DNA of 64,000 nucleotides from Paraphysoderma sedebokerense (taxonomy: Eukaryota; Blastocladiomycota; Physodermatomycetes; Physodermatales; Physodermataceae), in the NCBI GenBank assembly GCA_025602915.1, contig JAHLJZ010000022.1, positions 62,001 through 126,000 on the forward strand, in the 5' to 3' direction. Below the pieces are notes generated by a model. That model saw only the letters and a program-made list of their open reading frames with translations. It was not told where the DNA came from and searched no databases. This document shows positions 1 to 64,000 of the stretch, piece after piece. Positions within the stretch are counted from its first letter, which is position 1; every line of letters begins with the position of its first letter. The position numbers and the translations under genes are program-made.

Positions 1-1785
1 TGACTAAAGCCAAGAAGAAGGCTTGTGATTACGGGTGAAACTGTGGTGAAGTGGAACAAAGCATGAACAGTGCAAACTAAAAGACCAGCCAGAGGAATGA
101 ATTTGCCGCGATGGCCAACTTTATCTATAAACAGACCAAAGATGGGTGGGCCGATCGCAGTGCAAAGGTCAGGTATAGTCATGACGGTAGCCGCCGCTTG
201 TGGATCTCCGGGATAAAATCGAGTTTGCAAGACTGCGGAAGATGACGATTGTTAGCAGTTATCACAGAAGCCGGCATGTATATTTAAAGTTACTACTCAC
301 AATCCGAAAAGATAATGTAGAATGGGTAGACCGAGGCTTATGAATTACTGATTAGTGACAGTACTGCTGAGTGAAAAAAGGGATATGTCACTTACTGTAT
401 AATGCAACAGTAGCAAAGTTGAGCAACCAAAACTTCTTCGGCAGCATAAATTTTCTCAAGAATGCCTGGACCTTTTTCCACATAGACCTATCGTTCTCCC
501 AGTTACCATTCAAACTTGTTGAGAACCATCGTTTAGTGCTTTGGAAACTTTCAAGCAAGTCATCGCTAAGACTTGATGTACTAGGGCGGCGATCAACTGT
601 TTGTGGTTTTTGCTCAACTATTCTAATAGTTCGGCCTGTCGAATTTTCGAGAGCTTTCGCCCCTCCAACGTTTCTGGCCAACGTATTCGGTTTAGATGGC
701 TGCTGGCGCTGTGGTATCTCATCATTGTCATCAGCATTTACTTCTGTGGCTTCTCTATTATACTGCCTATCTGTCCATTTTAACGCAAGCGCACAAACGA
801 AAGACAAAATGCACAAACTGCTGCCGAACCAAGTAGCGTACGGTAACTCGTAATTCCGAACTATCCATGGCGACGCAAGTTTTTGAGCAGCACTGGCGAT
901 GCGAGCTAATGATAAATTAATTCCAATTGCCATCGCAAGAGTTCGACGCCGAAACCAACGCGTTATAACGGTCCCGCTTGCAACTTCCAAGGATTCACCT
1001 TCGATGAGGTCGGATAACCATAGTGAGTGACCATTGGTACAAAACATAATCAACAAGCACATATGTTTTCATACCTCCAATCCCTGCGCAAACTCTGCCT
1101 AGGAGCATAACCCAAAACAAGCGCATTTGGACCCCTAAAGAGAATATTGTATTTCCAAGTAGAAGAATCAACGTTATAACTAAAATAATCTTGTGTGACC
1201 CATATCTGTCGACAAATATCCCAGTCATTAGAGGAATGATAGCATTCGGCTATTTCGGCAAACGGAAACAGTGACATTGTCAGAGAAACGTCTCAGTAGT
1301 CACACAAGTAGCAAAGACGACGACTACTCACCAGCGAATAGCCGGAATAAAGTAAATTCAGTTTAAATTGAAATGAATTATAATCAACATTGAGCCACTC
1401 TCGCAGCTGGAGATTTAAAGCCTAAACTCATCCCAACAGTTAATAAATTATATTCGAATAGAGAATGAAGACATCAGGTGCCAGAAAAGGCAATTACCGC
1501 TGGAATATCGTAACTACACATTGACGAACGGAAAATAAGGCAGAATGTCAGTCAGACTCGAGCTGTAAATTACATTTTTATGGCACAAGGAAATATCAAT
1601 TTGGATGTATGTATTGCGTTCGCTGGAAAAGAGATGCAATACTTCGATAATTTCAGTACTCATACTCACCAGTAGTCATTACCAATTGATAATAGGCAAG
1701 CTAGGACAAGGATGACATAACGCCTGACCGTTGATACATATAAAGTTCCATACGGTGTTACTACGGTCGGGGCTTCAGGTTGCAT
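1..1785 (-). CDS. MFSD1: MFSD1-like major facilitator transporter (C-terminus beyond window)
   Basis: Multi-pass MFS carrier of the MFSD1 type, a family known as lysosomal dipeptide uniporters in animals. Reading right to left, the start ATG is at 1783-1785 and exon 1 (1785-1670, phase 2) encodes the first membrane helix. Small exons follow with F/Y-C-Y-D-x-P and L-L-Y-S-x-Y-S, then G-I-F-V-D-R-Y-G (the MFS loop 2-3 motif), G-R-V-C-A-G-I-G-G-E-S-L and W-F-R-R-R, in the same order as animal MFSD1. A long cytosolic Ser/Arg-rich loop lies near 500-780. After a donor near 394 the next exon continues with G-L-F-I-D-K-V-G-H-R-G and leaves the window, so the last helices are missing. All joins tried keep the frame. 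The family call is firm; the substrate is not known. Confidence 0.85.
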
Positions 1786-1976
1786 TTACCACAATTTCCA
1801 AAGCAAGAATTGTGACCGTTAAAAGGTGCAACTAAGAAGCTTTCGTGAAAAGTTACTGTAAACGAACGTAAGAGTAGCTCAGTTGACCATAAACTATTAG
1901 GCTTATTTCTTGTTGTATAATGATATGCTTATGATAAAATGGAATATAACTTCTCGAATGCAGCATTTTGTCCCCT

Positions 1977-2493
1977 TCACTTTACAGCGGCCAGCCGAGC
2001 CAAATATTCTAGAACAGGTTCCTTGATGAATCGTCGCATCATGACACATTGTCACCACATTTGGCAGCAGCATAACAGAAAATTTGCCACTGACCCACTA
2101 TCATCCAACATCAAGTGTTCACCTATTTACAAAAGACATCACTGCGTTCTCCGATGACTCGTAAGATTGGTAATCCGGAATCTGTACGGCCTGCGAATTT
2201 GAAGGAACTCGTAGGACAATACCGTCCTGTGAATTGTTATCATCGATGAATACCTTGTACCAGGATCCTCCTGACAAAAGTGTACTGGTTTTTAGGCCCA
2301 CATCCAATTTTAAGTGACTCGCAAATATATACAAAAGATGTAGTCTAGGCAGGTGTATGACGAGCGACAGCGGTCTCTAGGTGGAAATTGTAACGGCTTC
2401 AAACGGGGTTTCATTATGACAAGTGCTCACCTGTACAGTTTGATCAACCAATACAGTATAAAGAGAAGTTGCTACAATTACTCTGGTTTTCAT
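1977..2493 (-). CDS. Unrecognised small protein, about 117 residues, three exons
   Basis: Hand-built three-exon gene: 2493-2431 (21 codons), 2376-2131 (82 codons) and 2021-1977 (14 codons plus TGA). Donors are gtgagc and gtaaat, acceptors are ctag and caag, and all joins are phase 0. The product has a hydrophobic N-terminal third, then G-G-S-W-Y-K-V-F-I-D-D, G-I-V-L-R-V-P, a Ser/Tyr-rich stretch and E-P-V-L-E-Y-L-A-R-L. It fits tightly between MFSD1 (start 1785) and the divergent proteasome gene (start 2692), which leaves about 200 bp of shared promoter. I recognise no family. The first exon is the weakest part: another N-terminus is possible. Confidence 0.5.
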
Positions 2494-2691
2494 ACCGAAC
2501 AAGCAATGCGTAATTATCTCATTAATATTTAGCTACTGAGTTTTGTTTATCAAAGCAACACGCGGCAGACACCAAGGAGACAACCCTGCGTCATCACTAA
2601 ACACTTTCATCTGCGTCCCCGTCGCTTCAATAAATTGTATCCGTCCTCATCGCACTACATACTCCAAACTCCTTTCCAACTTTGTGCCACA

Positions 2692-3973
2692 ATGTCTATG
2701 TCTTATTTCCCCCTTACCTGGGGTAAACCGACCGCCACGAACGAGTCAAATTGGTTGATTTCGCCTGATGCCTCTTCCTCATCCGGTTCAGCCCACGGAA
2801 ATGTCGGTGTCGCTCCAGCGTCAGTGCCTATGTCACACACACAGTGCGTATCTTACTCGATAATATTTACTGTTTATTATTTCACGTGGCCAAGGATCCA
2901 GGTTCCTGGAAAGAAGATTTCAAAGTTGTCGTGACAGACGAGTAGGACAGCGAAGTAGAATTGAGGAGAGGCGAATGTGGCTAGAATATGAATTGATTAC
3001 AGTTTGCTTACATTTGTTTGATCGGTATTGTGCTGCTTTACTTAGGAGCCCTATCGTTACCGGTACTTCGGTTATCGCTATTAAATACAAAGATGGCATA
3101 ATGATGGCAACTGATTGTCTTGGTACGAGATTGATCAATTGACCCCATTTACCCTTAGAAACTAACATTAGAATGCCAGCTTCCTATGGATCGCTTGCTC
3201 GCTTTCGTGATGTGCAACGAATGACTAAAGTTGGGGAATTCACAGTGGTTGGAGCATCAGGAGAAGTTTCTGATTATCAGTACATAAAACATATACTAGA
3301 CAGCTTAATGTTAGTTCGAAGAAACTTGCAATATCCCCTTCTTATGCGCTTGTGCGTGATATTAACTTTTGCCATCGAAAGGGTTGACGAATACATCACT
3401 GACGATGGCCACACACTTGCACCGAAAAATATCTATGGCTATCTTAGTCGTGTCATGTACGCGAGACGGTCAAAGTTCAACCCGCTCTGGAATTCTTTTG
3501 TTGTGGGTGGATTTAAAGACGGAGAAAAGTAGGTCAATTTAAACTAAAACAAACTTATCGATGCTCGCTTGTTGATAGTTGTTTCATTTGCTCTAGATTC
3601 CTCGGATTTGTCGATCTTCGCGGAACTACTCATTCAGCATCAACCATTGCCACGGGCTACGGCGCCTATTTGGCTCAGCCGATTCTCAGGAAAGCAGTCG
3701 AGGGTCGTGAAGATTCTTTGACGGAAGAAGAAGCCAAAAAGATTATGAACGATTGTATGAGAGTGTTGTTTTACCGCGACGCGAGGAGTTTGAATAAGGT
3801 TATTATGCTTGTGTGAGAGGTAGATTTAAACGATTTGTATTGACCTCAGTTATCTCATTTTTATTTAGATTCAATTGACTGTTGTTAACAGTGCAGGTGT
3901 CAAAATCTCAGAACCGTATAGTCTAGATACTGAATGGTCGTTTGCTGAAGGAATCCGTGGCTATGGTGCTTAA
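2692..3973 (+). CDS. PRE4: 20S proteasome subunit beta-7 (PSMB4/Pre4)
   Basis: Non-catalytic beta subunit of the 20S proteasome core. Exons: 2692-2843, 3046-3122, 3180-3309, 3382-3528, 3597-3798 and 3869-3973, all in frame. An N-terminal propeptide of about 50 residues ends at H-T-Q-S-P-I-V-T-G-T-S-V, matching the R-T-Q-N-P-x-V-T-G-T-S-V processing region of PSMB4. Further family marks are S-Y-G-S-L-A-R-F, R-R-S-K-x-N-P-L-W-N, F-L-G-x-V-D, A-T-G-Y-G-A-Y-L-A-Q-P-L/I-L-R and R-V-L-F-Y-R-D-A-R-S. The length (about 250 residues) is normal. It is closer to the animal PSMB4 pattern than to yeast Pre4. Start: the first ATG of a double ATG (2692, 2698) after an AT-rich leader. Confidence 0.93.
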
Positions 3974-4181
3974 ATTACAATATCCAATTTGTAGTTTGAA
4001 TACTTAAAAAGTTCCAAGATTATTAAGGTTTTCGCTGTAAATAAAGGATGCAATACTGGAATGCGTTAATATCGTTGGATGGATGTCGCGCATCTCCCTA
4101 GTTGCTACCCATTAACTGCTGGCCAGGTTCCCTTTCTCGTATATTGATGAATTCCTACAAAACTGCTCACCCAAGGGAATC

Positions 4182-7100
4182 ATGATTTCAAGAGAAGTTC
4201 CCATAACTGTTGCTGTCCGAGTGCGACCCCCACTCTCCAATGAACCGGATCGACGCTGTGTCCAGATTAACCGTCACGACTCCCTACATCAAGATTCTGC
4301 TACAAATTTTGATTCGGCATCAAGCAAAGCACAATTGATAATATTCCCGTCAAGGAGCACCTCAAACGTAGTTGAGAAACATGGAACTAAAATCTTCACT
4401 TTTGACCATATTTTTGGAACTGATTCATCTCAGGTAAGGATTTGCAGACCCTAGTCTCACCATAAGTGCTACAAAGAACAACGGCTTGCGCTCATCTGAG
4501 CATATAATGACCATCCTTTTCGTTGGCTCTCAAATAGCACGACGTATATACGTCCTGTGTTCAACCTCTGCTCGCTCAACTGTTGGAAGGGTTCAATGCA
4601 ACCGTCCTGGCATATGGGCAAACGTATGTGTATCATGCAATTTTCGGGCAATATTCGTCCACTTGGAATAACTATAACTGTAATACAAACAATTATTCCT
4701 ACATCTATAGTGGATCAGGCAAAACGTACACTATCGGAACGCATCCATATATTCTGACATCCAATCGATCAGGTGGCACGCCGTCCAACTACGTAGGACA
4801 GCACGAAAAAGATGTAGAGAAAGACATGGGGATTGGGCCAAGATTTGTGCGAGAATTGTTCGAGGCCATTAATGTAAGATTTTACGGTATTCCGTCGTTA
4901 TTACTAAATGTCTAATATGATGTATTGGACAGTCAAAATGTCAGTCGAATCCAGAAGTCAAATTTTCCGTGTCGATCTCTTATCTTGAAATTTATCAAGA
5001 ACACATTCGCGATCTTCTGGGTGCGTCTCAAAATTCAAATAAGGAGCGGGAATTAAGCATCAGGGAAGACAAGAATGGTGTAATTACTACGACAGGGTTA
5101 ACGGAGAAGGTCTGCCACAATGCAGAGGAAGTGTTGCAGTGAGTCTTTCCCAAGCATCCGACATCTAAACTCTTCGCAGCATGCTTGCCGCTAATTCATC
5201 GCTATTGTTAGACTGCTGGCTCGTGGTTCTGTCAATCGAACGACACATTCCACTAGACTAAATAATACGTCCTCCCGATCTCACGCGGTGTTTACGATTA
5301 CATTGCGACAGGAAATCCGCGACTCTGGCGTTGCTAATGGTTCTCAAATTTTCATCAAAACTTCGAAGATGCGAATCGTTGATCTGGCAGGCAGTGAGCG
5401 AGCCAAAAGAACGGGGAATGAAGGTGTGAGGTTCAAAGAAGGAGTTAAGGTGAGCGATTTATAATTTAGACGTATGCGGAATTGAAGGCTCACTTAGGAG
5501 TAAAGATCAACTCATCGCTGTTAGCGCTAGGAAACGTCATCTCAATATTGGGATCCCAGGATCCTTCTCATTTGGATGCCGATTCCTCCAAACTGAATGC
5601 CGCAGATAAGCATATCCCATATCGAGATTCAAAATTAACACGAATATTGCAAGATAGTCTGGGCGGAAACAGCAAAACTGTCCTGATCGGTTGCATTAGG
5701 TTCGTAACACAAGTTTGCAAGCGCTTCTCGAGTGCTTTCTCGAGTGCTGTAAATTGATTATGGAACTTTAGTCCAAACGAGTCGAACTATGCTGAATCAT
5801 TGAACACACTTTCGTACGCTAATCGAGCTAAGAATATCAAGAATAAGCTACATGCGGAAGTTCAAATTCAACAGATAAGCAAGAGAATACCTGATGCTCA
5901 CGACGAAAGCACGACTGAAATTGTGGCCCCGGCAGCGACGGTTGAAAACCAAGGCATGCAGGATCAGTCTAATGCCCAAGGTTGTAATTTTATCCGGGAT
6001 GCTCCAGTCGAATATGACATTAACATAAAGTCCACTCAGATGAACACTCCTCGATGTGTGCAGCTCCATCCTCGAAACGCGATCCCGGAGTGACGACTTC
6101 CACCCTTAAAACAGAGTTAGCTTCTGCTCAAACCTCTCTACTGCGGTTAACTCAACAGATTGAATCATTGGAATTGTCATCTACAATAACAGACCCAATG
6201 GGAACCTATTCGGCCGATGTGATTTCAACTCTGACTGATTTTGTTTTGTGCGTATTGAATCCACGAAAGACGGCAATAAGCAAAAGCAGCTTCGAAAAAC
6301 TTATGCAAGAGTCGCGGTTTACCAACATCAAACCGCTTCTTCAACCTATGATTTCACAATTAATGGACCGCGATTCAGAAGTCGCTGATAGTACTCCAGT
6401 ATTTTCGAGTGAAGCCGGAAACAAAAGTGAAAGTGCTTGCCATTTGCCGGCAATAAACGCTTCCAAATCCATCCTGTTATCCAGGTCTCCTGACCTGCTC
6501 GCATCCAACATCAATTCGCCGACCGACTCGACTTTGAACACTGAACTGAAGAAATCAATATCTGAAATTAAAAAGATTCGCCAAATGTCGCGGACAAAGT
6601 ATGGTGCTGTTACGGAGATATTCGGTGAAAGATTACTAACTGCATCTTCTAACAGGTCGACAAAATGTTTAAATACGGCTTCATCAGCGCGGTCTTTGGG
6701 TACCATCCAGATGTCAGTTTCCGTGCAAACGGAGAACGCAGATAAGACAGTTAATAATGCAGATATTGAGTCACAAATGCGCGACTTACGACATACAATT
6801 GACAACCTTAACATCGAACGGGAGTCGTTAAAACATAGCATGTCGAAGCTGGAAAGTTACTCAAATGGGTTGAAGGCAATCATTGAAGAGGGAAAGAAGA
6901 AGATCCAAGCTCTAGAGCTCGCAAAGACGGCGCGAGACAAGGAAATCGAATTGTTAGCCGACGAATTGGGCAAGCTACGAATTGTACAAAGGTAACCAAC
7001 TATCCTTGGTGTTGCAGTATTCATGGCTGTTGCCGACTGAATTTTTTTATTTGTGTGAAATCTCACATAGGGAACATTCGGACGCGCGAAAAAATATGCT

Positions 7101-7800
7101 GTCTTTGAAGGAACAAATATCTCGATATGAAAGTCAAATGAACGAACTTTTTACCTCACAATCCGAAAGAGAGAAAGAGATTAAAAAGACGTAAGTTGGG
7201 TTTACAATTTCATTGACGACAACCGATGCACGCATTCAACTGATTGATCTCGTTTTAGACTATCACAAAAATACGCGGCCAAGATAAAGAGAATACAAGA
7301 ACAATACGAAGAAACAACTTCCAAACTTTCGAAAGTATCTGAAGAGCATACAACATTGCAACAGCAATTAAACGAAAGCAAAGACTCTTGTACCTCATTA
7401 CAGTCCGAAATCGAGAATTTGCGAAAGGTGAATCAAGTTATTTTTACTTCAATCCTTGTGTGCACAAACTAAGCGACCTCCATTCAAATTTCAGAAATTG
7501 AACCAACAAGAAAGCCATTTTTTGTCCTCTCCGAAGCAATCTTCGGAGACAATAGACCAAGTCAACATTATTTCTTCATTAACGTCAGAATTAGACTACT
7601 ACCGTTCGCAAAACGCAACTTTAAAGACTAAACTTCGACAATTTGTGAACAACCACAAGGAATTAACTAGTGCATTAGAGAAAGAACGACAGGCGAATTC
7701 AGACCTCCGCAAGCAGATGATTGGACGTGATGGGCAGAATGGAAAAGAAATTGAGAGAAACGATAGTGCTAAAGATGTGAGTGAGTTGAATCAGAGCTGA
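4182..7800 (+). CDS. Kinesin-4-family motor protein
   Basis: N-terminal plus-end kinesin motor followed by a long coiled coil. Motor marks in order: V-A-V-R-V-R-P-P (beta 1), [21 protein letters not shown], the P-loop G-S-G-K-T-Y-T (split by an intron near 4630-4710), N-x-x-S-S-R-S-H-A (switch I), V-D-L-A-G-S-E-R (switch II), [19 protein letters not shown] and an L[12 protein letters not shown] neck. The [14 protein letters not shown] form and the I-x-N-K neck are typical of kinesin-4 (KIF4/KIF21/KIF27). Coiled coil covers roughly 6060-7790 with several small introns. KIF27-type kinesin-4s work in cilia, but I cannot separate KIF4 from KIF27 by eye. The C-terminus (stop 7800) has no globular domain that I can see. 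Confidence 0.85.
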
Positions 7801-8215
7801 AGAGGATGATAGATAGTATAGATGTAGGGATTCCTGGAACTGAATTGTTGTTTGATGCACTTGGTTGATGGGCTTCTTTTATTATTCACCTTAATTGACT
7901 TATATATCAATGAATAAATAAAGAATTCAATTAGAAGTTGGGCATTTAGCATTATAGTTACCAGTTGACGTATTATGCGTGCTGGCGAGTAAGTGTTGTG
8001 AAATGAGGAGAGCATAGACGAGCTCACCCAACTTCCAAGTGACACAAATTGATGGTCCATCGATTGCAATGGACATAATGATGGCAAGAGTAGTTTGGTT
8101 AGGCAAATACAGTAAATGAGTTTATTACACTAAGTGATCCCGCACACGAAGAATTTCATTTTTCAACTCCATCCTTCATATCCCCAAAATATGTCACAAG
8201 AAATTATTATATTTA
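7801..8215. other. Intergenic region between convergent kinesin and eS4 genes
   Basis: AT-rich 3' flanks of two converging genes. It includes an AATAAA-like stretch (near 7915) that could serve the kinesin mRNA. No coding frame with family marks was seen. Confidence 0.5.
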
Positions 8216-9523
8216 TTATTCTTGTTTGGTGGTTCTACGGCGATCACGTTCTTCGGCGATTGTAAGTTTGACACCACCTGGAATGTAAAAAGAGCATGAT
8301 TAATACTGATGAAGAGAAAGTATTATAGATAGGAAGACAAGAATACGTACGATCTTTGGGAAGGGAGATCCAAGGCTTGTTACCTTGACCAATGACGAAA
8401 ACGTTTGTCAATCTTGTAGCGAAACCACGATCCAAAGCGTCTTTAATATGAACCATATCGAAACCACCAGCGTGCTTTTCACGGTGAGTGATGACACCAA
8501 CACGACCCATGTTACGTCCACCAGTGATAAGAGCCAAGTTTCCGGAATCGAATTTCACGAATTCGGTGATTTTACCGGTGGCGATATCGAGTTTGATGGT
8601 ATCGTTGACTTTAACAAGAGGATCGGGGTATCGGATGGTACGGCCGTCGTGGGTAACAACAACGGGGACACCCTTAGCTCCAATTTTAACTTTCTTGACT
8701 TTGCAAAGTTTGTACTGATAGTTTGGAAGGTTAAAACAACAGTAAAGTCAGACTTGACCAGATCTTCAGTTTAAGAGAAGTCAAAAACAAAAATATATGC
8801 ATACTTGAGCTTCGTCAGCAGTGATTCTGTGGATGGTGAATCTACCTTTGACGTCGTAGATGAGACGGAAGTTTTCGCCAGTTTTGTCGATGGTGATAAC
8901 GTCCATGAGACCAGCGGGGTAAGTGTTGTCAGTGCGGACTTTACCGTCAACTTTGACAAGACGTTGCATAAGAATGGATGTGACTTCTTTGTTGGTGAGG
9001 GCGTACTTCAAACGGTTTCTAAGGAAAACGATGAGGGGAAGGCACTCTCGGAGTTTGTGGGGACCAGCAGATGGACGGGGAGCCTATTAAGTGATCAAAC
9101 AACAGTTACTCCGGCTGTTCCATGATTTCCAACATTACGCCATTGCTGTAAACTATTTCGACATTCGCAATAATTTTTTTATTCGATATAAACATCGAGT
9201 ACGAAATTTCAAAGTCGTTCCAGGCGTAACTTTTCGAAATCGAGCAAATCATGACGATAATACATACCCATGTACCGGTAAGTTTGTCCAACATCCAGTG
9301 CTTAGGAGCATTTAAACGCTTCAAGTGTTTCTTGGGACCGCGAGCCTATAAGTGCAGCGATTCAAAAGGTCAAAGTCAGAAAAGTCGCAGGTCGCAGTAA
9401 CTTTCATCGTTCCCGGGCCAAAGTATCCATCCATCGGCAAAAAACCAAAATATGAACAGCAGCTGCTTCGAATACAGCAACAGAAGGCCGTAAGAGCGGA
9501 TACATGATGAGCGACATTACCAT
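8216..9523 (-). CDS. RPS4: Ribosomal protein eS4 (small subunit)
   Basis: Small-subunit protein eS4. The start codon stands alone: ATG at 9521-9523 is followed at once by a donor (gtaatg), and the next exon begins at 9345 with [14 protein letters not shown]. Later exons give [20 protein letters not shown], the S4-like segment [16 protein letters not shown]-x-x-H-R-I and [10 protein letters not shown]. The C-terminal exon ends with a basic tail and TAA at 8218-8216. About 260 residues, the normal length. The [14 protein letters not shown] element is present. An intron right after the ATG is common in ribosomal protein genes and may help expression. Confidence 0.95.
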
Positions 9524-9992
9524 TTTGCAATATCCGTCGTCAGTCGTGGAAGAGAGGGATTCCAAGTGAAAAATTCTGGATGTTTTGGAGGAGCAATTCC
9601 TGTCCACGTGGCGCGTCAAAACATTTTGCAGATCGCTCCTTTGAAGAGAGTCGGCCGAAATTTCGTGATTTCTTTATACAAATAATTACTGTATGACAAT
9701 CAACACTTTACTAGTATGTGCCAGAGATTGTTGGAATAAATTTACCTCGACAGCTGTCGTCGCACTCGTGAAAGATGCGCAATCTGAAGTCCATTTGTCA
9801 TTAGATCGTCATTCTATTAGCACTGTAGTCAGATATCCCAAATGTTTTCAGGCTTCTATGTGTAGTTGCAGTAAACTTAAATATCAATCAGAAGTGTTCC
9901 GGAGCAGTAAGAATTGGGCCGTTCAGATACGTGGTGCGGCCCGGGCCGAACTTCACTCCCTCTGATTCCTTCCTTCGCACAGTTCCCGTTTT
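9524..9992. promoter_or_regulatory. Shared divergent promoter of eS4 and HEN1
   Basis: About 470 bp between two divergent start codons. No coding frame with family marks was seen. A GC-richer block (gcggcccgggccg) near 9938-9950 is the only notable element. Confidence 0.45.
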
Positions 9993-12314
9993 ATGACTGC
10001 ATCACTTATGTGCGAGCCTTCTCGTCAAAGGTACTTCCCTGTTCCCCTGGCAAAGCTTCGTCAGTCCAAGATTATTGAAATCCTCCGTGATCATTGCGCC
10101 TCTATAGACTCTGTCCTTGATCTAGGATGTGGTAATGTCAATTTAATTGATCTATCCTCTAACTGTTCGTACGGCGTCATTTTAACTTTTTATGTTTGAC
10201 TGCATATTGTGCTTTATGTGTTCAGGCGAGGGCTATCTTCTCAGTCAAATCCCAGATTTCCCTTTATTGGCTTCTCGTGCCATTGGCATCGATTGTTCCC
10301 ATGAATCTTTGGCTATTTGTCGCAGCAGAGCGATGATAAATGAAACCGATAAGTATCAATTGAGGGAGCGACCGTGTAGAGTAGAATTGTACCAAGGTGT
10401 TATTTGCTTTTTGCATCAGTTTTACTTGCTGCTCGGGCAGGCATCGTCCATAAAAAGGGAGAGAAGACCCTTCGCGACAATGTACTCTTTGATCATGACA
10501 TTGACGATTCAAAACGTTGACAGGAGATATAAACACGATTAATCCAAGCATCGGCAATGTTGACGCTGTTGTTCTGTGCGAAGTGTACGTCCATCTTTCG
10601 TATTGAGTCCATTCAGGGGAAGTGTTCGTAATCGACTTCATTAAGGTAGAATCGAACATCTGGATCCTCCAGTGTTAGCCAAGCTTCCGCAAACTCTTTT
10701 TGAGTTTTATAAACCTAAACTACTCATTATTACCACGCCGAACAAAGAGTTTAATCGAAATTTTCCTAACATGTCGGCCAATGGTCTCCGAATTGATGAT
10801 CATCGATTTGAATGGACCCGAGAAGAGTTCAGAATGTGGTATGTGTTTGCAGTCGACAATATCTTTGGTTCCGGTTTTGCCCTTTATTTGTTATTCAATC
10901 CAATGATTGCGTTTTATCTTTCCAACAATCAAAACGAAATGAATCCTGACATTTGACCATTGTTTCATATGATCTTACTCTGTTAAACAGGTGCTCTGCT
11001 CAAGCTCAAGTGTATAGCTACGATGTCCGATACACTGGTGTAGGTACCACGCAACAGAAGGATCCTAATGATACCTATATTGATGAATCTTGTGGGTTCT
11101 GCACCCAGATTGCTGTTTTTACATCATCGGACATTCATATTCCAGTACAAAAGTATCCTCTTCCTGAGTTTCCAAACTATAATGGCAACCGTAAGCGTAA
11201 ACGTAAACTGGATGATGAGAAAGCGAAGTCTTGTCGCTCCTGGAATGAGGGGTGTGCTAATGACGACGAAGACGAAACACGTGACGGTGATAACTTGAAA
11301 TTAATAAGTCGGTTTGATTTCCCTTGGGCAGAGAAAGAGAGTTCAGATGAAGAAAATCTTCAAACAGTGAAAGAAGAATTCTATTGGGCTATAGAGCGAA
11401 ATATTTCGATGATCAATTCAGCCGACAATAAACAAGAAAACGATATTGATGCGGAGATTATAGTATGTGACGGCGCTGTTACGAATCCCTGTAGTGGCTC
11501 TTTGACTTCTGTATCAGTAGTATCCGGTCGAAACTTGGTAGAAACTCAAACCATGCTCCCGTTTACCGAACTATGGTATCAACGCGCTATCCAACGTGCT
11601 TTTCGTACACCACTACGACTTAAGGACTTTCTTATGTCACACGCAAATGTCTTCTCATTGTCCCCGTTCTCTATTCCCTCCAGCTCGTCAAATTCCGAGT
11701 CGCACGTAACCGCCTATAAACCTTTCATAACAGATCAATTGTGGGATGGGTACGATGTTGAAGTTGGTTACGATATTTGGAGAAACGAAATTGCCGAAAC
11801 TACAGCTCCATTCTTCCACGGTTTGCCATTGTCTTCAACAGGCAGTGTTACCTCATTGAAGAATAAAGAAAGATATTCATACGGCTGGATGAACCATATA
11901 TATGTTACCGCCAACAACTTCGCTGCTTTGCAGACAGAAGTTAAACTCCGGGAAGCCGAGAACCAAAAGTTACGCAAATCTCATAGGAAGTTTATTTATG
12001 ATGACGAATTTGAGTATGATGTCGATGAATATTACAATCCAGACGAGGATTACAGTGATTACAACGACGACGACGATATTGATGACAACAATAATGATGA
12101 TTTCGACGGATGGAATGAATCGAATATTGCGTATGACGAAGCTGGAAGTCACTTCAACACTAGTCAACCACGGTCAAATGATCCAGACTTCGAAAGTAAA
12201 TTTGGTTGGGGCGTAAATCAAAATGACGAAATGCTTGGCGAACCTTCCTGTTGGGGTTCAACTAACGGTTGGGGTGTTGACGAAAATAGTGGAAACAATA
12301 GAGAATGGGATTAA
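9993..12314 (+). CDS. HEN1: HEN1 small-RNA 2'-O-methyltransferase with WG/GW tail
   Basis: SAM-dependent enzyme that methylates the 2'-OH of the last nucleotide of small RNAs and so protects siRNA or piRNA-like guides. Marks: R-Q-R-Y (N-terminal motif), V-L-D-L-G-C-G-E-G-Y (SAM site, split by an intron at 10133), G-I-D-C-S, then C-E-V-I-E-H-L (the E-x-x-E-H metal site, again split by an intron), I-T-T-P-N-x-E-F-N and D-D-H-R-F-E-W-T-R-E-E-F. After the catalytic domain (to about 11100) comes a long region not seen in standard HEN1. It has an N-terminal basic patch (K-R-K-R-K), a strongly acidic Asp/Asn/Tyr tract near 12000-12110, and F-G-W-G, C-W-G-S and N-G-W-G near the end. Enzyme call firm; the tail's function is inferred. 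Confidence 0.9.
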
Positions 12315-12620
12315 TGGCATTCATGCTGAGCAAGACACAAGTAATGGGATGTATGATGATGGAGGGGCTGCAGGAATCTTCTGATAGCAATGATAGAAGG
12401 CGGATAGGTTACTGCATTTCAGAGGAAACGCCACGCTGGTACTGTATAGTTCATATTTAATTGAGGATTAATAATATACCAATTGTATTTTAAGAATAAA
12501 GGTTTTTGAATTATGTCGACCTTTGCCTGTGAATAACCCTGTAAAAACGATAGATACATGCCAACGCCAGTAGTATTCTTAATCTTAATCAACATTAGAC
12601 GGCAAACAAAGATCGTAATA
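12315..12620. other. Intergenic region between convergent HEN1 and PRO2
   Basis: About 305 bp of 3' flanks with an AATAAA on the plus strand near 12496. No gene was seen. Confidence 0.4.
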
Positions 12621-14407
12621 CTACAACGGTAATTTCTCATGCAAATACTTTCGTTTCCCAGCTCCATCACCGAACATCCCAACACAATGTCCATTACCAT
12701 ATAGTTTATATTTGTAGATTACTAAACCTTCAAGTCCGACTGGACCACGTGAATGAGTTTTATTCGTTGAGACCTAATGTGGAGCGAATATACAAGCGGG
12801 GAGATAGTTAGGAATACGGGGTGGGTTAAGACAAATACATTAAGAGAATGAAACAGGGAATATTTAATGATCCAAAAATTGTAATTAACATACCCCGATC
12901 TCTGCACCAAACCCATATCTAAATCCGTCGGCAAACCGAGTACTAGCGTTGACATAAACTCCCGCAGAGTCTACCATTTTCATAAAGATTTCAGATCGAT
13001 TTTTATCTTTTGTGATAATTCCATCTGTGTGCCCACTCCCATAGGTATTTATATGCTTGATGGCCTGCTGAATATCGTCGACTTCGAGGAACGTTATGCC
13101 GAGAGAAAGGTACTCTGTGTGGAACGATTCCGGGATTTTAGCTGTCTGAAGTAATGACAGAGAATCGGATGAAGCAGAAGGAGCATGTGGACGAAGAAGT
13201 GCAAAGATTTTTGGGGTGGCGTGAATTGTAACGGAGGAAGAAAAGAGCTTTTGAGCTATTGGAAAAAGATGTGTTTCAAGAGTCGAAGTGTGGAAGATAA
13301 CATTATCCAGGGAATTACAAGCGGCAGGGTAGTTTGTCTAAATTTCGTCCAAACCATGTTAGGGAGCTATTCAGCAGAGACGATGCGTTGAAAACAAGAT
13401 CGGGTACCTTTGAATCATGAATAACATTCACCGCAGTTTCCACGTCCGCTGATTCGTCGACATAAATACTACAGATCCCATCAGCATGGCCCAATACAGG
13501 TATTCTTGTATGATCTTTTACATATCGAACCAGAGAATTTCCGCCCCTTGGGATGACCAAATCTATATATTTATCCAGCCCCAATAGCATGGACACATCT
13601 TCGCGTGATGACACAAGTTGAATAGAAGTTTCCGGAATAGCAGATTGAATAGAGGTTGGTAATGATGACAATGCATTATGTATGGTCTTTTGGAGTCGAG
13701 TGAGCGATGAGATTGATTCGGACCCGCCTTTAAGGATTAGAGCGTTGCCTATTCAAAAATCATATGTAAGGGACATGTTGTACTTTGGATGAGCTGCCAA
13801 AGTGATAAAAGAGGTTCTCACAAACCGCTCTTAATGGCTAATGTTGATATCTGGACTACTACTTCCGGTCGTGCTTCAAATATGATTAAACAAACACCGA
13901 TGGGACAAGAGACTCTGTACAACTCCAAGCCGTCGTCGAGTTTGGTCGCGAGGGTTATTTTACCTTTCGTTTTTCAGTCAATAACAACCTACAAATCGGA
14001 AGATGTCGAAAAAACATAAAGCAAACCAGTTGGATCATCTAACTTGTCCACTTGGTCAATTCCTTCTAATAAGGTTGCAAATTTTTCACCGTTTTTACCA
14101 TTCAAATCTAACCGCTTCATCAATGACTCCGACATATTTCCATTTTTTACGGATTCGGCAGCACGCTAAAATTGCATTTCCCGGTATTAATTTCATTATT
14201 GTCGATACTTAAAAGACGAAGCGCTTGCCGACTTACCCGCATGTCTTCAGCGTTTGCAGCCAAAATCTCATCTTTCTCTTTTGCCAGGTATTCCTTTATT
14301 TTTTTCAACGCAATTGACTTCTGCTCGCTCGTCGCTGTTTGAAGACAATACGAAGCTTCCCTGGCGGCTTTGGCAATATCGACAATGGAAGAAGCTGGGG
14401 TTGTCAT
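12621..14407 (-). CDS. PRO2: Gamma-glutamyl phosphate reductase (glutamate-5-semialdehyde dehydrogenase)
   Basis: Second step of proline synthesis: NADPH reduction of gamma-glutamyl phosphate. Start ATG at 14405-14407, stop TAG at 12621-12623. The first exon has I-A-K-A-A-R-E-A-S. Later exons show [24 protein letters not shown], then, after an intron, [10 protein letters not shown] with the catalytic cysteine, [37 protein letters not shown] and a final exon [16 protein letters not shown]. All family marks are in order and of normal size (about 430-450 residues). Several short introns interrupt it. Another frame can be read through the 13315-13400 intron, but the spliced frame restores the catalytic cysteine motif. 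Confidence 0.93.
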
Positions 14408-15451
14408 TTGAAGTATGTCGGTTGTGACAAGAGCCGTTGGTACAGTTGCAATTCGGTGCACCTCCGGACGGTGGACACCACAAGCCCGCCAAAAGCTAAA
14501 GTGGCTGAACGTGGAGCTCTGATAATAGAAGTCATATTATTCAATTTTCAAAATCATCGGGGCCACTATATATACAAAAGTTCTACAAAATAAAATAAAA
14601 TCCACTAACAATAAAGTATTGGATTCTTTAACATCTGTAGAATTTGCTGATTTTTGCATCTTTTTCTTCTTAGGTGTCCAGAGTCCATCAATGGATTACT
14701 ATAAGTTCCACTTTTGACTAAAGCACTCAAAAGAGCTTTGGGATCGTTCCGCAACATTTTTCAAGGAGTCGGATCAATCGACATCACTGCTAAATCCGGT
14801 GGAAGTTTTGCTCTGATCTAATATATCCCGCATCAAAGTTTCTTTAAATGGATCGACGGTGCATAATGTTGAATTTATGTTTCTGTTACAGTGATTTAAG
14901 GGCAATCAGGGCAGAAATTCTGCTTTCCTGTTGACGTTATGATGAAGAGTTCAATCAACGCCTCTGTGGTCACTTTTACATCAACTCGATTCGACCATCA
15001 CAATTCTCTTTTCGCCGTTCTGGACGGAAGTTTCTAATTCTTGAAGTGACATTTTTAAACACAGGTAGCGCGATATTAAAAACAAGACACTGCCACACCA
15101 ATGAAATGGGTTGCTCGCCAGCAGCATCGCAGATTCACATCACGAACACCAGCACAAAATCATGTGGTGTATATTGTATGTAGCGCTGTTCTGGATATTA
15201 TTTCGTTCGTGCCTGCGACGATCCTGTCTTCGCCTGCCGACCCTTGTGATTGTTTACGTGATTAATGCGCATAAAGTTCCCTTAATCATCGCATTACCCC
15301 ACATTCTCCTCACGCAATAAATCAATTCCCTTTGAGAACCTGCGTCAATGAAATTGCTTCTTTATATAAACGGCTCTCCGCGCCTTTCGTGCCCTCCCAA
15401 GTTCCACCCTATCTCCGCATTTTCATTTCGATACCCCCATTCATAGATCTA
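14408..15451. other. Long intergenic region upstream of PRO2 and amylase
   Basis: About 1 kb between divergent genes. Short open frames exist (for example 15111-15320) but have no family marks and end before the amylase TATA box. It probably holds the promoters of both genes. I see no repeat or RNA gene. Confidence 0.4.
15363..15370 (+). promoter_or_regulatory. TATA box of the alpha-amylase gene
   Basis: TATATAAA lies 82 bp upstream of the amylase ATG. It is a near-perfect TATA box, and similar boxes precede the other two secreted-protein genes in the window. Confidence 0.55.
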
Positions 15452-17782
15452 ATGAAGTCTACAGTTTCGACATTCGTGGCATTGTTGCTGGTGGCATGTC
15501 TACCCATGTACACCGCCGTCAAAACGACGAAGGAATGGAAGAGACGGACTATTTATCAAATCCTGACGGATAGATTCGCACGAACTGACGGTAGAAATGA
15601 AAACTGCCCCGATTTCTTCAATTACTGCGGGGGCAGTTGGTTAGGTGAGTATTACATGCTTCTGTATGGTATGTAACAGAGAAACATTTGAACATGCGTC
15701 TAATGGAATCCTCCATGACTTTGCATCTAGGTTTGGCAAATAACATCGATTACATTAAGAATATGGGTACATCGTTAAAGTATTTCCCGCTTTCTGAAAC
15801 ACTCAGCTGACGCACTATATATCAGGATTTACGGGGATTTGGACTTCATTCCCAGTAGAAAGTACGTATTCAGCGATGTGATTGCAATGATCGGTTAAGG
15901 TGTCCAGGATCTAACATAATTTCAATGATAGATGTTGCCAAAGGGTATCACGGTAAGACCGATGTTGTGCTCCTCTCGAAATGACATCGATAAGTTGAGT
16001 AACGATGTATCCAGGATATTGGCCTAGAAATATGTATAATCTGAACTCGCGATTTGGCAGTGAAGGTGATTTGTCGCGATTTGTGCAGATTGCTCATGAC
16101 AACAAGGTACGCATGTTTACCTGATAATTTAAATGATACTCAAAAAGCTCACCATAACTTGTAACAGTTTTACGTTATGGCGGATATTGTAGTAAACCAT
16201 ATGGTAAAAAGTTTCTCCTATTGAAATCGCTTTCTCTCAGGTGAACTAATTCCATCAGTAGGGACCATATGCAGGCCGAGACTCCGGATTCGACCATTAT
16301 TGGCCCTTCAATCGACGAGAACATTATCATTCATACTGTGTAGTCAGATATGACAGTTCGAGTAACGAGATCGAAAATTGCCGTCTCGGTATGAGTTGGT
16401 CAGTTATCCCTTTCGACCTTACTACAGCTGACTGGTTCTTCACTTTATAGGATCAGAAACTCAATCTCTACCTGACTTGGATACAGAAAACGGCTTCGTA
16501 TTGGGTGAACTCAAAAATTGGTTTGGTATGCGTTTGATCGTTTGATTCAATGGCATTGCTGTACCAATTACTGATACGTTTTTTTACAGTATGGTTTACG
16601 AACCGAATTGATTGGGACGGTTTCAGACTAGACGCTGTAAAACATGTCCGCTTCGATTTCTGGGCAGATTTGCTGTCGACTGTTCAAAATCGTGGAATTG
16701 GAGAGTTCTTTTCAATGGGAGAAGTATTTAATGGAGATCCCGTCGTCACGGGACGTTACCAAAATTCAATGCCATCAATTTTGAATTTTCCTTTGTATTA
16801 TACCATCAAAGGTGCGCTATTGCTTGACATTATACCGCGAAAGGTTCCGCTAACTTGAATTCTACTCATTCGTCTAGATGTGTTTGCCTTGAGGCAGTCA
16901 ATGACTTTACTCCCTCAGCGAATTCAGCAGATGCGTGCAAATTTTAAAGACACAACAGTTCTTGGAAACTTTGTAGATAACCATGATGTACAGCGGTTTG
17001 GATTTGTCAATGGAGGTAAGGGAATTATCCGATATTTTAATCGCACGACAGTCATTCATTCATTTTTACAGATCGCTCAAACCTAAAAAATGCACTTTTA
17101 TATATCCTCACCATCGAAGGCATTCCAATAGTTTACTATGGTAGGCATTTTCCTTTTTTATTCCCGCTATATTGGAAGAGTTTGCTGATGTCAGTTTACA
17201 TATGCTAGGAACGGAGCAACATTACAAAGGCGGCAACGATCCCCAGAACCGGGAGCCGCTTTGGTACTCCAACTATAATCGGAACGCGGACTTGTATCAG
17301 TTCTTAGCTGGAACTAACGAATTTAGAAATTTGGTAAACAATCATCATGACATTCAATTAGTACTCAAGTCATTTTACTAATGATTAATGCCCACTGATA
17401 ATAGGCCACGGATGATTTTCACGAAAATTTGCACGAATCTGTATTCGCCGATGGAGAGTTACATGTATTCAAAAGAGGATCTACCCTGGTGGCGGTCACC
17501 AACCAAGGATCGAACTCAAACGTTGCGAGGACATTTCAAGTCACAATGGAAGCCGGAACATGTAAATTTAATCTTTATTCAAAACGCTTTGCATTGAATC
17601 TAACTTTGTTAACTATCGTTTCCATATCATCAGTTCTCTTAAACTATTACAATCCTTCAGAACGAATCACATTCCCGTCATCTTCGACTGGATTGATTAA
17701 CCAGTCTGTTACGATCACACTGAATGGTGGTCAACCTAAACTCTTCTGCTCTCAACGTAGCTGTCCTCATCGATTTCGATAG
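15452..17782 (+). CDS. Secreted alpha-amylase (GH13)
   Basis: Extracellular starch-degrading enzyme of glycoside hydrolase family 13. The first exon has a signal peptide (M-K-S-T then a hydrophobic core to about residue 23) and W-K-R-R-T-I-Y-Q-I-L-T-D-R-F-A-R. Following exons give C-x-D-F-F-N-Y-C-G-G-S-W, D-I-V-V-N-H-M (region I), G-F-R-L-D-A-V-K-H (region II, nucleophile Asp), G-E-V-F (region III, acid/base Glu), F-V-D-N-H-D (region IV, transition-state Asp) and G-I-P-I-V-Y-Y-G-T-E-Q. The C-terminal beta domain follows (V-F-K-R-G-S-T-L-V-A-V-T-N). About 10 introns, some under 70 nt. All catalytic residues are present, so the enzyme should be active. Its length fits fungal (TAKA-type) amylases without a starch-binding module. 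Confidence 0.9.
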
Positions 17783-18231
17783 GCATAGGCCACGCTTTTA
17801 CCTGGTATTTGGTTTGACTTCAATCGGGAGAGATCTCAAATTTGTATATATTCAGTTGATTTGTATCTAAACAAACTGTATAATATTATGTGACCAAAAA
17901 TGTATTTCTGTACCGATGATACCATTGAAGAGTTCATTACATGCAAGTTCAATTTCAAAAGTTATTGTGAACGGTTAATGATTGTCCAACACATGCATGT
18001 GGTATCACAAAACTAGTTCGTGAACCCGGTTGGAAACTCTTTCACCAATCAAGCAAGACAATGCAGGATTAAAGCATCTGAATTATTGATCAAAGTCGCA
18101 AGCTGATTATGACGATACTTTAAATTCGACTCTAGGCGCAAATACTCCGAAATATCACATGAAATGATTATATATAGTCAAAACCTTCGCCCAAGCATTC
18201 ACTGCATACTAGTTAGGAAGGTTTCAAGCCA
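17783..18231. other. Intergenic region between convergent amylase and MRS2
   Basis: About 450 bp of AT-rich 3' flank. No gene, repeat or RNA was recognised. Confidence 0.4.
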
Positions 18232-20285
18232 TTATCGATTGCGGTCGGACATTTCCAACGGACTTTTGTACAGTTTTCCAACGGACTGTCGTAATCTCCG
18301 AATTCGCCAGAGACCGTACCACAACACACCTGCAAATTTATGAGTAGAATAAACGAATTAGTTGGGAAAGAGGATAAAACCATAAAATCACACAGGAATA
18401 AATTCAGATAGATAACTCACCACCACACACGGCTGACGTTAATCCTAACACGGCACCAAACGCTCCTGGTTCATTTTCCAATCCGTTCATCAAATTCATT
18501 CCAAATAAACCGGTCAACACCGCACCCGAGCTACATGCTACTCCAAACATGCAAAATCTCAACTCTAAAACTAATAACGCGTTACGTTGAGCGTCTAAAA
18601 CTAGATTGATGTACCGTTCTGTGTTGGAGATAGAAGTATTGACGTCATCGACGGAATCGGCCAGTTCTTCAAACATTGACAGATAGTTTTCTAGGAGTAT
18701 CTCGATTTCATGGTGATTCACGTTTGATGGATGATGTTGATTATGAGTTGAAGATGGTGAAGGAGTTGTGGCAGTTGACGAAGACACTGTTAAAGCCGAG
18801 GATTTTCTGGATAAGTACTACAGAACACAATAATGTTTCAGTTGTATAGTCAAATAAATGAGGATGAATAAAAGTTCGCACCATATTCACTAAATCTTCA
18901 TCACATTCCAGCAAGTCATTGACTACGTCTCTTACGTTCTTCACTTTAGTTTCAAAATTCGACAACTTATTTGCAAAGTGATATAGTTCCACCAAATCTC
19001 TTCTTACATCAATGCCATCACCATCGGTTACTTCGTCCTTCCTGCCCAATCCCCAAGGCAATCTCAGATTCAATGTAGACAGCAACGAAAGCCCACCGCT
19101 TGTGTTTGTGCTATTAGCATCTTCGTGCGAAGACGGAACTTTCATTAAACGAGATATAAGTTCGTGAACTGGCGTAGAGATTTGTTCGAGCTCTTTGTCT
19201 AGAGAAATTACTACCGCCTGGAGAATAGTTTCCAAACATACAAACTCGTAAGGGAGATGTGCCATAGTCGACAAGGATGAAGATGAAATATTAGTTGAAG
19301 GCGAAGGTGAAAGTCTGGGTGTATTTGTTGCATTTAAAGATTTTGAAGGCGATGATTGCGAAGGTGAACTTGGTGTTTTACAACTCAAAATATTGTATCT
19401 TTGGGAAAGCGTTTCTTGAAGATTATAAACAAACACACTAGAAGAAACAAAGAATATCAACCATCACTGTTTAATAAAATCAAAAGTACGACAAAGCACC
19501 AAACCTGTGATAATAACTCCCTTTTGACCCAATCGAATCAAACAATAAGAACTTATCAGATTTAATCAAAGCCCTTATATCCACTAAATTTACTAAAATA
19601 GCTGATTCTCGAACCAAAATTGCCGGAAACTGATGAACAAACCGGGGATCCAGTTTTCGCAAATCTCGCGGCTAGTAGAGGTCCTCAGTTAATAACTTTA
19701 CCTCTCCTGTTCCTCAAACACAAAGAAAAGTAAATCAAAGGTTACCTGTAAACTATGTTTTGAAGCAAAATCAAGTTTATCAATTTCTTCTCCGACTGTC
19801 GTCACTTTACCCGCGACATCAAATTCTGTACCTACCACCAAAAAAATAGATATTAGTCTAGAACCACTCACCAACTTACATGTACCATCTTTTTATCAAT
19901 TTCTCTAGTTAAACACAATCAACATACATTTCCATTTTAACGATCCGTTTGAACCAATTCTTAAATTATCAGGGTTCAAAAACGCAAAAGAACTCGAAAT
20001 TCGATGCGACTGTAAATGAGGCGGAACGGTTTGCTGGGTCGTTGAAGATGAAGGATGACTTTCATTTCGATGAATAATTGTAGTCGTTAACCTTCGGATC
20101 GGTGTTGTCAATTTCGTAGTATCATTCTTGTTATGAGTTGATCTATGGATACGGGAGATAACCGAAGGAACTGAATTCGACTGGTTGAAGCTGTGGAGGG
20201 ACCGTTTTAACCAGGTTTTTTGCTGAACTGAGATGGAAGGCCTTTTTGAAATGCAATTCAGACAGATAAACGGGTTACGGTGCAT
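18232..20285 (-). CDS. MRS2: Mitochondrial magnesium channel MRS2/LPE10
   Basis: CorA-type Mg2+ channel of the inner mitochondrial membrane. The N-terminal exon (from 20285) is rich in Ser/Thr/Arg/His with few acids, as expected for a mitochondrial targeting sequence. Then come the MRS2 marks: P-R-D-L-R-K-L-D (split by an intron at 19680), I-L-V-R-x-x-A-I-L-V-N, L-P-Y-E-F-V-C-L-E-T-I-L, the long helical region with L-L-E-C-D-E-D-L-V-N-M and M-L-L-E-N-Y-like I-L-L-E-N-Y, and the diagnostic pore motif G-M-N in F-G-M-N-L-M-N. The last exon (up to TAA at 18232) adds V-L-W-Y-G-L-W-R-I-R-R-L-R, the matrix-side basic end. A Ser/Thr/Pro-rich insert sits in the coiled-coil region (near 19260-19360) and another near 18720-18780. 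Confidence 0.9.
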
Positions 20286-20627
20286 TTAAGATGGCCTGAA
20301 TTCCCGGTGTGTCTTATTCTTGGATATCAGTGTAGCGGAAGGTATCTGAACTGAATACGAGTGCAGGAATCGTCTAAAAAAGATCGTTCAATCGATCACG
20401 AGTCAATTTGAATGACAAGCATCTTTAACAATGAATATTGTACGAATCTGCTCTGAACGAAAATATTTTATATAAATCAAGTCATCATTCTAAATATATA
20501 ACAAAACCACCTGATATATACATCAATAAATCGGCCCTCATCAAAACTCTACACACATTTACCGCCACATTCTTCAATCCCATCCACTCATCATTAACTG
20601 ATTTAAACGATGAAAAAATTAAATTAT
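20286..20627. other. Intergenic region, MRS2 start to SPAG17 end
   Basis: About 340 bp, AT-rich. It holds the MRS2 promoter and the SPAG17 3' flank. A plus-strand open frame (20438-20683) overlaps the SPAG17 C-terminus and looks like chance. Confidence 0.4.
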
Positions 20628-23600
20628 TCAGACAAACCAAAATCTATCACCAAACCCAAAATGTTCTTCATACAATCGTTTAATTTCTTTTCTATCCCGT
20701 TCCGTCAACTTAGTCAATAAATCATCGTCATTTTCAATTCCTTTGCAAAAATCGGCTGCTTCTTTGTCTGCTTCCAAAATCTGTTGAATAAAAGCATGCA
20801 TAGGATCCGACGCAACCGGTTTACCCTGAGACAACGAATGATTGGTTTCTTCTCCTTCTTTTGCATTTGTATCGAGTAGAACCGTGTCATCTTGTTTCAC
20901 AGTCTGTTCATCCTCGGGATGAACACTTTCTTCCATGGGTTTTCCAACCGCCGGCAACTTTTTTAAACTCTTCATACCAATTTTACCACGTTGATCTTTC
21001 TTATCACGATTCAGTTTTTCCCATAAATTCACTTGAGGTTTACCTTTCGAACTAATAACAGTTGGAGTCATCACAACCGGTTTATTTCGCATGTTATTCG
21101 CCGCCTTTAGAAGACGAAGGTAAGTCGTCTTGTTGTATTTGGGCTGTATAGAGGGCTGTGGAATCATGGTCTCAGTTGTTGTTGAACTTGTTTCTTCACT
21201 TGCAGGTTGGGGCGTTGTAACATTGTTTTCGGTTTCCGGAATAACAGGTGCGGCAGGCTAGACAGAAAACGCGACCAACTGTTAGGTCAATACAGTGCTA
21301 TCAATTCATCTTTCATGATTCCGCGTTACCTTTAACGTCAGAGAAATACCATTCCCAATTCGATTGACAATATAAGAAGTCTTTGAACTCTATACATTAA
21401 AGCACGATGAGTGGTTTCTCAACATCACAAGGAACAACCAAGACGAAACAAACCTCACTGGGGATCTGAACCGGAACAACTCTGGTAGCGCTTTCAGTCT
21501 AAACAAATTCAATCCAATTTCAGCAAACTTTTAACACAGCGTTTTCAGTACCTATTAAACGACCACAAACCTTTGACCAAACATCCCACAATTCTTTGCC
21601 TTCTTCACTATCGAAATACTTTGGGATAATTTTCCCTTCACCATTTCGACTTCCAAAACCAAACTTATCCATCACCTCTCTAATCTTGACATCAACTTTA
21701 TGTACTTTTTTCGTTGATTTCGGTTGGCCATTTTGACTCGATAGTAAATGTAGTTCAGAGGGTTTAAAAGTTTTAATAGACTTGAGGTGTTTAAAGTTGG
21801 GTTGAGTGTAGATTCGAGAGTAGCTGCTTGATGAAGAATCATCTGAAGGAAGAGGATGAGAAATGGTGGCGTACGCTGAATTTTGTTTTCGTTCGTAAGG
21901 AGGCGGTGGAGTCTATTGGTATAAATGTGTTAAGATTTGGTTTACTCCTTGGAAAGTTGAACAAATCATTGATAAATCAGTATGCTCGGCTTACCTCTTG
22001 CAATAGTTTGACATAATTATATTCATGTTTCGATAAATACTTTTTCAGTATCTCATCTTCCGTTAAATCTTCGTCTACTTTTTCGCCCGTCTTAGGTGAC
22101 CCGTACATCTCGTTCACAATTCTATTTATTTCTTCCGATTTTTTCTGTTCTTCCGGTGACCTCGGATCAACGACGGTGTACGAGGAAGGTAACTTTGCTC
22201 GTTCTGCACGCACTTTAGCATACTGTGACTGAACGTTCAACAACGTAGCTCGAAGCGTCGACGAGAGAGAAGGAAATCGAAGCAACTAATCACAGGCGTA
22301 AACCACAAAATAATGTGACACGTCTTAGCATATCGTCCTTCTAATCGCGCACACAATAAAATAAATACTTCACCTTCCTATACGCAACCTCCGACACGCC
22401 TAACCTCTCGATCACCCAAACAGCTATTACTGCACCATCTTCTTCTTCTCCACTTTCATTCGAACTTTTCACCGCCTCTTCACAAACTCTCACATCACCC
22501 CCATTTTCAATTTTTTTGGCAACACTTCTAAAGAACCCCAACAACTCAATATCCCTCCATAATCTAACCCCGGACCCGTCTTCTTGAATGATGAATAACT
22601 GCGGCGACAGTATATTCGGAATAGTATCGTTATGTGAAGACAATAACGTTTTTACGATTTCTCCGACTTTTGGGTGTGAATTTACGTTGGCGGTATCCTG
22701 TATTGAATGTTCCTGGGTGAGGCTGTCCCCCGAGGAAGATGGCACTTTGGAGGGAAAAGTATATTCATTATCATTGTCGCGATAACGGATCACGTTTGTT
22801 TCGAGATCGATTTTGTAGACTCCGTTTTGGAGGGTACCCTGTGACTCGACCGTCGAAAAAGCGGTGTTGGTAGGTGCAAACAACGCAAACCGTTGTCCTC
22901 GACCGTTTGAAATAAACTTGAACGACGGGCTATGAATCTTTTGAATCATTGTTGAACAATTGCGGAACAATAACAAAAATGTCAATTACTCACAGTCACA
23001 GCGCTGTAGAAGAATCCAAGAAATCATATTTTAATCCAAACCTGTAGAACCGACCACCCGATCTGTCTTGTCTTTATAGATTCTGAAACGGATGTATTCG
23101 TCTCAACAGAACTTTGGACAAGACGAGCCTGATCAACTTGTTTGACTGATTTCTGTAAATATGGAGAAACGATAATATCCCTCCCCAACACGACTTTGAC
23201 AGTTTCCATTTTCCCCTTTTCAAAACATACATTCCATGAATTATCTTTATCGTGTATCCTCATCGTTACTCTCTTTGATAACCCTTGAACTTGTTCTTCA
23301 CCGTATTCAGTTTCACATTGCGGAGTCCAACAACTTTCAATCACGGTTTCATCTTCAAATTGTACGATTGTTTTTCCACCGTTATTCTTCAATTCGGGAT
23401 GAACAACGGTCGTGACATTATCTTCTCTAGTTTTAGTTACCACTCCTGTAATAGGATCTTGTGAAGTCGCAATCCGAAGGGACGGTACCACTTCCCACAT
23501 CAAATTTGAAGACTGAGCCGGTCCATGAGAACGGACTCGAGCTCCGTTGGCGGTAGTTTTGGTCCATTCGATGGTGAATTGGTCGGAAGGGTGAGAGGTA

Positions 23601-26600
23601 GAATGAGAGGTCGTTGGTCTAGAAGAGTGGACTTGATTTTGGGATCGAGCGTGCGAAGAGGTTGTGCGGGTAGGAACGCGAGGAAGAAGTTTACGTTCAA
23701 AGATTGTTCCATCGGGTTGAAGGATTCGGTACGTTTGATTAGAATAGTAAATATGGATTGAGGACTATTCCGTTGACGATCCATGCACGGTTCACAAAAA
23801 TAGAAAAGAAAAATAGAGTATTAATTATTAGTCAAATTCAACGACAAAAGGCCGTCGACAACGACAAAGACGCAAAAATGAACTTACATCACTCCAAAAA
23901 AGCTTCCTAAAAACTTCTACAACCTTACTTTCTTTGTCTGCATTCTCACATTCACCGGCCACCCCACACTTCATAGATCGCACAACTAAGCCATCCGCAT
24001 CAAATTCTACGACTCTCCCATCAGACAAAGACACACTCATGGTCGGTATTTCATCCTCCTCACATCCCTTGCCTTCTCCCCCTGACAATGCTCCATCAGT
24101 TGCACTCGTAGACTGGAGGGTGTGATAACCATTGGTGATGGGATAAGAGAAGTAGATGATACTTCCGTCGTTTAACACCGCCGACACGGATGCCGGATTT
24201 TTCAAATCGTGGGTAAGAAAATGGTAATGAATGCTGCAATTGTGGTGGAGAATACTCAATGTTTTGGATATAACTTTTCGAGTTCAAACATTGGGTAAAC
24301 AACCAGCCAATTCAATCACGTCAATCACCTTGACTAATTGACGGATTTACGCAAGATAATTAAGGGAAATTCTAAAGGTTAGCGTACCTTGAGTTTCAGC
24401 ATTTTTGCCTCGCGTCCAAACTTTTTCAACGATTTGTCCTCCATCACGGGTACACCAAACTTTAACAGACTCTTTAAACCGTTTCCAAACTTCCGATTTC
24501 TCTTCAACTTTTTCATTGCGTTCTTTGGTTTCTTTTTCTTCTTTTCCCTCTTTCCCATCTTTCGATAATGTCCTCAGAAACATCTTCGATCCGATATCGG
24601 TGGTAACCTTGCCGTTGTTGTGTTCAGGTGACGAAGACGGAGGAGAACTGAACTCGTAAAAATAATCAATAGTTTTCTCATTGGCAAGGGAAATAGAATT
24701 CAGAGAGAAATCAATAACGGATTTGTTCAGGAAGGTTTCTGTATCGCTATCTAGAAGTTTGTGGAAGAGACTGAATGTTGGCTTGAGCTTGACCTAGGTG
24801 TCGGATGTAAAGTCGAGATGTTGTTAATAAAAAGAAAGATCAGAGGAAACTAGGAACAATGAAGTGAAATTGTACCTCGATGGTACTCTCTTTCGCGATC
24901 TGCCCATTCGGCTCCAACGTTGGCGGTATGACTGAAAAGTAGAGTCGATTGTCTTTTGCCTTCATTCGAGTTTCATGAATCGGGTACGTAAAAATCGCTT
25001 GTTCGATTTGCTGTGTCATAAAGTAACATGATACAAGAATCGTCAACCCCCAATTCTCGAGAAAGGAAAAGGTCACGGACGAATTTGAGCTATGTGACTG
25101 TACCTCGAGTAGACTTGCTTTATCTAATCTCTCGATCCAGTATCTATCGGTGACTTCATGTTTCATTTTTTCTGCTTTTTCATTGTCTTTGCGTTCGCCC
25201 CAAGCTTCAGTAAGCATCTTCTCAAATTCTAAACTGAGACTACCAAATTCAAACTCCTCTACGCCGACTTTTTCCACTTTATCAACCATTTTGAGCAACT
25301 CGCAATAACGCAAGAAATTCTCATTATCGATGATTTCTAAAGTCTTGTCGCATAACTTTCTTCTCGATGTGGAGAGGTAGGATTGCAGGAGCGACGCGCG
25401 AGAATGGGATTGAATTGAATGCGCAAATGACAGCGGAGTGATGGGTGTTGAATTGTGGGAAGCAGACGATGAGGGAGGCAAGACCGAAGCCATCGGTGGC
25501 GAGGAAGGGTACACGAGGGAGAGGCGATCTAATTGATAAAGCCGAGTCCTATTGTAGATACAGAGATGGCCGCAAAATTAGATAACAGAGACAACCTATT
25601 TGTTCTCCAGAAGGGGCAAAGATAAAAGGAGTATCATCAACGTACTGTTTCATCAGTCTGGGTTGACGTTTGTCTTTCTCAGCATCCTTCTCCTTATCCT
25701 TCTCGGATTCTGCAACCGTTTGTTGTTCACCGGCGGATCCAATTAAACCATTTATCGCCTGATCAATATAATTTTCCAACTCATTCACTTGAACCGCCAC
25801 GTCGTCGCTAGGTTGGAAAATACACTCATTCGGTGCCTCGCTACTCAACACTTGTTCAATCGCGGCCCCCAACGTCGCTTCGACAGAACCGTGATGATAT
25901 TGCGACAATGTGTCAAGTATACTGTTGTATGTTGGGTAACTTGAAGTCATGTTTTGTGCCAGAGTACTCGCTTCGTTTTGGGCAGACGGAGCCGCGTTTG
26001 ATAGATCGACAAAGAACGAATCTGGTAATTCTGGGATTGAAATAACCTGACAAGCGTTGTAATATTTTTGGTATAGCTCTGTTCGTTTCATGATCTGATA
26101 AATCGTTTTCGCTATTCGATCAAAAAGTTGAACTGGGTCGGTTAGATCCAAGACATCGATTTTTGTGAATGCGACTTTTTTCCACAAGGATGAATCGCTT
26201 GCCAAATCGGAGTGCCTTTCTATAGCTCCAAGGGGGGTCCCATCTTTAAATATTCTGAATTGAGATTCCACTGTGTTTATACTTTCAAACTGGTTTTCCG
26301 CGAAATCGTTTGGGTTGGGCTCAGCATTCGTCTTTGTCGGGATAGGTTGTGGTGTAGATGTCTCTGTTGAGGTGGCGGTCACTAAAGGTGTTCCATTAGG
26401 TGCTGAAGAATCTGATGAGGGTTGCGTGGCAATATTGGCGAGTCCGATAATGCTGTCTATCGGTATTTCGGCTTCATCGACGAGATATCTGTAAAATCCG
26501 GCTGAAGGGAAATCTCTCAAGATGTAGTACACATCAGGGCCATCTTTTGGTTCGTCGTCTTTTAAAATGGAGTAGAAAATAGGTATAATTTTAGTGGCCT

Positions 26601-27698
26601 GTCTCCACTAAGGACGGAATAATGGAGGGCCATCTAGTGTACCTATTGGTGTGACTTTAGCTTTTGGTAGCACTCTATCCCGTAGCTTGGTCTTACGCCT
26701 TGATGTGGTGTCGCCTTCGGGAGTTGAATCGGTTTCATTCGTATTCACTTTGTACGATTTTGCAACACAATTGTAAGCTACCTGTTGTATTGGAGGGATA
26801 TTGAAAAAAAGGAGAATGAACCTTTGGGTTGTGATTTCTTGGCGCTTCTGACTCTTTCCTCCTTGGTATCCTTTTCCTTGGCCTTATCTTTGGCTGCATC
26901 TTTTGCTGCGATGGCTTCCTTTTTTAAATTTGAATCGAGGTTGAATTGCGATCCTTCGATTGTTTCCTACGACAATACAAGTGTAGATATAAACGATAAG
27001 TTTTTTTTACGTGAGCACGACCATCATGTCATAGAAAACGTCAGACAAGGCGTGAGGGCGGCATACCGGCGGTTTGGGAGGAGTCTTTTTAGCTTCGATT
27101 CCTTCTTGTCGAAGGGATAATAGTTTGCACTTTGTGATTTTAGCAAGGATGTGATCGGGTAAGGGAGTTCCGCGAGGATTCGTGTCGACGAATTGTTTCG
27201 CCTCTTTGCATGCGTCGTACACTTTAGAGTGATCGACTGCCTGCGAGATTGAATCAAGAAATTGGCACATCGTTAAAATTTTATTGAATTTCACAAATTC
27301 ATAACTGCAAGAATGAAGAGAGGGATTTTTACCCAGTCGACGACATCAGTCTGAGAGAGGAGGACGAATTTCTGACGCAAGCCCGAGGCAATTGTTTCAA
27401 AGAGATGATTCAAGTAGAGGGAGGTGTTGGCGAGTTGTGCTGAAGGAGCGGGCTCAGGCAGATGAGGCAGGATGCAGCAGACGAAGGTGGACCATTCAGC
27501 CTAGGGATATGATGGGTGGGGAGAGAGAGAACAGAGGGGAGTGAATGAGATGAGCAGTCAAGTCAAGGCAAGAGAGGGAAGGATAGATCGGCAAAAAGGG
27601 GACAAGAGCACATTACATACATCGTGGAGGAGAGGTGGGTGAGAGGCGGGAGGGGACGGAGAGGGACGAGAAGGCGAGGGTTTGTCCTTCTTTGACAT
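20628..27698 (-). CDS. SPAG17: SPAG17/PF6-like flagellar central-pair protein
   Basis: Large axonemal protein of the C1a projection of the central pair (Chlamydomonas PF6, mammalian SPAG17). Hand-set start ATG 27696-27698; the first exon ends at a gtatgt donor and joins in phase 0 to A-E-W-S-T-F-V. Family marks follow: V-Y-D-A-C-K-E-A-K, P-L-P-D-H-I-L-A-K-I-T-K-C-K-L-L, K-K-T-P-P-K-P-P, V-Y-Y-I-L-R-D-F-P and a Lys/Glu-rich stretch (25690-25740). The middle exons carry beta-strand repeats with D-G-S-I-I-Y-F-S-Y-P, D-G-R-V-V-E-F and G-V-V-T-K-T-R-E-D-N. The C-terminal exons (22285-21977, then small exons to 20628) have R-A-x-L-L-N-V-Q and a charged end. About 15-20 exons. The marker implies a motile, flagellated stage. 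The last exons (before 21850) are assigned by continuity rather than by similarity. Confidence 0.85.
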
Positions 27699-28107
27699 GG
27701 GATGACTGTAGACTGTGGAATGTAGTGAGTATGTGGTACGAGGGAAGAGAGGGAAGAGGGAACGCGGCAGTTGCGCAGGTTCAGGTCATCCTACTAGACA
27801 CAGCTAGAGACAGATACATGCATACACACACTTGCACACAGACACACCTACAACACAGTGTGCAGTGACACACAGTGACATACTAGTGATGTTCTAGTGG
27901 CATACAGAGTGCAGTGGTCGCAATATCACATATAGTATGCAGGGAGCGTGGTAAGCAGGGCAAGCCACATGTGCTCCCCTTTTGCCTCTTTTCCTCCCAT
28001 TCCACATTCCATTCCCTCTCTTCTATTCCTTCGATTCCGTCCCTTCCACTCCCTACACTCCACTCCCTCTCTCATCTCCGCTCTCAACCACACACCCCAG
28101 GCAGAGA
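27699..28107. promoter_or_regulatory. Divergent promoter of SPAG17 and the MST kinase
   Basis: About 410 bp between divergent starts. It carries CA/GT-rich simple sequence (27825-27905) and a long C/T-rich tract (27965-28095) directly before the kinase ATG. No gene was seen. Confidence 0.5.
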
Positions 28108-31100
28108 ATGGACCCTTACATCGGCTCCTCCTTCAGAGAGTCGGATTTCACCCTCCTAGACAAAATTGGTGAAGGTATTTATCCCCTCAATGCTACCCTT
28201 TGTACCTATATCCCCCCACTCCCTCTCTTTAATACTCCTCCTCCCTCTCTAATAACCACCCACCTTTCTCTTTATTTACCTCTCTCTCTCTCTCTCTCTG
28301 TCACCCTCCACACATCCTCGCTCCCTCGCTCCACATTCTTGTGCTTGTTGCTCCCACCCCACCCCTGAAATTCAAAATTCTTTAGGTTCATATGGCAGCG
28401 TTTACAAAGCCCTGCATCGACCCTCGGGCAGCCTTGTCGCTATCAAGCAAGTGCCGATAGACGGAGACATCTCGGATCTCATGAAAGAAATTGACCTCTT
28501 GAATGCCTGCAAACACCCAAATATTATCTCCCTCTTTGGCCACTACCAGTCCTCTTCCTCCGACGTACAAGCAGAGTCCTCCCTGTGGATTGTCATGGAA
28601 TATTGTCCAACTGGCTCAGTCTCAGATATGATGAAACTATGCAAGAGAACTCTCACAGAAAAAGAAATCCAGTGGATTATAAAGTGCTCCCTCGCTGGTT
28701 TAGATTATTTACACGGCAGCAGACAAATTCATCGAGATATTAAAGCTGGCAATATCTTGCTCGGAAAAGGCGGTGACGCTAAATTAGCAGATTTCGGTGT
28801 CGCCGGACAGTTGACAGATACAGCCAGCAAAAGAAATACCGTCATTGGAACGCCCTTTTGGATGGCTCCGGTACGTACAGTGGCATCCACTTGTGACCAC
28901 CTCTCCCCCTCTTCCATCCTCCCCCCACATGCGTCGAATTGGACGCGTTATCATTACTTCCCACTCATCTCCCGGCATTTTTTCAATGTGTTTTCTTATA
29001 TACAGGAAGTCATACAGGAGATTGGTTACGGTGTCAAAGCCGATATATGGTCATTGGGTATAACATGTATCGAAATGGCCGAAGGCAATCCTCCGTACCA
29101 CAACATTCATCCAATGAGGGTCGGTTGTCACATTGAATAGTTGTCCAACCCTCTTGACGCAATACTCACCTACATACCTTTTTTTTTTCCTCCCTGAAAT
29201 TCAGGCCATCTTTATGATCCCATCAAAACCACCTCCACGGTTGACGAATGAGTCGAAATGGTCCAAGCAATTCATAGACTTTATAGCCCGTTGCCTGAAT
29301 AAAAACCCCGATACCCGACCGACAGCCGAACAACTGATGCAGGTGAGGACATATTAATACTATGCAGTTGCCTCTAAACTCTCACATGTTCTGACACATC
29401 TCGTATCTAGGACCCGTTTATTGTGAATGCACCGGGAAAGGAAATCATGGATAACTTACTCTCCACATCCCTGGAAAGAATGGCTCGAATAAGCGAGGGC
29501 GAAGACGATGGCGTATGTATTCCTCAGAAAATCATAGTGACCTTACAGCACAAAAAAGAAAACTAATGAATTCCCATTTTCCAGGATGACCAGGATGACA
29601 GCGACGATGATTCAGTGGTATGTTCTTGGCAACTTCTCACACCAAATTAACTTCTCATGTGTATTCTTAACCTTAAACATGAATTCATTTTCCCTTCCTG
29701 TTCATTTTCTGCCCATTACGATCCAGTTTTCGACGAGCAAATCCCATATCTCACTGGAAGACAAAACCATCAAACATCGTTCCGTTTTCCCGTCCGACAA
29801 CAATCGTACAATGCTTCCGTCGTCAAAAACAAATACCAAATCATTTTCGACCAACTCAACTGGTACAATCGTTCACCCGCCACGCCAGGCTAGTCTCGAC
29901 AACTTTTCAGATTCAGACTACGAGGAACAGGGGACGATGATTAAACACGGAACAAGTCAGTTTGAAGATTTCCGTACTGCTCGTTCCATCAACACCAGTA
30001 AATCAAATTCTGCATATTCGGTTTCGAATAACGGGACAATGCTTCCTCCCCGTCGTGGAGATTCCAAAAATCTCGGAATGCGTACAGGAATGGGATCGTC
30101 CAACGATAGCGTTGATTCTATGGAAGCGGCAGGAACAATGATTAGAAAGTCAAGTGGAAGTATGGAAGATTTGAGAGGTGGTGTACGAAATATTCGGGTT
30201 GCCAATGAAGGTAATGTCGGATTCAATGACGGTGATTATGACGGTGAAGAAGGGTATTCTGGAAGTTTTAAGGGAACGATGATCGTGAATGAAGGAAATA
30301 GAACTATTAAGAGTGTGTAGATACTTTTCTCTTTTTTTTTTCTCATCTCCTTTTTCGATCTCTTTCCCTATTTATTTTTGTACAAAATTTTCATTTACAA
30401 AATGAAGTAGTTTTTTTTCCCAAGCTGTGTTTCCTTTTTATGATCTCACTTTTTGTCCTTTTCTATCAATTCAATCAGTCTGTCCTAACTTGAATCAACC
30501 TTGAAATCTGAATGCTCACCGTGATTGTTTTCTCTTTCTCGTGTTTCCCTTCTGTCTCAACCTCTCTGCTGTCTGTCTGTCGCCTCGGTCTTCTGTGCTG
30601 TGATCTGCTGATTCTTTTCTGGTGTCTCTTCTGCCTTTTCGTCTGTCTGTTCTGGTTCTGGCATTGTACCCCCTGTCTTTTTGTCTATTTTATGATTTTT
30701 AGAAAATTCCTACGATTACGGGTCCAGTAAACCGCAGCCGATGTACTCCCCAAATCAGAATATGAATCGAATGAACTCGACCCAATCTTCCTCTGTCATT
30801 TCAACAGGTGCCAACGTTATCCGTCGTCCCTCTACCGAAGCATCACTGAATAGTCCATCAAGTTCCCCGTCATCTCCATCGTTTACCCGCCGTCCATCAG
30901 TTTCATCAAACTCGATTACCTCACCACTACAATCGCCATCCCTGTCCAACCGTCGTCCTTCCCTATCAGCATCCTCGATAACCGGTAGGTCCACGTCACC
31001 TAGTACCTCTCGACGTCCATCCATCAGTCAGAACCCCAACCTTTCGTTATCCAACTCTGATATTCCTCCGATCCCGTCTCTCCCTGCCATGCAAAATCCC

Positions 31101-32022
31101 ATCTCAACGGGCCCAGCATTGTTAGAACGACGTATCTCTTCCGCCTCAAGTTCAGTGCTTTCTCCCTCCGGTGGACAGAGAGAATACGCCAGTATTTCCT
31201 CTTCCCCTGTCATTTCTCCCCCGAACGAGGCTCCTTCTTATTTTATGCAGCCAATTGGTACTTCAGTCGTTCAAGGAGGTGGGGTGTCACCGTATAGGAG
31301 GAGGAAAAGTGAAGATTCGGGAAGAGTAACTGGTGGGTCGGGACCCAGTTCACCGCAGACCTCGAGTTTGTGTTTCTTTCATTTCTTACTTGGCGGTAAT
31401 ACTCAGAATCAGAATTTTGTTGACATCTTTATGTTTGTGCTTTCTTTTTGTGTTGCGTGACATAATTAGGACAACCGAGGTATACCCGTCGACGAAGCGA
31501 AGACGAAACTGTGTCAAGTTGGAAGCGAGATGATAGTTTATACTGGGATGGAGCGAGAGGCGGTATCGCACGGGTAGACGAGCGTCCTAGAGAAACAGAC
31601 AAAGACCGTGACAGAGACAGAAATATGACGAGTCCTTATGTACCCCGAAAAAATCGATCAAGAAATGGAAGTATCGAATCGTTGAATTACGATCCTAACC
31701 TGGTTTGTTGTTCTATTTCTATTCCCCGCCTTCCCAAAACGCACCATCACCCTCATATCTAACCCATCCCAATCCGTTTTCATTTTCGCATCCTTAGATT
31801 TCTAACCCTCCGACTTTCCCCAACTCTACATCTCCTTTATCAAACGCCCCAGACCAACAATACTATACCAACCAGCTCGACAATCTCGATAAGTCATCGC
31901 TAGAACAAATTCTTCTTTCCACAGATTCCAACTCCCAAGTCAACGTTGATTCCGTACGAAGAAAATACGCTGGACTAAGAAAACCGATCGAAGACGCCGT
32001 AAGAGGCAAAAAAGGAAAATAA
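28108..32022 (+). CDS. Hippo/MST-type STE20 kinase with SARAH-like tail
   Basis: Germinal-centre (MST1/2, Hippo) kinase. Exon 1 (28108 on) ends in the glycine loop I-G-E-G; the next exon (28387) completes G-S-Y-G-S-V and V-A-I-K. Catalytic marks: H-R-D-I-K-A-G-N, D-F-G-V-A, T-V-I-G-T-P-F-W-M-A-P and D-I-W-S-L-G-I-T. An acidic segment follows (D-D-Q-D-D-S-D-D-D). The linker then repeats a T-M signature (R-T-M-L, G-T-M-I, G-T-M-L, G-T-M-I, G-T-M-I; one G-T-I-V). The frame can close at a TAG near 30318, but a phase-1 donor (gtgtgt, 30313) joins to 30703 and continues through a Ser/Pro-rich region. The last exon (31798-32022) has R-R-K-Y-A-G-L-R-K-P-I-E-D-A, matching the MST SARAH helix. That match supports one gene to 32022. 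Two isoforms are possible. Confidence 0.85.
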
Positions 32023-32943
32023 AAACCACCACCAACATCAACAACAACAACAAAAAAGAAACCAATCTAACTTAATCGAAACCCCTCGTTTTCATCCTAC
32101 ATTAAGTTATCCCACTCCTTCCAACTACCAAATCACCCTAAAATTCCCTAATGAGAAATACAATTGACAAAACCCCGCAAATCAACGTCGAATCCTTCTC
32201 TAAACCTATCTGGACATTTTTGTAACAAACTAACGGTCAGAGTAAAGTTAATACTTAGTGTTTTGGTGGTTTATAATTTTGGTGTTGTGATGGGTCCACT
32301 GAAAAAATTTTGTCAAATATGTAATATACCCCTTCCATTTTTTTTTGTACAAACATGCACGAAAAGTAAACACATTGGGAAATGGTGACGCGAGAAATTT
32401 AAAAAATTTGGTTAATGCGAGAAATAATAAAGCATAATCGTGACACAAGTTGTGAGACTATACCCGCCCTATATTTGTAATTCAAGAGAAATGTTCATCC
32501 ACGAACACCGTCCGTGTAGAAATGTAGAAATGTTGTTTAATCGATAGTGGTACGACACAGACGATACTCGTGGATAAATATTATTTCTCTGAATTAAAAA
32601 TATACTGCTGGAGCACTTGGTTTGTTAGGATGTATCGTTTTGAGTATAGTATGACCGAGAATTTTGATCACGGCGTTTGGAGTTGTGGGATTGCTTTCGT
32701 TATCGTTTTTGATTATTCCTTGTATCATAATTGCGATCCTGGTTGCGATCCTTACTGTTGAAATTAGAGTTATTTCCTCGTCGATCGTTGTGATAACGTT
32801 TGCAGCGTCCTCTGTAGTTTGATTCCCGTCCATTGGAGACGCAGAATTGTAAGGTTGTTGGTTATCTTGGATTGGGTTTGAGTGGAAGTCTAGAATATTA
32901 ATTGTAAAGTTGATAATAACAAAAGGGAGGGAAAAAAAGAAAC
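32023..32943. other. Intergenic region, MST kinase to tRNA-Ala
   Basis: About 920 bp, AT-rich. It starts with the kinase 3' flank (CAA-rich run near 32030-32055). A minus-strand open frame with Arg/Asn/Gly-rich residues lies at 32700-32870 but has no start or partner exon that I can place. I see nothing else. Confidence 0.4.
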
Positions 32944-33016
32944 GGGGATCTAGCTCAAATGGTAGAGCGCTCGCTTTGCATGCGAGAGGCACAGGGATCG
33001 ATGCCCTGGATCTCCA
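32944..33016 (+). tRNA. tRNA-Ala (anticodon UGC)
   Basis: A 73-nt cloverleaf without an intron. The 7-bp acceptor stem GGGGATC pairs with GATCTCC (one G-U). The D arm is GCTC...GAGC, the anticodon stem is CTCGC/GCGAG with loop TTTGCAT (anticodon TGC), and the T arm is CAGGG/CCCTG with loop ATCGATG. The discriminator base is A. The A and B boxes are intact, so it should be transcribed by RNA polymerase III. Confidence 0.96.
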
Positions 33017-33046
33017 TTTTTCGTTTTTTTTTTTTATTTTTTTTTT
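33017..33046 (+). terminator. RNA polymerase III terminator of tRNA-Ala
   Basis: A run of five T right after the tRNA, then T-runs of 12 and about 10. T-runs are the standard Pol III stop; this one is redundant. Confidence 0.8.
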
Positions 33047-33501
33047 ATTTCTTTATTCATTTCTTTTTATTATCCTTTCTTCTCTGTCTTTTCAAATCTT
33101 AACATTTAAATTCAAATAAAGCAAACACCAAAAGCCAATCATTTAACCCCAAAATTTTTGATCATTTGTATTTACTTTTGATGTTTCGTAGCATCACGTA
33201 ACACAATTTGAACTTTGTTTCAACGGAATATAAATCAGGTTTACAATTGGATTACAAAACGGTACATTTGAGATTGAATGAAGATATAAGGGTACATTGA
33301 TGTAAAGAGTAGGTAGATGAGTAAATGATAAGATGTTATAAGAGAATAACGAAAAGAATAAGGAAGTAAGGAGTATCAACAAGTAAATAATTGAGGTGTA
33401 CTTTGTTTCTTTTTTATAATTACGGAGAATGTTAATTAGACAGTATAATGCGATTTCGGTTTTGATTTTCGGTTACTTAATTCTGGGTTCACGACGGAGT
33501 T
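33047..33501. other. Intergenic region, tRNA-Ala to KIN4-like 3' end
   Basis: AT-rich, about 450 bp, with no gene or repeat that I can support. It is likely the 3' untranslated region of the minus-strand kinase. Confidence 0.4.
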
Positions 33502-36500
33502 TTAAGCTGCGCACACTTTTTTGGCGACAACTTCTCTAATCCATCTATACCACCATGCACCACCTCTGACTCGTTTGAATCTTAATATCCAAACTCGATC
33601 TAACCCCCGAATTCTACAAACTTCAATCTCCATAATTAATCGGTCACCTCCCAACCAGCCTATCCGTTCAACGAGGTCTTTCACTTTGCTCTGAATGATA
33701 CCAGTTCCTGATGGGGAATCGGCGACATGACCAGAATCGGTTCGACGGATAGTAGATTGAGGTACAAAAGAAGATGAACGAACAATGGTACCAGTACCGG
33801 ATGGATCGTTTGGAAGTATCTTTTGGACGGAAATAGTTGGGGTAGAGGAGTAGTAATTGGATATATGCACAGATAACGGCATGGTGGATGGAAGTGGCGG
33901 TACAGGCGGCATTGGTTCCTGCGGTTGATAAGCACTTGATGTACTAGCTACAGATACGGACGAGCCAGTTGAAGGCTGTTTGTAAAACGAATTGGTGGCT
34001 TTGGTAACAATTTGGGAGCTACTGAATAGGAAGGATTCGTATGATTTGGCATTCGTTATTCGGTTTAATGTGATTTCGGGCGCACTCTTCCTTCGGTTTG
34101 CTCCAACCATCTTTGTCAATTTCAACAAACCACTAGGTAAGAAAGAGGAACTCGATGAAGACGAAGTCGGAGTAAATGGAATTGAACTAGCATATGTATC
34201 TTGGTGGTGAGGAAGCTTATAAGTCAACAATGGCACAGGTGGAACGTCTTCGGTGTTATATTGTGATGGGGGGACGCCTGAAAATGATTTCCGACGGCGG
34301 GTTCTATCGATAGAGTAAGTGCGGTTCGTCGAATGTAGATTAGGGGTTGATCTGGAGGCATGTGTTGAAACACGATCACGGGGAGCTCTGTTTGAAGTCG
34401 ATGGATCCGGCTTTGCTTGAGAAAGTTCGAGTTCTTCCTCCGGGTGGTAGAGCTCTTGCGGCGAGAATGGTTGCTTCTTAGCCATTGATTGAACAACTGG
34501 ATAAATGTCCGGTTGACTATACAATGTTGGATAATCTTTCGGTAGTGTTACCGCATTAGTGGATGAAGACGAAAACGTAGAGTACAAAGAGATCGAATCG
34601 AACGATTTTCGACGTCGTTGGCGTTCGTCAATTTCCTCTGTAGATACATCTCCCGTTGACCTGGGAACTGGAGTAATCGCATCGCTCCCTTCGTTAACCC
34701 TAACCATGCTTCCGGTACTCACGGTATCTTGTAATGCTCTCGAAACGGCTTCGTTGTTTCGTTCTTTGGCAACTTCATTCAACAATCGAACCGGAATACT
34801 TTCCACCACTTCCACTAATTCTAATTCAGCCTTCACTCTATCCTTTGTCAACCCTTTTTCTCCGGTTACAACCTCTGCTCTTAGCTTGAATTTGCCTTCA
34901 CCGTGGCCAGGTAATCCTGTAATTCCGTCAGACTCATGGGAGTGTACCTGGAAACCTAGACCTTGCAAAACTTTCTTTATCTCGAACAGGGTGGTTTCAG
35001 GAGGCTTTGAGAGCAACAAGTTTCTATCCAGATGTGGTGAATCGTAAAATGGAGGAAGCAGGTCTTGGAAGTAAGAAGCTGGAATGGGAGGAGGGGGAGG
35101 GAGAGGTGAAGATTGGCCGAATATGAGACTCGCGAGGGCGGAGATGGATTTGGGACGACGCCGTCTCTGCCTTTGCTGAGGGGTAGAAGGAGGTGGCTGC
35201 ATCTCAGGGTACTGCGAGACATAGGATTTTCGTCGCGGTTGGAGAACAGGGAATTCGGGAGTAGGAGGGACAATAACTCGTTCGTAGACAGGTTCATTGA
35301 GCAGACTATGAGATTTCCGCCTTAGAGTTTCAACAAATGATAAGCTTCGACGACGGCCCCCGGAGGAACCATCACTTGTCTCGGAAATAGGGGATGGCTG
35401 AGGATGCGGCATTGTGCTAGACCGAAATGATGGTGAAAGTTGCGGAAGGTCCCCAGATCGTGCAGACATTCGATGCGGAAGTGAAAGAAAGTTTGGATTA
35501 AGGTGAGGAAATTCCAATGGCACTTCAGACTTTGTATAGACTACATCATCATCGTTGTGAACCATTCGTTGGAGAAGTGACTTCTTCCTAGCAGGTTTGT
35601 TGGGAGCAGTTTGTGAATGACGTTTTGAAGATCCTTCAACATCAAGAGGAGTCACAAGAGGAGTTGCCTGCGATGGGGTCAAAATTGTCGGGACTTGAGG
35701 AACGCTTGGGGGGCGGCTATCATTATTCGGTCCTGGTGGTAACGGTTTTGCACTCAATCGATGATTGCTGGCGACAGACCTCCTTCGTTCATATTCCTCT
35801 TTCCCAAGTCTATTAATTTCGCTTTCCAAGTTTAATCCCCCGCCCATACTAATGTCAACATTCAAAACAGGACGCGAGGGAGGAGGAAAGCTGGTTTGCG
35901 TGGGAAGGGGTGTATCAACTCTGTCAACATCCTTGTTCTCTGCAGTTTCATGATTGCCCAATTTAGATTTGATCCAACCCCAGGTTTTAATCTTTGAAGC
36001 CAATGCGGAGGCATTTACCCCGTTGGAATTATTGTCACCTGGTACCGAATTTGTTGACAGGGTATTTTCAACAGAGGATGATACTGGAACAACCGTGGGT
36101 GAGGTGGGTACAGATTGTGCCCTTATGACTTCGTCAGTTAAACCATTGCCGCCTTGTTTCTGGATACCAGCATTTAGCGCACTGTCAGATGCCGTCTTAG
36201 TCCTTTTGAACATATTGAGAGAGGGAAGCGGAATTCGCTTTTTGTCCTTTGATTCCGACCTAAGATCTTCGTGTGACGGGCGAGGCAAAGACGCAATCGT
36301 CTCCATATCCTCCCCGAGAATTCGTGCTACTTTATTCTTTTTCACTGCAGGTGGTTGCGCATCAGTGGGCGACGGTTTCTTGAGGATGGGTTTCACTGGG
36401 GAAGGCGGTCGGTTTGAGGGAGGCGCAGATGATGTGGTATTTCTAAGCGGCGCAGAGCGAGGAGGAGGGGGAATGGAAATGGGCGCGGGTCGGTTTCTTT

Positions 36501-37993
36501 GCTTTGATTTCGGGCGTCTGATTGGACTAGCACCGGAACGCATTTCACTTAGAGGGCGATCAATGGTCATGTGATCAGGTGATGCTCGGCCATCATTGGG
36601 AATTGGAGCAGAAACCGACTTCTCAGGAACAGCAGGACTGAACTGTTTTGGGGGTAACGACGGTGGTCTGTTCTGTGGTTTTGCAGACGACGGTGGGGGA
36701 GAAGGAGATTGCTTCCTCTGAGGAGTATTGCTTTCCAAAGCAATGGGCGGCGAGGTCAGGGTGGATGTGGAAGATCTCGATGATGATGCCATTGGCTGTA
36801 TATTTTCCTTGTTGGGGTCTGTTGCGGATATCGATATAGTTTGCATTGAGGGGGAAGATATTTTTGATTTAAAGAAAAAATCGTGATACTCTCTGAGCCA
36901 CTCGTGCCGCATCACTTCTTCCATAGTCGCTCTGACGTTTGGGTCCGGTACAATCATTCGCTGGAGTAAATCCCTAGCGCATTCAGTGATATAAGGTGGG
37001 AAATGAAGGGGCGTAGGTTCTGACAGAATGTACTTGTAGAGAAGAGTGATATTGTCCCCTGAAGGATTCTGCGGATCATCATCAAAAGGGAGATAACCGG
37101 CTGCGAGATATCAGTAGGTTAGTATGTTCCATTTATTAACAAAAGTTTCTCCATAAATGAGCTGTCTTACCGAGCATAGAGTACAGGATTACGCCACAGG
37201 ACCAGACATCCGACAGAGTACCGACATAGCCATCAGCTATCACTAATTCAGGAGCTAGACGGAAATAACGCAACAAACCCCATTTATGAGTTATTGATCG
37301 AATAAACTACAGAAAATAAAAAGTTGTCATACCTGCATAGCATGGGGAGCCACAGCTTGTATTCATCAGAAAGTCAGCGTCCCGCACTCTCTTGCGTTGA
37401 TCTTTGGTCTTGATACCAGAGTCAGAATGTGGAAACTGATTAGCAAATCCGAAATCAATGATCACTAGATCTCTCTTATCAGTCAACAGCAAATTTTCCA
37501 ACTTCAAGTCTCTATGGACCACATTATGTTCATGTAAATAATTGACACCAGAGACCAATTGAGCAAACAATCTTTTGGCTTCGGCTTCTTTCAGGAAACG
37601 TTTGGCCAATATATAATCGAATAATTCTCCACCCGAAGCATATTGAATAATAAGACCAATTTGGGTCGGAGTGGTGACAACATGATGTAATTTGACGATA
37701 TTAGGGTGCGAAATTGATTTCAATATTGCGATTTCTCGAGACAACTTTGTTGAGCGTTCGGGGTCATTTAGGAGACTGTTGTCGAACAATTTGACTGCCA
37801 CATAAGATTTTGTCGGAGGATGAAGTGCTAACTTGACTTTGGCAAATTCACCTTCGCCGAGAGTCTGGAGGAGTTTGTACGTCCCGCCGAACAAAGAGGA
37901 GTCAGGGGAAGATTTCTGAGAGAGTGCAGCCGTCGAGGAGGCGGGGTCGTTGGCGGCCGATAAATCAACAGAGTCAGTCTGGGACGGAGCCAT
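33502..37993 (-). CDS. KIN4-like CAMKL kinase with interrupted KA1 domain
   Basis: Ser/Thr kinase of the fungal KIN4 (Snf1-related) group, which in yeast acts in the spindle position checkpoint. Exon 1 (from ATG 37993): L-G-E-G-E-F-A-K-V-K, V-A-V-K-L-F, H-R-D-L-K-L-E-N and D-F-G-F-A, then a small insert and T-S-C-G-S-P-C-Y-A. Exon 2 gives S-D-V-W-S-C-G-V-I-L. Exon 3 (about 3.6 kb, from 37097) opens with G-Y-L-P-F-D-D-D-P-x-N-P, typical of KIN4. After the kinase come over 600 Ser/Pro/Arg-rich residues, then T-L-F-E-I-K-K-V-L-Q-G-L-G-F (first half of a KA1 domain, near 34990). About 380 disordered residues follow before M-E-I-E-V-C-R-I and L-R-F-K-R-V-R-G-G (second half, at the C-terminus). About 1400 residues in total. 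KIN1 is the main alternative. Confidence 0.85.
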
Positions 37994-38626
37994 AGTGAGG
38001 ACAGTTGTTCAGGGGATGGGCCCAGCACAGAGAATCAATGAGAGTGTGCTGAATTCTCTGATGTGCGGACGATGGATGAGGTTAGAACGATATCTTCGCA
38101 GACAGAGAACAGGAATTGGCTTTGGGCACTGAGAAAAAACTGAAACCCGCTGCTATTGTCGTGTCACGTGACTTGATTGTGCCCTGCCATGCTCCCCCGT
38201 CCTTGCGCTTGTTGCAGACACGCATTGGCCGGGATTCCCTGTCTGACAAGGGAACACAGAGTATCGCCAGTATCGATGATCCCACACACAGACACTGGCC
38301 ACATATTATCCCCACCCCCCGCTCTGTCCTCAATAACTCTGGCCAAAGTGGTGGGAATCCACATGATGATTGCACAATCTTATTTTGGGGTTTTTTATTT
38401 TCGACAATTCAATTAATTAAAAATATGATCATGTATATAAACATAGATAGCAAGTACTATCGCAGCCAATTCAAAATTAGGCGATGAGGACAATGGAAAT
38501 TTAAAACTCGTCAAACGGAATCATAGTTACGAGACTTGATAATCATCAATTATTCACTGTCACAGAAATTTCCCAAAATTGAATCCACTCGCTCAAAAAC
38601 TCATCGGGTACTTCCTTTTACATCAT
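37994..38626. promoter_or_regulatory. KIN4-like promoter region
   Basis: About 630 bp with no gene. It includes a palindromic TCACGTGA (38164-38171), the core site for bHLH factors such as Pho4, Cbf1 or the MITF/TFE group. Which factor binds it is not known. Confidence 0.4.
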
Positions 38627-39132
38627 TCAATGTCTACCATCTTTCTTATGGTATTGACACCTATACAATGAAAAACAAACAGGGTTAGCTAGAATGCGGT
38701 TCCAGCGACGACCACTCGCGATTTGGAGAAAGCAAGAAAGTCTCCAGACGATAAATAATTAAGAAATGCTACATACTCTTCCTTTTTGTCATCCCAATAA
38801 CCTCCTCTAGAATTGCAAAACGATTTCCTGTACCCAAGATTGTATTTGTTGCATCTTACGAAGAAAATTTTAATGTTGAATGCCCGAACAAATATTTTAA
38901 TTTAGTCAATTGATTAAAAATACAGCGGCGTGGTTTATGCCATCATTTTGATTGGAATGGACAGATCTGATCAGCAATAACCCATTACGTACCTGTGTCC
39001 TTTGTCATCCCACTCATGTCCTCTTTGTCTGCAATCGTCTCTGTCCCTATCATAATTGTGCTTCATATCCGCGGCGACGAAGGTGACGAGTGCAAGTAAA
39101 ACGACGAGAAAGAGGATGATCTTACGAATCAT
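38627..39132 (-). CDS. Small secreted protein with two C-x13-C W-D-D-K repeats (83 residues)
   Basis: Hand-built from three exons: 39132-38993, 38854-38777 and 38660-38627 (stop TGA). Both introns are phase 2, donors gtacgt and gtatgt, acceptors taag and atag. The 83-residue product starts with a clear signal peptide (hydrophobic core from I5 to A21, A-A before D22). The mature part of about 62 residues has only four cysteines. They form two copies of C-x-x-R-G-x-x-W-D-D-K-x-x-x-C, at residues 34-48 and 60-74. In both copies the intron falls at the codon before the second cysteine, so the repeat most likely arose by exon duplication. No known peptide family is recognised. A TATTTAAA lies about 100 bp upstream of the ATG. 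Confidence 0.75.
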
Positions 39133-39234
39133 AGTGATGAGTTCGCTTTGACTTTTGGATTGTAAATTTGATTGTCAAATTAGGTCAGTTAGCGTGCGAT
39201 GTTAATGAGAAGACGGACTCAGGAGAGACGCAAG

Positions 39235-39242
39235 TTTAAATA
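39235..39242 (-). promoter_or_regulatory. TATA box of the small secreted protein gene
   Basis: TATTTAAA on the minus strand, 103 bp upstream of the start codon. Spacing is like the boxes of the lectin-like and amylase genes. Confidence 0.45.
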
Positions 39243-39717
39243 CTCTTGGCCTGAGGACTGGACGTCGAAGGATATAATGATTACATCATAATTATATTGG
39301 CACTGTTCGGAATAAAAAAGATTTCGATGATTGCATCACTTATAGATATAAACAATTTGATTCCCTCTGTGATCCGTAGAGGCACTGCCTATGGCGCTGT
39401 CGGCCTCGCTCGTTAAATTGGAGCTTGATCTTTCTGTAGATCACTTGGAACACGGGTACCAATATTAGCATAAAATGGACTGCGGAGGCAAGCGATGATT
39501 GAGTGTTCAAAAAGCATATTTATTTATTGGATTTCTACAAATCTATCTATTTACTGTAGTTTGTAATTCAGTCTTCATCTGTATTTATGTTCGATTTATC
39601 TTTTTTAAAATTTACATTCTACCACAGAAATAAAAATACATATAAGCGATAATAATTTAAATATAATTCAAGTCAAGATCTCGTCGTTCAACTTGACCCT
39701 CAACGCTGTGAGTGATT
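39243..39717. other. Intergenic region between the two small secreted-protein genes
   Basis: About 475 bp, AT-rich, with no gene seen. It holds the distal promoter of the cysteine-repeat protein and the 3' flank of the lectin-like gene. Confidence 0.4.
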
Positions 39718-40257
39718 TTAATTCACAATGACTTTATCAAAAAGCAATCGATCTTCACCACACCCACTGTAAAGAATCAAGGGTGTATTTTTCTTAGGAT
39801 TGGTTTTGCCACCCTTGGGATGAATGCATTTTCCACTTTTAACATGCACGATACCACGTTGAGGGGTGATCTCAAACATTCCATTCTCGGTGTTACAGAC
39901 ACTACTATAAACTAAAGCAGTGCCGTCCTTTTGACTATCGTCTTGAGCAATTAAACATTTCCCACTTGCAGTGTGTTTGATTGATTTAGTGGAGGCGTCG
40001 TATTGGAAAACTAAACGAGAAAGACCACAGCCATCGAATAACACTGCGTTTGTGTTGTCCGCGGGAACGTCCCCACCGCGGTAGGGATGAATACATTTAC
40101 CGCTTGTACGATGCATGAGGGAGAAATTGATTGGTGCCGGAGGGGCAGGGGTTTGGGTGGGTGCCGGGTAGTTGGTTGCCGGATCAACGTATTGGGCGAG
40201 AGAAGTAGCTGCCAGAGCTGAAAGCGCCAAGAAAAGAACAGAGACTGTAGATGCCAT
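39718..40257 (-). CDS. Secreted beta-trefoil (ricin-B-like) lectin-type protein
   Basis: Intron-free 179-residue protein. Signal peptide about residues 1-20 (cut after S-L-A), then a Pro/Thr-rich linker (P-A-P-T-Q-T-P-A-P-P). The mature domain has three repeats with S-G-K-C-I-H-P, S-G-K-C-L-I-A and S-G-K-C-I-H-P, each followed by a G-C or V-C partner about 28 residues on. This three-fold pattern is that of a beta-trefoil carbohydrate-binding domain. Repeats 1 and 3 also share a D/S-G-C-G-x-x-R-L-x-F end. The Q-x-W motif of classic ricin-B lectins is absent, so sugar binding is only likely. It is one of few intron-less genes in the window, which could suggest recent acquisition or retrocopying, but base composition looks ordinary. 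Confidence 0.75.
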   Translation of the reverse strand: MASTVSVLFLALSALAATSLAQYVDPATNYPAPTQTPAPPAPINFSLMHRTSGKCIHPYRGGDVPADNTNAVLFDGCGLSRLVFQYDASTKSIKHTASGKCLIAQDDSQKDGTALVYSSVCNTENGMFEITPQRGIVHVKSGKCIHPKGGKTNPKKNTPLILYSGCGEDRLLFDKVIVN

Positions 40258-41084
40258 TGCGTAAAGATTTTTTTGATATTTGGGAATCTAGAAATAAGAT
40301 AATATCTTATTGTCGATGTTGATGCTGTTGTTGAATGTAAAAATCCACAGATCCTTCCACGACCTTTATACCCCTCAAACCCATACCGTCAAAATCCCTA
40401 ATCCTCAAAATCTCAAACAAGATGCGCCAACCACATATCCGTTGTCCCTATAGTAATGATAACCTAATGAACTTTAATTTCAATTTTTATTCACAACAAT
40501 ACCAACGATGCTTTCGGTGCGTTCCGACATTTGGTGACGCTCAATACACGGTTTTTTGCGATGCGGTTTTTCTGACCCGAGATGAGAATGATAGGTGCGA
40601 CAGTCAGCGACAGGAATGAAACGGTAATTCCGGCATCGCAAATGTGCGTTACAGCAGGTTTAGTAAGTTCATTGCCATACTGCTTTACAGATTTGAATAG
40701 GTTACGTGTGAAATTGAATGTAGATGAGATGTTGTGTTGGAGGTGATGTATGGTTGTATTATTTATCGATCTTAGCAACGGACGTTGAACCTTGCAAGAC
40801 GTAATCGTTGCATTCAAATTGCGTAAGAAGCAGTTATACCGGGTCGTCAATAATGGGTTTATGAAGTAGTGGTATGAAACAATGAACTTTTACAAAATAG
40901 AATAAAGTACAAGTAAATTTAAAAATCCGTCTTTACATCCTTCATAATACCGCTTCAACAATTGATTTAGTCCTCGGTCCCAGTCTACATATAATATCCA
41001 TTTTCGACCAAATATAGAAAAATTTACCACATCGACACTCGAATGTCGTTGAATATTTTTCAGACAGACATAGACTATGCAATT
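40258..41084. other. Intergenic region upstream of the lectin-like gene, with a TATA box
   Basis: A minus-strand TATAAA at 40365-40370 lies 108 bp upstream of the lectin-like ATG. The rest (to the ORC2 3' end) is AT-rich. A minus-strand open frame at 40491-40850 shows no family marks. Confidence 0.45.
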
Positions 41085-42878
41085 TTAGCCCTCCAATCTC
41101 TCCAAAATTGCTTCTAACCCTTTACTTCCAAACGGTACAAACAACACTTCTGATCCATCCGACATTGTCTTTCTCACTACGATTTTGTGATCCCAAAATT
41201 CGGTCAAAATAGACTTAAAATTCACTTCACTCGTCACCAAGAATTCTTCTCGACATTTAGAGTACAAAGCCGTATACGGTATCCCATGATCTTGAAGACT
41301 CATAGATCCAGATTGATCGACACCAGCAGAGGAACCGGATGACGACCCGGATTTTAAAGAATCCAGTTGATGTTCGAGTAACAATTTAAATACGTTTCTA
41401 GATGTATCAGGCAAGTTCCCTAATGTTGTGATTGCACTTTGAATGGTAACTTTGTCTTGCTGAACCATAATCGAGTTTTCAAGACTAGTTTCAATTAAAT
41501 AGTCTCTGAATGTAGTCACATTGTGCCAAGTCCAATTGAATCTGGTCGATTTTGGGACGTCCCATAGATTGACAGCGTGGATTGAATCTATTGATGCGAT
41601 GAACCGAATGTTTGGGTGAGCGGCTAAATGGGATAATGTGGTTTGAGCTTTCTCTGAACGGAGCGACGGCCCATCAATGTTGTGAATTAAAATGTACAGT
41701 GTTCTGTAGGGGCGGGTCTTCGATGAAAAAGCATTGAGGATTAGATCTAGGTGGTCGGAGAGTTGACCCGGCGTTGTAGAGATTGAGAGGATGGACGAAG
41801 TGATTTGAGTCAATATGTCTTTGATCGTGAGTGTTGGAAAATATCCGTTAATTTCCAATACAGGAACGTTGGGCAGAATAGTATCAGTGAATTTAGTGAG
41901 TAAATGCTTCTTAGAACCATAACCATAGAACATAAGGTTGAATCCCTGGTGCAACAGAGTGAACCACTCAATAAATAAATAACGTTCGTAAAATGGTTCC
42001 AATTGCGAAATTTCGTTTGCGTGCTTTGGTTTTTGTGAAGCGAGACATTCAAGGAATTGCTTATGATTGAGAGTCGGTAACTGTGATAGTGTATTATTTG
42101 ATGTTATTGATTTGGACAGCTGGTCTTCAAAATACCGCTCTGTTCCGATATCGTCTGTATTCTCAACATCTCCAATATGTTGTTCACTTTCCTCCTCATC
42201 TTCTTCCTCTGCTTCATCCTCGCCATCTTCACTATCGTCGTCATCAGATACATCGAGTTCCTTCACCTTCGACAAAGCTTGTTCATTCTTATTCCGCCGG
42301 AACTGCTGGGCAGCGCTACCCGGTGTAGCGGCCCCTGATTTGATTCTATTCCTTGGAGTTCTTGTCCTTGTTTCGGCTTTTTGAGTGAATTTAGAATTTG
42401 GTGTCTTTTTTGAACTGAGCGGGGTCGATTGCGAAGTGGCCTTCTCGTTTGGTGTCGTGGTTTGTGATTTCGCAAAGGAGATAATATCCACTTTCTTTTT
42501 AGCAATAGCAAATCCATAAATATCTTCACCACGTAGATCATTCTCGTCATTTATAACTTCTCCATTCCCACCATCACTTTGATTCTCGCCCTCATCAGAC
42601 TTTCTTCGCTTTGTTGAGAGTAATAAATCATTGTCAGAATCGTCTTCGTCATCTGAATCTCGATGTTTGCTTGACCGCTTCGGCGGTTTACTCGGTGTTG
42701 AAGACTCAAAGAGAGCACTATCGGTATCGATAGTTTTGCGGGCAGATCGAAGAGGAGTTTTGGATTTGGGTTTTCGGCCTCGCTTCTTCAAGATTTTGTC
42801 TGATTCGGGCACGACGTTGGTAATTAGAGAGGGGAGTTCGGAATCATGAAGACAAATGACTTGGAGTGGTTCTGGCAT
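41085..42878 (-). CDS. ORC2: Origin recognition complex subunit 2
   Basis: ORC subunit that binds replication origins and loads MCM. Intron-free, about 597 residues. The start ATG at 42876-42878 gives M-P-E-P-L-Q; the frame is open a little farther upstream but without an ATG. The N-terminal half is disordered and charged: K-K-R-G-R-K-P-K-S-K (an AT-hook-like basic patch near 42775), Ser/Asp stretches and an acidic run of Glu near 42185-42240. The C-terminal half is the ORC2 AAA+-like domain: F-N-L-M-F-Y-G-Y-G-S-K-K-H-L-L (degenerate P-loop, as usual for ORC2), L-Y-I-L-I-H-N-I-D-G-P-S-L-R, A-A-H-P-N-I-R-F-I-A-S-I-D-S and L-W-D. A C-terminal winged helix follows. The length is normal. Confidence 0.93.
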   Translation of the reverse strand: MPEPLQVICLHDSELPSLITNVVPESDKILKKRGRKPKSKTPLRSARKTIDTDSALFESSTPSKPPKRSSKHRDSDDEDDSDNDLLLSTKRRKSDEGENQSDGGNGEVINDENDLRGEDIYGFAIAKKKVDIISFAKSQTTTPNEKATSQSTPLSSKKTPNSKFTQKAETRTRTPRNRIKSGAATPGSAAQQFRRNKNEQALSKVKELDVSDDDDSEDGEDEAEEEDEEESEQHIGDVENTDDIGTERYFEDQLSKSITSNNTLSQLPTLNHKQFLECLASQKPKHANEISQLEPFYERYLFIEWFTLLHQGFNLMFYGYGSKKHLLTKFTDTILPNVPVLEINGYFPTLTIKDILTQITSSILSISTTPGQLSDHLDLILNAFSSKTRPYRTLYILIHNIDGPSLRSEKAQTTLSHLAAHPNIRFIASIDSIHAVNLWDVPKSTRFNWTWHNVTTFRDYLIETSLENSIMVQQDKVTIQSAITTLGNLPDTSRNVFKLLLEHQLDSLKSGSSSGSSAGVDQSGSMSLQDHGIPYTALYSKCREEFLVTSEVNFKSILTEFWDHKIVVRKTMSDGSEVLFVPFGSKGLEAILERLEG

Positions 42879-43262
42879 GGATATATGATGGTGGAATGTA
42901 TGGATCTCGATTGTATAATGTTGTGTGTTCTTCTCGTGGGATTTGGTGAGTTGTGAAAGGGCAGGAGGAAACGCGAACAAGAACGAAGTAAAACCCTACG
43001 GTTTATCCAGAGATATTGACGCACATCAATGCTATGAAATAGAGCGGGATGAATCATTCAAATAGCTGTTGCTTTCTTTTGTCTTTTATTGTAATGTCAT
43101 CATAGATACGGGAGTCGCCCCACTACTGTTGGATCACTCAGTGTAGCTCATGCATTACAAGGAAAAGATGTATATCATCCAAATTTGTATACTACTATGG
43201 CATGATTTAGTGCCATAACAAGTATACATTGCCCCCAGTAAGACTACATAGTTCAACATTTA

Positions 43263-44084
43263 TCACTTGGACTCACGGCCAAAGAAATCGCAATACTCCT
43301 TCCAGGTCCATTCTCCATTCTCATCACCTAAAAATTCTGAAAAGCGGTCCAACACATCCCGATCGACATTTGGATTTCTAACCAAGCAATCCCAGTGTAT
43401 TTCATTAAGAAACTTTGTTATGATGTTCTCCGACAATGGCTGATATCGACTGAGCATGTCCCAGTCTAGTCTTCGATGAAATCTCTTGATGTAATCTTCA
43501 GGCAAGTCTTCATGACGACTCAAATATTCCCAGTTCCAGTCCCTGTCCGCTTCTATTTCACCGTACTGTCTGTACTTTTGCATTTGATACTCAATATCAG
43601 CTTTCATGGCGTCTATAAAGATCCAGGACTGTTTATGAAAGAACTCGTGGACGAAGGCATCCGAGAGACCCAGATTTTCACCTATCAGCAGCCAGTTTAC
43701 TAGGTGTTCATGTCGACGGATGAAGTCTTCAGAAATTGGCTGATATTGGGATATCATATCCCAATCGACGTAGTCACGGAATTCATCGATGAATGACTCG
43801 GAGAGAATTTGATGGCGTGACAACAGAGACCAGTTTAATTTCGTATGAGAATGCAAAAATCGGACAAAGGATTCCGAGAATTGTCGCCGAATGAATAATT
43901 TGCCAAGGAAGGGTGGGTGTAAAAGGTAAGGACTGTGCTGAATCAGGGTATGTTTGTTCTCTGATATCACCCTGTTGCAGAAACTGTTGATCAGACGGAC
44001 AGTCTTGAAGCGGAAAGGATGAACAAAGTTTCCGACAAAGTAGAGAAGAAGATCGTGGTCTTGGAACAGTCTGGCCAGAGTCAT
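43263..44084 (-). CDS. Tryptophan-repeat protein with about six 23-residue repeats
   Basis: Intron-free, 273 residues. After an N-terminal hydrophobic/basic segment (residues 1-75), which could hold an F-box-like helix, about six tandem repeats follow. The consensus is F-I-x-x-F-x-x-x-V-D-W-x-x-I-S-x-Y-Q-x-L-S-E-D. Clear copies end in D-W-D-M-I-S-Q-Y-Q-P-I-S-E and D-W-D-M-L-S-R-Y-Q-P-L-S-E; one copy is enlarged by about 30 residues. Proteins with similar W...S-E repeats are found in giant DNA viruses and in scattered protists. I do not know a function. A ctag directly before the ATG could be a splice acceptor, so an upstream exon cannot be excluded. Confidence 0.65.
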   Translation of the reverse strand: MTLARLFQDHDLLLYFVGNFVHPFRFKTVRLINSFCNRVISENKHTLIQHSPYLLHPPFLGKLFIRRQFSESFVRFLHSHTKLNWSLLSRHQILSESFIDEFRDYVDWDMISQYQPISEDFIRRHEHLVNWLLIGENLGLSDAFVHEFFHKQSWIFIDAMKADIEYQMQKYRQYGEIEADRDWNWEYLSRHEDLPEDYIKRFHRRLDWDMLSRYQPLSENIITKFLNEIHWDCLVRNPNVDRDVLDRFSEFLGDENGEWTWKEYCDFFGRESK

Positions 44085-44349
44085 CTAGGGGACAAGCATA
44101 TAGACAGTATGCGAGAGGAATGAGGATAATGGGTGAGCCAAAAATAGAATTTGTGTAAACTGCAGCGATACGAGGCCATTGTCCGATTCCTCGGCGCCTT
44201 GCTCCGTCGGCCCCATCGGCCAACCTTATCCAAAGTCTAGAGAAAATATGCCATTCTGTCTCTGTCTGTCTGTGGGATCCTGAGGTTGCATTAGTCTTTG
44301 ATCTCTCGCAATTCTCTGCTATCTCTACAGTCGATTGCCCTTGCAAACG

Positions 44350-47300
44350 ATGCTCTCATCGCCGAGGCCCGAAGATTCATCCCCGGTTCTCACTTCAGAT
44401 GAAATAACAAATTACTTGACCGAAACCGTCCCTCAAATTTTAGACCGGCATGACGCAGAGAAAGACAAAACACTGGTAATTTTGTCACATATTTATTATT
44501 TTAACACATCATTTAGACCAAATTTGTCGAGTTTGTTAGTCTTGTCATGAAATAAGCTGACACTCCTGTCCCTATGACACGAAATCAATCTCAAGCTGCA
44601 AAATATCCAAAGTTTGAACAACGTATATAGAAATGTGAATTCTGTCATCAATAACAGTGCGCCGCATTTTCGGTTTGGAGCTCGACAGGATGAAAATACT
44701 GAAAAAGGCCCCGACCATGACGCCGAGTCTACCCGCCCAAAAATTAAATGGATAACTTCAAGCCATACCGATTCGAAAAGTGTTGCGGCAAATGATCGAT
44801 TTCCTGAATTTCAGTATAGGGGATACATCGATCTTCCTGCCTCTGTTTCAAGGTAAGCCTTTTTTCAGCGACCCAAGAGACAATCACGTTATTGGTAACA
44901 GTTGTAGTTGTATTTAGAAACGGATGCTGGGCTGTCAAATTCGATCGTTATGATCCGTCAGGCAAAAGATTCGCCATTTGCGGCACCAAGGTTATCGTCT
45001 ACATACTGTCGACATTCTGCGGTCTGAGATACTAATTTAGATTTTGCATTCTGGGCTTTAGGTCGTGGTCCTGGAGGCTACAGATGACGGAAATTTTGCT
45101 CCCTTGTTTATTTATCCAAAGACCTGCTTTTCTTTAGAATTCACTTATGATGAGGACGATCCAACCACGTCACTACTTGCTATCGGTGGAGATGAACCGG
45201 TCATACACATTGTAGATTGTAAAACTGGTGTGGTGCGAAGGGTAACTCATTTATTGCGGTCGACAACTTCATCTTATCTTAAAGCTGACTACTATCGTGT
45301 TTTCAGCGGATAGTTGGTCCAGGAGGGGTAATTTATTAATTTTTATGTTTTTTCCATGAGAATAATCGTCTCACGTAACGCAAATCACTTCTGATTCAGG
45401 GCATTCATTCAATTACCTTTCATCCTCGTCACCCAAGTATCCTCGCCTGCGGTTCGAAAGATCAGTCAGTGCAGTTGATCAACATAAAGACTGGACACTT
45501 AATTGCAGTGTTTGGTGGAGCAAATGGGCATCGTTCGGAAGTTGTTTCAGTTGTATGTAAGATATGCGTGAATTTAGTTAACTTTATGTCTGTTAACAAT
45601 GGTGACTCCAGGATATTACAACCAGCGGTTCGTTTCTAGTCAGTGGTGGTAAAGATCATTCTGTCCGCATTTGGTCTCTCTCGTCACCTCAGTTGAAGAA
45701 TGCCATCGAAAATTCCTACAATTATGATCATCCAACATATCGAACAGGTCGATTGATATCGGATGAACCCATATTCGAAATATCACGGTTTCCTCCGCCT
45801 ATACAATATCATCACCCTGTATTTCTCACCTATTTTCTTCATTGGGATATTGTTGATTGTGTTCGATTCCTCACAGATGGCGTGGCGCTCGATGAATTAT
45901 TTCTATTATCCAAGTCTGTGGATGGATGCATAATGTTATGGAAACCCAAAAACCCGAAGAAATGGGTCGCAGGTACAAAAGTAATGCATTCTCTATTATT
46001 TCTGTTATTTCGTACATAACATTGTAAATTACTTACTTTTGGCTGATCTGTTTCTTCTTCCTTTCTCTTACTACAAAGGATCGCGGCCATGCGGTCGACG
46101 AAATCCTTCAATTTGAGTACAAGGTGACATCCGATACACAATGGTGGCCCCAATTTGCCCTTGATCCTTCCCTAACTTATTTAACTGTCGGTTCGCCCCG
46201 TGGATATATTTACGTTTGGAATATACCTGATTCTATCGACGAAGATAAATGTTTTCAACGAGGTAAAGAGAAGACTGAACAGTGGCTTCAAGAATCCGAG
46301 AAATCGCCATCAGATTTATCCATTGGCGGAGGGAGAAAGAGCGAGTCGGATAATGTTGGTAAGAGAGGGGGGACACCGACACAAGAAGGTGCAAATGATG
46401 GAAAAGAGAATCGAAATAGAAATGAGTGGGGCACGCAGGGGAATGATATTTGGTTGAAACTAGGAAGGTATCGTGCCGAGCCGGCAGAACCTTTAAAGTT
46501 GAAATTTGAAAATAAGCATAATGCGCAAATTGAATCGATAGCATTCAATTATGGCTCATCACGGTATGCAACAACGATCTTCCTTAGTGATCGCTTCTAT
46601 CTTTTCGCTTTCATTCTCTCCAACTGAAATTAGTCGTATATTGCGTGTTAACGACTCCTCCTCCTCGCAGAATTCTCCTCGCCTTATCGTCTACTGGGCG
46701 ATTACTTCGATGGGATGTAAGCTCGTCATCGACTACAGTCAAATCAGGTGATATTGACTGTAAAAGGACTATCGTCACTACTAAAGGCATCCCAACATCA
46801 GATGTACCGGATGATTCTGGGCTTCCGACCTTTCCTTGTTGGACTCACATAACCAGGAGTAGAGAGGTATCATTGATATGGTTTTGAATATTCCGGCCGC
46901 TTTATGAGACGTTTTGACATTAATCGCGTTACGTGTTCATTTTGTTTGACAGACCCCAGATGATAATGTTCTTCGGTACCTAAAAACAACATCTGAGTTT
47001 ATATGTCTTTTCTTATAGCTAACTATCATATTTTGGCAGATTTTTACCACAGATGCCCAATCTTACAGGCGACGAAGACGAAGACGATATTGATAAAAAA
47101 TGGCAAAAGATTTTGAACGAAAATTTTGATTCGTTTGTGTTCGCGGATTTGCCACTTTGGAGATCAGGATACTTCGGTTTGCAACATTCCAAATTCACCT
47201 CCTCCTCCGTTTGATAAACTAATGCTTCTACGCCATTCATATTTTCACGTTATGCACTCAACCCGATTCATTTCAATATCCCTTCTTAGATGTCCTAGTT

Positions 47301-50240
47301 GAAGCCGTGGAGCCGCTCATCAGAAAATATCAGATTCAAGAGAAACGGTTGCGAGATGACGAATTAAACAAAATTCTGAATTCTCAATTTTCATCCCCTG
47401 TTCCGCAAAAAGTCGGAAAGGAGGATAGACAAAGGCAAGAGACGACAGTAAGAAGACTTGTCTGGGCAATTACAAAGTTGTACGGTGCTGACGCCGGTGT
47501 CAATGTTTTGAGCTCGTTTGTGCTCTCGCTATTTGACTTGATTTGCGACCTTTGCTTTGGCTGACTTCACATTCACATAACAGGATATGTCATAAGCTTT
47601 CAGTTACGCCTGTAACCCAACTAGAACCTGACTGCCCAAGGTATTTCAGTGATTTCAACGTCCAAACAACCAGATGTTTTCTTAACTTCACTCAACGAAT
47701 ATTTTCATCAAAAGCCAACACGACCGTGACGTATACGCCAACACCTATTTTGACTGGTGGTGTTCCCGATGCAGAACATTCACCTGCCACCATTGTGTGT
47801 ATTAACCCCACATTTTGAATTCGCCTTTATATCCTTCCTTGTAATGTTCACTGTTTCCTCTTTTTCGCGCCAGATCTTAACGGAGAGAACCCAATCGCAC
47901 CATATCCTCCATGCAAATTCCCCGAGGCAATTCCGTTACCGTTCGCCTACCGTCCTTGTCAACCGCAATGTTTCAAACACTTCATTCTATCAACGCCGAA
48001 TTTGATGGCGCTTCCGCGCGTCGATTTTGACGATGGCGTGAAAGAAATGTTTGAATTGGGAGTGAAACATTATGGGGTGGATACAGTCACAATTAATAAG
48101 AATGGGCAAGAAATGCGTCAAAAGGACTACTCTTGTTCTATTGCTGGGATGGTTGACGGTAGAAGTTGCTGGGAGGTATGCCTTAAACATTTTATCAGTC
48201 TAAGGAATTCCAGATTGTTACTCAATCGGCTCACAACTTTGATTCGTATTGATTCAAAAAGATGTACCAGTATTTTATTCGAAACGGATACCACTCTATT
48301 CGGAATTCCGAATCTTCAGCATCAAGCTCTCCTATAATCTCAAAAAACTCATCAGAAAGGAAGTGTGATATCAACGACATTCACGATAGTCTAAGTCAAT
48401 ATTCTATGGAAATTGATCAAGATGTCGAAGAAATAATTCCATCCAGTTTGTATTCCATGTCGCTTCACTACTCCCTTGTTTGGAGAATATTGACAGTTAT
48501 ATTGACATTGCGCTTTTAGGTGGGGAGATTATGCTCAGTGATAGCGAAGAAGTAGATATTAAAATCGCTCAAGCTGTTGCTAATGAAGCAAAATTTGAAC
48601 CCAAACTCCAAACGGGTGATGGTCTGTTTCCTTATTGATTTGCGTTTCAGGGTCAACCGTGCTGATATTAATTGCTCCGATGTATTGGTTTCGTCTTTAA
48701 AATATTTAGTTGACGTGTACAGTTTTCCTGAAGAGGAGAACGAAAATAATGCGAAGGGAAATAGCAGATCCAATAAAAGGAAGAAAAAAACAAAAACAAA
48801 GACTAAAAAGAGAGCCAAGTGTACGTTGTCTCTGTGTCCGCCCAGTCCTATCCTGCTTACCACGTACACTCATTTTTCCCTTGCGCTTCGGCAATAATAC
48901 AGCACACCCACACGAATCATCGCTTCCTGCATATATTCCCTGTGCGCATCCAGGAACGTGTGAGTCTTCAGGCATGTGTAATTGTGTCGAACGAAACCAC
49001 AAATGTACAGAGTATTGTCATTGTCCTTTGAACTGTAAAAATCGATATGAAGGTTGTAGTTGTAAAGAGTGCGATGCGGATTGTTCTTGTATACGAAGCA
49101 ATAGGGAGTGTGGAAAGTATTGTAGATGTGTAAAAGATATGTTGGGATGTTGTCGGAACATGGCGTTACAAATGGGACTGGCAAAGGTATGTTATACCCT
49201 CACACTTTGATCTCAGTTTATTTCTCTCCAGATTTTCTGATCTGTTAATGATTTGTGTTGATGACTAAACGCATGCTCTCTCCGCTCTGGCACTGTAAAA
49301 TTGTTTGACTCTAATGCCATGTAGAGAGTGTACATTGATGTTTCTACCCTTCCCAATGCTGGCTACGGTTTGTTCGTTGACGAAAATGTAAAAAAGAATG
49401 AATTTGTTGGTGAATATATTGGCGAGGTACGTTTGCCCAGCTCAGTCCAACGACGTCTACGTATTGGAAAACAAAGTTGACATGAATCGATTCTTTCGAT
49501 TCGTCCCTTGCGGACAAAGAAAATATCAACAACCGAAGGTGACCGAAGAGAAAAATTGAACGCAGCCTACTTGTTTGGCTTGAATGAAGGTAAATTGTAA
49601 CTCTTACGTTCCTTCTATTTTATCATCTTTTTCTGCCCTACTCTGAGTAAACGGCAATTAATCGACCGCTTGTTTAAGATTACTTGATAGATGCTAGTAC
49701 ACAAGGCGGAATGTTTCGATTTGCCAATGACGGGAATGAAAAGTTAAACAATATACAGCCTCTGAGTAAGTATTTTCAAGTCTTCGTTTCGATTCAAATT
49801 TCTTCATTCTTCTGCGTAAGCTGTAATTTGAAATTACGTGGACTAATGATTCATTAACAATTGGTCGTCGTTTTCAATTGTATTTCATTTCGCGAACTCT
49901 CCATATAAATTGAATAGTCATGTTAGCGGGCGGCGAACATCGCATTGGTTTTTACGCTAAAAGGGAGATAAAAAAGGGGGAAGAATTGTTTTTTGATTAC
50001 GGGTATGTATTCTTCTGAATCAATTCTTGTCATTGGGATCCGCGGGCTGACGCTCGCTCCATTTCTTCTACCAGACCCCACTTTAAACGAACTCTTCTCA
50101 ACTCTTCTTCCTCTGCGTCAAAAAAGCAAAGTAAGAATAATAACGGATATGGGGGTAAATCAGATAAGCGCGAAAATAAAAGGAATGGGAAAAAAGAATT
50201 GTTGAGAGTCAAAGGATTACATGGGACGTTGCGGTATTAA
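44350..50240 (+). CDS. Predicted EED-EZH2 fusion: both PRC2 core subunits in one protein
   Basis: One reading of this locus gives a single multi-exon gene. Part 1 (44350-46719) is EED, a WD40 protein that reads H3K27me3. Part 2 (from about 46826) is E(z)/EZH2, the H3K27 methyltransferase. Exon 46671-46866 holds the last WD blade (I-L-L-A-L...L-L-R-W-D-V), then 35 linker residues, then F-P-C-W-T-H-I, all in one frame with no stop and no ATG. Exon 46953-46975 and exon 47040-47176 (introns of 86 and 64 nt, the second with a CTAAC branch site) continue with D-D-N-V-L-R-F-L-P-Q-M, aligning to the EZH2 segment E-D-E-T-V-L-H-N-I-P-Y-M-G-D-E. The first in-frame ATG of the EZH2 half is 47053, too late for a full EZH2. 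The stop is TAA at 50238-50240. Two separate genes with an unseen EZH2 start remain possible. Confidence 0.75.
44918..46719 (+). other. EED: EED WD40 beta-propeller (part of the predicted fusion)
   Basis: Close to animal EED along its length: [20 protein letters not shown] (EED F-G-G-V-E-G-H-R-D-E-V), [17 protein letters not shown] and [14 protein letters not shown]. The H3K27me3 cage positions, F97, Y148, W364 and Y365 in human EED, align by eye to W, F, W and W, so an all-aromatic cage is kept. An insert of about 85 residues, Lys/Glu/Gly-rich, sits between blades 6 and 7 (46235-46490). EED in turn stimulates EZH2 when it binds H3K27me3. Confidence 0.88.
48955..50015 (+). other. EZH2: EZH2 CXC and SET domains (part of the predicted fusion)
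   Basis: Pre-CXC part: [10 protein letters not shown] (near 47955) and a SANT/MCSS-like segment ending G-R-S-C-W-E (near 48160). The CXC domain (48955-49185) has two zinc-binding cysteine clusters. The SET domain runs from V-Y-I-D-V-S through [32 protein letters not shown] and R-F-A-N-D-G-N to H-R-I-G-F-Y-A-K-R and E-E-L-F-F-D-Y-G. The SAM-binding and catalytic-site motif R-F-A-N-H-S is here R-F-A-N-D-G; the catalytic Tyr of F-F-D-Y is kept. Exons are short and introns often under 100 nt. A Lys-rich C-terminal tail of about 50 residues follows. Confidence 0.88.
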
Positions 50241-50422
50241 GTTCAGCTAGACTAAAAATTGCGCCAATGTAAGATGATGACTTTACGTCTGTCAAATAAG
50301 TTGTAAACTGTATTATAGAATGAATAATGATGCATCCGGATGGTATAGCAATGTCATACAATCGACTGGAGTCCGGATCCACCAATTATTTGCCTTACCC
50401 TCAGTTACAAGATATGCGGAAT

Positions 50423-51420
50423 ACCTCTGACCAACACATAATGTACTCATGAACGAAAATTATACACTAGTCGAGCCACATTCCTTCGAATGAATGATAT
50501 GAGCTCGTCTCCGGAATGCAATCGGCGGACAAAAATTCACGCATTTTTATAACACAGCAAAATCAATTCAATATAATATTTTGACGAGGCAGATCCCTAT
50601 TACATACAGTTTGATATCAAACCTCTGACCAACATACCATGTACCCATGAAAGCAAACTCGGCACAATCTTTGCTGCATTCCTCTTGATGAATGATATGA
50701 GTTCGTCCCCGGAATGCAATCGGCGGACAAAAATTCACGCATTTTCATAACATAGCAAAATTATTACAAAATAGTCTTATGACGCTGCAGATTTCTGTTA
50801 CATACAATTTGAAATTAACATCTCTGATCAACATAACATGTACCCATAAACACAAATTCGACACTATCTTTGCTTCATTACTTCTAATGAATGATATGAG
50901 CTCCCATCCAGGATGCAATCGGCGGACGAAAATTCACGTATATTTGTGCCATAGCAAAATAGATACAAAATAGCCCGATGCGACTTCCATACAATTTGAT
51001 ATTGACACCTCTGATCAACATATCATGTAAGTAAAGACTCTTGCATGTACCCATGACCCATGACAGCAAATTCGACATTCCTCTTAATGAATAATTTGAG
51101 TTCGCATTTGGAATGCAATCGGCGGACGAAAACTCGCGCATTTTCGTGACATAGCAAAATCAATACACAATAGTCTTATAACGCTGACGATGTCTATTAC
51201 GTACGATTTAATATTAACATTTCTGATAAATATAGCATACACTTAGGACAGCAAATTTGACACTATGTTTGCTTCATTCGCCTTAATGAATCATCTGGTG
51301 CGGCATCCGGAATGCAATCGGCGGACCAAAATCCACGTATTTTCGTGACATAGCAAAATCGATACAAAATAGTCGTATACACTCTGCAGACTTTGATTAC
51401 ATATAATGTGACAATAAGCA
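50423..51420. repeat. Tandem satellite: five copies of a ~199-bp unit
   Basis: A core GCAATCGGCGGA recurs at 50519, 50716, 50915, 51115 and 51314, giving periods of 197, 199, 200 and 199 bp. Each unit also has (A)CCTCTGA(C/T)CAAC near its start, a GAATGATATGAG-like stretch, and CATAGCAAAAT after the core. Copies differ by about 10-25% by eye, so the array is not very young. The unit does not keep an open frame and has no tRNA-like fold. It lies between the EZH2 3' end and the CDK7 3' end. Confidence 0.85.
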
Positions 51421-51524
51421 CTGTAAACGTTATATTAAGAGTTCAAGTTATGGTTTATTTGAATTGTATGATACATCAATCTGAACAGAGATTTTGATTT
51501 CAAGAAGACGCTACCTGCACATCC

Positions 51525-53306
51525 TTAAAACAATCGTCTATTTACACGCTTTGCTCCTTGAGCAGCATCATCTATTGTGTTAAAAAAAGAATAAACGGTA
51601 TGAATACGCAACTCTGTCTGGCACACGACGAAGGTGGAAATTTGAATAATCCAACTCACCAAGGTCAGCATCACTGGCTTTTCTCTTACTCCTTGCCGCT
51701 GTAACTGAAGTGGCCGCGTTAGATGCCAGATTCGCGGTGTTATTAGCAGGTTCAACTTTCGGCTTAGGCAGCTTGTGTGGGGGAGTAGGACGTGGAAGGT
51801 TCTTGAAGTACTGATGAGACAGACACTACGAATGAAGAGAATACACCGCGAGTTAGCAAGAGTTGCAGGAAGAAAACCAAAGATTCGTCACAGTAATGAA
51901 AAGTTAGAGTCTTCGGTGAACAGAACCAAATTTATAATATTACCTCTTCACAGCTCGGCCGCTTCAACGGATCATAAACGAACATCTTCTCCATCAAGTC
52001 AATTGCGTCCTTTGATGCTGCAGTGAATAATGTATTTAATGGTGTTTTGGGATACTTTTGATACGACACATAATCAGGCAAATAAGATACGTTCTAAGTT
52101 GTAGGTGGTTATGCGGGTAATAGAATATTGCATGTCCATGATAATTTCGAGATAAACGGACATTTGGAATTAGAAGCGGCCAAGGCAAGCTGGACTATCA
52201 CTAAAGAGACGAACCTTCCATTCTTCTTCAGTTGGCGTCCCTAAGGCTCTAAAAATTGTATTGATTTGATCCAGATCACTCTCGCCAGGCAAGTACGGAG
52301 TCCTCAACATTAGTTCAGCAAAAATACAAGCAACGCTCCATATGTCAACTCCATAATGATAAAGTTTAGCGCCAAAAAAGAGTTCCGGGGGACGGTACCA
52401 GCTATATATATATATAAATGATAAGACAATGAAGTTCAATATATTAAGGGGATTAAAACGAAGAAACCAACCGAGTAATGACTTGAGTTGTCATGGGCCG
52501 ACTTGCTATCGGATCATGCCCGTAGTCTCTTGCTAGACCAAAATCCGCCAACTTCAGTTGCCCATCTTTACCAATCAATAAATTATTAGGTTTCATATCC
52601 TGAATGGAATCAATTAACGGTCAGCATCATGCGAACAAGCAACATAAACCTTGGCCAATTTGATTTAAATTTACAGGCCAGGGAGCTGCGGTAAAATAAG
52701 ATCTTGAGAGCTTACTCTATGCAGCACCCAGTTCTTATGACACCATCCCAATCCTCTTAATGTCATCATCACCCAACTCTTTATGTCGGCGGGCATGAAG
52801 ACCAATGATTTATCCTTTATGACAATTTCCAGATCTGTATCGAGGAACTCGAGGACGAGATTGAGATTTCTTTTGTGAGAGTATACATCGATTAACTGGC
52901 AAATCAAGCGAATTTAGAATTAACTTCTCAAATAATTTTGGACTTCAAGTGAAAGGGAGTGCAACGAATATAAAATTACCTCGATAATATTCGGATGGCG
53001 TAGTTCTTGTAAATACTTGACTTCCCTGATAGCAGAAAAGTCCAGGCCATGTTCCAACTGGCCAAACTTAATTTTCTTTATAGCGACCATCCGCTTCGTA
53101 ATAACATCGGTGGCTAAACTAGATGTCAGAATTTACAGCACATGGACCTTGATCAATTTTCACTATTGAACTGTCCGCTAAGGTATACCTTGATAGACCA
53201 CGGCGTATGTACCCTCACCAATCTTCTTATCTTTTGAATATCGATCTATGGGTTTAAGATTTGACTTTGCGTCGGCTGACTTCCGTTTTGAGTCTTGGGT
53301 CGACAT
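51525..53306 (-). CDS. CDK7: Cyclin-dependent kinase 7 (Kin28, TFIIH kinase)
   Basis: Catalytic subunit of the TFIIH kinase module, which phosphorylates the RNA polymerase II tail and activates CDKs. Start ATG 53304-53306; N-terminal tail of about 20 residues, then [16 protein letters not shown]. Family marks: [10 protein letters not shown] (CDK7 form of the PSTAIRE helix), [48 protein letters not shown] and [10 protein letters not shown]. The activating T-loop threonine lies in M-T-T-Q-V. The last exons have P[11 protein letters not shown] and a final phase-1 join to D-D-A-A-Q-G-A-K-R. About 8 exons, normal length (about 360 residues). Confidence 0.93.
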
Positions 53307-53630
53307 GACTGTACTGGCTTATCAAATGAGATAGTTGCCGCGATTGGAACAGAACGCGAATTGTTGCGGAGAGGAAAGGATTGAAATAATCAAATGAATC
53401 GGCGACAGTTGTTGTATTGAGATAATTCACGGATCAACAATAACGGAAACCGGTTTACTATTGCTTTGTGCCTATAATTTAAACAATGCTCGAAGAAGCC
53501 TTCGAAAACGAAAATAGGATTTAAAGAGAATGAGCAACTGCCACGTGATTGTATAAACAAGTCGTTACTTTGACATAATTTTGGGCTTAATTGTATCAAC
53601 GGACACTGTAATTCATATTTTCAATTCAAG
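53307..53630. promoter_or_regulatory. Divergent promoter of CDK7 and mL46
   Basis: About 320 bp between two divergent start codons. It contains a CACGTG core (53552-53557). No gene was seen. Confidence 0.45.
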
Positions 53631-54601
53631 ATGATCGTAAATTCGATGTCGTCACTGCGACGAATTCCTCGGTCGGCAAACATTTCTCTGAGGGCTCTTG
53701 CAACTCATTCCTCTTCTCAACCTTCTTCAACTCCTGATTCGACTCTTTCACAAAAGAAATACGATTTAAAGGCATCCACGATACTTACTCGACGTCCTCT
53801 ACTTACCCGACCACTTTCTGTTTTTGAAAAAGAATATTATAATTACGTGCACACATTATACAACTCTTCCAGTCGCGAATTTGTTTCTGAATTTTGGACG
53901 AAAAAAGGCGCTCATGTATCGTCCACAGAGACTTCTCCTTCCGCATCTGAATCCGAAGACGTTACGTCTGAATCAAAGTCTTCGTCAAACGAATCCCAAT
54001 CATCTGAATCTACCTCTTCTCCTTCAAATTCGTCTACACAAAAATCTACTACTTCTTCTGAACAAGACTATAAGTCACTTACCCGCTCACCTCACGAAAA
54101 CTTATACCTAATCGTCAAAAAAGAAAGGCAAAATCATTCGTGGCAGTTTCCACAGGGGCATATAAACATAATACCAGAAACAACTGATAATAGCAAGCCT
54201 CCATCGAAGCATGAACCTTTACATGTAGCTGCGAAACGAGAATTATTGGAAGAATGTGGAAAGAATATGGATGTATGGATGGTTGGAAAAATGCCGATCG
54301 GTGTTTACACGTATGATTATCAGCAGCCTTCCAAGACAGACAAGAAAAGAGCAGAAAAAGCCAGCGCAGCGAAGGTAAATAGTCGTCTTAGCTTGTCCCG
54401 ACGTAGCTTGATATTAACGGCCCTTCTTTTTCATTTCTCTACCTGTGAACTACACAGATCTTTTTTCATAAAGCTCATATTCTTTCGGGACGCCCTCAAC
54501 CAGATATGAAAGAGGTCTCTGATTACGCCTGGGTCACAAAATCCGAGTTAAAAAATTATGTGGATAAAGAATACTTTGAGAACGTGGTAGAGCTGTTATA
54601 A
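53631..54601 (+). CDS. MRPL46: Mitochondrial ribosomal protein mL46 (MRPL46)
   Basis: Large-subunit mitochondrial ribosomal protein with a Nudix fold. Exons 53631-54374 and 54458-54601 (phase 0), 295 residues. The N-terminus (R-R-I-P-R-S-A-N-I-S-L-R-A-L) is a mitochondrial targeting sequence. Then L-T-R-P-L-S-V-F-E-K-E-Y-Y-N-Y, typical of mL46, a Ser/Glu-rich insert (residues 100-150), W-Q-F-P-Q-G-H, and R-E-L-L-E-E-C-G, the remains of the Nudix box. Exon 2 gives F-F-H-K-A-H-I-L-S-G and the C-terminal W-V-T-K-S-E-L. Start: the ATG at 53631 or the one at 53646; both precede the targeting stretch. Confidence 0.9.
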
Positions 54602-54774
54602 ATTATAGATTGCGCGGTATGCAAACAGTAGAGTGATATAAATCTTGATTTCGTTGTTGTAAAGCCGTCCGAATCAATGTAGAATTTTTCGCGCGAGAAT
54701 AACGAAACCAGGAATTGGCTTTCTACTTCGCTGTTCGCTTCAAAATTTTATTTCTGAGATATTATTCGCCGAGG

Positions 54775-57700
54775 CTATCCCCATAGCTCGACATCCACAC
54801 AGCGCTCCAGTGCAACAACAGTCTCTTCATCGAGTTTAGTACTCACTTCCAACACATTTTCATCCCTGATCATCACTGGTCCATTACTTGTTCTATCACC
54901 CAGACTATTCTCTTTATTCCCCTTCTGAATCTTATTTTCATCTTGATTATCGATCTTTTGAGTTCGACCTTCCAGAACACCGCATTTTGCAAAACTGAAC
55001 AGGATTCGTTTTAGATGATACAATGCATGAGGAAGGATATAGCCTTGAATCTGAAACCGGTATAGTGTTTCTGTGGACGACTTGGAGGATCGCTGAATGG
55101 GACCGTTTCTGGTAATCTGATGATGTTCATAGACGCGTTAATTATCCAGATGACCGAAAGATTGGCCAAAAATATGATGACAAACCTCACACTTCTTAAC
55201 ACCAGCACCTTCGAATACCCCAGGACTAATTAGTCGTGGTAGTTGAATATTACCATATTTGATTCCTCTATTTTTAAGGGCTCCTGCAGTAGCCGTTTTT
55301 TGATTCCTTCCTTTACTTTGAAACTTTGATTCTATCCTATTCTCACCGAGCCCAAAGTCTTTCTGTGAAGACGAATTTGCGGCGGAAACAGTACCACTGC
55401 CGTATCCCAGCAAAAATTTAAATAATGAATTAACATTCAATGTACCCATAATAACGAGTAATGAGGCCGGGAGGTTGTCAAGTAGTTCAGGTTGATGATT
55501 CGGTATTCTACTATTAGTATTGGCGTAAAGTTTTTGGAATGAGTCAGGTGTCAATTGTTCCGTATAGACAGGATCAGACGTGAAGGAATACGAACAGGGC
55601 CTGGTCCTTTCGTCCTTCTTTCATCTTGTTTTCATCGTCATCGTCATCAGTTTCTGCCTCTGATTGAAGATCGGAATCTTCATCCGCCACGACATAATTC
55701 TTGGGAATCACTTTTGGTTTCAATTTATCAGCCAGCGGCATTTCGAACTCGATTCCTGGGTAGGATTTACAAATGGTAAGAAATATATCACGAAGGTTTG
55801 AAGTGAGCAAATATGTCTGTTTCATGGACAAACCTTCCATTTCCAGGCGCCTCCGTAACCCCGTCGTACTCTTTGTAACCACGGCTTCTATCCGTTTGCT
55901 TTTCGAAATATGCGACGCTATGAATAGAATGCTGAATTCTTGTTGATGAGTGTAATAGAAGTAAGGAATCAAATTATTCCGAAGGGAGAGATACAAGGAT
56001 CGAAATGATTTCTTCCTACAAAGATTATAATATTTTCGATGCAATCAGTATGCAAGGCAAAGTAACGCTTAGTATACAGGAACACGAACGCAACGAAATC
56101 AATACTGTAATCACAATCTGAAACGCACCATTCAGCTTCGACCCCCATATACCATTCTACTTCCGTTCTTTCGGCTTCCTTCAATGTCTCTATTGATTTA
56201 GATAATAGAGTGGGTAGAGTCTTTTCTAGACTAGCGGGAAGAGATTGTGTAGGATAGACATAATAATGAAGCAGTTGATGAATTTGGAGTGGAAGAGGCA
56301 TTGTCTAACATGTGCAGATTTTAGTATGAATTCAAGAAAAATACTCTTCGACGACTTGTTTAAAAAGTCCACGATGAAGAGAGAGATTGCTAATGAAATG
56401 CATACACTTTCGAGTCCAGTTCCTTCCTTCACATACTTATTCAGCGCGGTACATTCTTGGATTGAGGATAAATTTGAAAATGATTCAAATGGCATCGGTG
56501 AGATGAATGATACGGATGTTTTTATGTTCCATTCAAACTAGAAAATGGTGTCCAAAGTGAACCGAAATATAATGATATCAAATATTAGTATACATTTTCA
56601 GTCAGGTAAGGTGTAGAATGATTAAAAGTAGCAGGTAGAGTGATGACTTCGAACTGAAAACTCTCACCTTAGTGAGAAGTTCATTTTTGAGGACACCTTC
56701 GCCCCCACTTTTCATGTTATTTCCGTTTGTGTTGCTTCTCAATTGATTTTCTCTAGATTCATTTTGCGATTGAGAATGCATGGAAGTAAGGAATTCTTTC
56801 GTGTTGATATAGTCTTTGTGCGACTGTCCGCCGGTTGGCAAATTGTCATGTATAGGCATCATCAATGGTATTAAGGAAAAAGTGAAGAGTGCGGAGTTAG
56901 TCGATGAACATGCAGTATAAATATCCATACAATGGTTGTTGATGGAATGAAGAAAGCCTACGTTATCGCTCTCCAAAACCCTCAGCAATTTTAAGTTGTC
57001 TGGTTTGATGACGGGTTTTCTTATTTTTACGATTAAAGATTGTTTGGACTTCTCTTCTTCTTCGGGTTTAAATGCTTTCTTATCCAATTCGTCCAAATCA
57101 ATCGTATAACTGCAGGTATTCACTCCATCATCCTTCTTTTCTGTTGCCTGATCGTCCAGAGGTTGCGTATCCTGCAACTCTATGTCCCGAATATCGTCCA
57201 AATCCTCCTTACTGTTCTTGGTCTTGGATGGAACGTGTAAGTCGAATTTTATCCGGGAAGGATGCGTGGAGCGAGAACACTCGTCATCACTTTGATTTGC
57301 GTCTTCGTGATCCTCCAAATCTTTGAAGTGGCCTTGATTTTCCCAAGCGTTGTTCTGAAATGGGGAAAGGAATGTAAACTTCTTAGGCTTTTTGCGCTCC
57401 AAAACTGAAGGTGTTTTTATAGACTTCGTAAGCTGCGAGAGACTTAGTAACTTGGTAGGATCAATTTCAATTGAATTTATGGGGTCAATAATGCTGGAAG
57501 TACTGGTTTGGGGTTGTGGCGGAGAAACGGTTGGTGATTGTGCAGTAGTTATGAGAATGGGAGAGATCGGTTTATCCAAAGGGTTTTGATGTATTATATC
57601 TTGTGGCGATTCCACAAGATTTTCCAGTGAAGGTTCAGGTGTCCTGGAGATATCAGATGATGGGGTATGGGTACTTTCGGGCGCTTTGGTAGCGATGGGG

Positions 57701-58352
57701 AGGTTCGCGTTTTCCGAGGGCCCCTCCAAATCATCCCCATCTTCAGACGCTTCACCTTGTGAAATACCCAACAAAGCTGTCAGGCTATCATTATTTTGTA
57801 GTTTATCATCCATTTCGTTACTGTGGAACGGATTACTTGTTAGACTTGACTTCTTCAAGTACAATAAACTATTTGTTCGGCGTTTCGATTTTGAGGGCTC
57901 GACGTCGGTTGACACTGAAGTTAGAGCCGATTGGGGATTTGATGTGGTAGGAAGGAGATTGGAAGATGTTGATATAGTTGCAGAGCTTGCTGCTTCTGGA
58001 ATGGCGGGGTCACCTTGAACGAGAGACTTGGTAGAAATCGATGTGTTGGATTTGGATAGGGACAAGTTTCCACAGCTGTATGATTTGCGAAAAGGAATAC
58101 TTTGAGACTTTTCTGCTTTCGATTTGCCTGGACCATGGTTTGTGGAGGATGACGAAGAAGAGGAAGTAGGGGGATTGGTGAGACTTCGTTTCTTTGGATC
58201 TTTATTCTGGTCGAGGCTAGATTCTGACAATTTTCTCTTCTTTAGCTGTGAATGTGTACGAGTTAGATGGGTACAGACAGAAAATAGAGAATCAGACAAC
58301 AAACCTGCAATTGCTGCAAACGAGAGAGCTTTGTTGGTTGGGAGGAGCGCAT
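54775..58352 (-). CDS. DONSON: DONSON-like replisome assembly factor
   Basis: Homologue of Downstream Neighbor of SON, a factor that helps load CMG helicase and protects forks. Exon 1 (58352-58305, M-R-S-S-Q-P-T-K-L-S) joins in phase 0 to 58245. A long Ser/Pro-rich region of about 550 residues follows. A gtgaga donor near 56675 joins to F-E-W-N-I-K-T-S-V-S-F (DONSON D-W-S-I-K-T-R-L-L-F). Next come a phase-0 join to H-Q-L-L-H-Y-Y-V-Y-P, N-N-L-I-P-Y-F-Y-Y, T-K-S-T-T-G-L-R-R-R-L-E-M-E-G (DONSON S-P-T-T-R-G-L-R), N-V-N-S-L-F-K-F-L-L, L-I-S-P-G-V-F-E-G-A and I-Q-G-Y-I-L-P-H-A-L-Y-H-L (DONSON I-T-G-P-I-M-P-H-S-L). The order matches the animal protein. One join near 55560-55600, between the acidic stretch and P-D-S-F-Q-K, could not be settled: a frame change there needs an intron that I cannot place. 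Confidence 0.8.
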
Positions 58353-59258
58353 TTTATCCTGTCTTGAATGATTTGGTTATTGATGGAGTGAAATAGAGTC
58401 GAGGGAATGCAGGCGTGGTCACGTGTTGCTTTAAACTTAATAAAGATATATGCGATCAAATCTAACATGATAAATAGTCGAATGCACGTATATTGCAGAT
58501 ATACAATGTATTTTACAATGTTTAGCATATCGCATGTCTGAGGAACGATGATGATGAGGATGTCTTTATGAGTTGTATCCGCGTATTCCTCAGTGTATGC
58601 CCGCTTTCGCTGTTCAATGTGCTCAGAGTGAGAAGGGGGAACCAACCATTAAATATTGCATATATATATTATATACATTATACATATGTGGCATAGACCT
58701 GGCATAGACGCTTACTGAGTTACTAATAGTCTAATACAATAGACTTCTGCCCATCCCTATTCGGCAGGGACACATCACGCCAGGATATAAATGACTGGCA
58801 CATAATTCTATTTTCAAACGGTACACTTGTGGTGTTTCCTCCCGCTGTCAACATCAATCAGTCCCTCGTTCCCTGAGCATTCCCTCTCCTTCCTGGCTTT
58901 CTAGTAATTCCATCGCTTTTCCTTTGCATTCGCCCCCCTTTCTTCTCCGCCTTTTTCCAGAATTCTGCCTCAGCAAAAATAGTCCTTAAACTGAGTTCTT
59001 TCCACAATTGTCCCATCCTCCCCTTGGTGCCTTTTGTCCAAAATATCAATTCGTAGGGCCACCTTGCCTAGCGACAGCCAACGACCGCAATATCCTACGT
59101 TAGCAGCGACTAGTACATCCGCTGTACAAGTGTGTCCTGTGTGCATATCAGCATTCAAATCCACCATCATCAATCCACTATTCAGCTTTCATGGGCATCC
59201 GCTAAACGCGTGCGATAAAAGTTACTCTGAATTACATTATTTAAATACCTAATAAAAA
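58353..59258. promoter_or_regulatory. Divergent promoter region of DONSON and the GT13 gene
   Basis: About 900 bp. It contains TCACGTG (58420-58426), an (AT) run near 58660-58675, and two minus-strand open frames (58858-59173) that have no clear family marks. No gene can be supported. Confidence 0.4.
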
Positions 59259-61586
59259 ATGTTATTACGCACGAAACGGCGACTAAAGGTATATCTCCCT
59301 ACACTAGCAGCCATATTTACAAGTTACATGACGTGACTGTACTAATATTGAGTGTGCTTTACTTAGAGGGTTCTGCTCTTCGCCCTGATTCTGCTCCTTC
59401 TTTATACTATCCAACGCTTGGAAAAGCGAACGCCAAAATCTACCCACTCTTCTTCACGCCAACGATCCTCTTCCAATGACGTCGATTTGGATCCCGTCAA
59501 CTTATCCGAAACTCAAAGTGTATTTAACCCCACCGTTCCTCGTCAAAATGTCATACGGAATTCCCCCAAACTCGACGACTGTCCCAACTATGGACTCTAT
59601 TCAACTCTTCATCATCCGCTTTTTATTATTTCAACCTACAGTCGACATTTGACGATGCTGGAGACAGTGAAAAGATTATTGTGCGTTGCGGGTGCGAATC
59701 CGGATCGTGTGGTTATTATATCAGATGCAGAATTTCCGTCTGATTATAAACCCGCCGCAGAGATTGCTGATATGCTCGGGGTGAAGTTCCTTTTACAATC
59801 TGATATCGAGCAAATCCTACACCCCTCATCACCTTCTCCACTACAACCATCTAACACCCGCGAAAACATACCCAATGATCCCAAAGCCGATCGAGATCCT
59901 CCAATAGTAATGAAAAAATCATCCAGTCGCACAATGCGCCTAACAGAACAATACATACGTATTTTTCAATACGGCTTTCATATTCAGAATGAAAACTACG
60001 TTGTAGTTCTAGAAGACGATTTAAGTGTTTCAAATGATGTAGTGGAGTACTTTCACAAGGCATCTGAAGTGATGGATCAAGACAACACCCTTTTTTGTGT
60101 ATCTGCTTGGAACGACGTACGTCTTTCTTCTGATATTTTCCAAACATTCGTCTTCTCTTTGTCGTCAGTTCTCCTAACGTTCTCACTGTACTTATAGAAC
60201 GCATACCCCGCTACAGCATCGTCGCCTTTCAACTTTCGCCGTGGATCTCACTTCATGGCTTTAGGATGGATGACCAGCAGAAAAATATACAATGGCTACA
60301 TTAAGCATGCCTGGAAGCCTAAAGAATTAGAAGACTGGGATAAAATTTGGATCACGCAGATGAATAGGATAAGGAACATGGAGTGCCTGTTCCCTGAAGT
60401 TTCCAGGTACGAAAGTATTCTTCTTTGGTTAATTGAGGCTGATAACCAGCTTACAAAGTCAGGGCTATCGACTAACTGGCCTCGCTTTGACCGAACTTCA
60501 CTCTTTAGAACCCACCATGTCAAACGACGCGGAGACTCTGCTTATAGTGTCGATGATTTCTTCCAAACGGACAGGCTAGACAACATGAACCTTGCATCAC
60601 CAACCCCTCTCTCCTCGGCAGCCGCTCCGTCCTCTTCAGTTCCATACTTATTGCCGACGTACAATCTCTCTCTTTCTCATACCAGCATCCACATTTACAA
60701 AACATATCTTCTATCACTCATTCATTCCTCGACTCGAATAGCTTCCATATCTGATATATTTGCGTTTCGTAATTCTATCTTATCATACTACTGTTCCCAC
60801 TGCAATTCCGCCTATGGTGACACGAATAACCGATACTGGCGTGATATCCTCGAAAATTTCTTTGGATTATTTTCCTTCGGGTTTAACGACGGGGTTATAA
60901 GAGGTGTACATGATGGGATTGTGATTTTAAGATTTATGACAAACATGGTGATAATTATAGATGTGGAGTCGAAACTGGGGGAAGAAAGCCAAATCGCAGA
61001 GAAAGATGTATGGATGGGAAGAGACAGCGATCGGTTTAGATTAAAAGACGGGGAAGTGGTGGTTATGGGTTTGAAAGGAGAAAGCTGCAGCGAAACTTGC
61101 GAACGTCTTCCGGCATATTCTTCAACTCCCTCCATGACCGACTCTAGTGACAGCGATCAACCAAACGTTTCAACCAAAAAGTGCAACCCTCAACTCCTTC
61201 CCCTCATCAATCAATGTCAAATTTTGCAATCTTTAAATTCCGTAACCTGCAAAATCTGCAAAAAGGAATTCTCGAATCTAGCACCCTTTGTAAGGGACGA
61301 CGAAGATGCAGACTTTTCGCATCATTCTACCCGCTCTCATTTACATTCTGATGAATCCTCAATCACATCCAACGAAGCCATTGCATCAAAATCATCCGCC
61401 TCCCCCGATTTAGTAAAGCTGATCAAAAAATCTACCGACGACAGCAGGCATAATAAAAAGAGAGTCAAACCGAAAAAGTCGGTACAAACGAATTCAGAAA
61501 CTGAATGCGTCACAACCCCATGGAGATATTTAAATTGTGATACGAAAGGAACAGGAAGGGAAAGGAGAGTTTGTATTTGCGTCTAA
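59259..61586 (+). CDS. GT13 (GnT-I/POMGNT1-type) glycosyltransferase with MGAT5-like C-terminus
   Basis: Type II Golgi membrane enzyme that adds GlcNAc. Exons: 59259-59288, 59367-60116 and 60198-61586, phase-0 joins. A short basic cytosolic tail (M-L-L-R-T-K-R-R-L-K) and one membrane helix begin at exon 2. The GT13 domain follows: S-T-Y-S-R, D-A-E-F-P, E-D-D-L-S-V-S (the E-D-D metal site), F-C-V-S-A-W-N-D-N (intron inside) and A-L-G-W-M-T-S-R-K. After P-E-V-S-R the usual GT13 end is followed by about 400 more residues. They contain G-E-S-C-S-E-T-C, L-L-P-L-I-N-Q-C, T-C-K-I-C-K-K, a Ser/Lys-rich part and L-N-C-D-T...R-R-V-C-I-C. These fit the cysteine-rich end of MGAT5 (G-Q-S-C-T-D-T-C and S-C-A-G...R-R-L-C-P-C). 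GT13 enzymes are missing from most Dikarya. Confidence 0.8.
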
Positions 61587-61963
61587 AGTTAATCTTAGGA
61601 CCTTGTGAATGAGGATTAATACGAAAATTTATTCAAGTTTCGCGCTGAAACTCGAAGCCGGTTCGTAGAGTAATACGTTAGACATGAGTAGAAGTCTATT
61701 CAATCATCTATTTATTATGTTCATTTATATATAATATGTTTCATTACTTAATCCATTGTTCATATACATAGCTGAGTATAATATACCTAATTGAGGGAAA
61801 CCAAGAGTAGGTATTACTTCACACAATAGTAAGACAGAAATGATTGACAATCACACAAGGGGCAAGAGAAACGAAGAGACTCTATGCATGGGGGAAGACC
61901 CAACGTATTATGATTTTTACATTCTAGCAAATACTATATGATCCGAGTTGAAGTAAAATGAAT
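61587..61963. other. Intergenic region between convergent GT13 and UFD1-like genes
   Basis: About 375 bp, AT-rich 3' flanks. No gene was seen. Confidence 0.4.
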
Positions 61964-64000
61964 TTATTCTAACAGGGGGCCATTATTCTTCAACCATTCT
62001 TCCGCTCTCGATACAACAGCTTGATCACTTTCTTCTTCATTCTTTTTCGTTACTTCCACACCTTCCATATCTTCATCTTCACTATCACTATCCCCTTTTT
62101 CTCTCTGTACCTCTTTTTCGGCTTCAATCAAAGCAAGGATACCCCAATCAACGGTATACCCCATCGCCACAAACAGATCTGATATTTTTCTGGTTTTAGC
62201 AATACGATAACTACGGACACAAAAGTAATATTCAGATTCGTTTAAAGGTTTGTGAATCGACGAAAGTTGAAGCAAATTGTAAGCTTGAATAGCTAGTGAA
62301 GTAGGGTCAGCCCCGGTTGAAGGTGGTTCAAAATTTGTTCCTGATTTACAATACTGAAAATAACAGTCCAGTCAATTTCTGCCAACAAAGAGAGGAAAAG
62401 TGAAAAATGTAATTCTTAAGGCAGTTACCTGATTCCAGCACCAATCTTGTTTACAACCTTCATTTAACTGAGTGAAGTATGCATGGACAATTCTTTTGAT
62501 CATAACTTGATTTCCAGGGTCATCTCTCGAATTCCAAAACGGCGAAAAACAAGTGCCACATAGACCTAACAGATTTCTCCTATCTCTTTGTATCCAATTT
62601 GAACACATTCGATTCCTACATACTACCATTCCAGTCTTTTTATTTTTACGTTCGACTCGATGCATCCTCATGTGGACTTTCACATCCCGTATTCTTACAC
62701 TACGATTACATATCTGACAATCAATAGTGCGGCTGGAACAGAGGGATTCGTGTTCAGTTGTGATGCCGTCCATATAATCTTTTGGATCAGTCGAAGGTGG
62801 ACCGGCCGGGGTGAGGATGTGGCAAAAACGACAAAGAATGAGACGAACAGGACAAACTGACCGACGGTGAGCAGCCAGCGACGATAGAGAATTGAAAGTT
62901 TCAGAGCACGGGCACGTAAATGGTTGGTTTGGATGAAAATAATTATTGTGCTTTGCAATGTGATCAGGGTGCAAAGCCTATTGAGCGAAAGGTTAAAAGG
63001 TCAGAAACTTGTCAAAAACTCGCTATCATTAGAGATCACGAACCTCATCACAAAGCGGGCAATGTTGATGGGTGTTGACATCTTCCTTCTTCATTACCTT
63101 TCCACAGACTTTACATTTAACATTATGCCGATAGCAAAAGGCAGAATGCATAGCGATCGTCCGTTTTGGAATCCAAACACCGCAGTTGTCACACTTTTCA
63201 TTATCTGCATTAGCACTATCCGCTTCTTTTACATCAGCTCTCAGAGTATCTTTCCTGTCACTAAACTGACGGTCGGACGAGTGGATTGTTATCATATATG
63301 TTGAGGATTCTTCGTAACCTTGAACAGCTATGTAAAAGAATGGTGTTAATTCTGAAGTTTGCTCCTCGAGAGATGATGATTCGTTGTTGAGTGGCGAGAA
63401 TGAAGTGTAATTGAATACACGAGATCCATAATCGACATTGAAAAATGTGTTGTCAAAAACCGACGGGTGATCAATTGTATCATGAAGAAAAATATTGATA
63501 TCGCCAGACGACATTTGAATATGAATCTGCTGGTAAGGTTTCGACGGGGATGTTTGAATCTACAGCAATTTAAGAGCAAACGAATTGGCAAGAGACCTCA
63601 TTAACACGACTTGATTGAAACCTTCTGAAACCATACCTTGTAATACCGCCACTCATCTTTTGCGACTACACCACCTGCTTCCGCCAGACTTTCGTTACTA
63701 TCCACTTTCTCTACTGAAGGTAGCAACAGGGGTTCACGACTCTGTATGCCCTTCTTGTGCTGTTCATACATGATTTTCAATTTCTGCTCATCTTCTTCCA
63801 AAGGAACGATATCCACTGTGATATCCGTGTCAATAATGATACATGCTTTTTCTGGACTGTCAGGTTCAAGTTTGGATACGACAAATGTGTAGGCTTTGGT
63901 AGGAGACGATGGGGACGACGCAAAAGTATGAACATTGATCGTTAATAGCTCGGAGAGGGTGAGGCAAGTATGGTTGGCTCGTAAATATGATTCGAGAGTG
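61964..64000 (-). CDS. UFD1-like protein with C-terminal zinc fingers (5' end beyond window)
   Basis: Fungal UFD1-like protein, linked by family to ubiquitin/Cdc48-dependent degradation. The visible part starts inside the UFD1 beta-barrel domain (S-Y-L-R-A-N-H at the right edge, then I-D-T-D-I-T-V-D-I-V-P-L). A helix-rich segment follows (63600-63800). Next come several Cys/His motifs: C-D-N-C-G...M-H-S-A-F-C, C-K-V-C-G-K-V, C-P-L-C-D, F-T-C-P-C, C-R-F-C-H, C-Q-I-C-N, C-R-N-R-M-C and C-G-T-C-F. These are TRAF/C2H2-like fingers. The last exon (62275-61964) has K-I-S-D-L-F-V-A-M-G-Y and an acidic run, and could be a degenerate UBA domain. The first exon(s) lie beyond position 64000. Confidence 0.75.

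Follow-up and report, generated by a model that had tools for sequence, protein, structure and literature searches.

Background

EED and EZH2 form the core of Polycomb complex PRC2, which silences genes. In known PRC2 the N-terminus of EZH2 lassos EED; its SBD, EBD and BAM parts hold the partner, and SAL and SRM connect EED to the SET domain (PMC4853476). In that paper, SRM residues Leu128, Pro132 and Met134 of human PRC2 are described as packing on SET-I, Val657, Lys660 and Tyr661 as packing on the SRM helix with Lys656 bonded to it, and EBD and BAM are termed "of unknown function" (PMC4853476). The fungi covered by reviews encode EED and EZH2 as two distinct proteins, and fungal EED typically carries a long insertion close to its C-terminus (PMC8788455; PMC7348808).

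The locus described here lies in a window of 64,000 nt (the whole stretch of DNA that was analysed) from Paraphysoderma sedebokerense, an alga-infecting fungus of the Blastocladiomycota. An earlier sequence-only reading of this window had proposed a natural EED-EZH2 fusion and advised a search for relatives among chytrids; the organism is instead a blastocladiomycete. In our analysis it is quite probable that one nuclear gene encodes such a fusion; most likely its product is a PRC2-like reader in a single chain whose methylation is weak or changed, not a fully typical H3K27 trimethylase.

Compared with the PRC2 core of human and Chaetomium thermophilum, the predicted protein has in common the EED propeller with its aromatic cage positions, and the SAL, SRM, SANT2-like, CXC and SET parts of EZH2 in their usual order. 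It differs in being a single polypeptide in which SBD/EBD is undetected and BAM is unrecognisable, and in its SET domain, where NH is changed to ND and SET-I is shorter. With fungal EED (Neurospora, Fusarium) it shares the long insertion near the C-terminal end, of about 90 residues here, but the EED of those fungi ends at its C-terminus whereas this one continues into EZH2. The EZH2-SUZ12(VEFS) fusions engineered for crystals (5kkl, 5bjs, 5wg6 and others) are likewise covalently joined PRC2 subunits with a fixed ratio, as their PDB titles and PMC6002473 describe. Those are man-made and carry SUZ12 at the C-terminus of EZH2, whereas the present fusion would be natural and carries EED on the N-terminal side of EZH2. 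The parts of PRC2 are known; the one-chain EED-EZH2 architecture would be new, and it is seen in one species. No report of a natural EED-EZH2 fusion was found in the open-licence literature, represented largely by titles and the beginnings of abstracts, which is consistent with the statement of the sequence-only reading that it knew of no natural case.

Gene model

The coding part starts with an ATG at 44350, and the last base of its stop codon is 50240 (window coordinates, + strand). There are 22 introns, all of the GT-AG type and 59-152 nt long, and the 1309 codons contain no stop or frameshift. The exon and both intron positions that the sequence-only reading had given for the junction were correct in this model, and its main claim, EED and EZH2 in one reading frame, held. 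The features are as follows.

44350-50240, + strand: coding part of the proposed EED-EZH2 fusion gene; 23 exons, 1309 aa, top-scoring model
44350-44475 and 44596-44852, + strand: exons 1-2; N-terminal extension, aa 1-127, no EZH2 EBD similarity detected
44918-44990, 45062-45241, 45307-45327, 45400-45552, 45612-45980 and 46079-46563, + strand: exons 3-8; EED-type WD40 propeller
46671-46866, + strand: exon 9; last EED strand to RWD (46716), then 50 in-frame codons into EZH2 SAL
46867-46952, + strand: intron 9; 86 nt, GT-AG, phase 0
46953-46975, + strand: exon 10; start of the SRM strand, TPDDNVLR
46976-47039, + strand: intron 10; 64 nt, GT-AG
47040-47176, + strand: exon 11; remainder of SRM, FLPQM onward
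47290-47515, 47584-47798, 47874-48175 and 48262-48445, + strand: exons 12-15; SANT1/MCSS region (aa 681-840, no detectable similarity) and SANT2-like part (aa 905-930)
48520-48621 and 48734-48820, + strand: exons 16-17; basic stretch, where the public model has no intron
48903-49186, + strand: exon 18; CXC
49325-49426, 49520-49589, 49679-49765 and 49918-50002, + strand: exons 19-22; SET, with a 4-residue deletion of SET-I in exon 20
49729-49731, + strand: Asp codon GAC at the site of the NH(S) His of 36/37 homologues
50075-50240, + strand: exon 23; basic C-terminal tail and stop

A public protein of P. sedebokerense (P0001, 1021 aa) is identical over residues 1-1020 to our first hand-spliced model, so an independent annotation must share the first 15 introns of that model, both junction introns among them. 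Its terminal residues read into intron 16 of the fusion model, and the match there is partly coincidental. It is annotated as "WD40-repeat-containing domain protein" and stops at 48636-48638, upstream of CXC-SET; an NCBIfam scan of it returned no family. The WD40-only name together with the cut at 48638 would keep surveys by keyword or domain from noticing the fusion.

Splice-site matrices were built from the 15 introns common to P0001 and the hand-spliced model. The best-scoring intron 16 was 48622-48733, with moderate scores (donor 4.7, acceptor 5.6) and with alternatives; it supersedes our earlier choice of 48626-48722, which scored 3.9 and -0.4. Either version preserves the frame into CXC-SET. 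Most similarity tests were run on the model with intron 48626-48722, which differs only near residues 1017-1024. Because the public model ends before CXC-SET, the final third of the frame depends on the proposed intron 16, and nowhere is the gene model less certain than in this region.

EED half

Human EED is matched by residues 172-443 with E = 5e-39 and 137 bits when PDB sequences are searched. The best 24 PDB sequences for this half were all EED (134-137 bits) and the next was a designed propeller (101.5); in this comparison the EED-type similarity exceeds that to other WD40 proteins. The propeller is complete and closes with LLRWD, whose last base is 46716. The EED match stops at aa 443, ahead of the insertion, and the last blade resumes near residues 536-570.

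The cage residues of human EED, which we take to be Tyr148, Trp364, Tyr365 and Phe97, have aromatic counterparts. Alignment pairs Tyr148, Trp364 and Tyr365 with F175, W415 and W416, which may form a trimethyl-lysine cage, and the fourth, Phe97, was paired with W132 by eye only.

EZH2 half and its SET domain

Searched against PDB sequences, the second half matched the CXC-SET region of EZH1/EZH2 with E = 2.5e-39. With human EZH2, 87 of 209 aligned CXC-SET residues are identical (42%), and 16 of the 18 human CXC cysteine positions are aligned with cysteine. The fusion therefore has an EZH2-type CXC plus SET. The SET domain reached 58 bits with PF00856 (cut-off 22.4), while the Pfam model preSET_CXC (PF18264) had no match in the genome, not even at the CXC of this gene. 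Ahead of the CXC, residues 841-940 scored higher against an EZH2 profile than all shuffles (0/150 as good), with a SANT2 match over 26 columns; for the SANT1/MCSS region (aa 681-840) 64/150 shuffles were as good. The whole pre-CXC half had a profile score of 30.6, and one of 200 shuffles was higher (31.8).

The SET domain is changed at two places. FANHS is FANDG in the fusion, so that the Asn-His motif has become Asn-Asp. This catalytic His is present in 36 of 37 aligned EZH2-type proteins (37 of the 38 matches were aligned, P0094 being omitted as a poor match); the remaining one, P0093, a metagenomic EZH2-type protein with FINS, has Ser, so the loss of the His is not unique to the fusion. In SET-I, four residues after DRR are absent, among which fall the counterparts of human Lys656 and Val657; at Tyr661 the fusion has Leu. 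SET still has the GxG turn and the FFDY tyrosine, and the zinc cysteines of CXC persist. With the His lost and SET-I four residues short, active PRC2 and H3K27 methylation cannot be assumed, and FAND in place of FANH makes the protein an EZH2 homologue by descent, not a proven H3K27 methylase. We infer that both the SRM-SET-I relay and catalysis have been altered.

The alteration may go as far as a pseudo-enzyme, that is, a true fusion whose SET is catalytically dead and which either acts as a reader or scaffold of the EED type or is undergoing decay. This is a serious alternative, though we hold it to be the less probable one. It would fit the Asp at the conserved His, the shortened SET-I with its Leu, and the human EZH2 mutant H689A, called catalytically deficient in PMC4741719. 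The retained GxG turn, CXC cysteines and FFDY tyrosine argue against it, as do the 1309 codons free of stop and frameshift and the loss of the same His in P0093. A natural fusion with weak or changed methylation remains our preferred reading.

The EZH2 lasso

Similarity to the SBD-EBD arm of EZH2 was detected neither in residues 1-129 nor at the junction (571-610). This agrees with the sequence-only reading, which had taken the EED-binding helix of EZH2 to be replaced: none was detected in the first 129 residues or in the 33-residue gap. When the N-terminal residues 1-129 were tested for EBD, 118/150, 53/150 and 211/3000 shuffles scored as well. The Pfam EBD model (PF11616) had no match in the genome, in a search that was insensitive. 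Residues 571-603 have about the length of BAM, and BAM similarity after the propeller was undetected there, 77/150 shuffles scoring equally. SAL and SRM are retained, while the SBD-EBD lasso, and perhaps BAM likewise, is without a detected counterpart.

It can be imagined that residues 1-60 of the N-terminal extension are a displaced EBD, which would place EED inside EZH2, between EBD and BAM. The arrangement is topologically neat, and helices are predicted at 16-31 and 40-60 in an AlphaFold2 model (P0001 as single sequence) that is otherwise meaningless (mean pLDDT 32.1). The shuffle counts given above leave it without sequence support, and we regard it as unlikely. In the fusion that we prefer, EED stands ahead of what is left of EZH2.

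Junction between the halves

Exon 9 encodes parts of both proteins, the last EED strand and residues 604-620 of the EZH2 SAL (46816-46866). The two halves are thus 99 nt apart, which equals 33 residues (571-603). After RWD the exon continues for 50 codons, where the sequence-only reading had counted 35 further residues. Only one + frame is open through this tail; the exon has six and two stops in its remaining + frames. It had also been described as having no stop and no ATG; there is indeed no in-frame stop, but ATGs occur at 46802 and 46811, both out of frame. By themselves 50 open codons are weak evidence, since given the local stop frequency such a stretch has a chance of about 0.05. The in-frame codon-usage score of the tail is 0.20. 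Windows of the gene have a mean of 0.24, and 83 non-coding 150-mers from this locus do not exceed 0.103.

The stretch of residues 604-661, which exons 9-11 encode across introns 9 and 10, aligns to human EZH2 105-157 (SAL and SRM), and in the ungapped junction alignment W113, L128, P132 and M134 are identical. Residues 571-680 scored 28.2 against the EZH2 profile, above the peak of 22.7 in 150 shuffles (0/150 as good). SRM was also found by an independent oomycete profile of 13 sequences, with 6.4 bits where 2000 shuffles reached at most 5.1. When the junction region (222 aa) was run as a single sequence in phmmer, no PDB sequence matched at E <= 10, which means that the SAL/SRM similarity is visible only with a profile. 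The sequence-only reading had placed DDNVLRFLPQM in EZH2 just after the SAL, and it took a flexible linker to replace the EZH2 N-terminus up to that point. The segment does belong to EZH2, as the SRM strand, but the SAL is not absent and sits in exon 9. Since EZH2's own SAL/SRM begins at about residue 604, only residues 571-603 could be a linker.

Two adjacent genes on the same strand, EED and EZH2, joined on paper only and with the true first exons of EZH2 elsewhere or overlapping EED, would be the conventional arrangement, EED and EZH2 being separate in the fungi reviewed in PMC8788455 and PMC7348808. An unused donor-like GTAAGC lies immediately 3' of RWD (46717-46722, + strand) and scores 6.7, compared with 5.1 for the donor of intron 9 and 2.5 for that of intron 10. 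Retention of intron 9 (46867-46887) would end translation after REVSLIWF, six residues into the intron, and yield an EED-only protein of 626 aa. Both features would suit two genes, but SAL and the final strand of EED are encoded by a single exon, and similarity to EZH2 105-157 continues across both junction introns. A gap of 99 nt is too small for a separate promoter plus an EZH2 N-terminus of about 100 codons. No AATAAA, TATAAA or TATATA occurs within 46401-47400, where the one related signal is an ATTAAA at 47363, and the public model likewise joins the halves. We therefore judge two genes to be quite unlikely. As a separate start for EZH2, the first in-frame ATG past the junction (47053) was rejected, for it lies downstream of SAL, and there is no space upstream.

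The donor at 46717 could also be used with the acceptor at 46952. This would skip 46717-46952 in frame and give a protein of 1259 aa without SAL, so the GTAAGC is possibly an alternative isoform or a relic. The fixed 1:1 ratio of EED to EZH2 that the sequence-only reading deduced would follow only if the full-length mRNA dominates, and is weakened by the 626-aa and 1259-aa products that are possible on paper.

A contig deletion or misjoin that took out the EED end and the EZH2 start is very improbable: the junction has one copy in the assembly and hence no confirming second haplotype, but the propeller is intact to RWD with frame and coding signal unbroken beyond, it would take a great coincidence for an accidental join to unite the two PRC2 partners in frame, in correct order and within a single open exon, and nearby genes such as ORC2 and MRP-L46 are ordinary for a fungus.

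Copy number and relatives

The junction DNA is single-copy in the 27.3 Mb assembly, and an exon-by-exon search found no second EED or EZH2 in the genome. The next-best genome matches to the EED half were other WD40 proteins with at most 33.9 bits, and those to the EZH2 half were two other SET loci with 29.7 and 27.7 bits; all were rejected as candidates. SUZ12 (VEFS box) had no genome match, in the same kind of search that missed the fusion gene's own CXC. There are two H3 loci with an intact Lys27 context, ATKAARKSAPATGG.

None of the 38 protein matches of EZH2 type carried an EED half. Among 55 other protein matches the only one with CXC-SET was P0017, which was rejected as an ASHH2-type SET protein without a WD40 Pfam entry. 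Searches by shared 5-residue words found no fusion in other species and recovered no recognisable stand-alone EED either, so confinement of the fusion to P. sedebokerense is not shown.

Some SET loci of the genome occur as pairs with equal scores and lengths on different contigs (C79:77620 with C81:2093, and C7:60099 with C9:445989). They are either recent duplicates or uncollapsed haplotypes.

A possible one-chain PRC2 core

As read from the sequence, the predicted chain has an EED propeller with a putative aromatic cage, then SAL in the same exon, followed by SRM, a SANT2-like part, CXC and SET. We lean slightly towards a particular form of the fusion, a one-chain PRC2 core in which EED was joined where the EZH2 lasso began, the lasso was lost, the SAL/SRM relay runs straight from the propeller, this chain is the sole EED and EZH2 of the genome, and SET was remodelled. 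Tethering by the SBD-EBD arm would be replaced by the peptide bond that links the final strand of the propeller to the BAM/SAL region, and the fusion would set EED and EZH2 at 1:1. The EED cage may read a trimethylated H3 tail, and the directly attached SRM/SAL may relay the signal to SET, through the shortened SET-I and the altered active site.

If this is true, the read-write coupling of PRC2 can operate inside a single polypeptide, and evolution paralleled the engineering of joined PRC2 subunits by structural biologists. The gene would then be a natural test of the role of the EZH2 lasso (SBD, EBD, BAM) and of the separate duties of EED and EZH2, and Blastocladiomycota would be a site of PRC2 rebuilding. 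The altered SET motif would raise the question of whether reading persists without ordinary writing.

Neighbourhood of the gene

The following ordinary neighbours were found in the window.

32944-33016: tRNA-Ala
33502-36957, - strand: KA1-domain protein
41085-42980, - strand: ORC2
53631-54509, + strand: mitochondrial ribosomal protein L46

An intronless ORF of 273 aa (43263-44084, - strand) and the fusion gene are divergently oriented, with 265 nt between the two ATGs. The ORF has repeated units of the pattern W-x-x-[LM]-[SI]-x-x-x-x-L/I-S-x-x-[FI]-I, and no Pfam family was above cut-off for it. Immediately behind the fusion gene lies a tandem array (50423-51411) in which a unit of 198-199 nt is repeated about 4.7 times, a unit length close to the nucleosome repeat length. 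Two other contigs of the assembly, C10 and C26, carry arrays or pieces related to this repeat.
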